Source: Diphasiastrum complanatum (Eukaryota > Streptophyta > Lycopodiopsida > Lycopodiales > Lycopodiaceae). From it: a stretch of 64,000 nt of DNA. Every line of letters starts with the position of its first letter. Position 1 is the stretch's first letter. The notes under the pieces are model-generated. The model had not been told where the DNA came from. It ran no database searches and was given only the letters and a program-made list of their open reading frames with translations. Location of the stretch: the NCBI GenBank assembly GCA_029204225.1, contig MU831924.1, positions 32,717 through 96,716 of the forward strand, given 5' to 3'. Shown piece after piece: positions 1-64,000 of this stretch. Position numbers and translations under genes: made by a program.

Positions 1-1
1 C

Positions 2-283
2 CGTCAGAGAGCCACATTAAAGGGTACTCAGATTTTCCTGGATGAAGACCTAACCTACGTACAGGTGGAAGAACGGAAGAAAGCTTGTCAACGAGCGAAA
101 GACATGGGCATACGTCTCATCTACAAAGACGGGACAATGCACTTCGTGGAAATCAAAAAGGGAATAGAGAGAGTAGAGGTAGCAATAGAGTTAGAGAAAT
201 CAGGAGGGTTCAGTTATCTTCCTGATCTGTTTTATCTCCTCATAGGCTTTCAATTAGTAGTTTTAGTTTTAGTATTAGAATGA
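2..283 (+). pseudogene. Non-LTR retrotransposon ORF1-like C-terminal fragment (tentative)
   Basis: The frame is open from the window edge to a stop at 281-283. Its translation contains a short motif FLDEDLT followed by a charged stretch rich in E, R and K. I associate this arrangement with the C-terminal part of ORF1-type proteins of LINE-like elements, from memory only. A GTG at 65 is the first alternative start; no ATG decides a start. The last 20 residues are hydrophobic (LIGFQLVVLVLVLE), as expected of read-through into non-coding DNA. No reverse transcriptase or poly(A) tail follows. It could equally be an unrelated fragment. Confidence 0.3.
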
Positions 284-373
284 CGGACTTGATCCGTCCT
301 GGTGAAATTATCTGACATGTACTTCCTTTTGTCTTATATGTCTCAGGGCATGGAAAAGACGTTAATGAAATCT

Positions 374-376
<3 letters not shown>

Positions 377-406
<30 letters not shown>
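377..406. repeat. (TC)15 microsatellite
   Basis: Perfect dinucleotide TC run. The serine/leucine frame that crosses it is a product of the repeat and is not treated as a gene. Confidence 0.95.
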
Positions 407-409
<3 letters not shown>

Positions 410-513
410 TTGGTCAGATTTGTCAGTGCTGCTCTTTACAGGAGATTGAGGATGAGTTCCTGCTCTAGAAAGAAGCCTTTGGTTTGAAGTCCTTCCATTC
501 TAATAGATGATGG

Positions 514-599
514 ACTCAAGGGTGTTGGCTCAATTGGTTATCTTGACATCCAAAGTTTCTTTGGTCTCAAGTTCGAGCCTCCCCTTGGAAACCAAGAAG
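514..599 (+). mobile_element. 86-bp tRNA-like retroposon, copy 1
   Basis: A tRNA-like unit with a pol III A box TGGCTCAATTGG at 526-537 and a B box GTTCGAGCC at 571-579. Their starts are 45 nt apart, as in tRNA genes. An internal hairpin CCAAAG-TTT-CTTTGG lies at 550-564 and a 3' hairpin CTTGG-AAA-CCAAG at 584-596. The unit is flanked by the perfect 17-bp direct repeat CATTCTAATAGATGATG (496-512 and 600-616), a target-site duplication, so it arrived by retroposition and is not a resident tRNA gene. It has no A- or T-tail. It differs from copy 3 at 4 of 86 positions and from copy 2 at 9. No CCA end or good acceptor stem is seen, so a working tRNA is unlikely. Confidence 0.85.
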
Positions 600-616
600 C
601 ATTCTAATAGATGATG

Positions 617-1203
617 TGTTGGATTTTACCTTCTGCAATTTTTCAATTGTCATGCTACTTCACCAACTACACATGCCCAACACCCCGTCCAAGATGTGTT
701 CCTAGACTTTGCATTCTTGCCTCACCTTTCAAGACCGCCAAATAGGCCTGATCATTGTCACTGAGAATATGTTAAGGCGGATGCAATGACATCGGTGTAG
801 GAGGGCCTTTGATTGCCACCATTAAGGAGGGACAAAACAAGGTTTTTTGTCATAAGGGATGGGTCTGAGGTACACTACGACAATTTGAGCAGAATCCAAG
901 GTGGTTGAGACTCCCTGGTTTCTCATAGTTTCCGGTATTTCTCAAAGCTTGTGGTATTGTTGAGACATGTTGGCACTTTGTTTGGTTGCTTAGATTTCCA
1001 AATTCCGTTATTCGCATATGCGTATGCTTGAATATGCTGGAAAGTAGGATTGTGGCTTGTCACCTTCGTAACTGTTATCATCAAGTGATCTTTCTAAGTC
1101 TGAATGAATGTGACAGTAAGTAGCAGTATCTTTTCTGTTTTGTGCTTCATTTGTTTCTTTCAAAACTTTGTTGCACTCCTGTCTCTACACTGCTGCCTTC
1201 TGG
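617..1203. other. Spacer without recognised feature
   Basis: No long frame, repeat or RNA gene recognised; mixed-composition sequence between the retroposon and the exon-like stretch that follows. Confidence 0.5.
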
Positions 1204-1620
1204 TTGAAGTCATCAAAGAGATTTTGAAACAAGGCAAGTTTGCGAAGTATTTCTATGGTGGAATTGAATTGCTTGATGCTCATATTGACCATACAGTAAT
1301 CCATGAGTACATGGCAAAACTGGAAAGTGCAGTGACAAGAACTTTCAAGAAAAACAGTTTCTCATCTATTTTTTTAACACTAATTGGCCAGGGGCTTTCA
1401 AAAATCTGTCACAGATGCCTCTTACCTGGAATGGATAGTTGAAAACCCAGCAGTTATTCTTGATGTAATTTCTTCTACTAGTTTTGTCATCAAGGAACCC
1501 TATTGTAGACTGAGAATCTTGGCATCCAGCTTGCAATATGTGCTTTTTGTCTGTTTTACCCCTTTGAGTTAAGCAGTGGTTTGAAAGTCTGGCAAAATAG
1601 TACCGTAGTCTCTTTGATCA
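1204..1620 (+). pseudogene. Exon-like coding segments of an unrecognised host gene
   Basis: Two neighbouring frames read like ordinary cellular protein rather than chance translation. About 1204-1345 includes GIELLDAHIDHTVIHEYMAK. About 1390-1540 includes SYLEWIVENPAVILDVISS and is preceded by a pyrimidine-rich stretch ending in CAG. The frames differ, which fits separate exons or a decayed copy. I cannot name the family. The segments do not match the known N-terminal part of the FemAB-like protein encoded further right, so they are probably a separate gene or fragment lying within or beside that gene. Confidence 0.3.
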
Positions 1621-2149
1621 TGGGAGGTTTCTTGGTACAAGGCATAATTGCACAGAATCACGATTCTGGGAGGGGACGTTTCGGAAACCGCGTTTCTGAG
1701 AAACGCGTTTCTCCTCCCAGAATCGCATTCCAGAATCGTATTTAAAAAAAAACAGTATACTTAAAAAATTTTGCACCTCTTCACGGCCAGAATCGCGCCA
1801 GCCGTGGAGGAGGTAAATTTTTTTGTTTTGAGCTACGGGTGTCCGATCGAGGCATGTGCATAGTTGGAAGGCATCTACTCGGCGATACGGAGGTGGTGTG
1901 CACGGTGCCAGGGGGATCTGAGCTTCGCGCAGATCGAAACGATTAGTTTTCGATTTTTGGTAAGTGTAGGCTTGTTTTTTTACAAGTGTTGACATTGAGC
2001 TGTATGCAACCAAATCAAGCGTAGTTTGGCTCTAGACCACCTTTCTTCATGCCCACGGTGATTCCTACCATGGGCGCGACACGGGTGACCTGCGACGACT
2101 GGCCGAGAGAGTCCTTGTACAGGACACACTTGCTTGGTGGATTCATCAG

Positions 2150-2698
2150 TTGCTGCTCCTCGGGCACCACCCACGCAGGAGGAGATGGATGATGAGATCT
2201 ATAGAGAGTTATATAGACAGGCGCAGGCTGACGCACGGGATCTATGGCATTCGAGGAGGGCAGACAGGCAGAGGGATAGGGCTGAGGAGGGGGATGATGA
2301 GGGCTTGGAGGGTGGAGAGGAGCTCAGGGCTGAGTTCGCTTTTTGTAGACAGGAGTGGAGCATCACATGTAGCCGTCGGCCAGGCATCATCACAGTGGGT
2401 AGGGCCATCCCAGGGCGTTGGATCACAGCCACCTGACACACAGACATGCGGGGGTAGACACAGGGGTGGGGGCAGGCAGAGTGGGGCCAGAGGAGGGGAG
2501 AGAGGCAAAGGCAGAGGTAGAGGCAGGGGGAGGATCCAGAGCCAGAGCACGCAGCAGAGAGCCAGAGCACGCGGCAGAGCCAGGGCCACACCACGGCATA
2601 TGGCTCCCTCCAGTTCTGATTCATCTACAGACCCTTGGGATCTGCAGTCACGCACAGATTCAGATGATGGTTCCTACCATGACTCTAACGAGCCTTAG
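2150..2698 (+). CDS. Arg/Gly-rich open frame inside the hAT-like element
   Basis: A 182-codon frame with a basic low-complexity middle (GKGRGRGRGRIQ, residues about 120-135) and an acidic serine-rich tail ending DGSYHDSNEP. An overlapping frame at 2134-2436 reads EEMDDEIYRELYRQAQADAR. Such tails occur after the dimerisation domain of some plant hAT proteins, so this may be the leftover end of a transposase. No catalytic domain is present and the GC-rich base composition differs from the surroundings. It may be non-coding. Confidence 0.25.
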   Translation: MLLLGHHPRRRRWMMRSIESYIDRRRLTHGIYGIRGGQTGRGIGLRRGMMRAWRVERSSGLSSLFVDRSGASHVAVGQASSQWVGPSQGVGSQPPDTQTCGGRHRGGGRQSGARGGERGKGRGRGRGRIQSQSTQQRARARGRARATPRHMAPSSSDSSTDPWDLQSRTDSDDGSYHDSNEP

Positions 2699-2818
2699 TT
2701 GTGTAGTTTTCATTATGTTCATGGAACATCATTGTACCCCATTCTGGTGCCATGTGGCCCGATATTATATATTACGATGATCCTATTCACAGCAGTGTAA
2801 TGATTCAGTACTATTCTT

Positions 2819-2894
<76 letters not shown>
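2819..2894. repeat. Compound (TG)n(AG)n microsatellite
   Basis: About 8 TG units run directly into about 30 AG units inside the hAT-like element. Confidence 0.95.
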
Positions 2895-2897
<3 letters not shown>

Positions 2898-3033
2898 GGT
2901 TGAAAAACGATTCCATATGGTTGAAAAATGCTTCAGTACGGTTCAGGACGATGCAGTATTGTGATTGGTTCAGAACACTTAGCATGGTTTTTGTTTAGCA
3001 TGATTCAGCATTTTTGTTTAGTTTGTTGGATCT

Positions 3034-3096
<63 letters not shown>
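3034..3096. repeat. (GA)n microsatellite
   Basis: GA run with one ATA interruption near 3041; second long purine repeat of the hAT-like element. Confidence 0.95.
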
Positions 3097-3099
<3 letters not shown>

Positions 3100-3511
3100 G
3101 GAGAATTTTGGGGCATCATGTTTTTTTATTAATGCACCTGGGAGTTAAAGCGTAAACCTGGGAGTTAATGCACCTAAACTAGACCATCCTGCACCCGAAA
3201 CATTCGGCAAAATACACAGTAATTATGCTCTTAATTAGAGCTTTCACCTGATACCCATATTGCCCAAAAAAAAACCAAAAAAATAAAAAATAAAAAAAAA
3301 AACGTTTCTGGGAATTTTTTTCATATTTCAGAAACGCGTTTCAGAAACGCAGTGCAACTATGGTACAAGGGCACAACCGTGAAGTACTAGAATTTTTTAT
3401 GCGCTTGTTGTTCATTGAATTGATTGTATGAATTCTTCTTGATCAAGATTGATGTAAAATAACCAGACTCTATTTCTTCTCATCATTCTTTCTTGTTTAC
3501 TTTTGTTACAG

Positions 3512-3898
3512 TTTCGATGAGTTTCTCATGGATTTGAAGCAGACAAAAAGAAAGAACATACGCCAAGAACGCAAAAAGGTAGTAAAGTTTGCTGAGAACT
3601 GTTCTCAAGCTTGGAGTACCGGTATCAACATTTGCAACGTTATAGCCATTCTGATTGTAGTATTTCTTCTCTGCTGGTTAAGTAAACTTTGTGACTATAT
3701 TTTCTGAAAATTAATATTTGAGCTGGTCTCTTCATGATCTGGCAAATCATTTGGCAGTCATTTGGCAGTTTTCTAGCTATGCGAAGGCGTTTGACTACCT
3801 GTACTAAATGCATAGTAAATCTGAGCTACAAGTTATGTTCTTTTCAGGTCCAGGCTCAAAATTTAAAAGTAAAGCGCCTTAGAGGAGATGAAATAAAG
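3512..3898 (+). CDS. FemAB-like/DUF482 predicted N-acyltransferase gene, exons a and b
   Basis: Exon a is 3512-3578 (acceptor TTACAG, donor AAG/GTAGTA). It starts with one base completing a codon and reads FDEFLMDLKQTKRKNIRQER. Exon b is 3848-3898 (acceptor TTTTCAG, donor AAG/GTGTGC) and encodes VQAQNLKVKRLRGDEIK. These are the conserved K/R-rich block and the LRGDEIK block of the COG3146/DUF482 family (GNAT-fold, FemAB-like), found in bacteria and in a plant gene; the true substrate is not established. The phase-1 entry into exon a shows that at least one upstream exon must exist. Its expected motif (a tryptophan/asparagine-rich block just before FDEF) is not found between 1 and 3511, so it is left of the window or lost. 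Exon b ends in phase 0, matching the next exon at 23887. Confidence 0.9.
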
Positions 3899-4500
3899 GT
3901 GTGCATGAATTCCATTCTTTAGAAAGAAAGTTTCTAATGGAGTTGCAGTCAAGCTTGGGTTGATGTAGGTTAGAATTGTTAAGTCTGAGTTTCTTCTCAC
4001 CAACCCCCTTGCTTTGTGTGGTTCCTAGTGACTTTGTATAAGGATTGAGCACAATATCAATGTCCTATCATCTATGAATGGCCTATATTTGTTTGGAATG
4101 TGCTTCTGGACTAGATCATGGCAAAATATTTTGAATTTTTCCTCATTAATGACAAGTGTAAAGGTGGGCATTCACTGAAAAGCCTGGTCATAAAAAATAT
4201 GAGCTTCATAACATCTGCTACAAAATATGCACCCAATGGATTATTGCTAATAGTCCATTTACTAGTTTGAATTCCCCAAATGTATGCAACAAATTTGAAC
4301 ATATTGAAGTGATGAAAAAAAATTTATTATCATAACTGGTCCAATTATAATAGCAGATGCGATCCTTGGATTTGGAAAACTAGTTATTGTCATTTAATTG
4401 ACGACTAATGTCAGCTATTGCTGAATATTTGTACTGTGCAGTGACAACTTAAATGCAATGCGCAAACAAACAGTTGTAGGCATAAGGTAATTGGTGAAAC
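3899..4500. other. Intron sequence before the first retrotransposon
   Basis: AT-rich, no recognised coding. The last five bases (4496-4500, GAAAC) form one side of the imperfect target duplication of the copia element that follows. Confidence 0.6.
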
Positions 4501-4782
4501 TGTTAGAAATCAATGATAAACTTCATTGTTACACTTCTTACTTACTGTTCACGATGTACTTTATTATTGACAGCTATTACCAGCTGTAACTAGCCGTAGG
4601 CTAGTCTAGTAGTCTACTCCTAGGTTTTCTCTCTCTATCAGGGTTCAAGGTTTATTTGTACATTTTACATTCAGTATGCATACAGTGTAATAGAGTGTTG
4701 AGTGAGAGTGCGTGTTCTACTTTCGCCTTCTTTGGTGATTGCTTATGGTGAATGCTTGATGTTGCTTATCTGATTACTGACA
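4501..4782 (+). repeat. Copia-1 5' LTR
   Basis: Starts TGTTAGAAATC and ends TTACTGACA; paired with 14250-14531. The primer-binding site begins immediately after it. Confidence 0.95.
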
Positions 4783-5106
4783 TGGTATCAGAGCTGCGAT
4801 AGTCTTGCGTGCCTGATTAGTGGATACAGCTTGTCACAGGCTCCGGAATGAAGTGAGGAAGTCCTTCACAGGAGGTGAAAGCTTGGAGAGACAAAAAACA
4901 GCTGGAAGTTGCATATCCGTACCAATATCGGATCAACACGCGCGAGCCCAAGAAGGTCCCAAGCGGTAGTACACCCGCGCGCTGAACCGATATCAGGTGT
5001 ACAACCAAGAATATACAGTTTTGTGGTGTGATAAATTTGGAAACAAGTTGTGTGCTCAGACTGAGCCATTTTTTTTTTTCTGCAATCTGGACTCATCTAT
5101 CCAGTA

Positions 5107-6717
5107 ATGGCAACTCTAGGCGAGAGCGTCCTCAAAGAGTCAAGCAAATTGGAAGGAGCCAGCAACTATGCAGTTTGGAAATTCAAACTGAAAAACATTT
5201 TGATGGAAAAGGAGCTATGGGAGATCGTGACAGGTGAAGAGACAAGGCCAGTGATTGAAGAAGATCAGTGGGCATTTGACAGGAGAAAATGGAAAGCACA
5301 AAATGTCATCAACTTATCAGTTAGAGATGCAATCATTCCCTACATTTCGGATTCAGAAGGACCAAAAGAAGCATGGGATACGTTGAAGGCATTGTTTGAG
5401 ACCACAAACACATCTCGAGTGCTATTACTGAAGACGAAGCTGCACACATGGATGATGGTGCAACTATTCCTGATCACCTACTGAAGATCAAAGAGATTCG
5501 TGACCAATTAGCAGAAGTTGGAAAGCGAGTACAAGATCGTGAGATCGTGCAGTTGACATTGAATAGTCTAAGTGAGTCACATCAGATGTTTGTGACAAGT
5601 ATAGCTACAAGAGAGAACCTTCCAACCTATGAAGAACTAGGTGGATTGCTTTTGCAGGAAGAGCAACGTCAAGAGAACTTGAATCATCGTAACAGGGGCT
5701 ATGATCAAGCTCTTGCAGTTAGAGGATGAGGAGGAAGATTTGGCCGTGGAAGGTATCAATCGAGAGGTGGAAACTCAAATCGTGGATCGTCCCAACAATT
5801 TCAAGAACAATCCAATGATGGCCCAAATTGAGGCAATTGGAATCAAGGCCGAGGTCAAGGACGCGGCTATTCCAGGCAAAATAAACCTAGAAATTGTAGG
5901 TACTGCTACAAACCTGGCCATTGGGAGCGTGAATGCTTCAAGAAACAGAAGGAGATAGAACAAAGAAAAGGCAAATGGCAAGCGGGCAATTATGCTGATC
6001 AATATCAATTTGATGATGATTATTATGAAGACAATTATGCTGATCAACATCAATACGATGATGATCAATATGAAGAGGATACAGGTGAGAGTTCAAACTT
6101 GTTCATTACAGCATTAATGAAAAGTGATGAAGCCAAGGATACTTGGTACATTGATAGTGGTGCATTCAAGCACATGACTTCAAGGAAAGAGTGGTTTTCA
6201 GAACTCAAGGAAACTCACAACGGGGATGAAGTTGCACAAGTTGATGGCAAATTGCTATCTGTTAAAGGATTTGGAGTGGTGCCAGTGAAGTTAGCCAGCG
6301 GGATGATAAAGCGGATAAGCAATGTGGAATATGTACCTGGCTTAGCTAACAATCTACTATCTGTTGGGACAATGGTTGATCAACAACTCAAGGTTGAGTT
6401 TGACAGTGACAAATGTCTTGTCAAAGACATCAAGAATTACTACAAAGTGATTGTTACAAGAGCTAGAGTTAACGGGAATCGACTCTACAAATTGAATGCG
6501 AGATCTTTTGCTCAAGCTATGGTAAGCACTGTTGATAGTCGAAGTGATCTTTGGCATCAACGATTGGTCATATTAGTGCTCAAAGTTTACAGATTCTCAA
6601 AAGAGGTAATCTAGTTATTGGATTGCCTGATATTTCTTTTGAAGGAAAAATCCGTGAAAGTTGCATTTTGGGAAAACAACACAGAGAGAGGTTTCCCAAA
6701 AGTGGAGCAAGGAGAGC
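5107..6717 (+). pseudogene. Copia-1 Gag, protease and pre-integrase region (broken)
   Basis: An ATG at 5107 opens a UBN2-type copia Gag (start MATLGESVLKESSKLEG). The frame shifts between about 5448 and 5484, then runs on with stops at 5727-5729 and about 5829. A CX2CX4HX4C zinc knuckle (CRYCYKPGHWEREC) lies at about 5893-5940, followed by an Asp/Tyr-rich spacer. The aspartic protease motif DSGA is in WYIDSGAFKHM near 6148-6180. A second frameshift near 6568 precedes the integrase zinc finger, which continues to the gypsy insertion at 6718. The protein would package RNA, mature the polyprotein and begin the integrase; it is no longer intact. Confidence 0.9.
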
Positions 6718-6722
6718 CAGTG

Positions 6723-7080
6723 TGTAATAGATCCTAACACCATAGTAGGGCAAACACTAACTGATCCACGCAACCTTGCCCACTCCCTGATATAGTGTAA
6801 GCCCCTCTTAGCCCAGTGTGAGGACTGGTAGCATGCAACTGCCAAGTGTCGGTCACGTGTCACTGACGTGGCCGACTGCACGTCGAGACCCAACTGGGGG
6901 CCCTTTCCTGCTGACAGGGTCCCTAGACTGTGTTAGGCCCGCCATGGCTATGGACCGTGCTGGGGCACACTACTCACACTGTCTTGCCCTGTTGGTCGTG
7001 TACGCTGGACACGACCCTGACTGTGGTCTTTGACCTATTTGTGTTCTCTAGGGTTTGGCACTGGTCACGAGCTCGTAACA
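6723..7080 (-). repeat. Gypsy-1 3' LTR
   Basis: 358 bp, on the + strand from TGTAATAGATCC to CTCGTAACA. Pairs with 11398-11755, about 94% identical by eye. Confidence 0.95.
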
Positions 7081-7091
7081 CTCCCTCCCCC

Positions 7092-7472
7092 TTAAAAACT
7101 GTCTTGGTCCTCTAAGACAAAGTCTAGAAAAATCTTGCGAAGGACGCTGCCTCTTTCCCAAGTGGCATTCACAATAGGCTGATCATTCCACTTGACCAAA
7201 TATTCTCGGTATAGAGTATGACGAGTCTGCGTCTCTCTACTATCAAGAATCTCCTCTGGTTCATGTGGAGGTTGCTGAGGATCCAATGGGAGAACTAGAA
7301 CACTGTTCCCTACCAGATTTTCTGATCTGGTTAAGGCTTTTCGTAACTGACGTACATGAAAGACTAGAAAAACCTTACTACTGTGTGGGAGTTCTAGTTC
7401 ATAGGTGACCTCACCTAGTCTCCTACTGATGGTAAAGGGACCACAATACCTAGGAGACAACTTAGCACACAC
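7092..7472 (-). pseudogene. Gypsy-1 integrase C-terminus with chromodomain
   Basis: A 126-codon frame. The N-terminal half has the typical link LSPRYCGPFTISRRLGEVTY and a FHVRQLRK motif of gypsy integrases. The C-terminal half is a chromodomain (PEEILDSRET, then REYLVKWNDQP and ATWE, residues about 70-110). Chromodomains direct chromovirus integration to marked chromatin. The stop lies next to the polypurine tract. It is separated from the integrase core by a stop or frameshift near 7475-7535. Confidence 0.9.
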
Positions 7473-7535
7473 TCCTTATTTGAGGGTTTTAGAGTCAACT
7501 GGGACTCTCAAGTAGACTTTCTCACCAGCGAAGAA

Positions 7536-8455
7536 CTACACATCCTGTCTGTGTGGATCTGCATAATGCCTGGCTCGATCCTGGGACTGCCTAATGCTAC
7601 GCTTAGCATGTTCTATTATCTTGTTTAGGTCCTCTAAAAAGTTTCTGGCTGCTTCAACTTTTTCTTGTTTAAACCCTATAGCTGTGTGTGAGCGTGGCTG
7701 AAAACCGTACATCAGCATAAATGGGCTGTATCCCGTAGCTGAATGTTTGGTACTGTTATAAGCAAACTCTAATGTCGAGAGATACTCCTCCCAATTAGTC
7801 TGCTTCTTGCCATTACCCTCTCTGTTTGACCGTCCGTCTGTGAATGGTCAGTGGTACTCATATTAAGTTTAGTATGGAGATGATGGAATAATGCCTTCCA
7901 AAAATTTCCATTAAACTTACTGTCCCGGTCGCTGACTATGCCGGAAGGTAGACCATACAATTTAAATATCCCGTCTACAAACAACCTCGCTAACTCTGGA
8001 GCTCTAACGATTGTTTTGGTCGAAATAAAATGAGCCATTTTGGTCAGACGGTCAACTGTGACCCATATAGCGTCATTACCCTTTTGGGTTTTAGGCAGGC
8101 CTACTATAAAACCCATGGAGATACTCTTCCATTTATCAGCTGGTATTTCTAAGGGCTGCAATAACCCTCCTGCCTTTAAATGCTCTGCTTTGTTTACTTG
8201 ACATTTCTGGCAACTAGTTACATACTGTTGGACGTCCTTTTTCATATTGGGCTAGAAAAATTGCCTACAAAGAAGCTCATAGGTCTTCTGTATGCCTGGG
8301 TGTCCCGCACTAGGATTGTCATGACATTCATATAGGACCTGCTGCCTATAATCCTCTGAATTGGGGACACATACTCTATCTCTATAGAGCAAGTACTCAT
8401 CCTGAATGGAATATTGTTTCCATTTGAATCCTTGAGTCAACTGACCCTCAACCAC
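7536..8455 (-). pseudogene. Gypsy-1 integrase (broken)
   Basis: Three minus-strand pieces: 8455-8252 with the HHCC zinc-finger start (HPGIQKTYELL), 8245-7769 with the core (CQKCQVNK, ITVDRLTKMAHF-like block, DRDSKFNGNFW, DGQTERV), and 7718-7536 with the region after the core (LMYGFQPRSHTAIGF). Both catalytic Asp blocks and the Glu of TERV can be seen. Stops and frame changes between the pieces inactivate it. Confidence 0.9.
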
Positions 8456-8658
8456 TGGGGTTTGCTTGGGTAATGCAGGCTCAAAATCCTCAACGTCATC
8501 TGACGACGTATACTCGGACTCATCATCATCCTCAACGGAAGCTGCCGTATTCTTGGATGAATTAGCACCAGCCCCGGGAACTGGTTCTGGAGTCTGTAAC
8601 TGTCTGCTCTGGACTGAGTTCCAGATAGTAGAGAAGAATGCTCCCTCTCAAGGACTCA

Positions 8659-10258
8659 TTACGAATCTGAGTAACTCAGCTCGTTTATCATAGGCATTCT
8701 GCTAAGGGCATCTGCTACTGTATTGAATTTCCACCGTCTATATCTGATAGACATATCAAACTCTTGCATCAACTCTGCCCAACGAGCTTTCCGACCTCTA
8801 AGCTCAGGTTGATTGCAAAGGTATCTGAGACTTTCATGGTCTGTCAGGACCTCAAAGTTGGCACCATACAAATAATGCCTCCAAGTCTTAAGGGCATGGA
8901 CTATAGAAAAGAGTTCCTTTTCATAGGCACTGTACCTAGTCTGAGCTGGCTCGAGTTTTTACTCTTGAACGCAACTGGTCGTCCACCCTGAGTTAGCACA
9001 GCACCTACTGCAAAGTCGCTAGCATCTGTTTCGACCACAAATGGCTGATTGGGGTCGACGACTTTTAAAACTGGTGTTGTAGCTAAGGCTGTTTTGAGAG
9101 CATCAAAGCTCTCCTGCTGTGCGGACTCCCAAATAAACTCCTTTCCCTTCCCCTTAAGAAGATTTGTCATGGGAACTGCTATTTGAGCATATTCCTTGAC
9201 AAATTGTTTGTAATATCCCGCCAAACCAAGAAAGATCTGAAGTTTCAAAATATTCTGAGGTCTTAGCCAACTGAGTATGGCTTTAACCTTATTCGGGTCC
9301 ATTTTAATCCCATCTGACGAGATGATGTGACCCAAATATGCTACTTCTTCTACGAAGAATTCACACTTGGATTGTTTAGCATAAAGCTTATGCTTTCTGA
9401 GCAGTCGAAACACCTTTCTGAGGTGTTTTAGATGCTCCTTCCTCGTTTTGCTATAGACGAGGATGTCATCTAAAATACGACTACAAACTTACCCAAGTAT
9501 GGTCTGAGGACACTGTTCATCAAGGTCATAAAGGTAGCTGGAGCATTTGTGAGCCCAAATGGCATCACCTTAAACTCATAATCACCGTGACGAGTCCTAA
9601 AAGCTGTTTTCGGGACATCTTCCGATTTTATACGGACTTGATGATATCCTGATTTGAGGTCTATTTTACTGAAAAATTTAGCCCCGTCGAGTTGATCAAA
9701 CAACTCGTCTGCCCGAGGCATAGGATATTTATTCTTTATTGTGACTTTATTGAGGGCTCTGTAATCTACGCAAAGACTCCCCTCGTCCATCGTAGCAACC
9801 GCCATCCACCACAACACACAACTTTCAATCGTATCCCACCGCTACCCCTCTTTCTTTTTCACCAAAAGGACTGGTGAGGCCCATGGTGAACTACTTGTCT
9901 GAATTTGGCCTTTCCCAAGATAATTTGTTAACTGCCTAGTTATTTCTTCATCCTCTGTTCGGTTGACCCGATACGGAGGTTTAGAAACAGGTGCTGTACC
10001 TGGTACTAGGTTTATTACATGATCTACCTCTCTGCTAGGTGGCAAACCATGTGGCAAATCTTCAAGAAAAACATCTTTAAATTTAGACAATAAAGTTTTT
10101 AATTTACTGATTTTTTGTTGTATAGAACTAGAAATAGAAACTTTAGGAATAAACTGAAAGTCACATAAGAATACCCGATGGTTGTCGTCTCCGATTAGCT
10201 GACAGAGCTCTGAATTGCAGATCATAGGACTGTTGGGAACATCATGCTCCCCATGCAA
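8659..10258 (-). pseudogene. Gypsy-1 reverse transcriptase and RNase H (broken)
   Basis: 10258-9842 holds the protease-RT linker and RT fingers (GLPPSREVDHVI, WASPVLLVKKKEG). 9817-9470 holds the palm ([42 protein letters not shown]). The frame breaks at about 9467-9475, precisely where the YxDD-type catalytic loop (LDDILV) is read in another frame. 9413-8901 holds the thumb and RNase H start (KCEFFVEEVAYLGHII, ETDASDFAVGAVL), and 8871-8659 the RNase H end (LTDHESLRYL, NTVADALSR). Typical gypsy order; not translatable as one protein. Confidence 0.92.
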
Positions 10259-10267
10259 CTGGATCTC

Positions 10268-10918
10268 TCAGCCTTTATGCTGAAAGCTGAGGGTGTTCTC
10301 CTGATAGTTTCTGTGGAGGGAAGGTCCTAAACTGTAGAGCCAATCTCTCCCGAGAACAATGTCTGTGCGATCTAGGTGCATTATCTGAAAGTTTATTTCA
10401 TCTTGGTACCCCTGAATACCAAGATTTAAGTTACTTACCATAGTTTCCAATATTTTCTTATCTTCACCCTTAGCTAGTGAAACTAGATACCTATGCTGAC
10501 TAGGTACTTCTGGTAGTTTAAGCTTTTTAACCAGGGTGTAGTTGATGAAATTATGGGTTGCCCCATCATCAACCATAACTCTTACTGACTGGTTACCAAC
10601 TTTCCTATGCATACGTAGTAGGCCATGTGGCCCAAAGCTGAAGGGTCTCGCTAGCATTGCAGAGGTTAGCTGGCAACAATGTTCATGGTCTTCATGATAC
10701 ACTTTGATCTCGGAAGCTGCCGAGTCACTGGGGAAACTTACAGTCTGAACAAGATGAACTTGTTTCTTATCTTTTTTATCTTTCTTAGTGAAAGGCCCTT
10801 TGGGACACTGTCTGACTGTGTGTCCCTTGCCCATACACACAAAGCACAAACGTTCTTGTTGGGCTTTCTCAAAATCTTCTGGTTTTAAGGGCTGTTGTCT
10901 CGCCTTCTTCCTACCCAC
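10268..10918 (-). pseudogene. Gypsy-1 Gag zinc knuckle and protease
   Basis: A 216-codon frame with the knuckle CFVCMGKGHTVRQC at residues about 25-38 and the aspartic protease active site VDDGATHNF near residue 116 (Ser of DSG replaced by Asp). The same frame continues upstream of the ATG to about 11018 with a Gag end (TTLEQALRYAQIYDD). The Gag capsid domain expected before that is absent and leader sequence follows instead, consistent with an internal deletion. Confidence 0.88.
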
Positions 10919-11397
10919 TGAATCATCATAGATTTGAGCATATCTGAGAGCTTGCTCAAGGGTAGTAGGCGAGTTTCTCTGGACCTCTACTTTATATTCA
11001 TCTTTTTCACTACCCTGTCAACGCTGGCCCTGCTAGGGAAATTTGCTTTGAAATCCCCTCAAATTTGCTCAGATTTCTCTGGCAAATCGGAGGTAGATAG
11101 CTAATTCTACATCGATGGACCTGCTCGCTGGTTTCTACTCTAATTCCTTTCTGAAATCTTTATCAGATTTCTGAAATCAGAGATAGATTGCTGCCTCTCC
11201 AGCGATTTACCTACATAAGGAATTCTACTTCCCACAACTATAAATTCTCAGTGAATTTTAAGTGTTTGAAGGCTGCACCTACAACGATTCTCCTCCTCTA
11301 TTCGTCTTTGAGAATCTGAGAGATTTTTCCTATCCTCTGATAGCTTTCTCTATTGCTGCTACTAAGCTCCCAAAGATGGAGATGGCTCTGATACCAG

Positions 11398-11755
11398 TGT
11401 AATAGATCCTAACACCACAGTAGAGCAAACACTAACTGATCCACCTGACCTTGCCCACTCCCTGATATAGAGTAAGCCCCTCCTAGCCCAGTGTGAGGAC
11501 TGGTAGCATGCAACTTCCAAGTGTCAGCCACGTGTCACTGACGTGGCCGACTGCATGTCGGGACCCAATTGGGGGCCCTGTCCTGCTGACAGGGTCCCTA
11601 GACTGTGTTAGGCCCGCCATGGCTATGGACCGTGCTGGGGCACACTACTCACACTGTCTTGCCCTGTTGGTCGTGTATGCTGGACACGACCCTGACTGTG
11701 GTATCTGACCTATCTGTGTTCTCTAGGGTTCAGCACTGGTCACGAGCTCGTAACA
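11398..11755 (-). repeat. Gypsy-1 5' LTR
   Basis: Second 358-bp LTR. The initiator-Met tRNA primer site lies directly inside (11384-11397). The adjoining 11,02x-11,383 is untranslated leader without long frames. Confidence 0.95.
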
Positions 11756-11760
11756 CAGTG

Positions 11761-12690
11761 GCATCCTAGATCTAGTCCACAGTGATCTATGTGGACCTAT
11801 GCAGACTAGATCTCTTAGTGGCTACTATTACTTTATTACCTTCATTGATGATTATAGCAGATGCATTTGGATTTATTTCATAAGCAAGAAATCAGATGCT
11901 TTTGCTAAGTTCAGGGAATTCAAGGCTTTAGTTGAAAAGCAAACAGGATGTTGCATCAAGACTTTGAGATCTGATGGAACAAAATTTATTGATTTCTGCA
12001 AATATCAAGGGATCAAGAGGCAGACTACAACACCTTATTCACCACAACAAAATGGAGTTGCAGAACGAACGAACAGATCTATTGTTGAGATGGCCAGGGC
12101 GATGTTCAAAAGCAAGGGTTTGCCGAACACCTTTTGGGTAGAAGCTTGTAGCACAGCTACGCACATCCTGAATCGGTGTCCTACAAAATCTGTGGAAGGT
12201 AAGACACCTCATGAAGCTGTTACTGGGAAGAAACCTAATATTTCTCATTTGAGAGTATTGGTTGTGATGCTTATGCTCATATTCCTGATGAGAAACGAAG
12301 GAAATTGGATGCCAAAGCTGTCAAGTGTATTTTCCTTGGATATGATGAGAAGGCCAAGGCATATAGGATGTGTGACACAAATGCAAAGAAGCTTGTGATT
12401 TCTAGGGATGCTACATTTGACAAGATGGGCCGAGGTGAACAATTTGAAGTAATCACTGAACCTTTTGATGAGGGAGCGAAGTACAGGTCAAGAAGGAAGT
12501 GGATTTTGATACGGAAAATCCATTGGACAAAGGCAAGCCTGATGCTGAAATCCCCAAGAGAGTACCTAAATGGTACTTATCAGTCACAAATGGTGCAAAG
12601 AAGGGAGATACTCCCGAATCTAGCGAGCAGGGAGAGCTTATAAGATCAAGTAGAAATCGAAAACCTCCTACAAGATTAGAGATGAGAATC
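11761..12690 (+). pseudogene. Copia-1 integrase core (broken)
   Basis: The copia frame resumes directly after the gypsy target duplication (LDLVHSDLCGPMQ). The D,D-35-E core continues in 11799-12398 (FIDDYSRCIWIYF; LRSDGTKF, where the usual GGE is changed; PQQNGVAERTNRS), then shifts into 12305-12643 and 12499-12693 for the integrase C-terminus and Gly/Ser linker. At least two frameshifts are needed. Confidence 0.9.
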
Positions 12691-12698
12691 TAGCCCTA

Positions 12699-14242
12699 AT
12701 GGGTTCTGTGCTCAAGGCTCAAGAACCAAAAACTTTCGATAAAGCAAAGGAGCACAAGGAGTGGCGTGAAGCTATGGAAACAGAAATGGAAGCTATATCA
12801 AAAAATAGGACGTGGAACCTGGTTGAGCTACCCCTGATGGTAAGACGCCTATCACTTGCAAATGGATATACAAGATCAAATATGGAGCTGATGGGCAACT
12901 CAACAAGTACAAAGCACGGTTGGTTGCGAGAGGATTTGAGCAACAGGAAGGTATTGATTTTGAGGAAACCTTCGCACCCGTAGCTAAGATGGTAACTATA
13001 CGTTCTATCATTGCTATTTCTGCTTTCTATGGTTGGAAGATCCAGCAAATGGACGTTAAATCTGCTTTTCTTAATGGAGTGCTGGATGAAGAAGTGTACT
13101 TAGTACAACCTCAAGGATTTGTTGAGCCAGGGAGAGAGCATCTTGTTTGTAAGCTGAACAAAGCTAATTATGGATTGAAGCAAGCACCACGAGCGTGGTA
13201 CTCTTGCATTGATGAACACTTTAAGCGAAGGGGAATGGTAAAGAGTGATGCTGATCCTCACCTTTACATCCTAAGGCAAGATTCAAATATAGTGTTCATT
13301 GTGTTGTACGTGGATGATTTGATTATTACAGGAAGTAATGAGAGCTTAATTGATGAAATCAAATCAGATCGTTCCAATGCCTTTGACATGAGTGATCTAG
13401 GATTGATGCACTATTGTCTTGGCATTGAAGTATGGCAAAAGGAAGACATGGTCTTTCTTACACAAAGCAAATATGCACGAGATTTTCTTTATAAGTTCAA
13501 TATGCAGGATTGTAAGCCTTTGAGTACACCTATGGATGTCAACACGAAGCTTACTACATATGATGAATCTGAAAAAGAAGATGCTTATTTGTATAGACAG
13601 CTGTTGGTGGGTAGTTCGATTTATTTGACACACACACGACCTGATATTTCTTATGATGCTGGTGTTGTTAGTCAATTTATGCAAGATCCTAGTCAAGCAC
13701 ACTGGAAGTCTGACTCTGTATTCTCAACGAGGGACATTGAATTTTGGTTTGAAGTATGATCAGCCTGAAGCGCCAATATTGGTAGGATATACAGATGCCG
13801 ATTGGGCAGGTAATATTGATGACAGAAGATCTACCAGTGGTCGTACATTCAGTTATGGTACAGCTGCAGTTTCATGGAGCAGCAAAAAGCAACCTACAGT
13901 AGCCTTATCCTCGACAGAAGCTGAATATCGAGCACTCAGCAATGCTACACAAGAAGCGGTATGGTTACGAAGATTGCTTGTGGATTTAGGTCAACCAGGG
14001 GTGGATGCGACTACTATATCTTGCGACAATCAAAGCTGCATTCACCTTGCCAAAAATCCAGTTTTACAAGCTCAAACCAAGCACATCGGAATACATTATC
14101 ATTTTGTTCGAGAGAAAATGATGGAGCCATTGATCTTGTTTTCTGTAAATCTGAAGATCAAGTGGCAGATATTTTTACTAAGTCATTAGGTAGATGTAAA
14201 TTTGAAAAGTTTCGTACTCTACTAGGAATAGTTTATCATTGA
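12699..14242 (+). pseudogene. Copia-1 reverse transcriptase and RNase H (broken)
   Basis: 12699-12900 holds the RT N-terminus (EWREAMETEMEAI). 12920-13759 holds most of RT (FEETFAPVAKM, MDVKSAFLNG, YGLKQAPRAWY, catalytic YVDDL near 13310, LGIEVWQ). 13653-14189 and 13961-14242 hold RNase H (DADWAGNIDDRRSTSGR, ALSSTEAEY, then VADIFTKSL). The final stop TGA at 14240-14242 abuts the polypurine tract. RT catalytic residues are present, but three or more frameshifts break the chain. Confidence 0.92.
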
Positions 14243-14249
14243 GGGAGAG

Positions 14250-14531
14250 TGCTAGAAATCAATGATAAACTTCATTGTTACACTTCTTAGTTACTGTTCA
14301 CAATGTACTTTATTATTGACAACTATTACCAGCTGTAACTAGCCGTAGGCTAGTCTAGTAGTCTACTCCTAGGTTTTCTCTCTCTGTCAGGGTTCAGGGT
14401 TTATTTGTACATTTTACATTCAGTATGCATACAGTGTAATAGAGTGTTGAGTGAGAGTGCATGTTCTTCTTTCGCCTTCTTTGGTGATTGCTTATGGTGA
14501 ATGCTTGATGTTGCTTATCTGATTATTGACA
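14250..14531 (+). repeat. Copia-1 3' LTR
   Basis: 282 bp, starts TGCTAGAAATC (one change from the 5' LTR) and ends TTATTGACA. Confidence 0.95.
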
Positions 14532-14623
14532 GAATCATACATGTAAAAGCAAGGGGGTTTGAGAGACATTCCTGCAATCCTATGATGAGAAACATGGTTC
14601 ATGAGTTTTTTCATAAGTGGTGC

Positions 14624-15605
14624 TGTCAGAATTTGTGATATAAATTCTAGATGGAGTTACTAGTCCTACTAGCACTCACACAAAACCAAGCATAGAGAGA
14701 ATTCAGATCATAGGAGAATTGAGCAATTGCTCTAGCTTATTGAATTGAATGGAATAATTGTGGTGGGGCACCAACCTTCTGCCGCCTCGGAAGTGCCTGC
14801 ACCAGCTACTGCTGCCCTCAGACGTGCCTGTTTAGATGTGCATGCACCTGAAAAACACCTGTTCAGATCTGCCTGTCTCAGAAATCACTTGTTCAGATAC
14901 TACCTTCCTCAGATGTTGCAAGTGTCTTGCGGAGACTAACTGCCACCTACAATGTTTGATCAGCCAAACTAAGATCTATTCTGATTCAGATCTGTCGACA
15001 ACCAGTAACTTTTCGTCAATCTTCTCCTAGAAGATTCTCGTTGTTTTCCTAACAACGTTGACTCCACATGCAGCTTCAGCTCCTCCAATCTGATTGCACA
15101 CCTGCAAATACAAACTCTCTCTCTCACCAAAGAGCCTGCTCTGATACCATGTCAGAATTTGTGATACAAATTCTAGATGGAGTTACTAGTCCTACTAGCA
15201 CTCACACAAAACCAAGCATAGAGAGAATTCAGATCATAGGAGAATTGAGCAATTGCTCTAGCTCATTGAATTGAATGGAATAATTGTGGTGGGGCACCAG
15301 CCTTCTTAAATAGTTTCTCTAATGATTGATAAAAGCTAATGAGCCTAAAGTAAATAGCAAAAGACAAAAAGCTAATTGCTATAATTACTACCTATATTGG
15401 GTAAACACCCAAAATGAGTTTCTAAGTGATAAAAGCAAATCCTATTCTAGTAGTAGTGCACCCACCTAACTAAAAAATGAATTTACTATTAGTAGTAATG
15501 ATCCTAAAATATGACTTACTATAAATAGTAATGGCCTCTAAAAATAGCACCTAGGCATGGCCAAACTATCATTAAGGGGTGTCAAATAAACATTACTTTC
15601 TAACA
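14624..15605 (-). mobile_element. Severely deleted LTR retrotransposon (minus strand)
   Basis: A complete 456-bp LTR at 15150-15605 (+ strand TGTCAGAATT to TTTCTAACA) is adjoined at 15135-15149 by CCTGCTCTGATACCA, the complement of an initiator-Met primer site, so the element reads leftward. About 370 bp of leader (14781-15149) then joins the outer 157 bp of the other LTR (14624-14780, homologous to 15150-15306). All genes and the rest of the 3' LTR are deleted. Flanks GGTGC (14619-14623) and GGTGT (15606-15610) fit a 5-bp duplication with one change, so both outer ends are original and the loss was internal. Confidence 0.85.
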
Positions 15606-16479
15606 GGTGTTGTGCAGTAGAACCAAATTGTAGGATAAGTAGGAGAATTTTATGTGAACTTTGAGTTATTTTAGGATAATCAGAAGACATCTTTCTCAAC
15701 TTTAATCTGTGAAAACCATTGAGCTATATAAAAAGACATTAAGAAGGAACCACCCTTTTAATCAAGAGTTATAATGAGGATGAAAAAAGAAAATAATCAA
15801 GCTAATGAAGGTTAGGATGAATCTGTAGAATGATTTCAGAGTTGAAAGAAGTTGTCAGCTTAATGTTCGAGTAAAATTTATTGTTTTGCAAGCCAGTAAT
15901 GGAATTGTAACATTTATGACAAATGGGATCAAGTTTGTTGGGATGAACTGGTAAGAATAAACCATACTATTGCTTTAGAATAAAACAATATCAGTTCAGT
16001 TCAAAATTGTAATTAGGTGGATTAGAAGGAATTCTCCAAAAAGACAATTTAGGCGCAATCAGAAACACGAGTTTAGAGTGTGCCAAACACTCTTTCATCG
16101 TTGCACTTACCTTGACCTTAAAATGATGGTAATTGAGCAAGGTATAGTGTGAAATAGGATATCATGACAGTCGATATTGGTGGTAGGGGTTAGCCGACAT
16201 GACAATCTGACTCCCAACCTTGCATCCATAATTCAGGAATCATGACCTATTTTTGAAGAATGAAGTTGATTTAAGAGCAAAAACAACAACAAAAAGTGGA
16301 AGAGAAAATAAACTAGGATGGCTTTTTGTGTGAAATTTTTTTTTCAGAGTTGGAATTGTTATTAGTCTTTAAACATGTCGTTGCCTTCTTGTCTTATAAA
16401 AGGTGGCTCTCTCTCTCAAGTATAATAAAACATCAGCACTTCATTTGGAGAAATTATCACATGCTCAGGTGCTCTTGAA
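15606..16479. other. Intron sequence without recognised feature
   Basis: AT-rich sequence between two retroelement remnants. No long frame, RNA gene or repeat pair recognised. Confidence 0.5.
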
Positions 16480-17745
16480 AGTGATTACACACACGAGGGA
16501 TACATAAAAGTTGCATGTATGATGGAGAAGTTATTTGTCGTTGTTGCATTGTGCAAGAAATCAACGGTAGCTTGCACCTTAAGACCTTTGAGTCTGACAA
16601 AAACTAGCGAACGTGCCTGAAAGCCATACATCAACAAAAACAAACTAAATTTAGTGATAAAATCCTTCGCACTATTGTGGAACTCAACCATTGGGAGGTA
16701 CTTTTCCTAATCAGACCGTCTATGAGATACATATGCTCAAAGCATATCCTCCATAGTCTGGTTGATACATTTTGTTTGCCCGTCGGATTTTGGGTGATCC
16801 AAAGAAAGTTTTTCAAATAGTGATTGCCAAAAATTGCTAATGAACTTGGAGTCTTGATCACTAATATATCGTTTGGCAAGCCATACAATCCGAACAACTT
16901 TTCAACGAAAGGTTGGGCTAATTCAGGTGCCTTGAAAGTAGATTTAGTTGGTATAAATTGCACCAATTTGGTTAGCCTATCAACCACCACTCAAATGGTG
17001 TCATGATGTTTTCGGTCTTAGGGAGTCTAGTCACAAAATTCATTCTTATTGGGATTTCCAAAGGATGTAAAAGACCCAAAACTTTGAATCTAGTTGCTTT
17101 ATTGAACGGGCATTGAACATATGCCTCGACATGACCTTTCATCTTTGGCCAATAAAAACTATGTTTAACAAGGGCCAGTGTCCTCTGTATGCCAAGGTGA
17201 CCAGCACAAGGGTTGTCATGACACTATTGTAGGATTTGAGCCTTAAGGTCCTCCCCGTTTGGCACATATACCTTTCCCTTCTAGAAAAGCAAGCCTTTCC
17301 TTATGGAATATTCATTTAATATCTAATCATTTCAAGAACTCTAGAAATCTTGCATCTCAAGGTCTTCACTGGATCTAGAATTCCTTGCCATGACATCTAG
17401 CTAGATTCGACCGAAATGCCCATCGGTCCGACAAAGATCTCAAAGTGAAAGATACAAATCGGATTAGATCTTAGCAAAGCATAACCGATCAACCTCTCCA
17501 ATTCAACTCAAAGCATCAATTACATAGTCTGACGTACCTTTATGATACTTAATGTCGAACTCTGTGAATGAATTCCAACAACCTAGCCTTATGGCCTCTT
17601 AGGTCAACAACATCACATATGTACTAAAGGGATCGATGATCAATCATCACCGTAAATTTGGCACCTTATAAATAATGCCTCCAAATTTTCAAGGCATAAA
17701 TGACTACAAAAAGTTCCTTCTCATAGGTAGAATACCTACACTGAG
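16480..17745 (-). pseudogene. Gypsy-2: decayed gypsy integrase and RNase H fragment
   Basis: The minus strand reads RNase H near 17400-17740 (STYEKELFVVIYALKIWRHYL in pieces), then integrase at 16990-16631 (VVDRLTKLVQFIPTKSTFKA, LFGLYGLPNDI) and 16691-16485 (FLLMYGFQARSLV). Many stops and frameshifts show an old copy. No LTRs are found, and the fragment ends about 45 bp before the copia-2 LTR. Confidence 0.8.
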
Positions 17746-17787
17746 CAAATGTGTAGGTATTCAACTACACATTGTAAATGGGTATAT

Positions 17788-18185
17788 TGAAGAATTATGA
17801 GACCTAGCTATGGAGTATCTTAACTCAGATGCTAGATCAACCATGAAAGCTTGAGAAAACTTGGCTATGGAAATATCACACACAAGGAGAATTGCATGAG
17901 CATCTCACAAACTCAAAAGTGTCAAGAAGAAATGAATTGCTAGAGAGAGAGAGGAGGGCGTGGGTCCTCCAAATCCCTTGTGAGGCAAGCACCTCCTTTA
18001 CATGCATGGAAAGTCTAGGTGTCAACCATAGGAGTGAGCTACTTGGCCAAGTGGGCCACTTGCACTAATTTACATAAGTTAACAAAAGGGGGGGTCATGC
18101 ATTTAATTAAAACATGCCCCATGAGTTATGTACAACTTAACTAATGCTTAGCCAAAAGGGGTAAAATAGGCATTACTCTTCAACA
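17788..18185 (-). repeat. Copia-2 3' LTR
   Basis: 398 bp; + strand TGAAGAATTATG to CTCTTCAACA. The pol stop codon (18180-18182) lies inside it. Confidence 0.97.
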
Positions 18186-19550
18186 CCCTCCCTTAATGGC
18201 AATTTTATTCAAACTGACACCCAACAAAGTTCTGAACTTTTCAAACTTATCTTTACTAAGTGGTTTAGTAAAAATATCAGCTGTCTGGTCGTTGGTGTCA
18301 CAATAAACTAGCTCGATCTCCCCACTGTGCACTTTCTCTCGTATAAAATGCTGGTCCACCTCTATATGTTTTGTCCGTGCATGATAGACTGGATTCCTTG
18401 CAAGCTGAATGCAGCTTTGGTTATCACAATGTAACAATGTAGGTCTTACTTGAGCAATCTGCATGTCCTCAAGTAGACGGCGTAACCAAATGGCTTCACA
18501 GGCGGACCTCGTAGTCGCCCTGTACTCAGCTTCGGTAGACGATAGAGCAATAGTAGGCTGCTTCTTACTGCACCACGATATAGCCCCTGAACCTAGGCTG
18601 AAACAATAGCCTGTCGTCGATCTCCGATCGTCTCTATCACCTGCCCAATCAGAATCTGAATAGCCTTCCAGCTGAAGGTTCCCGTCATCCGTGTATCCAA
18701 TCCCATAAGTCACTGTCCCTCTCACATATCGTAAGATCCGCTTGGCTGCCTTCCAATGTGCTTCGGTAGGCTTACACATGTATTGACTTGCGATTCCAAC
18801 CGCATAAGCAATATCTGGCCTGGTGGTAGTAAGGTAAATCAGGCTGCCCACTAACTGACGATAGAGCGTCTCATCTGCAAATGCTAGACCATCATCTTTT
18901 GATGGCTTGTTGCTTGCATCCATGGGTGTGCTGATTGGTTTGCTTTCTTGCATGTTAAACCTCTTCAATAATTTCTGTGCATACTTTGCCTGTGAGATAA
19001 AAAGACAACGCTTTCCTTTCCAAACTTCAACTCCTAGGCAATAGTGTAGCAAACCCAAATCTTTCATTTCAAACTCATTAGAAAGATTCTTCTTAACACA
19101 AGCAATAAGCTTCTTATTGCTTCCCGTGATGAGTAGATCATCCACATAGAGCACAACAACCACAAAGTCTTCTCCTTCCCTGAAGACATAAAGATTGCAA
19201 TCAGACTTACTCTTCTCAAACCCTTGCCTTGCAAAGTACTCATCAATTCGGCTATACCAAGCCCTTGGCGCCTGTTTGAGCCCATACAAAGCTTTCCTAA
19301 GCCTGCAAACCAGATTCTCCTTGCCTGTTACTTCAAATCCCTGCGGTTGTTCCATGTAAACCTCCTCCTGTAGGTGCCCATTAAGAAAGGCACTCTTGAC
19401 ATCCATTTGATGGACATCCCAATCAAAATATGAGGCTATAGCCAAAACGGTCCTGATAGATGTCATTTTAGCAACAGGTGCGCCCCTCTTGCTGAGCATA
19501 GCCTTTCGCCACCAACCTTGCCTTGTACTTGTCCACTGTTCCATTGGCAT
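18180..19550 (-). CDS. Copia-2 reverse transcriptase and RNase H frame
   Basis: A 456-codon frame. Homology to copia RT begins at residue 24 (APVAKM, about nt 19481); residues 1-23 are an out-of-frame reading of the upstream RT start. Motifs: MDVKSAFLNG (residues about 49-58), YGLKQAPRAWY, catalytic YVDD (about 132-135), then RNase H DSDWAGDRDDRRSTTG, ALSSTEAEY, HCDNQSCI and VADIFTKPL-like TADIFTKPL. It would copy element RNA to cDNA in virus-like particles. The frame runs through the polypurine tract and stops a few bases inside the 3' LTR. All catalytic motifs are present, but no complete polyprotein is made because of the lesion near 19482. Confidence 0.95.
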   Translation of the reverse strand: MPMEQWTSTRQGWWRKAMLSKRGAPVAKMTSIRTVLAIASYFDWDVHQMDVKSAFLNGHLQEEVYMEQPQGFEVTGKENLVCRLRKALYGLKQAPRAWYSRIDEYFARQGFEKSKSDCNLYVFREGEDFVVVVLYVDDLLITGSNKKLIACVKKNLSNEFEMKDLGLLHYCLGVEVWKGKRCLFISQAKYAQKLLKRFNMQESKPISTPMDASNKPSKDDGLAFADETLYRQLVGSLIYLTTTRPDIAYAVGIASQYMCKPTEAHWKAAKRILRYVRGTVTYGIGYTDDGNLQLEGYSDSDWAGDRDDRRSTTGYCFSLGSGAISWCSKKQPTIALSSTEAEYRATTRSACEAIWLRRLLEDMQIAQVRPTLLHCDNQSCIQLARNPVYHARTKHIEVDQHFIREKVHSGEIELVYCDTNDQTADIFTKPLSKDKFEKFRTLLGVSLNKIAIKGGC

Positions 19551-22311
19551 GAAACTTGGTCTTATAGACCCACTTGCAACCTATTGGTTGCTTCCCTTCT
19601 GGCAATGTAGTGAGCTCCCATGTGTCATTCTTGACAATGGAGTCGTACTCCTCCTGCATGGCATGTTGCCATACCTTTTCTCTCACGGCTTCGTGAAAGA
19701 ATTGTGGCTCATCTGCATTCAGAATAGTGGACATAAGAGCAAAGTTAGTCTCTTGTCTCTCATGAGACCTAAGAGATCTTCTGACACCCTGTTCACTGCT
19801 CTCTCCTTCTTCAATCATTTGACCTTCTTTGATTGTTTCCCAATACCACCTAGGTAGCTTCTTCCTAGCAGTAGGTGATGTGGATGGTGACCACGTATCC
19901 CATGGTACTGTTTTAGTCTTCCGTTTGTCCCCAACTTCTGCTTCTGGGACTTGGCCAAAAAGAGGTCTCGAACTAGTAGGTTCGGTTTCCTGTTGTTGCT
20001 CCTGCACTTGAGGCTTACAGGACTCTTGACTAGGATCCTCATCCGTGGAATCAATCAAGGGTATGAACTCAGTAATTCCTTCCTTCTCCTGCTCCTGTAT
20101 CTTGGGTGCATGCTCTTCATCAAAGATGACATCTCGACTTAGGATCTTCCTCCTATTTTCGAGATCATATAGCACATAAGCTTTCTCACCTTCACTATAC
20201 CCAAGAAAGACACACTTTACGGATTTTGCATCAAGTTTCTTCCGCAAGTCCTTTGGTATATGTGCATATGCTGTACACCCAAATACTCGAAGGCTGCCCA
20301 CCTTGGGCTTGTTGCCACTATATGCCTCTTCTGGCGTGATTCCTTCAACTGCTTTGGTTGGACTTCTATTCAATAGAAAAACAGCAGTTGCTACCGCTTC
20401 TGCCCAAAAGGAATTTGGCAACCCCTTTGCCTTGAGCATGCTCCTCGCACACTCAACTATAGACCTGTTTTTCCGCTCAGCCACGCCGTTTTGCTGCGGT
20501 GTATGTGGAGCAGTAAACTGTCTCTTTATCCCACATGCTTTGCAAAGATCTTTGAACTCATCAGAAATATACTCACCACCCTTATCTGACCTGAGAGTCT
20601 TTAACCTCTTTCCTGTGTGGTTTTCCACCATAGCTTTCCACTGTTTGAAGTATTTGAACGCTTCAGATTTCAGTTTCAGAAAATAGACCCATACCTTCCG
20701 AGAGAAATCATCTACGAAGGTCATGAGATAGTATGCCCCCCTTGCTGATTTGACCTGCATGGGACCACATAAATCTGAATGCACAAGTTCAAGAATGCCC
20801 TTGGCCCTGGTAGCTTTCTCCTTTGGAAACTTTTTCCTCTGTTGCTTCCCTAATGCACAAGCCTCACATGTATCTGAAGAAGACTTAATGCTAGGAAGAT
20901 CTACTACCATTTTGTGCCTGTTCAAAACTTGCAAACTTTTGTAACTCAAATGACCATATCTCTCATGCCAAAGCTTGTCCCGATTAGTATCTCTTGCAGA
21001 CAAGGCCTCTTGGCTAGGAATGGTTGTGAAAAGCTTGTAAAGGCCTCCTTCTTGCATTCCCTTGGCTACCACTTTGAAGTTCTTCTCTTTGTCTTTTACC
21101 AAACATTTAGAATCATTAAACTCTACCACCATGTTCTGTTTGGTAATGGCACCAACAGATAACAAGTTCTTAGCCAACCCTGGTACATGCAACACACTTT
21201 TAATTTCCTTCACCTCACCTGATGATAGCTGTATTGCAACTGTACCTTTGCCCCTCACCATACGTGTAGAATTATCCCCAAGGCAAACATGCTGGCTATC
21301 TTCTGTCTCCTCATAGGTGCTGAACCAATCTCTATGAGGTGTCATGTGCTTTGAGGCTCCAGAATCAATGTACCATCCACCAAATGTGGATTCAGATGAT
21401 AGGGCTGCGGTGAATAGCTCAAGCACACCAGATTGCTCCTCCTCTGCAACTTTGTCAACAAAGTGACTCTGCTGGTTCTTTCCCTTCTTCTGATCACTTT
21501 GCTTCTTCCTGCATTCAAAAGCAAAATGCCCATACTTACCACAATAGTTGCAGTTGCCCTTCCTCTTGGGTGTAGATGAGGAATTGGTGCTTGACTCCTC
21601 TCCAACCTGTAACTTGGACACCTGCTGCTCCAAGCTTTGCTTTGAGTTCTTCTTTTTGCCTTTGCCTTTCTTCTGAAAGTTTTGCTTCTTCTTAGAAGCA
21701 AATGCAAGCTCTGGATTATCTTCCCTTTCAAAAAGATTCTTCCTTCTCATCTCCTCCTGTAAAAGAAGACCACATAACTCCCCAAAGGTTGGGAGTTTCT
21801 CCCTAGCAGAAAGGGACATCACATAGTCTTGATAGTTGAATGACAAGCTGTTCAAGACTATGGGAACAATACTCCTGTCACTTACTTTCTCTCCAACTGA
21901 AGCAAGCTGATCCAATAGGTCCTTGACCTTTGTAATATGATCACCAATTGTTGCACCTGCTTCCATCTTGAGAGTATGTAACCTGTTTTGCAAATACGCC
22001 AGCTTGGCTGAATCCACTGTTTCAAACATAGACTTCAGAATTGTCCAAGCATCAGCTGCATCCCTTGCATTGCAAATGTGAGGAATAATATTGTCCTTGA
22101 CAGAAAGATTGATTATCCTATGAGCTTTATGTCTCCTGTTCATGTAGTCCTTCAATTCAGGATCAGATGTTGGTACAGGTTCTGTACCTGTCATGACCTC
22201 CCAGCAATTCTTATCCATCAAGATATTGGCTATCTTGAACTTCCACACTCTGTAGTTTGTGCCATCTAGTTTGCTAGATTCACCCAGCAAACTCTCCCCA
22301 AGACTTGCCAT
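19468..22311 (-). CDS. Copia-2 Gag-protease-integrase frame
   Basis: A 947-codon frame from the first ATG after the leader. Gag (UBN2-like) spans about 1-250. The zinc knuckle C254-X2-C257-X4-H262-X4-C267 follows. Protease D316-S-G is in WYIDSGASKHM. The integrase zinc finger has H449, H454, C482 and C485, and the core D513, D576 and E612 with the expected 35-residue spacing between the last two. RT begins near 870 (EEYDSIVKNDTWEL) and the frame ends at QEGRTCC. The expected GIDxEETF-type stretch is missing at the break, consistent with a loss of about 20 nt that also shifts the frame. Otherwise the frame is intact, as expected of a young copy. Confidence 0.95.
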   Translation of the reverse strand: MASLGESLLGESSKLDGTNYRVWKFKIANILMDKNCWEVMTGTEPVPTSDPELKDYMNRRHKAHRIINLSVKDNIIPHICNARDAADAWTILKSMFETVDSAKLAYLQNRLHTLKMEAGATIGDHITKVKDLLDQLASVGEKVSDRSIVPIVLNSLSFNYQDYVMSLSAREKLPTFGELCGLLLQEEMRRKNLFEREDNPELAFASKKKQNFQKKGKGKKKNSKQSLEQQVSKLQVGEESSTNSSSTPKRKGNCNYCGKYGHFAFECRKKQSDQKKGKNQQSHFVDKVAEEEQSGVLELFTAALSSESTFGGWYIDSGASKHMTPHRDWFSTYEETEDSQHVCLGDNSTRMVRGKGTVAIQLSSGEVKEIKSVLHVPGLAKNLLSVGAITKQNMVVEFNDSKCLVKDKEKNFKVVAKGMQEGGLYKLFTTIPSQEALSARDTNRDKLWHERYGHLSYKSLQVLNRHKMVVDLPSIKSSSDTCEACALGKQQRKKFPKEKATRAKGILELVHSDLCGPMQVKSARGAYYLMTFVDDFSRKVWVYFLKLKSEAFKYFKQWKAMVENHTGKRLKTLRSDKGGEYISDEFKDLCKACGIKRQFTAPHTPQQNGVAERKNRSIVECARSMLKAKGLPNSFWAEAVATAVFLLNRSPTKAVEGITPEEAYSGNKPKVGSLRVFGCTAYAHIPKDLRKKLDAKSVKCVFLGYSEGEKAYVLYDLENRRKILSRDVIFDEEHAPKIQEQEKEGITEFIPLIDSTDEDPSQESCKPQVQEQQQETEPTSSRPLFGQVPEAEVGDKRKTKTVPWDTWSPSTSPTARKKLPRWYWETIKEGQMIEEGESSEQGVRRSLRSHERQETNFALMSTILNADEPQFFHEAVREKVWQHAMQEEYDSIVKNDTWELTTLPEGKQPIGCKWVYKTKFHANGTVDKYKARLVAKGYAQQEGRTCC

Positions 22312-22780
22312 GCTAAAATCTGTGCTTAAAACAGAAGCTCAACTTGAAAGAGATCAGAAAAGAACAGCTTCCAGCAACAAGGGTTTAACCCCAAACTAGG
22401 GTATGTAGCCACTTCAAGGCAACCCTTCAGCTCCTGCTTTTGTCTTTGCCACTTGGTGTGGCCTCACTAGCACAAGCACTAGGCTCCACTGGAACAGAAA
22501 CCAGAAGCCCCTACAGAAAGTGCGCCCTACTTTTGTGTAAGCTCCTCCAGAAAGACTCTCCAAAACTTAGCCAGATTTAGAAAGTTTTTGGATCATCCCA
22601 CTCCCCTTGCCAATAGCTCTCCAACAGTGCAAGACTCCACCTGATCTGACACCTGTAGATCAAATGCTCCCTCTTTCAAGATTGAGGTGCTTGTAGAAGA
22701 TAAGAATCTTCTCAAGAATCTAAGCACTGAAGTTTCTCTCACTCTCAGACTCACAGGCTAGACAACCTGCTCTGATACCA
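22312..22780 (-). other. Copia-2 leader with primer-binding site
   Basis: Untranslated leader between the 5' LTR and Gag. The 15-base complement of an initiator-Met primer site is at 22766-22780. No upstream long frame seen. Confidence 0.85.
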
Positions 22781-23178
22781 TGAAGAATTATGAGACCTAG
22801 CTATGGAGTATCTTAACTCAGATGCTAGATCAACTATGAAAGCTTGAGAAAACTTGGCTATGGAAATATCACACACAAGGAGAATTGCATGAGCATCTCA
22901 CAAACTCAAAAGTGTCAAGAAGAAATGAATTGCTAGAGAGAGAGAGGAGGGCGTGGGTCCTCCAAATCCCTTGTGAGGCAAGCACCTCCTTTACATGCAT
23001 GGAAAGTCTAGGTGTCAACCATAGGAGTGAGCTACTTGGCCAAGTGGGCCACTTGCACTAATTTACATAACTTAACAAAAGGGGGGGTCATGCATTTAAT
23101 TAAAACATGCCCCATGAGTTATGTACAACTTAACTAATGCTTAGCCAAAAGGGGTAAAATAGGCATTACTCTTCAACA
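22781..23178 (-). repeat. Copia-2 5' LTR
   Basis: 398 bp; two substitutions from the other LTR (C/T about 54 bases in, G/C in the CATAACTTA stretch). Confidence 0.97.
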
Positions 23179-23183
23179 TATAT

Positions 23184-23886
23184 GAGTTCAACTTACTAGA
23201 CATTCATTAGTCCCATGATTAATTATCATGGGTTATATCTATTCACATTAATTGGATGGGATATGCAATGGTAAAAGGAAATTGGGCCTATTATGAACGA
23301 TTACTTTTGGAACTGCATGTGAGAACCATGCAGAAACCCTCGAGTATCTTGAGTTCTACGAGGAGGCCCACTTATTGTACAAGTAAGGATTAGGATGTCA
23401 TTTGCAATTAGGTTCAAATAGCGCACATACGACAAGTTTTTCATGTATGAGCATTGGGCTCAAGTTTTAACGCATAATAGGTTAGGAGAAACTTCTATGG
23501 TTTAATGTGATGCTTGATCCCTCCGCTATTGTGTTTAATTTGCAACTGAGTATCACTGAGTCGTCATCCAAAGCATTAGGTATGATAGCTTTGTATGATC
23601 ACAAGGTTTCTCTCACAATGTACCTAACAATTTCGAATGTTTAATCCCAAGAACCAATGATCATTGCATATTCAAAGACACTTTTGTGTTATAATAGATA
23701 CAAGAAACTAACTAACCAAATTCTTCACCTATTTTTTATATCCCATTTTGGATTTTAAGCTTTTCTATATGATGTAATTATCAGTGGAGTCAACTTTCCT
23801 TACATGATGTTATATATTCCATGCTTTTCTATGTATCTATATAATAATCGAGTCATATTTCCTCACCTGATATTGTTTATGTGCAG
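23184..23886. other. End of the large intron
   Basis: AT-rich intron sequence, no recognised coding. It ends in the acceptor TATGTGCAG at 23878-23886. Confidence 0.7.
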
Positions 23887-23939
23887 GCACATCATTGGGA
23901 TGCGTTCTATAAGTTTTATCGAAATACAACTGACAATAA
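23887..23939 (+). CDS. FemAB-like/DUF482 gene, exon c
   Basis: A 53-bp exon between acceptor TGTGCAG and donor AA/GTGAGC. It encodes AHHWDAFYKFYRNTTDN plus two bases (AA) of a split Lys codon that the next exon completes. The block matches the invariant HWD..Y.FY.NTT motif of the family. It joins exon b in phase 0 across about 20 kb and exon d with the split codon AA|G. Because the exon is tiny and isolated among repeats, automatic gene finders could miss it. A (CT)n tract begins five bases after the splice site. Confidence 0.93.
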
Positions 23940-23942
23940 GTG

Positions 23943-23944
<2 letters not shown>

Positions 23945-23995
<51 letters not shown>
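23945..23995. repeat. (CT)25 tract just after a 5' splice site
   Basis: Dinucleotide run of 51 nt beginning at intron position 6 of the intron 23940-27669. Confidence 0.95.
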
Positions 23996-23998
<3 letters not shown>

Positions 23999-26900
23999 GC
24001 ATCTCCCTCCTTATCAACTATGGCACCAAAAAAGAAGGGATCTAGCCCTACCGGCCAACCTCCCCTCCATATCCCCTTCTAACCCCCCATCATCTACGTC
24101 TTCTCTTGAAAGTATCGCTTGCATCTTTGCCATGGTTCTCTCCATGCTGCCCATGCAAGCGAACTTGTAGTCACCATATTTGGATTATGGTCAAGGCTAG
24201 GGATAGGGCTAGCAGGTGGTGATTGGAGGGCAATTGGAGGGCTAAGAAGAATATCGACACGGTCATCAGCCCTATTTTTAGTAGATTGACCAAATTTGTA
24301 CCAACACTTGTGCTGGTTTTGCCCCTCAGACAATTTGAATCTTTTGTCGGTTTTCCCCAAAAACCAGCCCGGAATCACTGTAAACTGCTTGATCTTCGAT
24401 CTGAAAATGGGTTGGAGGGGTAGTTGTTGTAGGGCGCCCATGCAAAATCTCAGGAAAAACGGGTGAGAAATGAAAAAGCTACCTCTTACTACAAAATCAA
24501 CCCCTCCTTTTCAAGCCAAGATTAGGTTGATCCAAACCAGACATTCCAAACACAACATTATGATCAAACTCACTTCTATCCCAATCAAACTAGGATTAGT
24601 GACATTTGATCTTACTCTGTACTACTCATAATGATTTTCAATTTCAAACGACCTCTAGTTCCAGATTGTTTGATACAATCCCACTTCTCTTATCCGAAAA
24701 TTGTGTAACTAATAGTTTCTCTAATGGAATCTTACCCCTCACTTCACCCTCCTTTTGAAGAAATTATCTAATTTCTTGCAAAAGTTAGCTGGAGAGATGA
24801 CACATGAAAATATCTAAAAAGGCAATTATAAGTGCCTTCCAAAATGGATTCACTTTATTATACTCAGGACTTTCCTTCCAAACATTTTCAACACGAGTGA
24901 TAGTAACCATCATCCATCTGAGATCTACCCATGCATAAGAGATAATCTGGTTTTAAGAAATTGAAATACAACTATCTTGGAACATCTCAAAATCCAAGCC
25001 TTAACCATATAAGTAGTAATTTGCATGATGATGACAGCCCTTCAGAAAAGAAATAACTTTCACGCTGGGAGGATCATATGAATTTGATCTCATGTCTAGT
25101 ACTCAAGAAACTCAAAAGAAGCAAGGGTTCTTTATAAGGTGAGAAATAGCATTAAGGATTTCCTGATTTGTAAATTATGAGATACCTTCATAGGGATCCA
25201 GATTAAACCTCAAAATTTCACAAAATACCCCAATATTTAACCGATGGATTCATCAGCTAGAATTACCATTATTGTAAATACTAACCATGGTCTACATATC
25301 ACTCTTGCACAAGAAATTTCCTTTGGAATCACTGATGTCCCATATCATCACCAAGAAACTCTTTGCTTCTAATTCTGTTCACTAGAGAGTCAAATTCTCC
25401 CGTGTTACCACTAGCCATTGACCCAGGTATGGATGAGAAATATCGTTCATATACTATTGAAATAACCCAAGTGTATTCATTCTCCAAAAGAAAAACATTA
25501 AGAATTCAAGACAACTGAAGTAACACAATAATAGATGTCCAATATCTATATCAGAATTGGTACAAGGAATTTCATTCCTTCCAAAAGATCCATAGCCTTT
25601 ATATTCGATATTCCAGAGATGTTAACCTGGATTCCCCATATCTTATAGGCACATATCTATCACAACCAAGATATGATACCACTATAACGATCGCCAAGTG
25701 AAGATCTTCTCAAATCCTGTTACATACAACCAAAAGGACACCTGTGGAGCAAAAAACAAAGAGATCCACCAAAAAGCTGCAAAAAGCAAGAATCCTGATT
25801 GATGTAACGATCGCCAAGTGAAGATCTTCTCAAATCCTGTTACATGCAACCAAAAGGACACCTGTGGAGCAAAACCACCCAACCAACAGGAAATGGATAG
25901 TCATTACCCTAACCACTTCACCCCCAACTCCAAGGTGAATGAATACAAGATAGGAGGGGATTCTGACTTTTGAAATCAGAAAAGACAATGAGGAGATGGG
26001 CGAGTTCCACTAGGATATATACTCTCCAGATGTCTAGAGAATATTCCCTCTAGGATCCCTCCATTCCTATCAAAAGCAATTGACCTCCTATTCTTGCATA
26101 ATATCAAACACCATGCAAGACGTGCCACATGTTCTCACACTTGTCCTGGTTGTAGAACATTCATGGGAACGTGATTTTGGGCACATGACCAAAGAATGTG
26201 TCCCGAAGATTTCAGAACATGGTTGGGAACATGTTTTTTGGTCACATTTTTTATAAACCTAATACCAGAATCAGCAAGGGAGGAAACAAAAAAGTCTAGA
26301 GCTATATATTGCTTACATAGCAGTGATATTGCACAAATACAGTACTCATGCTGTATTCTGTTTATATGATGTGTGATTCATAGTACAAAGCTGTGGAAAG
26401 TTCAAGTTTTGAAGTGTATGTATATCTTTTTATTATATGTCGCTATGATAATGTGGCGTTCCCATTTTCTTAGGGACATTTTTGTTTCTTGTTCCTATTA
26501 TCACTATAATTGCCTCCACATGGTGGAAAACCCATAGGCAACATACTATTGATCCACGGAGACATTCCAGCTGGGAGGGTTCTAATCAGGACTTACGGAA
26601 GGCCAATAGTGCTCCTCAATGACTTGGGAGGTATACATCTTTTGGAGCATACAACGGACACCCACTATATATTAAAATAGCATGGTTTCATGCCGCATCT
26701 TTCCACATTGAGTCACTTGAGAGGCCTATGTCACTTCCTGCCACCTTGGAGGAGAAATATGTGCCCCAATCATTAACATATTTTTCGTATCCAGGCCTGC
26801 ATCTCGGCCTTCGGTACCATTTTATGCTTCTACTCTTGCTTATAGAAATAACACCACAATTTTACAATAGATAATAGCAGACAACAAACTGAAGATTACA

Positions 26901-27669
26901 ACAATCTCCAGCCAGATCATTGTACGAGCACCAATATGCATATCTTCAAGTGGATGACGGACCCTCTTCCAAAGGAATTGCATATATGAGTCTCATACAA
27001 AGAACTCAAGGAACTCGTAATGATCAGCTTTCGACTGCTAATAAGAGAATTGTGTTATTGTCAATTTCTAGGATCCACGTAGGGTGGGGACCTATTGTGC
27101 TGTATGTCATCATTCATTATTTTCCTCCAGAGTCTCTCTTTTGGATCAAGATATGATCTGACTCTAGAACTATAGGACACCAGAACAATCTCACGTGTCA
27201 CTTCCCTCTCACTCTATTTCCCGAGATCTAGCCAGTATCTCCAGTTGCAACCTCTGAACCTCACCTCCGAAGCTCATTCAATGGCACTAAAATCCCAAGC
27301 TGGAGAGAAGGTTAAGGGGAAGTGCCTAGTATTTGAATTTCTCAAGAATATGGGAGAAATGTTTTTCATTACACCATAGAGTTTCATGAATTTAAGCTAT
27401 TTTACTATGTTTTAGTATCAATGACCATGTTTTAGATTTGAAAGGCACTACATACTAGGTCATTGACAATGCAATTAGTCTACAGATAGTCTAGCTCTTG
27501 CCATTTGTTTCTTTTACAATTTACGTGGGAGCGTCGAGATAAGCCAGTTAATTTTTTTGGTCCATCTTTGAAATGCATTTTCTTAAGCAACTTCACACAG
27601 CTAATTTTTTCTCAAATGTGGAGATTGTCTTGTGAAAGTGATACCCTAAAACTTTTCTTTTTGTCATAG
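23996..27669. other. 3.7-kb intron, no recognised gene
   Basis: An ATG at 24020 starts a short frame MAPKKKGSSPTG that stops after about 20 codons, and a minus-strand frame of 115 codons (24094-24441) is unrecognised. The rest is AT-rich and full of stops. A 70-bp direct repeat lies at 25685-25874. The intron ends in TTGTCATAG at 27669. Confidence 0.55.
25685..25874. repeat. 70-bp direct repeat with 120-bp period
   Basis: 25685-25754 and 25805-25874 are identical except one A/G change. The 50 bp between them are unique. Typical of a local slippage or unequal-exchange duplication. Confidence 0.9.
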
Positions 27670-27888
27670 GTGGGGCCAAGCATATTTGACTCATGATTTT
27701 TTTCATATGTTGGGGTCTCGTATGGGAAGAGATGTGCTACTGGTCATAGCAGAGGATAATGAAGAGCTTGTAGCAGGTGCATTGAACTTGATTGGTGGTG
27801 ATACCCTATATGGTCGCAACTGGGGTAGTGCTCCCAACATATTCTACTCCCATCTCCACTTTGAAATGTGCTATTATCAGGTCAGTCG

Positions 27889-27950
<62 letters not shown>

Positions 27951-28355
27951 ATGAGCCACTATTCATCTGCACAGGCAATGGAAGCTGCTATTGAATGGGG
28001 ACTGAAGAAAGTAGAGGCAGGTGCACAAGGCGAGCATAAAATTCAGCGCGGTTACCTTCCAACAGCCACATATAGTGCTCACTATATTTCTGACATCGAA
28101 TTTAGGGATGCAATTGCAGATTTTCTTTCCAGAGAAACAATGCAGGTTGGTATTATAATCTAGGTCTGTCAAAGTTTTATTACATAAACTCAGAGTACCA
28201 GTAATTAACATTAAGTTTTCCCTTGCTGCCTGCAGATGAAAAGTGCGATGCAAATTCTCTACCAATCCAGTCCATTCAAAGCAGGTTCTCATCAGGAGAG
28301 TGACAACAACTCGCTTGACAGGCCCCTTGAAAGCCAATTTATGAACTCCAGTTGA
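27670..28355 (+). CDS. FemAB-like/DUF482 gene, exons d, e and f (3' end)
   Basis: Exon d (27670-27880, 211 bp) completes the split Lys codon and encodes 70 residues including LTHDFFHMLG, VAGALNLIGGDTLYGRNWG and LHFEMCYYQ. Exon e (27975-28145, 171 bp) encodes VEAGAQGEHKIQRGYLP, TYSAHY and ADFLSRE. Exon f (28236-28355) encodes a C-terminus starting MKSAMQILYQSSPFKAG and ends at TGA 28353-28355. All splice sites are GT-AG and phases match. The GALNLIGGDTLYGR and EAGAQGEHKIQRGY blocks are the hallmarks of the COG3146 family, where they form the predicted acyl-CoA/acceptor site. The introns are short (94 and 90 bp), unlike the 20-kb one. No stop or frameshift is seen in any exon, so this end of the gene looks functional. 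Confidence 0.95.
27894..27948. repeat. (TC)n tract filling most of a 94-bp intron
   Basis: About 55 nt of TC repeat from intron position 14. It lies within the intron 27881-27974, leaving only short unique ends. Confidence 0.95.
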
Positions 28356-29700
28356 AGAATGTACAACTAGACATATTTCCTCCAAATAACCCATCATGAT
28401 TCCCATTTCTTTCAGGTAGTGCATGATGTTACTATGACGTTGCCAACGCAAATTGATTCTTAGAAACCCAAATCTTGATGGTATTTGTGGATGTAAGTTG
28501 TATTTGGCATATGCACACATACACACATACAGCATTGTCTTTTTGAGTTTGTTCTCAATTCTTGCAGATGGCTGCAATGGCAGAATAGGAGTCTGATGCA
28601 TTCAAATGGACTGCTAAGCAGGCCAGTTATTCTAACTCACCTAGTCACTAACAAGAAACCTCCTAAGAAAGCTACAATTAATTTCAATGCAACTGTATGC
28701 AGTGAATCTTGCTTTATTCTCAGGCAAATGTAAATTTTGTATATGGCTAAAAGATGCCAGCATGCCTGTGTTACTGGTGTCTTTGTTAAAGCCTGCAAAC
28801 AGAAGCGAGATGTTTTTTGACAAATCTCAATGATGCTTTTCTGTAAATGATTGGTCGGCAAAATCTCAGGTATCCTATGTTTTCAAAATTTTTCACAAAA
28901 CTGCATAATGCTCAACTTCTGAACCAGAAACTCTGCTGAAGTTTTGGTTGGGACAAAATAAGCTGATTATTTGGAATTAAAAGGTAAGCGTTTCAGATGG
29001 ATGCCTGGCATGTGCTTTGTGAAAACCAATATACGTTAAAAATGTTTAGTCTTCTTGGATTGCTTATGTTTTCTAAGGAGAAAAGCTCCATCAATCCTTT
29101 TCTTGTGATTGTAGCCATGCTTTTATTTGCAATTACCTGAGGACTTAAGAACATAATAGCAAGTAGAATCTTCACCATAGGTAAACCTTTGATTATGAAA
29201 TTTTGAAATAGTTGGAAGTTTTCAAAAGAAAGATTATGACTTTAGTAGTCTAGATTTAAAAAGCTAGAACGGGCAAAACATTTGTGTTTTCATAAATCAT
29301 TACAACACTAAATACTACAGGAAATCATTTTGCCATGGAACAAGTATCTATGGTTTTCTCAACGGCTCTAGTATAAGTGCTCTGATTACTCCAATTGGTT
29401 ATGTTGGATCATGAGTGGTGTTTGATATATCTTTGGAGTACGTTAGTTTAGGCCCTAGGGTTAACCTGGTTAGGGTCCAATATGATGCATGATCAGGCTG
29501 CAAGGGACTGATTGCATGCATGAGACTAAGCACATGCAATGTCTCATTGATAAGTGATTAAAAGAAAAAATTTGTCTTACATTTGGGCGGTTTACCTGCC
29601 TGCCCTTGTTTGTTTCCAAACTAGGTTACAGACAACAAAACTTTAGACTTTTAGCACCAAGTGGTAGTTGAATACTCAATTGGATCGACTCCGAGACGAT
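28356..29700. other. 3' UTR and downstream spacer
   Basis: Follows the FemAB-like stop codon. No recognised gene; the minus-strand frames here overlap the exons or are short. A poly(A) site was not identified with confidence. Confidence 0.5.
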
Positions 29701-31552
29701 GGGGGGGGGGGGGGGGGGGGGGGTCAAATTGTAGGTAATTACAGATAGATTCTATAAACAATGAAAAAGAGTAAACTCTAAACAGGGTATTGACATGGAA
29801 TGAAAGCATCCTTGGAAATTGTTGTGGAAATAACACTCTTGGCATAGGGGATTAGAGATCCTCACAGTAACATAAATCTAAACTCTCAAATCAAAATGAG
29901 TAGAGATAAGGTGAGAAATGTGGATTCCTCAATAAAAGCATATTATATGAACTTGAACAAGCTGAGCATGGCATATTTCACAAACCATGCTCTCAAAGGA
30001 AGTGCATATGAGTCTCTTAAAAAGTCTCAAGTCACCAAATCAATCATTTATCGAATGAATGGTGGTTACTCTTAGTGTTTTGCAGGCCCTTAAGGGAGCC
30101 TCCTATGAAGCTACAAGGTAGGTTTAGGGCATATCATAAGCATGGTAGAGATTTGTGGTCCTACTAGTCTCTTGGTTCAATCAACCGAAGGTTATCAACT
30201 AGCGGAATAAAAACAAGAACCATGGGCTCAACTCATAACAACGTTTGAATACCTATAACTCTGAGTTGCCCTAATCATGTGTCCTTAACTTTAATCTCCT
30301 TGAATGTAGGCAGTAAATGGAGGAGCTAAATATATTTAAATGAGAATGAAACATAAGTTTTAAATGTAATTTATATGCTCAAGTAGGTAGTGAACACGTC
30401 AAAATTTTTTTGGCCACATCTGTAGTGATTGAATGATTTGCAAGTGTGCTCACTGCAAGTGCTCATGCTTAGCCCTGAAGCAGAGTGCATGGACAAGCAC
30501 ATCAGTGGACTCTAATGTGGACTTGGCAAATCATCCATTATGGCGACTTTTGCTATGTTGTAATTGTTATGTAGAGCAACACATAAATAAAGTGAACAAA
30601 AGAGGAATCATCTGGCAAGTTTGGACCATTGGGGGGGGGGGGATCAAATTGTAGGTAATTACAGATAGATTCTATAAACAATGAAAAAGAGTAAACTCTA
30701 AACAAGGTATTGACATGGAATGAAAGCATCCTTGGAAATTGTTGTGGAAATAACACTGTTGGCATAGCGGATTAGAGATCCTCACAGTAACATAAATCTA
30801 AACTCTTAAATCAAAATGAGTAGAGATAAGGTGAGAAATGTGGATTCCTCAATAAAAGCATATTGTATGAACTTGAACAAGCTGAGCATGGCATATTTCA
30901 CAAACCATGCTTTCAAAGGAAGTGCATATGAGTCTCTTACAAAGTCTCAAGTCACCAAATCAATCATTTATCGAATGAATGGTGGTGACTCTTAGTGTTT
31001 TGCAGGCCCTTAAGGGAGCTTCCTATGAAGCTACAAGGTAGGTTTAGGGCATATCATAAGCATGGTAGAGATTTGTGGTCCTACTAGTCTCTTGGTTCAA
31101 TCAACCGAAGGTTATCAACTAGCGGAATAAAAACAAGAACCATGGGTTCAACTCATAACAACGTTTGAATACCTATAACTCTGAGTTGCCCTAATCATGT
31201 GTCCTTAACTTTAATCTCCTTGAATGTAGGCAGTAAATGGAGGAGCTAAATATATTTAAATGAGAATGAAACATAAGTTTTAAATGTAATTTATATGCTC
31301 AAGTAGGTAGTGAACACGTCAAAAAAATTTTGGCCACATCTGTAGTGATTGAATGATTTGCAAGTGTGCTCACTGCAAGTGCTCATGCTTAGCCCTGAAG
31401 CAGAGTGCATGGACAAGCACATCAGTGGACTCTAATGTGGACTTGGCAAATCATCCATTATGGCGACTTTTGCTATGTTGTAATTGTTATGTAGAGCAAC
31501 ACATAAATAAAGTGAACAAAAGAGGAATCATCTGGCAAGTTTGGACCATTGG
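29701..31552. repeat. 920-bp tandem duplication with poly-G junctions
   Basis: Two head-to-tail copies with a period of exactly 920 bp: landmark TCAAATTGTAGG at 29724 and 30644, TTGGACCATT at 30621 and 31541. Copy 1 begins with 23 G (29701-29723). Copy 2 begins with 12 G (30631-30642). They differ at roughly a dozen positions, so the duplication is recent but not brand new. Each copy holds the same short frame (30433-30654 and 31353-31580, rich in Cys: MICKCAHCKCSC) that I do not recognise. No terminal TG/CA or primer site is found, so these are not LTRs. Confidence 0.9.
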
Positions 31553-32486
31553 CCTTGTTAAATCCAATGGTAGCCAGTAACTAGCATAAAAGATTGTAAG
31601 TAGAATCTTGAGTACCCATTAGAGCTATGATGATGAACAATAGTAGGGATCCACAATACCATGTAGCACATAAGCAAGTCTGTAGACTCTAGTAGCCTAG
31701 GAAATATAAGATGAAAAGCTCCAACAGGGATTGAAGCTTAATATGATACAAAATTGGAAAGATAGATTGGTATGGGTTGAATGCTATGTTTATGGATCAA
31801 GAATGGCACATGAAATTACGAACTACCTCAAGAATGCCATTACATGACTCCTTTACCCGAATAGATATGTTGCCAACCCACCCAATGGACAAATATAGTC
31901 ACACGACTAGAATAGATACTCCATCATGGCCAACCAGTACAAAAAGCTGATTGAAAGAGCTAAACAAATATACTGCAAGGTAAATGATAGCCCTTGAGCA
32001 CAATGTGATGATAGATATCGCTTAGAGAATGCTAAGCGCATGGTGTACTCCAAAAACATCATGCAATAGTAGTTCATCCGAAATATATTAACATACTTTC
32101 TACTAGACAGAAAACCTCAAGTCGTTATAGGGACCATGAATGAAGTGTAATAGCATAAAGGACCATGAGGGCCACTTAACCAAAAGCAATAAACAGAGCT
32201 AGAATTAGTCATTTGGGGGATGAACTTCTTTAAAATAAAGTACAAGACAACAACACCTTTAAAAATAGAACATTCTGACATTCTAGCACTCTATTTTTTG
32301 CTACTAGAAGAGAGAGACATTTTAGATACTATTTAGCGTGTATCAACAAGGAACGTAGAAATGCAATTAGAATGAAAATTTTACGACTATAAAGACACCT
32401 AGAGTAAAAAAACAAGACACTTGAGTCTTTTTTTCTATACCAAACCTACAATAACAAACTGATTGGCATAGAGAGAAGATGGTATT
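31553..32486. other. Spacer without recognised feature
   Basis: AT-rich sequence with no long frame or repeat partner in the window. Confidence 0.5.
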
Positions 32487-33079
32487 TGTTGAAATCTCAC
32501 AATCCTAGCTTGACTAGTTTGATGTAATTTTGTCTTTTACCATGATGAGATGGCTTTGACACATGGATAGATGCTTAGACAATGTGTATCTAACGTATAT
32601 TTCTTTAGTAGAATCTCTCCCACATGAAGGTCAAAGTTAGGGCTGATTGGCCACATTAGGTTATTGATGTTAGGTTTAGGTATGAAATGGTTCGAGGCTA
32701 ACTCTAAACCCAAGATCCAAGATACCTATGTATAAAGATCTATGTAAATCTTGATAAAATTTTATGTAGAAATCAAGAATTTGAGTTTTCCAATACATTG
32801 TTTGCTTGTTGTGAGTTGTAGCTTCATAGTATTGTCAATTTTTGATGTGTAATGCTTTTTTTGAAGCTTAATTAGTTTTTTTAAAAGTCTTGAAATGTTG
32901 TTGGACCTTCAAACCTGAGTTTTGATCAAAATCTATGTGCCAATGTGGAGCAATTGTTAAGATAAGCTAGAATTGTGATCTAGACTTGATTTCAAGTATT
33001 AATATGTATTCAATTTGATGCTTTGTGAAAACTCCATCACTTCATCATTGATTCGGATACTTTTGCACTTCTTTTATCA
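32487..33079 (+). repeat. Probable 5' LTR of copia-3
   Basis: Begins TGTTGAAATC and ends TTTTATCA immediately before TGGTATCAGAGCTTG (33080), an initiator-Met tRNA primer site. The left boundary is inferred only from TG; no second copy exists in the window. Confidence 0.5.
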
Positions 33080-35200
33080 TGGTATCAGAGCTTGATTGAA
33101 AGTGAACATTGTTTTTTTTTATCAAATTAAGCTTCTAAATCTAGTTTGCTTGTAGTATTGGAAGTGCCTCTACTACTAGGTGCATCTCTAGATATTACAC
33201 ATCATTTTTTGGACTTGTGGGAGTCAAATGAGGTTGAATAGGATCTGAAATGTTGTGTATATGCTTCAGAAACTGTGGAGAACCCATTTCCAATTGATAG
33301 TACCATATTAGAAAGTCTTCGTGATTTTGTCTTTCGAGTACAAGTCACGTAGGAGAGATTTTCTTGTAGATTTGAATGCTACCACTCAAAGTGAAGTTGG
33401 ATCAGCCTTCATAGAGTTCTAATGGGTTGTTTAGGTCTTTTTAGGCTCATTTTTGCTTCAAGAAAAAGTATTTAGATGATCTTGATAGTACATTGCATCT
33501 TTGTCAAGATTGCATTGATTTTTAGTAGATTTGTGATTGATAGTGCTCATGTGATTCAACTTGATCTAAAAATGCTTTAATTGAGAGGCATTAATGTGCT
33601 TTAAAGTTGTTTTGGATCAGTATAAGTGAATTCACATTCCTTGTGGAGTTTTGATCAAGGAGAAGGCATTTTTTCATTCAAATTTAGATTGCTTTGAGCT
33701 AGAATTGGATTTTGTAATTTGATCAAGTTCAAGATCATTGTGGATCTTGTTGGGAAGCTTATTAGACTCTTCCCAAGTCACGAAGTTATTGGGATAACAG
33801 GTTTGATCCTTTTATTGTCCTATCTTGTACTTTTGAATCAAGTTTTTCTCATTGAAAATGGCATCATGTTGGAGTTAAGTGATAGGCTTATTTCATCCAA
33901 TTGTTCAACTTGGAAGTTTAGGATAGAGTCCATTCTTGTTTTCCAAGACCTGATGGACATTGTGAATGGTGAGGAAGTTGAACTCATCCATCCACAAGAA
34001 GCAACAAAGTACAAGAAGAGACATAAAATTGCTTTTCCATGTATCAAAATGAATGTTGCTAATGAATTGCTTAAAGAGGTTGGAGCATGTACCAGGGCCC
34101 AAGAGGCTTGGAAGCCTAGATGATCTCCAAGGTGTCTTGATGGACGAGGAGAGTAGAAAAGCACAAGTCAAAGCAAGGATGGAGATACTATCTGTCAATG
34201 AGGGTGATGACAAAGCATTGTTTTTCAAAGGCAAAGGCAAGACAAAGTGGAAAATGAGGAGCATTCAAGAAGGATCAAGCCAATGATGGAGATCAATCTT
34301 CATCATCTTCATCAAACCAAGCAAGACCCAAGAAGGACAAGTCCAAGATCAAGTGCTACTATTGTAGCAAGATGGGGCATTATGCTTCGGAGTGCTTCAA
34401 GAAGAAGAATGCCAAAGTCAATCCAGCATAAACAAAGAAGAGGATGAAAGTGATCGTGAAGGGCAAAAGGGAGTATATTTCACATCTTATACGTATACAA
34501 CAAATGATAATGAAATGTAAGATTGAGGGAGTTGGTTCCATTCCCATGTATCTTGGATCTTCCAAGAAGACCAATCTTGATGGTGTACTTTTCATTCCTA
34601 GCACTATAAAAAACTTGCTAGTGTTGGACAACTATTGGTAGACAACTATTGTGGATAATGGATACATTGTAGAGTTTGCTTCTAACTTTTGTTACATCAA
34701 GGAGAATGAGAGAGGAGTCATAACAAGAGGGATAAGATTTGGAAGGTTATTCAAGCTAAAGGCATTTATATCCACATCGAGTTGTGGCACAAGAGGCTTG
34801 TACACATAGATCACAAGTCAATGGAAGCAATGTGCAAGGAAAAGCTTTCTCTCGGCCTTCCCATATCCATTACCTTGAGTTGATTCATTTTGATATACAT
34901 TTTGCTAGTACAAGAAGCATTGGAGGTTCTACGATGTTTGTTACTTTTATAGAACTTGATGAGGAATCCACTCACAATCATATTGGCAAAGATATGGTTG
35001 AAATCAAGGAGGAGCTTGATCAAGAGGAGCAAAATCCAAGAGCTCCAATTATTCGAAGGAGAGTCACAAGAGCAAAGATGGAGCTATCAATGCTCATTTT
35101 TGTGGACAAGGCAAGGCAAGTTGGAGGAGGTAAAATTTTGTACTTCATTTGCCAAATTTTTGAAGGGGATAGGATCAATGTAAATATTAGCCAATAGGAT
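33080..35200 (+). pseudogene. Copia-3: gag and scrambled integrase of a copia element
   Basis: After the primer site, about 33840-34125 encodes a copia Gag start (LSDRLISSNCSTWKFRIESI). Frameshifts lead to a zinc knuckle CYYCSKMGHYASEC (about 34350-34395), then protease C-terminal and pre-integrase pieces (IEGVGSIPMYL, GVLFIPSTIKNLL, 34510-34630). The protease DSG motif itself is gone. An integrase start follows at 34840-34960 (HYLELIHFDIHFAST, MFVTFIELDE). The integrase core, RT and RNase H are missing: the frame runs directly into a charged linker (about 34960-35197). No 3' LTR is found. Confidence 0.75.
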
Positions 35201-35415
35201 TTTGGGGCAAGGGCCTGGATTCATCTTGGACCCATCTTGATCCAAGGGTCCACAAAAAGTACATTGAAATTCACAATATTCATGTGAGTCCCAAATTGGA
35301 CCCAACTCTAAAAAAGTAATCTCTAAGTTTAAAATTGACTTTGGGCCTCACGTTTTATTTTACTTACAAAGGTCCCTAGCCTATTATTTTATTTACAACT
35401 TAGCTTGCATGCTCA

Positions 35416-35856
35416 TTGGGCCATGGGCTTATACGCGCAGGATGCCATGCCCTCGCAACACCTTTTATTGGACGATTTTATTTATTTACACTTCATCCGG
35501 AATACCCGGAAGTTGCTTTGAAGTCTAAAGAATGGAATGACTGCTGGTTCTCATATCTACTTACTCTTGAATGTGCTAGAAGTAAGCATGATATTTTCAT
35601 TCATAAGTTGAAAGATTGTGACTTCATATTCAAAGAGGCATATTGTGAACCTTGTGTGAGAATAAGTGAATCATCCTTGAAAGATGATTGGTACTATTTT
35701 TTGACCAAACACTCCAAAAATGGTTGGCATTATTTTAATTATCTTGTTGATTCTCTTTTCCAAGTAGTAGATGAGTTTGAAATGTTTGATTTTGTATTCA
35801 ATCAATCAAAGGTATTGTCTTTTCTAACCACTTACTCATTTTTTCTCTCCTCTTGA
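35416..35856 (+). CDS. Unrecognised 146-codon open frame
   Basis: The translation looks protein-like, with paired aromatic blocks (EWNDCWFSYLLTL, DDWYYFLTKHSKNGWHYF) and conserved-looking Cys. This spacing resembles N-terminal domains carried by some plant gypsy-type transposon proteins, but I cannot make a firm match. No start context or neighbours support expression; copia-3 remnants lie just upstream and a gypsy RNase H remnant downstream. The last residues (FLTTYSFFLSS) look like read-through. Confidence 0.3.
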   Translation: MGHGLIRAGCHALATPFIGRFYLFTLHPEYPEVALKSKEWNDCWFSYLLTLECARSKHDIFIHKLKDCDFIFKEAYCEPCVRISESSLKDDWYYFLTKHSKNGWHYFNYLVDSLFQVVDEFEMFDFVFNQSKVLSFLTTYSFFLSS

Positions 35857-36443
35857 AAAGCCAATTTGTATCATCAAATTGAGTACTATGAATGACTCCA
35901 AGATTTTCATGTGTAGTCGTAAAACTGGTGCAAAAATCCACTACGAACCATTCTTTTGAATAACACTCAATCCATTTCCTAACATTACATAAATCACAAA
36001 GGGCAACAATCCAAAAAATCATAATGATTATTTTAAAAATGAAAATCTTTACAAATTTGACATGTTTTATTATCTACAATTACAAACAAAATAATTTTTT
36101 TAAGTGTTGATGATCAACATTTGAAAACATTGAATATATATGTTTGTTGTAGCTACATTTATGTATATCGCTTAAAAAAACATTGTAAGAAAATCATTGA
36201 TAATATGTATGTATCTCATGATATTTATTCACGTCGCTCAAATACTTTTGGATATACGACATATTAATTAGCTAGACTTATTTATTTTTCAAGTATTAAA
36301 ATTTAGAAATTGAAATTCTAATCACTTTGAATTTTGAATATCGATTTTTTTTTATTTATTAAAAATAATTTCTTCAATCTAAAAAAAATTGACAGCCAAA
36401 TTTAGATTCGAATAGGAGCTATTCTAAGTCGGTCATATAGAGT
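35857..36443. other. AT-rich spacer without recognised feature
   Basis: High A+T, short homopolymers, no recognised coding. Confidence 0.5.
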
Positions 36444-36458
36444 CATTATTACGAACTC

Positions 36459-36544
36459 ACCCAACGGGGTTGGCTCAACTGATTAGCTTGGCATCCAAAG
36501 TTTCTTTGGTCCCAGGTTCGAGCCTCCCCTTGGAAACCAAGAAG
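36459..36544 (+). mobile_element. 86-bp tRNA-like retroposon, copy 2
   Basis: Same 86-bp unit as 514-599, with 9 differences. The A-box region TGGCTCAACTGA (36471-36482) is slightly degraded. The B box GGTTCGAGCC (36515-36524) is closer to consensus than in copy 1. Flanked by the perfect 15-bp duplication CATTATTACGAACTC (36444-36458 and 36545-36559). It interrupts sequence next to a gypsy RNase H remnant. No tail at either end. Confidence 0.85.
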
Positions 36545-36559
36545 CATTATTACGAACTC

Positions 36560-36785
36560 GAGAGACTCATTGATTTAGAGACATCATATTCTACTCGTAA
36601 TAAGGAAATATGGGCAATTGTAATTGCACTAAAAAAAAATGGCATCATTATTTATATGGTTTTGAAATTATAATTTAAAACAATTATCATAGCTTGAAAT
36701 ACCTCTTCAACCAAAAACGATTGAGTGACAAATGAAAGGGATGGTTGTCACATGTTCAATCATATAATTCTAATATTATCTTTTA
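36560..36785 (+). pseudogene. Gypsy RNase H remnant
   Basis: Reads SYSTRNKEIWAIVIALKK in one frame and, after a shift, KYLFNQKRLSDKWKGWLSH, matching the RNase H block (Y-S-T...KE..AIV.AL) and its downstream part in gypsy pol. Short, with stops and shifts; the tRNA-like retroposon lies at its 5' side. Confidence 0.7.
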
Positions 36786-37623
36786 AAAAAAGACAAATAT
36801 AGTTGTTGATGCAATGGAATGCGTTTCTTTGCATCCACATTTCAAAACGTTCATCAAAAAAAAAAAATTGAAATTCAAAAAAAAATTCTGTTAATGGTTC
36901 CCTTCAATGCCATTGGTCATCCTTGTGCTTTGAATTGTAGTTTGTTCTTTGAATTTAGCTTGGGAAATTTCATCAAGAATATATTCTAGAAGAAAAATCA
37001 TGAAAATGAGCAAAAAGACCATGGATATTATTAGTTGTATATTTGAACTACAAACTAAACATTAAAGTGAGGAGTCCATGCAACTTGTTTCTATGATTGT
37101 CAACAATCCATATTGGGTTGGTAAACATGTTATTACAAATCAGTAGTTCTTGGAAACAGGTCTCCTCAAAAGTTCTAATGGGTTTTGGAATATTGCTTTC
37201 TTGCACTTTGATTTTTTCGCTACCTGCTCACCATCTTTCATTGTAGTGATAGCTAGATGTTCAAGATAGAAACCCTTTTTTAAGTTCAAGAAGTTTGTCA
37301 ACTTCTGCCAAAGTAGGACTATGTTGTCTAAAGTTTTGCTTGACACTTCATTTTATTGCTTGATTTCCATTTATCACACCATCACTGCTTCGCCTATACA
37401 TTGATCAATACATATTATGATCAATACACATTGAATCAGTGAATCACCCTAAACATATGTATTATCTGTAGGCACCTACAGTACATAAAAAATTTGCAAA
37501 AATCACCATTAAACCTCCCAAAAAAAAAAAACAAAATTTTAAACCCATATAAAAAAAAACATTTTGGGACAAAATCCCATAACTTGTTTCGAGACGCGTT
37601 CTAGAACAAGTGACATCTACGAA
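36786..37623. other. AT-rich spacer without recognised feature
   Basis: Several A-runs and short frames only; nothing recognised. Confidence 0.5.
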
Positions 37624-37648
37624 ATATATATATATATATATATATATA
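37624..37648. repeat. (AT)n microsatellite
   Basis: Twelve AT/TA units. Confidence 0.95.
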
Positions 37649-37768
37649 AAAAGATATTTAAGAGAGAGTGTAATGGATGTGTTAACTCGGTCTATTACCC
37701 TATGTCACGCCTAGAGCCTACTCTTTGCACACAAACATAAGCTTACTTTTTCAAATTTCATTTCCCCG

Positions 37769-37772
<4 letters not shown>

Positions 37773-37804
<32 letters not shown>
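37773..37804. repeat. (CT)16 microsatellite
   Basis: Perfect CT run just upstream of the WD40 pseudogene. Confidence 0.95.
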
Positions 37805-37805
<1 letters not shown>

Positions 37806-37859
37806 ACGTGATCCATTAGTCTGCTCTGCATCCGACGCGATCCATTCGTCTTTCTACAT

Positions 37860-38290
37860 GTTATCAAACACTTTGCTAAGACATCCAATCCCTTCTGCAG
37901 ATGGAAGGTGCAGCTTATTTTTATCTAGCGGCTTCACCTTTTCCAGCTTTGGTTTGTTTTTCAATGTCAATGTGCAACTTGGATCGAGCATGTTGACGCC
38001 ATATCCATTCTTGCTGTTGGCAATGGAGTTCTATAATACTCTGCATCCTGGGACAAAACCGTGAAGGTATGGCGACTATCAAATTATCGGTGCTTGGAAA
38101 CTATTCAAACCAACGATGACGCTATTAATACGCTGATCGTGAAAGGTAACGAGCGCATCTACACTGGATCTCAGTAGAAAGAAAAGTGATATCATGGCAC
38201 AAATTGAGTAAGAAACATGCTTTGCTTTCCATGATGGAGGGACACAAATAGGGAGTGAATGCATTGGCGCTATTGCAAATGAAGTCATTT
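37860..38290 (+). pseudogene. JINGUBANG-like WD40 repeat pseudogene
   Basis: 37980-38035 reads WIEHVDAISILAVGNGVLY, a WD40 blade. After a frame change at about 38034 it continues SASWDKTVKVWRLSNYRCLE, then DDAINTLIVKGNERIYTGS (to about 38170). A further shift leads to a decayed third blade (MMEGHK, GVNALALL; about 38225-38275). The blade order HVDAIS, SWDKT.KVWR, DDAIN, YTGS is that of plant JINGUBANG-type seven-blade proteins. Only about three of seven blades remain, with in-frame stops. No introns are visible, as is usual for that family, so retroposition cannot be inferred. Confidence 0.75.
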
Positions 38291-38546
38291 CACATTTCAT
38301 TAAGGAGCCGACACATAGTAATTAAACAGCAGGAGCAGCTGCTGCTATCTTAGGATATTGTTCAGCCCCTTCCCTACCTCTAGATCTTAAATCATCTCCT
38401 AAGAGCTCTCCATGCAATAGCAGCAAGCCCAGAACTCTGATGACCAGTTGAGTTAATGAGGAAAGAGATATGTTGCGGAGAAGCGATATCAAGCTAGCAA
38501 TCATGAACAAGAATTTTATGTTTGAGAGTGCGATGGCAGTGGAGAG

Positions 38547-39152
38547 GTGGTGGTGCGTGAGCTCGAAGTGTCTCCTTGGGAATTTTCGGGCTACTCAGCT
38601 GCGGTTGAGGATGAGCACCAACAGCGCAGGACCACTTCCATTGACTACAAAATCTCCCAGTTTTGGAAAAACCAACCTCTGCTAGATCACAATGGATCGG
38701 ACCAGCACGATGGCCATCTAAAATGCGTTGATAGAAAATGGAAGCTTGTTGTTGCCAAAGCCGATTTGGTAAACGTCACCAATTCCAGACCTGTCCTAGG
38801 GAGCTACTCTTTTCAGTATAATCTGTCTGATTTAGGTGCTGCTGGCACTTGGACTTTAAAGAATAGCCCAGGACAAATTTTGGAGAGTGGAAAATCTCCA
38901 ATTAGGAACAATGCTTTTTCTGTGCGTAATTGTTGCCACATTTACTGTGCATGTGTCAATCTGATGATCTTTATTGTTGAGAAAGCAAGACAGATACTCA
39001 AGATGCGGCTATCTTTGAGTTGCGAGTCAGAACAAAATTCTCAAGGCCAAATGTCGTTAAATACGGATGGACTTATTTTGACAGCACTCAAGAGCCTTAT
39101 ATATATTTTACATTTGGGCGGGAAGTTCAAGAGGTACGTGCCAACAACATGA
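38547..39152 (+). CDS. Unrecognised 201-codon open frame
   Basis: The translation is protein-like for about 125 residues (start MVVRELEVSPWEFSGYSAAV; later CVDRKWKLVVAKADLVNV and LGAAGTWTLKNSPGQILESG) and then becomes hydrophobic. An overlapping frame at 39020-39232 contains RPNVVKYGWTYFDSTQEPYI, which also looks coding. The two may be exons, or one frame broken by a shift near 39015-39050. I do not recognise the family. It lies close downstream of the WD40 pseudogene, so both may belong to one captured or decaying host segment. Confidence 0.35.
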   Translation: MVVRELEVSPWEFSGYSAAVEDEHQQRRTTSIDYKISQFWKNQPLLDHNGSDQHDGHLKCVDRKWKLVVAKADLVNVTNSRPVLGSYSFQYNLSDLGAAGTWTLKNSPGQILESGKSPIRNNAFSVRNCCHIYCACVNLMIFIVEKARQILKMRLSLSCESEQNSQGQMSLNTDGLILTALKSLIYILHLGGKFKRYVPTT

Positions 39153-39232
39153 TTCAAGTGCCCATTCCAAACGTAGAAAAATTAGTGCTAGAGTTGAAGA
39201 TCTGTGTGTTTTCGGCATTGATGCTTGGATAA

Positions 39233-40699
39233 ACGAAAAATATTTCAGTTTATAGTATAGAAGCATCTTTTGCTTGAGAATGCATATTACCATTCATAGA
39301 TTCATCCCTTGCTATTATCTATAAGTACCATTGCATTACTGGCGGAATGTGTCGAACAAAGGTTTACGCAGCATGAAGAAAGGTTATCTTCAAGCCTTCA
39401 CAAACAGAATTAAGATAAATGCAATCTTGACCACCCTACGACATAAATATGAAGAAAAAAAAAACCGTGCTTGGTCTCAAATTAGTGAGACCAAGCTAAA
39501 CGTACGAGTATGAACCCTTTGCCAATTTGGTCAACCACTTCAAGCCATAACCATACTTCGTATTGATCTCGAAGGCAACTAGAACTCGATATGACGACTA
39601 AGTACCTTTTTCAGGCTTGCTGGCTAACATTACAAGCCACTTGAAACATGTATTATTGTTAGGAGGAATGCGAACAAGTTCGTTTTTACAAGAGGGGCAA
39701 GACTAACTCCGGTAGTTGTCACCTGGCATTCAAAAGAAGTGCATAATATGCCAGCTTTTTACGTGTAGAAAATTCCATTGCAAGTCATTAGTGGCAGCTA
39801 CCGTGAAGGCAACAAGGGTATATCTTACATGAAGTTTTCTCAGAGGACTATAACTTAGATTACTAAAGTTCTTGAGAGAGGCCCTATGACTTATTATGAG
39901 AGTCCAGAAATTCTTCCAAGCCTCATCTGTACTCTAGAAAAGTTTCAAATGCGACAATCAGCAGTGCATGTGCTAAGAAACTTTTTAAAAATCAACTGTC
40001 ATGATAAGAAAATAGAGATGAAAACAAAATTAACGAAGCTAGAGAATGCTAGACATATTTTCTTCTAAAGTAAGATGAGTGAAGCTGAAGACTTTGTTCT
40101 GAAGTAAGATGAGTGAAGCTGAAGACTTCTAAGGCTTTAGAATTTATCGCACAAGTGTCTATTGCAATTGTTGTCATCACAAACATGAGGATTGATGAGA
40201 TCACAAATTCAAGTATGAAGACTTCCACATAACCTCCCTGAAGAAGAGTCGCTCCACCATGCAGATGACTAAAAAATGGATCTTCTAAGATTTTGGGTTC
40301 AAGTTAGGATGATCTTTTAACTAGCTGACGAAACATTCCTTTCATGCAATAGTATATCTTAGAAACTAGCATGTACCCTTGGGAGCATAAAGCTTTAAAG
40401 GGCTTAAGGGAGATGACATCCAAACATCCCTGGTAAATTTTCTTTTGACGTAAATGTTTACCCTTTCACATTTAGCATTTCTTGGATAGACTCTTGACGA
40501 TGCTCACATTTAGCATCTCTTCAATTGCTCTTAGTCCGCAGTCAGTGGCAATATTATCAATAGTCCCTGGCTGATCCTATAGTTGTGGACCTAGCCCGCA
40601 AGCAAACACCATCCACATCCTTTGAGAGTAGCTCTCAACGCCACTAAGTTGTCTTATTAGCTTACTGTTAACAACCTTAATCAGTACATGGATTTTGTA
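39233..40699. other. Spacer with a small tandem repeat, no recognised gene
   Basis: Only short frames. A roughly 35-bp tandem repeat with the shared block AAGTAAGATGAGTGAAGCTG occurs twice between 40068 and 40130. Confidence 0.5.
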
Positions 40700-40705
40700 A
40701 AGAAA

Positions 40706-41777
40706 TCAACTCTGCCTCTTATTAAATAATCTAGCTCCCATCCCTTTGATAGAGTTGGACTCCTTCTTGGTCCTTACATTCAAGGGAACATGAACAAAAC
40801 AAATGGATCCAAAGATCTTAAGATGATCAATTTTTGGCTTTTTCTTATACAACAGTTCAAATGGTGTTTTCCCTCCAATAGTAATTGGCCCAAGTGAGAG
40901 CCTCACCCCCAAAATGACTTTGTAAGATGTGCATCCAACCTCATAGCCTTTGCACACTCACAAAGAGTTCGATTTTTCCTCTCGACCATGCCATTTGGTT
41001 GAGGTGAGTAGGCACATGTGATCTCGTTCTTGATGCCAACTTGCTCACAATGCTCTTGAAACTTTGTGGAGATATACTCCCCACCTCCATCCGACATCAA
41101 AGCCTTGATCTTGATATCAAATTGATTCTCTACAAGAGCTTTGAACTTCAAGAAAGTGTCAAATATCATAGCCGCCTTTGAAGGTAAGAAATAAATCCAA
41201 GTGAATCTAGAGTATTCATCAATGAAGGAGACAAACATACTAGCACCACCATTGCTCCTAGTTGATGAAAAATGAACATTCGAGTGCACAAGATGAAAAG
41301 GATGAGTGGATGAAGTAGTAGTAGACCTTGGGAATGGCAATTTGTGTGATTTTGCCAAAGCACATGCTTCACAAGCCTTACCATCTTTTGCCAACAATTT
41401 AGGCAAGCCAATTGCCTTCTCCTCCTTAATCATGGATTACATAAATTTAAAGTTGGGATGGCCCAACCTTTTGTGCCAAAGCTCCTCTTTGGACATCACA
41501 AACTCGGCCATCAACCACAAAAGTTAGCTCCATCATTAGTATCCAACTTAAAGAGTTTTCCAAATTCTGTCCCTCTTGCTACCACTTCTTTATCCCTCTT
41601 GATCAAGCAAGCATCCACACCAAAATCAATCGGAAGACAAGCAACACTTAGAAGATTCTTGGTGATATTAGGCACAAAGAAAACACCATCTAGCTTTAAG
41701 ATCTTGGTAGATCCTAAATCTATTGGCACACTATCAAAAAGATTGTTTGTACATAGAGAGTTTGTGAAAATTGGCAA
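40706..41777 (-). pseudogene. Copia-4: protease end and integrase fragment
   Basis: The minus strand reads the protease/pre-integrase end at 41777-41511 (LDGVFFVPNITKNLLSV), then integrase at 41433-40903 (CEACALAKSHKLPFPRS, FIDEYSRFTWIYF, MSDGGGEYISTKF, NGMVERKNR) and the post-core at 40957-40706 (GKTPFELLYKKKP, LKIFGSICFVH). The first catalytic Asp block reads HSNVHF where HSD is usual, so the catalytic Asp is replaced by Asn. Gag, RT and LTRs are absent. It lies head to head with the + strand copia fragment that begins near 42418. Confidence 0.85.
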
Positions 41778-42417
41778 ATATTAGCTTGATAAACATATAG
41801 TTTATTGTAAATTTTGTAATCCACATGTGTGAGAATAAGCTTAGGGCAATTAGGTCCTAATCATAGGAGTTAGATAGGAAGTATGGTCGAGTTTCTTAGA
41901 ATTTAGGAGCTACCTCCAAAAATCAAGGAACTTGGTGTTGATCTAACTACCATAGATGGTACACCTAATGGTTAAGTCAAATTGACTTGAGTAGGTCAAC
42001 CTAATGATTTTTTGGTACCTAAAAACGTGTTGTACATGCTTAGCCAGCCAAGGATAGGGTTACTCTTTTTACTTGCAAATCATTCAATCAATGTGGGAGA
42101 GATCATGATTTTGGGGCACTTGACAATTTTGAGTTTCTACACCATTTGTGTTGAGTTTTTTTAACGTGAATGCAATATGAACTTGGTAAAGTTGAATCTC
42201 TAATACTAGGCCATACTACAGACTGATTTTCACACGTGTGAACAAAACATTAAGTATTTTGATCAATAATTGATTGTTCTTGGTTGATTAGATCAAAATT
42301 GCAATCTAGATCAAGATTTGACTGCTAGTTTTGCAATAGATTGATTAACCAAATATCCAATCACTCTTGATGATCTTTTGTAGATCCATTTACGGTCTTA
42401 AACACTAAATTTAAATA
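41778..42417 (+). repeat. Probable LTR region of copia-5
   Basis: Non-coding sequence ending immediately before TGGTATCAGAGCCAAG (42418), an initiator-Met primer site. The left boundary could not be set; no partner LTR found. Confidence 0.4.
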
Positions 42418-44025
42418 TGGTATCAGAGCCAAGTACAAGAGTTTAATTGTTGATCAAAACCAAGTCCAAATTTAACAAGTTTGATGCTAAAAATATAGTT
42501 TTGAGAGGGCAAGCCTATACTAAGTGATTGCTTCAAATTTTGAGATCTGTATGTGGTAGTGGGTTGTAGGTGTACTTTTCACACATGTCGGGAGCTGTTG
42601 TACCTACATTTAATGTTCCATTATTGATAGAATCCTCATAATTTTTCTATACATCATCTTGATGAGAGTTTTTATGAAATCAAAGAGAAAGCATCAAAGA
42701 TCAAAAGCCATTATTGAGATTTGACTTTGTGTCATAGGACAAGTCCCAAAGAGTGATTTTTCAGGTCTTGTTGAATCATCAAGAAGAAGGGATGTCAAGT
42801 GAGTTGCAAGTGAGACAAATTCTAAAAAAGAACTTAGGGAGGGCCAAGAAGTACATCCATAGTACAAGTCACTAGCAAGATGGAATTGCTTGGGTCATTC
42901 TTCTTGGAAGCTAATGAGAGGTTAAATTCTACAAACTACTCAATATGGAAAGTGAGGATAGAGTCACTCCTAGTGCTCCAAGACCTCTTTGATATTGTCC
43001 TAGATGAAGAGGATGAACCTCTTGGAGGACAAAAGTTTGTAAAAGTACAAGAAAAAGGCAAGACTAGCATTTCATTGTATCAAAAAAATATGTTAGTAAT
43101 GATCTCCTAAAAGAGGTAGCCTCCTGTACTTCGGGCCAAATTAGAAGCATGGGATTCATTAAAGGCAATCTATGAATCATTATAACACCTCCGGGGTACT
43201 CATGCTTAGAAATCAAATCTTGCAAAGTATGAGAAACAGTGTGAGAGTGCACAAGAGTATGTGCTTAAAATCAAATCTCTTTATAAAGAACTTGCTTCAA
43301 TAAGAGATAAGATTTTTTATAATGAACTTGTACAAGTGATCCTCAATGGTCTAGGAGGTGACTTCTCCAATTTGGTTCAAATCTTTGCCATCCAAGATGT
43401 CTTACTTTCTATTGACAAGCTATATAGTGTGCTTGTGGCCGAGGAGTGTAGGATCTTACATGCCAAGAGTAGAATGCGTTTCTTATCTTTGCATGATGGA
43501 GATGAGAAAGCCAACTTCTCATTCAAAGGAAAAAAGAAGACCAAGGGAGTCAAGAAGAATCAAAGCAAAGACGCCAAGGAAAGAGGATCAAACAACAAGC
43601 TCAAAGGCAAAAGACAAAAAAGACGAGTCCAAACTAAAATGCTTCTTTTGTAAAAAGAATGGACATTTTGCATCCGAGTGCTTCAAGAGGAGAGATGCAC
43701 AATAGCAAACTTAAACAAAGAATAATTTCATGATCCTTATATTGACAAGGAGTCACTAATGGTCTCCAATTTCCCATCAACAAGCCTCAAAGGTGAGGAA
43801 GAATCATGGTGGGTAGATAGTGGGACAAGCTCTCACATGACAAATCACAAAGAGTACTTCTCTCAACTCTTATCTTTTAATAAACCTAAGAAGCTTATTC
43901 ATATAGCAAGTGATTTTAAATACAAGATTGAGGGAGTAGGATTAGTTTTTATGTGTCTTAAATCTACCAAAAAAGTCATGCTTGAGGGTGTGTTGTATGC
44001 TCCCAACATTACAAAAAATTGCTAA
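42418..44025 (+). pseudogene. Copia-5: primer site, gag and protease
   Basis: Primer site at 42418. Gag begins MELLGSFFLEANERLNSTNY at 42880 and is broken near 43090-43260. It continues at 43261-43653 (MLKIKSLYKELASIRDKI), with a zinc knuckle CFFCKKNGHFASEC at about 43640-43682. Protease follows at 43759-44025 (WWVDSGTSSHMTNHKEYF; LEGVLYAPNITKN). Sequence homology stops at about 44030-44055, where an unrelated LTR fragment starts. Integrase, RT and RNase H are gone. By sequence it is a close relative of copia-3 and copia-4. Confidence 0.85.
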
Positions 44026-44055
44026 GTTTTGGGCAACTCATGGACAAGGGCTTAA

Positions 44056-44409
44056 GTTTTTATTTTTTTTCTCTCTCTTATCTCATTCATTCTTATACAT
44101 GATTCTCTTTGGGTTCTACTATCTATTGGCGCACTATACTTGTGATATCTTGCAATTTTGTGTGTAGAATGCTCATTAAATGTTATATTTAGATCCACAC
44201 ATGTGAAATATAGTAGCTTACTGTTTTTGTACGGACAAAAATTCCATTTCATGTTTTGATTGATGTTTGATCAAGATCTGTTAGAGTTTGCATCTCATTC
44301 ATAGTGTAGATGTTGGTTTTTCTACATTGGCAAGATAGATGATTTGTTGTCTTTCTAAGTCAACATCATTTTATGGATTTGGATCTTAATTGATTTGAAA
44401 TCTTTCACA
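44056..44409 (+). repeat. 3' part of a TGTGAAAGATT-family LTR
   Basis: Matches the right halves of the LTRs at 50081-50730 and 52251-52930 (pyrimidine tract, then TCTCATTCATTCTTATACATG to AAATCTTTCACA). The left half is missing. What follows (TGATAGCTTG) is not a Met-tRNA primer site. Confidence 0.75.
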
Positions 44410-45450
44410 TGATAGCTTGTGTTTCAGGTTATGAAGAAGCAATCACATCTATCAATGATTTGGAAAAGACATCAACGCTAGAGCATGCTAGATTGGCTTC
44501 TATTCAAAAATCGAGTTCATGCATATGTAGATTGGATCTTTTGTAGATCAAAACTCAAAATAGATTTATATACTTGATCAATTCCGCTTTCACACATCAC
44601 ATACTGGATTTGGCCAATTTTTGATGCATTAGAAAAGCCTAAGTGGTGGCTACAAGATTGCATATCAAGTTTTAGGCAATTGCATGTAAAACTTGAAATA
44701 TTCAATTTTTTGTGATTTTGTCAAAATCCTAATTTTTAGTTTGTGAGGTTACTGAATTTCATTTGAGTGTGTTTCAATCTTAGGAAGTGGCAAGAGTCAT
44801 TAGATTGAGGATAGATCATAGGTTGATCAAGATTTCACTATTCTATGTGTTGATTTGCTAGATATAAGTGCTAGAAGAAAATTGAGAGGTTCCATATCTT
44901 TGTGATTTCTTTTTGAAAACATTTGTTGTTGTTCAAAAGAGTGCTTTGTGCATTGGAACATGTTCAAAGAGAGGATCAAGTCATGGCTACATGGCTACAT
45001 TAAGTAGATTCATGTGGAAGGCAATGATAGGCTTATCTCAAGTAACTATTCATTGTGGAAAGTGAGGATGGAATCACTTCTTGAGATGAATGATGTTTTG
45101 GATATTGTTGTAGGTTTGGAGGAGAGGCCAACAACACAACAAGATCAAGTGAGGTATGACAAGAGAGCTAAGAAAGTTCTACATATGATAAAGATGAATG
45201 TTACCAATGAACTTCTCAAGGAAGTTGGTAAGAGTATTTCATCAAAGGATGTTTGGTGTCATTCAAAAGACTTTGCCAAGTTTGATTTATCTTCAAGAGA
45301 TTTTTATCAATGAAGAATATAGGCTTTAAGCAAGGGGTGGATCTTCATCATCATCTCAAGTTGGAGATGAGGCTATGTTTGTTATGTCCATGACCAATAC
45401 ATAGGATATAGTATACTCCTAGTCTTGGATACATGGTACTCTAGTGAAAC
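44410..45450 (+). pseudogene. Copia gag fragment
   Basis: 45014-45255 encodes a copia Gag N-terminus (MEGNDRLISSNYSLWKVRME, NELLKEVGKSISS). Then a large part of Gag is missing, and 45320-45450 reads a Ser/Gln linker and a decayed protease start (DEAMFVMSM, SWIHGT). It is cut by the LTR-like start at 45455. It may be the 5' part of the element whose 3' part lies at 49045-52930. Confidence 0.7.
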
Positions 45451-45454
45451 AAGC

Positions 45455-48400
45455 TGTTAGTTATGCCACGTCATACTGGACATGACCCGAAAGTAACTAA
45501 TATTCTTGTGAGGCTTAGAACACACTAAATATAGCAATTCTATGAATATTTGGTCAATGCTTAGGACTAGTGAATCTATGTATAGGGAACTTAGGGCTAT
45601 GCATGGCTATGTGCCCAGGATGCTTTTGGCTCTATATATTGAAGCCAAACTCGCCCTACTCCTCATTGTGGTCATTGATTTATTGCCAGGCTTTCACTCT
45701 ATATTTATGCTTCTTGTTCCTTGGCTTGGGGGTGAAGCTTTTAGAGTTTGATTGGATGCTTCTTCTCCATAGTGTGTTATCCTTTGTGTTTTGTAAGCAG
45801 GATCTAAGGAGCTTCTCTTTTAGTGGTATCAGAGCAAGGCTTACAAGCTTGGAGAGGTAGTACTTTCAGCCCATACTGCTTCATAGGATCTGTATGAAGG
45901 CTTCATGGAACTCTTAGAGACCATTTAAGACTGTTTGGATTATCACTTTTAGGTTTGGTTGGGTGTTTGCATGTTTTTAGGCAGATTGGGCTTGAAAAAA
46001 TGCACCCTCCTACAGGTTTTTTGGTTGTTCAAAACTCACACGTGTGAATCCTAGGTGGCAGGATGATGTGGCAAGAGTCTTGTTCACTAGGTCTCCCTCT
46101 GTACCGAGCTTTACAGCATCCAAAGATATGATCATTTGAACTTTTGCAATTTTGTGGGCAAAATTGATAGAATTTCGAATTGTTCTGATTGCATACAAGG
46201 TAATTAATTTCCTATTTTGTGGTATTCTACTTGCATGGAACGTCTGCATGTTGATTCTCAAAGTGATTTTGACATGCATGTGAAGTTTATTTTGAGTGGT
46301 TATACGCATGTGCTCTAACTGATAAATACAAAACTGGATTTTATAGCTGATAATTTTCATAGAATTTGATTTTACGTAAAATTTTGTAATTATGAAAAAT
46401 CAATTTAATGTCGCATGTCTTGCATGTCTGTTGGACATTAATGCAGTAAGGTTAAGAATCGAACAGTGAATCGAATTTTCAATTTCGGTTGCTTAATAAT
46501 TAATAGTGGTTTTTACGAGTTTTTAAAAAACGTAAAATCTAAAAAAAAAAAAATTAAAAGTGCAAAAACTCAAATTTTTTAGTTTTTTCCAGTTTCTTGA
46601 ATTATCTATGAAATTGACTAAAAATAGTGATTTGACCATGCTGGAGTCAATTTTAGTCGATTTTGGTCAATTGTGCTTCACTATGACTTAATCTGATATT
46701 AACTAAATCTAGTAATTTCCAAGATAGATAAATCGAAATCGTCGAAGAAACTTCAAATCAAGCTGCAAATCCAGGTGCACCATCTTACATGGTGATTTGT
46801 CAACAGTTGAGTACGACGCTCAATGATATAAATAATCGTAATCAAATGAGAGATCAGCAAATGGAGGTTCTGCTGAATCAAGTCAAATTAATGTCTTCTT
46901 CCAATCTCGGTTTTCAACCGAGGTTTATGTTGGGGAGAAGAAGGAGAAGAAACCTGAAGTCGTCGAGGACTGGATGGTTAAGTGGAGTAGTTACTTCAAT
47001 CTGCACGGAGTTCCTGATGAGAAGAAAATTGAAAGTGTCTTGTTGTTCTTACACGGCAAAGCGTCATCGTGGTGGCAAGATTTACCGATGAAGCCAACTA
47101 CTTGGGATGCATTTGCGAAAGTTTTCAAAAAAGCTTTCGTAATTGCTGATGACGTTGACTACCTAAAATTTGTGAACTGCAAGATGGGTACAAAGAGTTT
47201 AGACTCTTATATCCAAGAATTTATGAACTTATAGAATAGAGTTCCATCATTCGATGCGAAGTTGGCACTTTGGCAGTTTGTCCTAGGTTTGCCAGCCGAC
47301 TATCAAAACGAATACATGTGAAATGTGCTTCAAAACCTCGAGGATTCGTTTCGAATTGCAAAAGCATATGATTCCACAGTGGTGGCATCCAAGAAGCAGT
47401 TTGCGCAAATTCCAACCACTTTGAAAACCAAGAAGGGTAAGAAGCGCGGTCTAGACCAAGCAAAATATTTTGACGAATTTAATCAAGCAGCGTCGGAACC
47501 CAGGAAGTCGAAGAGAAAGAGATTCAAGAAATCTGTCCCGAGAAAAGGCTAAGAAAGAGAACTTATGTTTCGTCTGTAAGAAGCCTGGACATATGATAAA
47601 ATTTTGTCCAAAAAGAAAAAAAATGTCAGTCCACACGATTGAGATTTCAGGTGGCAATGGTAAGACTTTGGAAATTAACATGACTGATTGTGAGTGTGAA
47701 TATTTTTTCGGTACTACTTCTTTCTTGCCTAATGAACTTTTCTGTTTAATTGGCAAAGTTAAAGATCAAGAAGTGAGTATTCTATTGGGCAGTGGTTCAA
47801 CTCATAATTTTGTTAATTCTCGTCTTGTGCAGAAACTCAGCTTGGAAACTGAAGCCAACAATCATAGATATAAAGTTTATCTAGCTTCGGGAGCAGAGTT
47901 GGAGACTTGGAACGTAAAAGTCCCGAAGCTCCCAGTTTTGATGCAAGGACACACAGAATTAGTTAATTTTCATGTTTTAGACCTAGCCCGTACTGATTTA
48001 ATCTTAGATTATGAGTGGTTATTTAGTAAATCGCCTTCTCTGTTGATTGATTTTGAGAACCATGTTCTCACTTTCAAGGAGGGTGATAAGGTAGTTACAT
48101 TATTTGGCGGTAATTTTGTACGTCCGTTGGATCAGATTTCTACAGTTAATGAAATGAAAGTATTGGATTATTCATAGTATGAAGTTTTTTCAATATGTGC
48201 TATTCCAGTTGTGGATGTTCTTGAAATGAATCTAAATGGTTATGAATTCTCAACAATTCTTAACTCAGTAAATTTAGATCATGAACAAGTAGTGAAAGAA
48301 CAGATCATAAATGAATTCAGGGATGTTTTTTCATCTGAATTACCTCATGGTTTACCACCATCTAGGTCAGTAGACCACATGATTGAGCTAATTCAGGAGT

Positions 48401-49040
48401 AAACCTGTCTCTAGACAACCTTATAGGTTTTCTCAGAAAGAGGAGACGGAGATTTCAAATCGAATAGAAAACTATCTGAGGATGAGACATATACAACCTA
48501 GTAAATTACCATGGGGCGCTCCTGTTCTTCTTAAAACGAAGAAAGATGGAGGTTTCGGGATGTGTGTGAATTACAAGGGTCTTAATAAAGTGACTATCAA
48601 AAATAAATATCCATTACCCAGGATGGATGACCTTGTAGATCGCTTGGGTGGAGCACGGTATTTCACCAAGATAGATCTCAGGACAGGGTACCATTAAAAA
48701 GAATTAAGTCGAAAAATGTCCAAAAGACAAGATTTCGTTCTAGATTTTTTCATTATGAATTCTTAGTGTTGTCATTTGGATTAACGAATGCGCCAGCAAC
48801 GTTCCAATAAATGATGAACGATTTATTTCGTCCATATTTGAAAAATTTTGTGGTTGTATTCTTAGACAATATTCTTGTTTATAGGAGATCCTTGGTGGAA
48901 CACGTAGAACACTTAAAAATCATCTTGATGAAACTCTGTCGGGAGTTACTCTACGCTAAAGAATCCAAGTGTGAATTCTTTAAGCATGAGTTGCTTTATC
49001 TCGGTCATAAGATCACAGTAAATGAGATCATGTATGCTTG
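45455..49040 (+). mobile_element. Gypsy-3: 5' half of a Ty3/gypsy element
   Basis: An LTR-like segment (about 45455-45823, starts TGTTAGTTATG) is followed by primer site TGGTATCAGAGCAAGG at 45824 and about 960 bp of leader. Gag, protease and RT palm follow on the + strand. The copy ends abruptly near 49030 in the RT thumb (LLYLGHKIT), where copia protease sequence begins. RNase H, integrase and the 3' LTR are absent. The LTR end is not CA, so the LTR limits are approximate. Confidence 0.8.
46789..48177 (+). pseudogene. Gypsy-3 Gag and protease (broken)
   Basis: Gag starts at 46789 (MVICQQLSTTLNDINNRNQM) and shifts frame at about 46930-46975. It continues FNLHGVPDEKKIESVLLFLH and SSWWQDLPMKPTTWDAFAKV (Retrotrans_gag). 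Stops follow at about 47231-47233 and near 47320. A Lys-rich end and knuckle CFVCKKPGHMIKFC (about 47565-47610) lead into protease (LLGSGSTHNFVNSRL near 47785-47820; the usual DxG Asp is Gly) in the frame 47470-48177. Confidence 0.88.
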
Positions 49041-49044
49041 CTAA
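48211..49044 (+). pseudogene. Gypsy-3 reverse transcriptase N-terminal half (broken)
   Basis: 48211-48402 linker with ELPHGLPPSRSVDHMIEL. 48482-48697 fingers and palm ([40 protein letters not shown]). Stops at about 48697 and 48808. 48811-49044 reads VVFLDNILVYRRS, so the catalytic FLDD is FLDN. The uninterrupted stretch CATTATGAATTCTTAGTG at 48751 is the empty-site equivalent of the tRNA-like insertion in gypsy-4. Confidence 0.88.
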
Positions 49045-49117
49045 TGATGGAGATCTAGATCCATGGTGGATTGATAGTGCAGCAAGTTCACACATGACTT
49101 AAGAGTACTTCACTACT

Positions 49118-50075
49118 TTGTTAGCATATGGAGATGACAAGACGATAATCTACACGACCAATGATGGTGAGTGTGCAATCAAAGAGATTGGTACAATTCC
49201 TATTTCTCTCTCTACAAATAGGAATGTTCATTTGGAGGATGTCTTGTTTATTCCATCTATTACCAAGAATTTGTTTAGTGTGAGTCAATTGCTAAGTAAA
49301 GGCCTCAAAGTTGAGTTTGATGGAGATGTTTGTATGATCAAAAGGACTGATATCTTGATTGGAAAAGGTAAAAGGCAATGAAATTTGTTCAAACTAGATG
49401 CTTGTATTATTACTAACCAAGTTGGATGTGTTGCAAGAGAGCAAATACCTATTCAAGAGGTTTGGCATAAAAGGATGAGACACCTCAACTTCAAGTCATT
49501 GGAGGTAATGGCTAAAAAGCAAGTTGTGATAGGTCTTCCAAGTTCCTTAAAGAATATCAATCATGTTTGTGAGTCTTGTGCTTTATCTAAGTCACCTAAA
49601 CTACCTTATGCTAGATCTACATCTAGATCTACAAAGCCTTTTCAAATAGTACATTTGGATTTGCATGGAATTACTACAATTAGCAATAGTGGAGCTAAGA
49701 TGTATGTAACTTTCATTGATGATTTTAGTAGATTTTGTTGGATCTATCTACTAAAGAACAAAGATAAAGTGTATGATGTCTTTGTCAAGTTCAAGAATGC
49801 AAGGGAGAACCAATTTTCCACAAGGATCAAGTGCTTAAGGAGTGACAATGGTGGTGAGTACATATCTACCACGTTCAAGGCCTTTTGTGATGAGCATGGG
49901 ATCAACAGAGAGTATACAACACCAAGGACTCCACAACAAAATGGAGTGACTGAAAAGAATAATAGGACTTTATGTGAAAGTGCTAAAGCCATGAGGTTAA
50001 GTGCTAATCTTGATAAACCATTTTGGGATCAAGCTTTGTTGTGTGCCAATTTCTTGTGCAATAGGTGGTCGAGTG
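49118..50075 (+). pseudogene. Copia-6 protease end and integrase
   Basis: 49118-49381 reads the protease/pre-integrase (LEDVLFIPSITKNLFSV). A single stop at 49379-49381 separates it from 49385-50098, which holds an H-X4-H zinc finger (HKRMRH), CESCALSKSPKLPYARS, catalytic VHLDLHG, LRSDNGGEYIS and NGVTEKNNR. All three catalytic acidic residues are present. The frame is cut at 50075 by the solo LTR; the last 7 codons of the open frame are LTR sequence. Confidence 0.9.
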
Positions 50076-50080
50076 CTATT

Positions 50081-50730
50081 TGTGAAAGATTCAACTAGTT
50101 TCATCAGATTTTGCAATATTTTCATATTTGGCATATTGAGGTCAGAACTTGTTTTAGACTTAGAGGTTGACTTTTCAAAGTTCATTAGTCTAAATTTCAT
50201 TTGAATAAACACTTTTTGAAAGTGTGGGAAAGATAGAATGTGAGTTTGAGTAGATTCAATTTGAATAAGTTGGGTACATTGAATCTAGACCCAAAATTGG
50301 TAGGATTAGCATTTTGGTAGGAAAGCCAAGTGGCCAAATAGGGTTTGGACCTGTTTTAAAAGGATGTAACTCGTGGAGAGAGTCATCTTCTCTCTTCTCT
50401 ATCTCATTTCATGCTTATACATGGTTCTCTTGGGTTCTACTATCCATTGGTGCACTATCTTGGTAATTGCTTGCAATTCTATGTGTAAAATGATCTATAT
50501 TTGCTATTTTTGGATCCACACGTGTGAAATACAGTAGCTTGCTGGTTTTGTACGGACAGCAACAGTACATAATCATTTTATTCAAGTTTGATCAAGTTCT
50601 ATTAGTGTTTGCATCTCAAATTGTGTGTAGATGCTGATTTTTCTACATTGGTGAAATTGGTAGTGTATTTCTCTTTCTAACCAAAGATCATTCAAGTAGA
50701 TTGGATCTTAAGGATCTGAAATCTTTCACA
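50081..50730 (+). mobile_element. Solo LTR inserted in the copia-6 integrase
   Basis: A 650-bp LTR from TGTGAAAGATTC to AATCTTTCACA, with 11-bp perfect terminal inverted repeats. It is flanked by the perfect 5-bp duplication CTATT (50076-50080 and 50731-50735). Copia-6 integrase reading resumes right after it. It belongs to the same LTR family as copia-6's own 3' LTR, so the family inserted into one of its own members and was then reduced by LTR-LTR recombination. Confidence 0.92.
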
Positions 50731-50735
50731 CTATT

Positions 50736-52004
50736 TTGGATGGAAGGACACCTTTTGAGATGCTATTCAAGAGGATGCTGAGTGTCAACTTTCTAAGAAC
50801 TTTTGGATGCACACGCTATGTCAACATCACTCTTGAAGATAGGACCAAAGAGTTTCCATCTTCAAGGAAAGGTATTTTTGTTGGATATAGTGAGGTGAGT
50901 AAAGCCTACAAGGTTTACATTCCTTCTACTAACAAAGTGATTGTTTATAGAGATGTCATTTTTTATGAGGAAAACATTCCAAAAGTGTCTTCAAGCATTA
51001 TTGATGGTAATGTGGATGGATCTAACATTCTTGATGTTGATGTAAAGGATCCTACTTTAGATGGTGATGATGATGGACCTTCATCAAGTCAAAAGCCAAG
51101 GAGAACACCAAGGGAAAGACAAATGCCTTCAAGGCTCACATATGATGAGAAAGGTAAGCAAGTGGAAGTGACTCATTTTGCATTTCTCACATATTTTGGT
51201 GAATCTTCTTGTGTAGATGATGTTATGCAAGTGGATGGATGTTATCATGCTATAAAATCAAGTAATGGATATGGAAAACAAAGTTTGTTCAATGACTTTT
51301 ATGGTCAAGTTGATGATCAAGAGGTCGATCTCAAAGGGCTTCAACAACATGAAAGGAGATATGACAATTTGGAGCTAGTCAAGAGCATCCAAGGAGAGTC
51401 AATTGGCAAAGATGTTTGTTTTTTCATGTTATTGAAGTCTCAAGTAAGGTCAAAGGAGCATCAAGAAAGTGTTGTTCAAGTTTACTTTACCTATCTTATG
51501 TTAGAGCAATTTCATGTGGATGTGTGCAAATTGTCAAGATATGATAAAACTAGTTACATTGGTGAGCATCATTTTGATGTTGGATTTGTACTAGCATTCT
51601 TGGCTGGTTTTGTTGATGGAAATAAAGCTATTGGAGGTTCATTATATTACTCATCCATGACTAAGTTCTCAAGTGTTGAGCTATTTAGTGCCAATGTTTG
51701 GAGATTGTCAATTTTTTATGAATTCATGGTCATTTTCTTGTGTCAAGTAGATCTTGAAGATGGACTAGTAAAACTTGCTTGGTTTATGGAGTCATGTGGT
51801 GTTGGATTAGTATTTTCGATGTACTCACTTACTCATGGATTTCCAAGGGTTGATGGTTTCTTGTGGCAAGATGGAGATGGAGGCTCATTCATGGAGTTTC
51901 ATAGTGAATACATGGCAACAAAGGACAAAGAAGGAGGAGACATGCAAGCAAATTTGATCACTCACATTTATTTTTTGTTTGCTGTAAATTTTCAGAGACT
52001 TTAA
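50736..52004 (+). CDS. Copia-6 integrase end fused to a long frame of unknown origin
   Basis: A 422-codon uninterrupted frame. Residues 1-90 are the integrase C-terminal region (RTPFEMLFKR, GIFVGYSEVSKAYKV, RDVIFYEEN). Residues 90-150 are the acidic/Ser-rich linker that normally precedes RT (PSSSQKPRRTPRERQMPSRL). From about 165 to 390, where RT and RNase H should be, no RT motif occurs (no KSAFLNG, no YVDD). The sequence is instead rich in F, V, S and D (HHFDVGFVLAFLAGFVDG, VWRLSIFYEFMVIF). A possible trace of RNase H is HSEYMATKDKE near 389. Normal RNase H sequence returns only at 52060. In DNA this AT-rich, stops are expected every 15-20 codons, so over 200 open codons suggests a real or recently acquired coding sequence. 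Confidence 0.6.
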   Translation: MDGRTPFEMLFKRMLSVNFLRTFGCTRYVNITLEDRTKEFPSSRKGIFVGYSEVSKAYKVYIPSTNKVIVYRDVIFYEENIPKVSSSIIDGNVDGSNILDVDVKDPTLDGDDDGPSSSQKPRRTPRERQMPSRLTYDEKGKQVEVTHFAFLTYFGESSCVDDVMQVDGCYHAIKSSNGYGKQSLFNDFYGQVDDQEVDLKGLQQHERRYDNLELVKSIQGESIGKDVCFFMLLKSQVRSKEHQESVVQVYFTYLMLEQFHVDVCKLSRYDKTSYIGEHHFDVGFVLAFLAGFVDGNKAIGGSLYYSSMTKFSSVELFSANVWRLSIFYEFMVIFLCQVDLEDGLVKLAWFMESCGVGLVFSMYSLTHGFPRVDGFLWQDGDGGSFMEFHSEYMATKDKEGGDMQANLITHIYFLFAVNFQRL

Positions 52005-52059
52005 AGTTGATAACATGGAAGAATCATCTCATTTACATTCTATGTGATTCTTCATAGCA

Positions 52060-52250
52060 CATTAAAGTGATATGTCAACATTTTGTGAGGGAGCAAGTCA
52101 TGGCAAAGGATGTGGAGCTTCAACATGTGTTGTCAAGGGAATGTGTAGCTGATATCTTCACCAAAACATTGGGAAACGACTTGTTCATGAAGCATAGGAC
52201 ATCACTTGGACTGTTATCAAAGTCCATGCTAAAACTAGTTGAAGAGAGAG
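52060..52250 (+). pseudogene. Copia-6 RNase H C-terminal tail
   Basis: Reads HIKVICQHFVREQVMAKDVE, then CVADIFTKTLGNDLF, the standard last 60 residues of copia RNase H. It starts after a stop (TAA at 52002-52004) and a shift. The frame ends with TGA at the edge of the 3' LTR. Confidence 0.88.
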
Positions 52251-52533
52251 TGTGAAAGATTCAACTAGTTTAGTCATATTTGTTATATTTGTTTATATGG
52301 CATTTGAGGCCAATTTCATATTAGAATTAGAGTTTGACTTTTCAAAGTTATATTAGTCCAAAAGCATTTGAATAAACGTTTTTGGAAAGTGTGAAAAAGT
52401 TTAGAAGTCGAGTTTGAATAGATTCAAATTTGAATGTTGGGTACATTGAAGGATTTTTCATATTGGAAGAAAACCAAGTCACAAGCTAGATTTTGTACTT
52501 GTTATAAAAGGATGTAACTCGTGGGAAGAGAGG

Positions 52534-52604
<71 letters not shown>

Positions 52605-52930
52605 TCATTCATGCTTATACATGGTTCTTTTGGGTTCTAGTATCCATTGGTGCACTATACTTGTGATATCTTACAATTATATGTGTAGAATGATCAATAA
52701 GTGTTATTTTTAGATCCACACGTGTGAAATACAGTAGCTTACTGTAATTATACAGACAAGAATAGTATTTTGTGTTTTTGTTCATGTTTGATCAAGATCT
52801 ATTAGAGTTTGCATCTCATTTTTTGTGTAGATGCTGATTTTTTTACATTGGCAACATTGGTGGAGTTGATTGTTTTCTAACCAAAGATCAAAGGGATATT
52901 TTGGATCTTAGTGATCTGAAATCTTTCACA
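52251..52930 (+). repeat. Copia-6 3' LTR with long (CT)n
   Basis: 680 bp, TGTGAAAGATTC to AATCTTTCACA. A 66-nt CT run at 52536-52601 accounts for most of its excess length over the 650-bp solo LTR. The right flank is gypsy gag sequence. Confidence 0.9.
52536..52601. repeat. (CT)33 microsatellite inside an LTR
   Basis: Expanded relative to the same site in the solo LTR (about 50385-50405) and the fragment at 44068. Confidence 0.95.
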
Positions 52931-52934
52931 GAGG

Positions 52935-53519
52935 ATTGGCTCTTCAAGTGAAGCAATTGCTTCAACTTACATTGAATTTCTGATGAGAAAAAGATGGAAA
53001 GTGTCATGTTATTCTTACACAGCAAGGCGTCATCGTGGTGGCAAGATCTGATAGTGAAGCCCACAACCTGAGAAGCTTTTGCAGAGGTCTTCAAAAAAAG
53101 ATTTCGTGATAGTGAATGACGTCGACTATTTACTAGAAGTTTGTGAACTACAAGATGGGTAATAAGAGCTTGGACTCTTATATTCAGGAATTTATGGATC
53201 TCTAGAACAGAGTTTCATCATTTGATCCTAAATTGGCACTATGGTAGTTTATCTCCTAGGTTTGTCGACCGATTATCAGAACGAATAATGTGCTTCAAAG
53301 CCTTGATGATGTTTTCTGAATAGCAAAAGCATATGATTCCACGGAGATGGCGTCCAGAAAGCAATTTCAACAAATTTCAACCACTCTGAAAACCAAGAAA
53401 AGGAAGCAACGAGGTCCAAACCAAGCTCCTATATATTTTGACAAATTAGATCAATTGGCATAGGAGTTTGAAAATTTACAAGGAACCTTATAGAAAAATT
53501 GCGAAGTTTAATTTTTGCA
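52935..53519 (+). pseudogene. Gypsy-4 gag, 3' part
   Basis: Parallels gypsy-3 from 46965 on: DEKKMESVMLFLHSKASSWW, then a frame change, KLALW and YDSTEMASRKQF. Begins abruptly at the copia-6 LTR and is interrupted at about 53520 by the deleted chromovirus; pol resumes at 55363. Many stops. Confidence 0.8.
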
Positions 53520-55362
53520 AAGAAAAACCCCTAAGATGAGGATAGGAAATACAACAGGATACACGTTGGCGCAAAACCTCTCAACCAAACCTAGATCAAT
53601 CCTTTATCTAGCCCCTGAGCCATGCCATGTGAAGAGGAGAAGAGAGCAACTGGTAACCTAAACCAAGTTGTCGACGGGAGAATCTCTACCTCAATATATA
53701 GAGAGTAGATTCATGTGCATGAACCCATGAAATCGCCATGTAGGTCAACTATAAATAGGTCACATCTCTTTAGGCAGTCCTCTTGCCTATATCCGTCACA
53801 CATATATGCACTATTCCATATGTCTCAATTAGAGTGTCTGGGTCCTCTCAAAGTTATTAGTCACCAGCATGCCTCAACATGAAATTAAATCTCGACGTGA
53901 CCAATAATCTCGAACATCAAGGGCCGGTCTACCATATTAGGACTATTCCATGTCCTTAACAGAATATGGCCATAACATTCTTCCTTCCTTAAACTGGTTC
54001 TGTCTTCAGAACGGGAAAGAGAAGACATGAAATTATTCTTTAAGCTTTCAACTTTTTTCCATGAATTATTATCCTTAGTCTGATCTTTCCATTTGAATAA
54101 ATACTCAGAGATGCAACAATTCTTCAATTGCTTGTCTCTTCGCAGGAGTATTAACTCAAGATTCGAAGATACATTAAGTCATAATTCTTTCAAACGAGTT
54201 GATCTTTTCCAAATAAAAACATCACCTTCATGTAATCACAATTACATGAATCCCTGGGTAAAATGGTCCTTTATTCTAGAGATCAATTCCAAAAGCTAAA
54301 GAAAAACTCATTTTTCTGATAGTCTGAACATTGTCCACAATTCCTTGTAGATAATAGTGCTTGGTACAAATATTCTTAAAATATTCAAATGTTCTAAAAT
54401 TACAACAATTCAATCAAATGTTCTAAAATTACAACAATTCAATCAACCAAAATCTCTAGGAGATCCATCAAGTCTCAAACAATTATAACTCAATCTAGAG
54501 TACTACAGTTACTCTAATAAGTTGATAGCCCCATTTCTAGCATCACATGCAAAAAATTAACAATCTATTTGAATCTAAATATATTATTCTATCTCCTATC
54601 AATCCGGAGATCTAGATTGAACCTCATACACAAGCACTTATAGACCACAATTTGTAGTAGAATACAATCCACTAAAATAAGCAAAATTCTCCATAAGTCA
54701 AAACAAATAAAAAAGAAATAATTTCCTTAACAGGAAAGCATTCTAAAAATCATTAACATTAGGAATAATGGTCGCATGCAGCATGAATCTTTAAGAGAAC
54801 TTCTTTTTTAGATGGAAGCTTGTTGTCTCTTGTTTGGAAGCTTTGTGAGATTGAGATGTGTAACCAGGTTAGGAAACAATTTTGATGTAAAGATCACTAA
54901 GAAAAACCCCTAAGATGAGAATAGGAAAACACAACAGGATATACGTTGGAGCAAAACCTCCCAACCAAACCTAGATCAATCCTGGATTTAGCCCACAAGC
55001 CATGCCATGTGAAAGCTAGAGGAGAAGAGAGCAACTAGTAACCTGAACCAAGTTGTCCATGGGAGAATCCCTACCTCAATATATAGAGAGTAGATTCATG
55101 TGCATGAACCCATGCAATCCCCATGCAGGTCAACTGTAAATAGGTCATAGCTCTTCATGCAGTCTTCTTGCCTATATTCGTCACACGTACATGCACTATT
55201 CCATATGTCTCAATTAGAGTGTTTGGGTCCTCTCAAGGTTATTAGCACAAACAGGCCTCGACATGGAAATAAATCTCGACGTGACCAATAATCTCGAACA
55301 CTGGAGGGTCGGTCTACCATATTAGGACTATTCCATGTGCTTAACAGAATATGGCCATAACA
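53520..55362 (-). mobile_element. Internally deleted chromovirus inserted in gypsy-4
   Basis: Two homologous segments, 53520-53977 and 54899-55362 (from AAGAAAAACCCCTAAG to GGCCATAACA), act as LTRs around about 920 bp. The minus strand reads a polypurine tract AAGGAAGGAAG (about 53980-53992) followed by TGTTATGGCC, so the 3' LTR is at the left. Just upstream of that tract is a chromodomain remnant (EYLFKWKDQTKDNNSWKKVE, 54105-54050). Gag, RT and integrase are deleted and no primer site was found. GGAACC occurs at the right edge (55363) and at 53482-53487 on the left, but not adjacent to the left repeat edge, so duplication limits are uncertain. Confidence 0.75.
54385..54442. repeat. 29-bp tandem repeat, two copies
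   Basis: Two perfect copies of a unit starting TCAAATGTTCTAAAATTAC, inside the deleted chromovirus. Confidence 0.85.
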
Positions 55363-57470
55363 GGAACCACAGACACCGAAAAAAAAAAAAGTTGAAGAAT
55401 TCTATGTCCCAGATGAAGGCTAAAAGGCAAATCTATATTTCATTTGCAACAAGCTTGGACATAAGATGAAGTTTTGTCTAGAAAGGAAAAAACTGGTTGT
55501 ACAGATGATTGAAATTCTAGGGTGTAAATGTAAAACTTTGGAAATTAACTTGTTTGATTGTGAGTGTGAATGTTCTTTTAGTACTGCTTCTTTCTTGTCT
55601 AATGAATCGTTTCATTTAACATGCAGAATTAGAGATCAAGAAGTAAATATTCTATTAGACAACGGTTCTACTCATGACTTCATTAATTCTCGTCTTGTGC
55701 AGAAACTCAACCTAGCAATTGAAGCCAGCAATCATAGATATAGAGTTTATCTTGCTTCAAAAGTAGATTTGGAGACTTGGAACGTTGAAAGTGCTGAATC
55801 TCTCATTATGAATGGTAATTTAGTAATTCGCCTTCTTTGGCTACTAATTTTGAGAAACATGTTCTCACTTTCAAGGAGGGTGATAAGGTAGTTACTTTAT
55901 TTGGCAACAATTTTGTACATCCGTTGGATGGAATTTCTATAGTTAATATAATGGAAGCATTTGATTATTCATAGTATGATATTTTTTCAGTATTTGCTAT
56001 TTCTATTATGGATGTTTATTATGTGCATCTAAGTAGCTGTAAATTCTCTGTAATTCTTAACTTATTAAGTTTAGATCACGAACAAGCAATGAAAAATCAT
56101 ATCATAAGTGAATTTAAGGATGTTTTTCCATTAGAGTTACCTCATGGTTTACCACCATCTAGGTCAGTAGACCACAGGATAGAGTTAATTCCCAGAAAGT
56201 CATCATATCTCTAGATCGCCTTATAGGTTCTCTCAAATAGAGGAGATAGAGATTTCAAATCAAATAGAAAACTATCTGAGGATGAGACATATCCAACCCA
56301 ATAAGTCACTATGCGAAGAAAGATGAAAGTTTCCGGATGTGCGTGAATTACAAGGGGTTGAACAAAGTGATTATTAAAAATAAATATTCATTACTTAGGA
56401 TGAATGACCTTGTAGGTCGCCTAGGTGGGGCTAAATACTTCACTAAGATAGATCTCAGGGCAGGGTACCATCAGGTAAGAATTAATCAAAATATGTCCGA
56501 AAGATTGGATTTCGTACTAGATTTGGCCATTATGAGTTTGTAAGTCAAGGGTGTTAGCTCAATTGGTTATCTTGACATCCAAAGTTTCTTTGGTCTCAAG
56601 TTCGAGCCTCTCCTTGGAGACCAAGAAGCATTATGAGTTCTTAGTGTTACCTTTTGGGTTAACAAATGCTCCAACAACATTCCAACAAATGATGAACGAT
56701 TTGTTTCATCCATATTTGGGAAAGTTTGTAGTAGTATTCCTACATTATATTCTCATCTACAGTAAGACCTTTGAGGAACGTATTGAACATTTGAGAATTA
56801 TCTTGATGAAACTCTGATAGGAGTTACTCTATGCTAAGAAATCCAAGTGTGAATTCTTTAAGCATGATCTAGTTTACCTCAGTCATAAGATAACTACTTA
56901 TAAGATCAAGATTAACGAGGATAAAATCAAGATAGTGGTTGATTGGCCAATACCACAAACTGTCAGGCAAGTTGAATCATTTTTGGGATTTACGATTTTC
57001 TTTCAGAGATTCATTGAGAATTATGCTAAAGTAACAGCATTGCTCAATAATCTGACAAAAGAGATTGTTAACAAAAAGAAAAAGAGGAATCAACCTAGTC
57101 CGCCTATTGTTTGGAAGAAGAAATTGAATCCGTGTTTTGAGAAACTTAAAACTTTGATTGTTTGTGCTCCCATGTTGCAGATTGCAGATCTAGATTTACC
57201 TTACGTCGTGAAAATTGATGCAAGTGATATTGCAATTGGAGCGGTTCTATTACAGAATGATATGCCACTAGCGTTTGAAACCAAAAAATTCAGTGGTCCT
57301 CAGTTGCGTTATACTGTGCAGGAAAATGATTTATTTGCAATTATTCATTCACTTAAAACTTGGAGACACTACTTGTATGGTAGTAAGTTTATAGTGTATA
57401 CGGATCACCTTCCTCTTAAGTACTTTTGAAATCAACATGATCTTCGGGGAAGGAAAGCCTGATGGGCGGA
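55363..57470 (+). pseudogene. Gypsy-4 protease, reverse transcriptase and RNase H
   Basis: Continuation of the interrupted gypsy-4. It holds a degraded zinc knuckle near 55440-55475 (LGHKMKFC), protease LLDNGSTHDFINSRL (about 55655-55695), linker ELPHGLPPSRSVDHRIEL (56140), RT ([33 protein letters not shown]), then the 86-bp tRNA-like insertion (56543-56628). After it come [19 protein letters not shown] and [12 protein letters not shown], where both catalytic Asp of FLDD are replaced by His-Tyr. RNase H follows at 56935-57429 (IDASDIAIGAVLLQ, YTDHLPLKYF). Reading ends near 57470; integrase and LTR are absent. Inactive. Confidence 0.9.
56543..56628 (+). mobile_element. 86-bp tRNA-like retroposon, copy 3
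   Basis: Same 86-bp unit (4 differences from copy 1). A box TAGCTCAATTGG at 56555-56566, B box GTTCGAGCC at 56600-56608, both hairpins conserved (one change in the terminal loop). Flanked by CATTATGAGTT repeated at 56528-56538 and 56629-56639; allowing two changes the duplication is 15 bp (to 56542 and 56643). It interrupts the HYEF codons of gypsy RT. The paralogue at 48751 has the uninterrupted site and also starts CATT, showing that CATT belongs to the target and not to the element. Confidence 0.9.
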
Positions 57471-57989
57471 ATTGATACCTGCATTTATTGCATGATATTC
57501 ATTTGATCACAAAAAATTCAAATTTGAGTTCTTGATAAGATTTTTGGTGCTAATCTTATGAAAAGCCACCAAGTGTGAGTGCCATTGATTAGATTTGACA
57601 TAGGGTCATGAGATCTAATTAATCTAGGCTAAAATTAGGTCCTCTAAATTTGTTTTACAGGTCTTGAAAGTACATCAAGTAGTGTGAGTGAGATTTAGTC
57701 ATGTTTTTGTCCAAAAATGGTGAACTTGATAGGATTTGATAAGTCTTTGATAGAATCTCATCTAATCTTCATTTCATCTTTGAGTGCTTTCTTCTTGGTG
57801 AATTAGGCAAGATAGTTTTTCCAAACACTATTGACATTGGTGAGGAGAGTGAAATAGATAGTGATCAAGACCTTTGTGGATCTTGATATAACTTTGTGTA
57901 AGTCACTATAAGGTTGCAAAAACATTGGTTTTCACCTCTAATCACAACTCACATGTGTGTACTTTGTGTACCACAATAGTTTTTTATGG
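57471..57989. other. Spacer without recognised feature
   Basis: AT-rich, no coding recognised; might be LTR sequence of the copia fragment that follows, but no partner is found. Confidence 0.4.
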
Positions 57990-58345
57990 AAGCTAGAGGA
58001 AGGAAGAATGAGTCAAGGTTCAAGTGCTACTTGTGTGGCAAGAAGGGCCACTTTGCATCCAAATGCTACAAGAGGCAAAATGCACTGGAGGAGAACAAAC
58101 AAGGAGATGTTTGTTCCATTTTGAAGAATGATGTTTGCATTGCAAAATGATTTAAACATGGAAGATTGTTGAAATTGGAAGCTAATATTGCTTTTGAGAA
58201 TGTGAACTTGGCAAAGGAGGAGATCACTCAAGATCTTGGCAAAGTGTGATCTTGATAGCATTGAGGAGGAGCATCAAAGGAGGAAGATATTGAGAATCAG
58301 CCTCAAAACATGAGAGTTCCAAGGAGGTACTCAATGACAAAATCC
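57990..58345 (+). pseudogene. Copia zinc-knuckle fragment
   Basis: Reads RFKCYLCGKKGHFASKCYKR (knuckle CX2CX4HX4C at about 58022-58066), then a frame with GRLLKLEANIAFENVNLAK and RVPRRYSMTKSE. The latter resembles the pre-integrase 'LFKL' motif and the pre-RT linker joined after large deletions. Similar to the knuckles of copia-3 and copia-5. Confidence 0.65.
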
Positions 58346-58615
58346 GAGTCATCAAATTGCATGCAAATTGTCCATTCAAGTGTGCAGAGGGTATAAGTAT
58401 ACCTACTGGGCTCTCACTAGTGTATGCTTGATTGCAAGACTGGTAGCAGTATGTTGCTGGAGTGAATCCTCATTCTTCTTTGAGATTGATCCATAGATTG
58501 GGGGCAAGATCCATCCGATCTAGGTATGGTTGGGTTGGTTTGTCCACCATCTGTTCCCTTGTTTGTTGCTTGTATTGGCATGTTTAGATAGTATCTTGTA
58601 TGCTGGACTTTATAT

Positions 58616-58631
58616 TGGTATCAGAGCCAAG
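58616..58631 (+). other. Isolated Met-tRNA primer-binding site
   Basis: TGGTATCAGAGCCAAG, so the sequence just upstream (ending 58615) is probably the 3' end of another LTR. The 350 bp that follow look like leader and contain no gag. Confidence 0.6.
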
Positions 58632-58984
58632 GCTAAGCGGATTTGCCGCCGAGAAGTGCTCAAGTTGGAGCCGAAGTATTGTACAAAATCTTGGTGGTGA
58701 TTCTCGTTCTCTTCTCAAATCACGGGCTTTTGAGAGGATATTGATTGTGTGGTAGATGTGCTACCAAAAGATACAATCAATTTGATAAAGTACACTCTTG
58801 ACTGGTGATTTTGAGTAGATTTTAATTCACTTGTGATATTTAACTTTTGCAATTACTTTTGCTTATAGCTTTTTGACGTCAAGCCAAAATTTCAGCCTTT
58901 TGAAAGCTGATATTTTGTGCTTTCAAAAAGCCAGATTATTGAGTATTTTATGGCAAAGCAATCTGAATTTTTTTTGCTATGGTA

Positions 58985-59404
58985 TGTTGTGGGTATTTTA
59001 TGTACGATAATAAACAAGTGGGTCCCACCACTTAAAATATTGTTGGCCAAGCCTTACCAGAAAAATGGGCCCTGCACAGTACTGTACAAGTAGGGCAATA
59101 AGTGCGAGGGCACTGGCATCCTACGCGTATAAGCCCAACCCAATGAGCACAAGTAGCAAGTTGTAATTTCTAGGAATAAGTGACTAGGGGATTAAAACTC
59201 TAAAATGACATTAGAGGCCCTAAGTTGTTAATGAAAAAGCTAAAAGGGCCCAAATTAGAACTAACATGAATCATGTGAGTGGCCCTTGTGCTTTCTTAGC
59301 ACCACTAAATTTAAGTTTTGTTTCTTTGAAAGGCTTGGATTAGAATCCTTGCCCCAATGAAGTGGCCAATTGGAGTGAAGAAGGCTCACCTCTAAATCTA
59401 TAAG
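58985..59404 (+). repeat. Left LTR of the TGTTGTGGG element (3' end missing)
   Basis: Homologous to 60788-61208 from TGTTGTGGGTATT to AATCTATAAG. Beyond 59404 the two diverge, so the last part of this LTR and the primer site were lost. Confidence 0.85.
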
Positions 59405-59527
59405 AGCATTGCCACGCACATGCTCTGGCGTGACAACCCCCCCTGAACTACCCACACCACTGACACCAACAGTGGACCTTGAAGCAATCCACCATGTGGC
59501 TACTTTGCGACATTCTAGTGCTGAGCT

Positions 59528-59785
59528 ATGGAGACCGCCATTGCAGGATTATTTAAACTAAAGAAGTTCTCTGATGAAACAATCCGAAACTACACCTATC
59601 GGATCTTCCATCTAGTGAAGGATTGTCCGATTCTTGAACATATCATCATGACAAAATACTATGTTGGACTGCCCAAAAGGATCAGATCTGGTATGGCAAA
59701 ATTAGCATCATATGCGTCACTTGCACTTGGCCTATGTAGACCGACATGCACCTACGGTGACCCTTCCACCTCGAACGCACTATAA
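59528..59785 (+). pseudogene. Gag-like fragment
   Basis: 85 codons. The pattern F..L....DE....Y..R...L...CP...E....Y..GL is that of the Retrotrans_gag capsid region of gypsy elements. About 30 residues after the match the frame ends at 59783; no zinc knuckle is found. Assignment rests on pattern only. Confidence 0.4.
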
Positions 59786-60787
59786 AAGAAAAATCTTAGT
59801 GCCACCGAGTTGTGAACGAGTGACAAAGAAGACAATCTGGCAAAAGTCCCAAAATATGCAAAGATACCCTCGAGTAGACAAGCAACATCAACATCACAGA
59901 AGACATAGCTAGTAGAATCTATAAAGCCAATGGTAACTGAGAAAGTCAAGAAATTGGCAACCGACGAAGTCCAACGGATTTTACCAAGTCTCTTGAAGCA
60001 AACATTACAAAGATTTCTTAGTGATGAATCTCTCAGGGAACTTGTGTCAACGGAACGACGAGAAGGCAGATCAGCACAAGATCCAAGGAAAAGCACAATC
60101 ATGTAGCCTTCAAATGGGAAGTGCAATGATCAGGGAAAGACTAAAGTTGATGATTGCCCTTCAACGAGCAAGATTCAACCAAAGTCTCATTGTTCCACAA
60201 TGCAGCAGCCCAAGCCAACGCCAAACCTGGGTATATCCATTCTTCAAAGGCCAAATCCAAGGAATCCAAGCCCAAAATAGGCCTCCAGTCCCGCAAGCAC
60301 CATCGCGAACAATGATTTGCAAAACCTTGTCCTCCATTTGTAAGATTGACTGCGGAAGAGAGTATTCAAGTTCAAGCATACCACGAATATCTGGATATAC
60401 AAAGTAGTCAAACAAGCACGTCGTATCCACATTATGAATTGGGGGAGTCTAGGACATTAGAACAAGTTGTGCCAATCTATGAGGAGCAATCTCAGCAAGT
60501 TATATTTTGGGATACTCTGATGGAATGGCTCGACTATTCGATTGTCGATAAACAAGGTTATCCAGCATGGCCACCAGACCTTATGGGTATTATTGAGAAT
60601 CTGGCAAGTCCAAGTTCTTGCTGCGCATCAACAATCAATAAAGCCTCAGGTTTTACGTAAGCGAATTCTATCCACGCTTTTTCTGAAGCATCCATGTCCC
60701 AACAATAAACGAATCGACAACAGCGCCCGTCCACGACAAATGCAGGCATAGTGCCGAGGGACCGGCACTACTTCGGGCCGAGGACCC

Positions 60788-61278
60788 TGTTGTGGGTATT
60801 TGCTGTACGATAATAAACAAGTGGGTCCCACCACTTAAAATATTGTTGGCCAAGCATTACCAAGTGGGCCCCACCATAGTACTGTACAAGTAGGGTAATA
60901 AGTGCGAGGGCACTGGCATCCTGCGCATATAAGCCCAACCCAATGAGCACAAGTAGCAAGTTGTAATTCCTAGGAATAAGTGACTAGGGGCTTAAAAATC
61001 TAAAATGACATTAGAGGCCCTAAGTCAAGTTGTTAATAAAAAAGCTAAAAGGGCCCAAATTAAAACTCACATGAATCATGTGAGTGGCCTTGTGCTTTCT
61101 TAGCACCATTAGATTTAAGTTGTGTTTCTTTGAAAGGCTTGGATTAGAATCCTTGCCCCAATGAAGTGGCCAATGAGAGTGAAGGAGGCTCACCTCTAAA
61201 TCTATAAGACGGAGCCATTTCCTTTGTATTGTATCATCTTCCATCTTCTTCTTAATAAAACTTTGCTGGTCTCACTTC

Positions 61279-61280
<2 letters not shown>
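60788..61280 (+). repeat. Right LTR of the TGTTGTGGG element
   Basis: Starts TGTTGTGGGTATT at 60788; the outer end is near CTCACTTCA (61270-61280), just before a (CT)n tract. No clear 5-bp duplication could be matched to the left flank. Confidence 0.8.

Positions 61281-61282
<2 letters not shown>

Positions 61283-61322
<40 letters not shown>
61283..61322. repeat. (TC)20 microsatellite
   Basis: Perfect run directly beyond the LTR end. Confidence 0.95.
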
Positions 61323-61324
<2 letters not shown>

Positions 61325-61382
61325 GTTGGGATAGAATAGCTTTGGGTAGGTGCTCAAGCCCCCCAAAGCCTTTCTCAACATA

Positions 61383-61386
<4 letters not shown>

Positions 61387-61430
<44 letters not shown>
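61387..61430. repeat. (TC)22 microsatellite
   Basis: Second CT/TC run 65 bp further; the Glu/Arg frame on the minus strand across both is a repeat artefact. Confidence 0.95.
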
Positions 61431-61433
<3 letters not shown>

Positions 61434-62290
61434 TTTGCTATGCAAGTGAAGGCGGGGTTGACGCTCCCAGCATTCGAACCTTATACACATTGACGACACT
61501 ACATGGCAGAGGGTTGAATGCTGGATTACCGCCTTTCTTTTGTAAGTGACGGAGTGCTTTCAACTTTTGATTGTTTCCTATCTTTCAAGGCCATTTAGGA
61601 CATAGTCCCTTTGGCATAAATTGGAAACACTATTTAAGAATGATTGTCTACATTCTTTAATGCTGAAACCAGTTTGTTTTACCATAAAAATTATTACCAA
61701 ATGTATTTTTTGGTATTCAAACTTGCTTTGCATAACTTCCACAAGTCTTGTACTGTGATTTGGTTAAATTTGAAAAGAGTACCAAAAAACAACCAAAGCT
61801 TCTTGTAGGCATTAGTTTTGTTCTTGTTTGCAAATGTTCTCTGAAAGCAAGATTCTGCTTTCATTATGAAACACGATTTCTGTTTCAAAGTGAGTAAAAG
61901 CTAATTAGAATTTGCTTTCTTTTGCCCTAACTTTGCAAGGAACAAGAACAAAACAAGTGTTAGTCTATAGGATTTTGGAATAATGAAACAACCTATTCTT
62001 TCAAAGCACGTTTTTGCTTTCTCAGATCTACCTAATAGATTGTTTCATAGTTGTGGAAATGGCTAGAAGTCCTTGCCTCCAGGATCCCTATAAAACACCA
62101 GTGGGTGGCTACAATATAAACGTTAAACAAATTGAAAAACCAGAAGTTTGCTTGCAGGAAAGCCTTGCTGGAACTGAGTTGTCTTCTTCTTGTTTTTTCT
62201 GTTTGCACCTTGTAACTGGGACAGGTACATTCTTTTCACCTGCAGGAAAACCACATGTAATAGGGGATCTGGAAGTGCGCTGCTTGGCTG

Positions 62291-62293
<3 letters not shown>
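61431..62293. other. Spacer, no recognised gene
   Basis: A frame from 62014 (VEMARSPCLQDPYKTPVGGY) looks faintly protein-like but runs into the CT repeat; not recognised. Confidence 0.4.

Positions 62294-62332
<39 letters not shown>
62294..62332. repeat. (CT)n microsatellite
   Basis: 39-nt CT run followed by a GC-rich stretch (62333-62480). Confidence 0.95.
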
Positions 62333-62334
<2 letters not shown>

Positions 62335-64000
62335 GCGCGTGCTCTGTTGCCTGCTCGGGGTTGGAGGGGGCGTGTACTCGCTGCTGCAAGAAGAGGAGGA
62401 GCCCCGATCGAGCTGGCGCGGTTTTGACCAGCTCGGTTTTGATGAAAGAGAACGTGAGGAGAAAGGGGTGGCGTGGGAGTTGCTTTAGGTTAGAATTTTT
62501 TAATTTCTAATTTGGCTGTTGGAAGGAGGGGGGTGGGGCAAGTGGATTTTTGGCTAAACGAGAAGCTTGATCGTGAAAAGAAGCAAGAGTGAATTCAGCA
62601 TAAAGTTATATTGTAAGGCCCAACGGCAGAACTCATTCAAAAACTGGTTTTTTAGGCTCTAATCAAGCCATTCTTTTAGGAACCGAGGAATTTGATAAAG
62701 GGACATTCAAAATATCTTAATCAAATTCATTCTTAATTGAATTATTCCACTCATTCTTACCCATTACAAAATCTGTCACTCATGGAATAATGGGGCATGT
62801 CCCACAATCCTTTTGGCTGACCATAAAAATTAAGTAAATGGTAAAGACTAAAGTGAGTTGGAATTGGTACTCTGAAGTTGGAATGTGAAATTCCCGAGAA
62901 CTTCAATGGTACCGGTGGTTTAATTTCAATCAATTTATGTATTTTTTATATAAAATCTGGATTTTGAGGACACTTTGATCAGGAAGTGGAGGGCCTTCAT
63001 GGAGGGAAGAACCTGTGGTATGGGACGCAGGGGGCCTCCAAAATGAAGATCTAAAACTAATTGGATCAGTTGACTGGTAGTAAGCCGTAAATGTAATTGA
63101 TGCCAAATACTATGGGTCATAAAACGGGTGTTTTGTCGAAAATTTGAGATATTGGTCATGACCCCTTATGGATATCTCAAATTTACAAAACCGGGAAACC
63201 CGCATGCTATTTCTTTATAAAAAATATATTGGTGAATTTCTTAAACATTGATTAGCCCGATTTCTTGTGATTCCTTGGTAGGTAATTTTTATTACCCATT
63301 GACCTTGGATGATGTCACATGAATGGTTAATGCAATTGTTTTCTAAATTGTTTTTTTTATGTAAATCTTCAATAATTCCTTTTTTGATTTATGGGTCACT
63401 TCTTAGTGTTGATAACGAAGAAGATCTTTTGATAAGTCATTCACGAAAATGTGGTGAGACATTATCAATATTGGGTTACGATAATGCAACACCTTTTTTT
63501 GGACTTTTAAGTTTTTTCTTGGATCTCTTCTTTAAAACTTCTCCTAGGGAAAATCTAGATGGATATGTGTGAAGGGTTTCAAATCCTTCAAGATCCAATC
63601 CATGTCCCTGATCTTTGGTTACAAAAAGGAGCAAACCAACAATCCTGCCAAACACGGTTATCAGAGACAGAGGATCACATGGCTGTCCAAGACGCCTAAT
63701 GCTTCGCAATCCTACTGTTATGGCAGTCTCAGACTCGTACTCTGATAACCCAAATGGATAACAAGCTCCGTTCCCTAGTCAATCCACGTTCCTGAAATCG
63801 CAATTACTATTGTGTTCATTGTTTTTCTTACTGTTAGTAGAGACATCGTTTTTATCGCAATCGCCCTCTCGTGTTCTACCTCCGTCATGTCTGCTACAAT
63901 CGCTAATCAATCATAGACCGAGTAGACCATCGTTTCATACACCAACAAAAGGTAACAAACAAGTTGCACCACCAATACTTATGTGATTTTGCAATAGCAC
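62333..64000. other. Right end of the window, no recognised gene
   Basis: Only short frames, for example 63309-63572 (87 codons, hydrophobic, SSIIPFLIYGSLLSV) without recognised motifs. No LTR pair, tRNA or known domain seen. Confidence 0.45.

Follow-up and report, generated by a model that had tools for sequence, protein, structure and literature searches.

Three insertions of an 86-bp element in the window

The window, by which we mean the whole analysed stretch of 64,000 nucleotides of the Diphasiastrum complanatum genome, harbors three copies of an 86-bp element, as shown in Table 1. All three copies reported in the first-pass annotation were confirmed at their positions by a sequence check and by blastn, and no fourth copy was detected by blastn across the window. 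The equal length ascribed to the copies stands at 86 bp, except that copy 1 comes to 87 bp if base 513 (G), which falls outside its duplication, is counted in. A target duplication around each copy, previously put at 15–17 bp, was also observed, being 17 nt and exact for copy 1, 15 nt and exact for copy 2, and 15 nt with two mismatches (the first 11 positions exact) for copy 3, and all three duplications start with CATT. Over the 86 positions, copies 1 and 2 differ at nine and copies 1 and 3 at four, in agreement with the earlier range of 4–9 differences, but copies 2 and 3 differ at 13.

Copy 3 lies within a Ty3 pol gene, and in a pol paralogue of the same window exactly 101 bases are absent at this point, corresponding to the 86 bp of the element and its 15-bp duplication. 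The paralogue provides a direct view of the empty site of copy 3, and all three units are genuine insertions.

Table 1. Positions of the three copies, their flanking duplications and internal elements in the window.
Feature	Position	Strand	Basis or remark
Copy 1, subfamily A, 86 bp	514..599	+	identical 86-mer in 31/40 scored genome matches, itself counted
Copy 1 target duplication, 5' side, CATTCTAATAGATGATG	496..512	.	sequence comparison
Copy 1 target duplication, 3' side	600..616	.	sequence comparison
Copy 1 A-box-like sequence TGGCTCAATTGG	526..537	+	match to box consensus
Copy 1 B-box-like sequence AGTTCGAGCCT	570..580	+	match to box consensus
Copy 1 putative rod apical stem CCAAAG-TTT-CTTTGG	550..564	+	fold and covariation analysis
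Copy 1 candidate 3' hairpin CTTGG-AAA-CCAAG, rival to the rod for the same CTTGG	584..596	+	covariation analysis
Copy 2, subfamily B2, 86 bp	36459..36544	+	identical 86-mer in 15/40 scored genome matches, itself counted
Copy 2 target duplication, 5' side, CATTATTACGAACTC	36444..36458	.	sequence comparison
Copy 2 target duplication, 3' side	36545..36559	.	sequence comparison
Copy 3, of subfamily A and differing from copy 1 at 4 positions, within Ty3 pol gene	56543..56628	+	
Copy 3 target duplication, 5' side, 2 mismatches to the 3' one	56528..56542	.	
Copy 3 target duplication, 3' side, CATTATGAGTTCTTA	56629..56643	.	
Uninterrupted Ty3 pol paralogue, the empty site of copy 3	48601..48900	+	gap 101 = 86 + 15

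Other repeats were also observed in the window. Direct repeats of 300 bases that are 99% identical (17788–18087 and 22781–23080) surround a long copia-type frame on the minus strand (19471–22338) and are probably part of a young Ty1 element, while two further 300-base repeats, 98% identical and 920 bases apart (29711–30010 and 30631–30930), possibly represent a small LTR element. Runs of (CT)n or (GA)n, roughly 30–70 bases long, are frequent at many places.

Copies across the genome

The search covered a 1.745-Gb assembly of 5176 contigs, in which the window lies on the contig labelled C406. Copy 1 as the query gave 1197 first-look candidates, and of the 40 that were scored, 31 were identical over 86 positions, four were identical over 84 and five matched at 99%; with copy 2, 15 of the 40 scored matches (117 first-look candidates) were identical over 86. 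The scored matches to both queries were scattered across many contigs. With a subfamily B3 copy from locus L031, for which 40 of 933 candidates were scored, all 41 full-length matches listed were identical, and these lie on contigs C1–C3. The best E value over 86 bases genome-wide was 1.6e-36. There are therefore at least 41 identical copies of one subfamily on three contigs and, by extrapolation, hundreds of identical copies genome-wide. No copy was found in a random sample of 20 stretches of 10 kb from 18 large contigs (200 kb), so that the family probably has fewer than ~26,000 members, a 95% bound by our own arithmetic which serves as an upper cap only. Exact element patterns gave no matches in prokaryotic and viral contigs, collections that say little on this family.

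A total of 83 elements sort into sharp subfamilies with little variation within each, suggesting several source genes and recent activity, and bearing out the earlier supposition that the copies derive from several sources. Recent and identical copies of this kind form a natural set from which target choice, priming and re-insertion may be read base by base. An insertion present on two contigs was counted as a single locus. Among the 92 distinct loci, the flanks are unrelated except in L009/L084 and L017/L120. The loci read show no A/T tail, their 3' end adjoining the duplication directly. Since only two pairs of flanks are alike, the copies share no longer body, and the possibility that the unit is part of a larger repeat was rejected on the same ground. 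Of the points for which the first-pass annotation had proposed a genome search with the unit and its flanks, the lack of a longer body was thus borne out across these 92 loci, the lack of a tail in the loci read, and a fixed 3' end with duplications in most of the loci fetched.

Putative promoter, ends and fold of the unit

The unit contains an A-box-like sequence at +13 to +24 and a B-box-like sequence at +57 to +67, with 32 nt between them, which we take to be A and B boxes by their match to the consensus; their putative spacing is that of a tRNA, as had been noted before. Full-length copies begin 12 nt ahead of the A box and end with GAAG, rarely AAAAG, the distance from the B box to the 3' end being 19 nt, and neither a terminator nor a tail follows the unit. 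No tRNA was detected by ARAGORN in the window, and Rfam gave no relevant RNA at the gathering score in the window or in L013, a locus with three copies for which no tRNA match appeared even at E values up to 10. The label 'tRNA-like' thus reflects the putative A and B boxes. Taken together, the sequences support the earlier view of a retroposed, tail-less 86-bp element with a presumed internal pol III-type promoter and mostly 14–17 bp duplications.

In the fold analysis, a rod was obtained in which positions 3–18 pair with 62–75. As many as 97.4% of cells pair, against 63% at most in slid controls, and compensatory changes on both sides were observed at three pairs (8–70, 10–68 and 33–54). None of 500 shuffles matched the observed percentage paired, the cells with both-side changes or the covariation score, while 35 matched the number of both-side-changed pairs and 479 the number of pair types. 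The lowest-energy fold of copy 3 alone differs from the rod. The 3' hairpin CTTGG-AAA-CCAAG, which had been described before, is kept in 97.8% of the cells of 18 distinct copies, but it displays no covariation, and the two structures compete, since the rod pairs the same CTTGG with the 5' end. The covariation appears to favor the rod over the 3' hairpin without proving it, because the shuffle control ignores the kinship of the copies. The inverted repeat formed by the rod stem stops 11 nt before the 3' end of the unit, and a MITE or DNA transposon was rejected, as the inverted repeat is not terminal, the duplication lengths vary and 5' truncations occur.

Target site

The target was analysed in a first set of 62 loci, from which eight repeats of another site and ten loci below the duplication threshold of the script, among them copy 3 of the window, were removed, giving 44 sites. 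The duplication starts with CAT at all 44 (38 CATT, five CATA and one CATC), the base at −1 is T at 27 sites and C at 17, and C at −20 together with T at −18 and −17 is prominent upstream. The duplication is 14–17 nt long at 37 of these sites, and similar lengths were observed in a held-out set. The latter comprised 39 loci of subfamily B3, of which 34 sites were scored, with L109 and L127 (no clean duplication), L124 and L129 (upstream flank too short) and L120 (a paralogue of L017) left out. A CAT start was found at 33 of the 34 and T or C at −1 at all of them, with T at −17 in 30, T at −18 in 27, T at −6 in 26, and C or G at −20 in 28. Nine older sites, whose CAT start was chosen by eye, also had upstream scores above background (p = 0.0002), harboring T at −17 in six, T at −18 in six and T at +6 in three, with one site (L089) below the background mean. 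G at −2 was found at 25/44 sites of the first set and 14/34 of the held-out set, and at 0/9 older sites. Copies that are 5'-truncated and still carry exact duplications were also obtained (e.g., L087 and L096).

The target preference is a pyrimidine followed by CAT(T), plus thymines 17–18 bases upstream, i.e., a split signature, and the whole motif is worth ~11.5 bits. The L1 target TT|AAAA is unlike the Y|CATT of the 86-bp family, for which reason a poly(A) L1-type target (TT/WAAAAWW) was rejected, and so was the RTE-type Tn-TA signature, given the thymines at −18/−17 and the CAT start. The first-pass annotation had recorded the duplications, but not their CAT start, the split motif upstream of it or the occurrence of copies in trains. 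Such a split CAT signature is indicative of a target class of LINEs for which no description was found in the open-licence literature.

Trains of copies

Head-to-tail trains of two to six copies, with ~15 nt of target between them, occur at 26 of the 92 loci, with 12 of 32 loci in the first search, three of 19 in the second, 11 of 39 in the third and none of the two counted window loci; L010 and L071, which have long spacers, were left out of this count. The spacer is uniform within a train apart from small changes, and one of the four spacers of L129 differs. In all but one of the 30 neighbouring pairs tallied (29/30), the two copies come from different subfamilies, and neighbours show no excess similarity (0.094 vs. 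0.082 for random pairs); the tally takes in the pairs of L010 and L071 and leaves out the third search. In the third search, L108 consists of two identical neighbours and L125 of two B3-like copies that are seven differences apart. Given the mixed subfamilies and the lack of excess likeness between neighbours, most trains are serial independent insertions. Units of ~101 bp with identical spacers could in principle recombine, and the identical neighbours of L108 would fit an origin of the trains by unequal crossing-over between target repeats or by duplication of units; however, this origin is very improbable, given the subfamily differences between neighbours and their random degree of likeness, and given that in the six-copy train of L031 one member is truncated on its 5' side and has the duplication directly against that shortened end. 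The same 29 pairs contradict an origin of most trains by tandem duplication.

L010 and L027 each contain two copies in an inverted-duplicated stretch, each copy in its own CATTTTTAATGA-like site, and seemingly represent one region on two contigs.

The order of ages within trains was judged by the differences from the subfamily forms, which gives only a weak dating over 86 bases. The younger copy lies upstream of the older one in L014, L015, L023 and L125, and downstream in L009, L021, L124, L127 and L140. Where the younger copy is downstream, the junction behind the older copy must have served as the target. As an upstream motif, the 3' end of the element itself matches poorly, with a score of −16.7 against a native mean of +5.2 and −7.3 for random sequence, and it is our guess that GAAGCAU in the RNA pairs with the junction behind the older copy.

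Proposed mechanism and the 3' end

Transcription from type 2 pol III promoters starts upstream of the internal A box. With the putative boxes starting at +13 (A) and +57 (B), the unit is probably transcribed by pol III, and its first base would be the expected start; as the unit holds no terminator, the RNA should run past GAAG into the flank. A LINE enzyme would nick the lower strand between the pyrimidine and CAT(T), the position of the observed preference, and the freed ...AATG-3' end probably pairs with CAU(U) in the RNA just beyond GAAG. Such pairing at the nick would make copying start at the same base each time and a tail unnecessary. The new copy would thereby gain the mostly 14–17 bp duplication, sometimes with a 5' truncation, that was observed at the loci. 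Since each flank retains a usable copy of the target, other family members re-insert at the same nick and build trains. We consider it quite probable that the 86-bp unit is a minimal non-autonomous retroposon (SINE) that moves in the manner proposed. If so, the LINE machinery needs little of the RNA of its parasite, namely a promoter together with the few bases that meet the nick.

Several observations at the 3' end bear on this proposal. An insertion between target copies at L044:165–220 (minus strand) reads CCAAGAAGCATTATATTTCCAAGAAG, with two 8-base element ends joined by CATTATATTT, and in our own reading it may be RNA copied from beyond GAAG, as if by read-through from another train. In an older sister family (~89–91% identical), L097, L098, L101, L103 and L105 end with CCAAGA before TGC, and L104 ends so before TCT; among these older relatives, recognisable duplications were restricted to L103 and the L105 train, which contains three units with a 16–18-nt spacer. 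GCAT spans the junction in the younger copies and in L105, which seems to fit priming by the nicked strand on RNA just past the unit. The CAT start could also reflect enzyme specificity alone, without RNA pairing. Against the proposal stand L109 and L127 of the 39 held-out loci and ten of the 62 first-set loci, which lack an acceptable duplication. The weaker showing of G at −2 outside the first set also counts against it, as does the poor upstream match of the unit's 3' end, behind which some insertions must nevertheless have taken place.

A search for LINE motifs in the window, in 200 kb of random sequence and in loci ≥2 kb revealed only a few degenerate fragments, none of them tied to the family. 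A degenerate LINE reverse transcriptase was located at L064:1804–3600, with a 3' end that carries a GTGCCC..GGGTAC stretch and ATTCTA repeats; this LINE appears, in our reading of its sequence, to be non-L1-like, and its 3' end, the single LINE 3' end read, has no match to the 86-bp unit. Endonuclease-like fragments with WNCNG starts were observed in L048 and L052, with no 3' end to compare.

Re-use of the same nucleotide

Re-use was observed at 26 of the 92 loci, several of them with three to six copies, whereas chance re-use is expected to amount to a few per cent at a few thousand copies and perhaps 10–20% at 26,000 (our own arithmetic), and we lean towards an attraction by resident copies. 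A rival explanation, which we place not far below an even chance, is that the trains stem from a minority of very hot sites, by sequence or open chromatin, rather than from attraction. Its weight comes from the paralogous sequences L009/L084 and L017/L120, in both of which the same nucleotide was struck by different subfamilies, and from the loose bound on copy number. In the first set, the motif score was also higher at multi-copy than at single sites (12 vs. 32 sites, p = 0.02), but the difference was not significant in the larger set (21 vs. 56, p = 0.15). In the 200-kb sample, 37 sites score ≥11 and 15 score ≥12, which extrapolates to ~320,000 and ~130,000 sites in the genome, respectively; sites scoring ≥15 were absent from the 200 kb, yet they make up 18% of the used targets, so that the best sites may be few.

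An attraction by resident copies leads to a wider reading, which we put forward tentatively and rate at roughly one chance in three, i.e., that of a self-homing SINE. An 86-nt tail-less RNA would be mobilised by a LINE with a hitherto undescribed class of target (~S-N-TT-N10-T-N4-Y|CATT) and drawn back to resident copies, re-inserting at the same nucleotide, while the CAU after GAAG in the read-through RNA would pair with the nick and pass the target motif from copy to copy. If this were true, the family would grow in two ways, by dispersal and by the assembly of its own copies into arrays.

Comparison with known systems

The 86-bp unit probably represents a new minimal tail-less SINE family. 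It is short, non-coding and dispersed, with A and B boxes and duplications of variable length, and it lacks the A/T-rich or simple-repeat 3' tail of SINEs. In the open-licence literature, no account was found that combines the 86-bp size, the lack of a tail, the split CAT target and trains at the same nucleotide. Simple tRNA-type SINEs, such as rodent ID, consist of a head and an A-rich tail only. The 86-bp family resembles them in its size near that of one tRNA, its A and B boxes and its target duplications, but it is tail-less, its 3' end is fixed and its target starts with CAT. HaSE2 of Helicoverpa is a tRNA-derived SINE likewise reported without a simple-repeat tail, but it is 244–310 bp long, with a mariner-like 3' part and seven copies (PMC3272025). 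AnnoSINE2 requires 20–500 nt from the B box to the tail and discards candidates with inverted repeats near the ends (PMC8825457). With 19 nt after the B box, no tail and the rod stem, the 86-bp family may therefore be missed by structure-based finders of plant SINEs.

Two known routes to such copies were weighed. The first holds that a LINE of the poly(A) type gave rise to the copies as tail-less by-products, by internal priming on a small pol III RNA of the host, as in mammalian L1. The tail-less retropseudogenes of therians described by Noll et al. share with the 86-bp family the absence of a tail, the target duplications and a proposed, fixed internal priming (PMC5322556). Nevertheless, this origin is unlikely, as their target is the L1-like TT/WAAAAWW rather than Y|CATT and they derive from many kinds of host RNA (PMC5322556), while here several subfamilies each contain many identical copies and no relevant Rfam match was obtained in the window (gathering score) or in L013. 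The second, a plant SINE of RTE type from which the tail was lost, is slightly less probable still. RTE-associated plant SINEs and Sauria SINEs are described as having a Tn-TA signature, in which the duplication starts with T or A and is preceded ~10 nt upstream by a run of thymines, and as sharing with a LINE their 3' ends, which finish in T runs or short repeats (PMC13295347). The split signature with thymines upstream of the nick is a likeness; however, the thymines of the 86-bp family lie 17–18 nt upstream (−18/−17), its duplication starts with CAT(T) after T or C (Y|CAT(T)), and it ends without a TTG or T tail.

For tandem re-insertion, the closest parallel is found in the CanSINEs, new copies of which often target resident ones and form tandem arrays, with two or more insertions in 21 of 59 regions (PMC4084570). 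They differ from the 86-bp family in the overlapping but unequal duplications at the locus described, in their poly A/T segments and in the L1 endonuclease suggested for them (PMC4084570).
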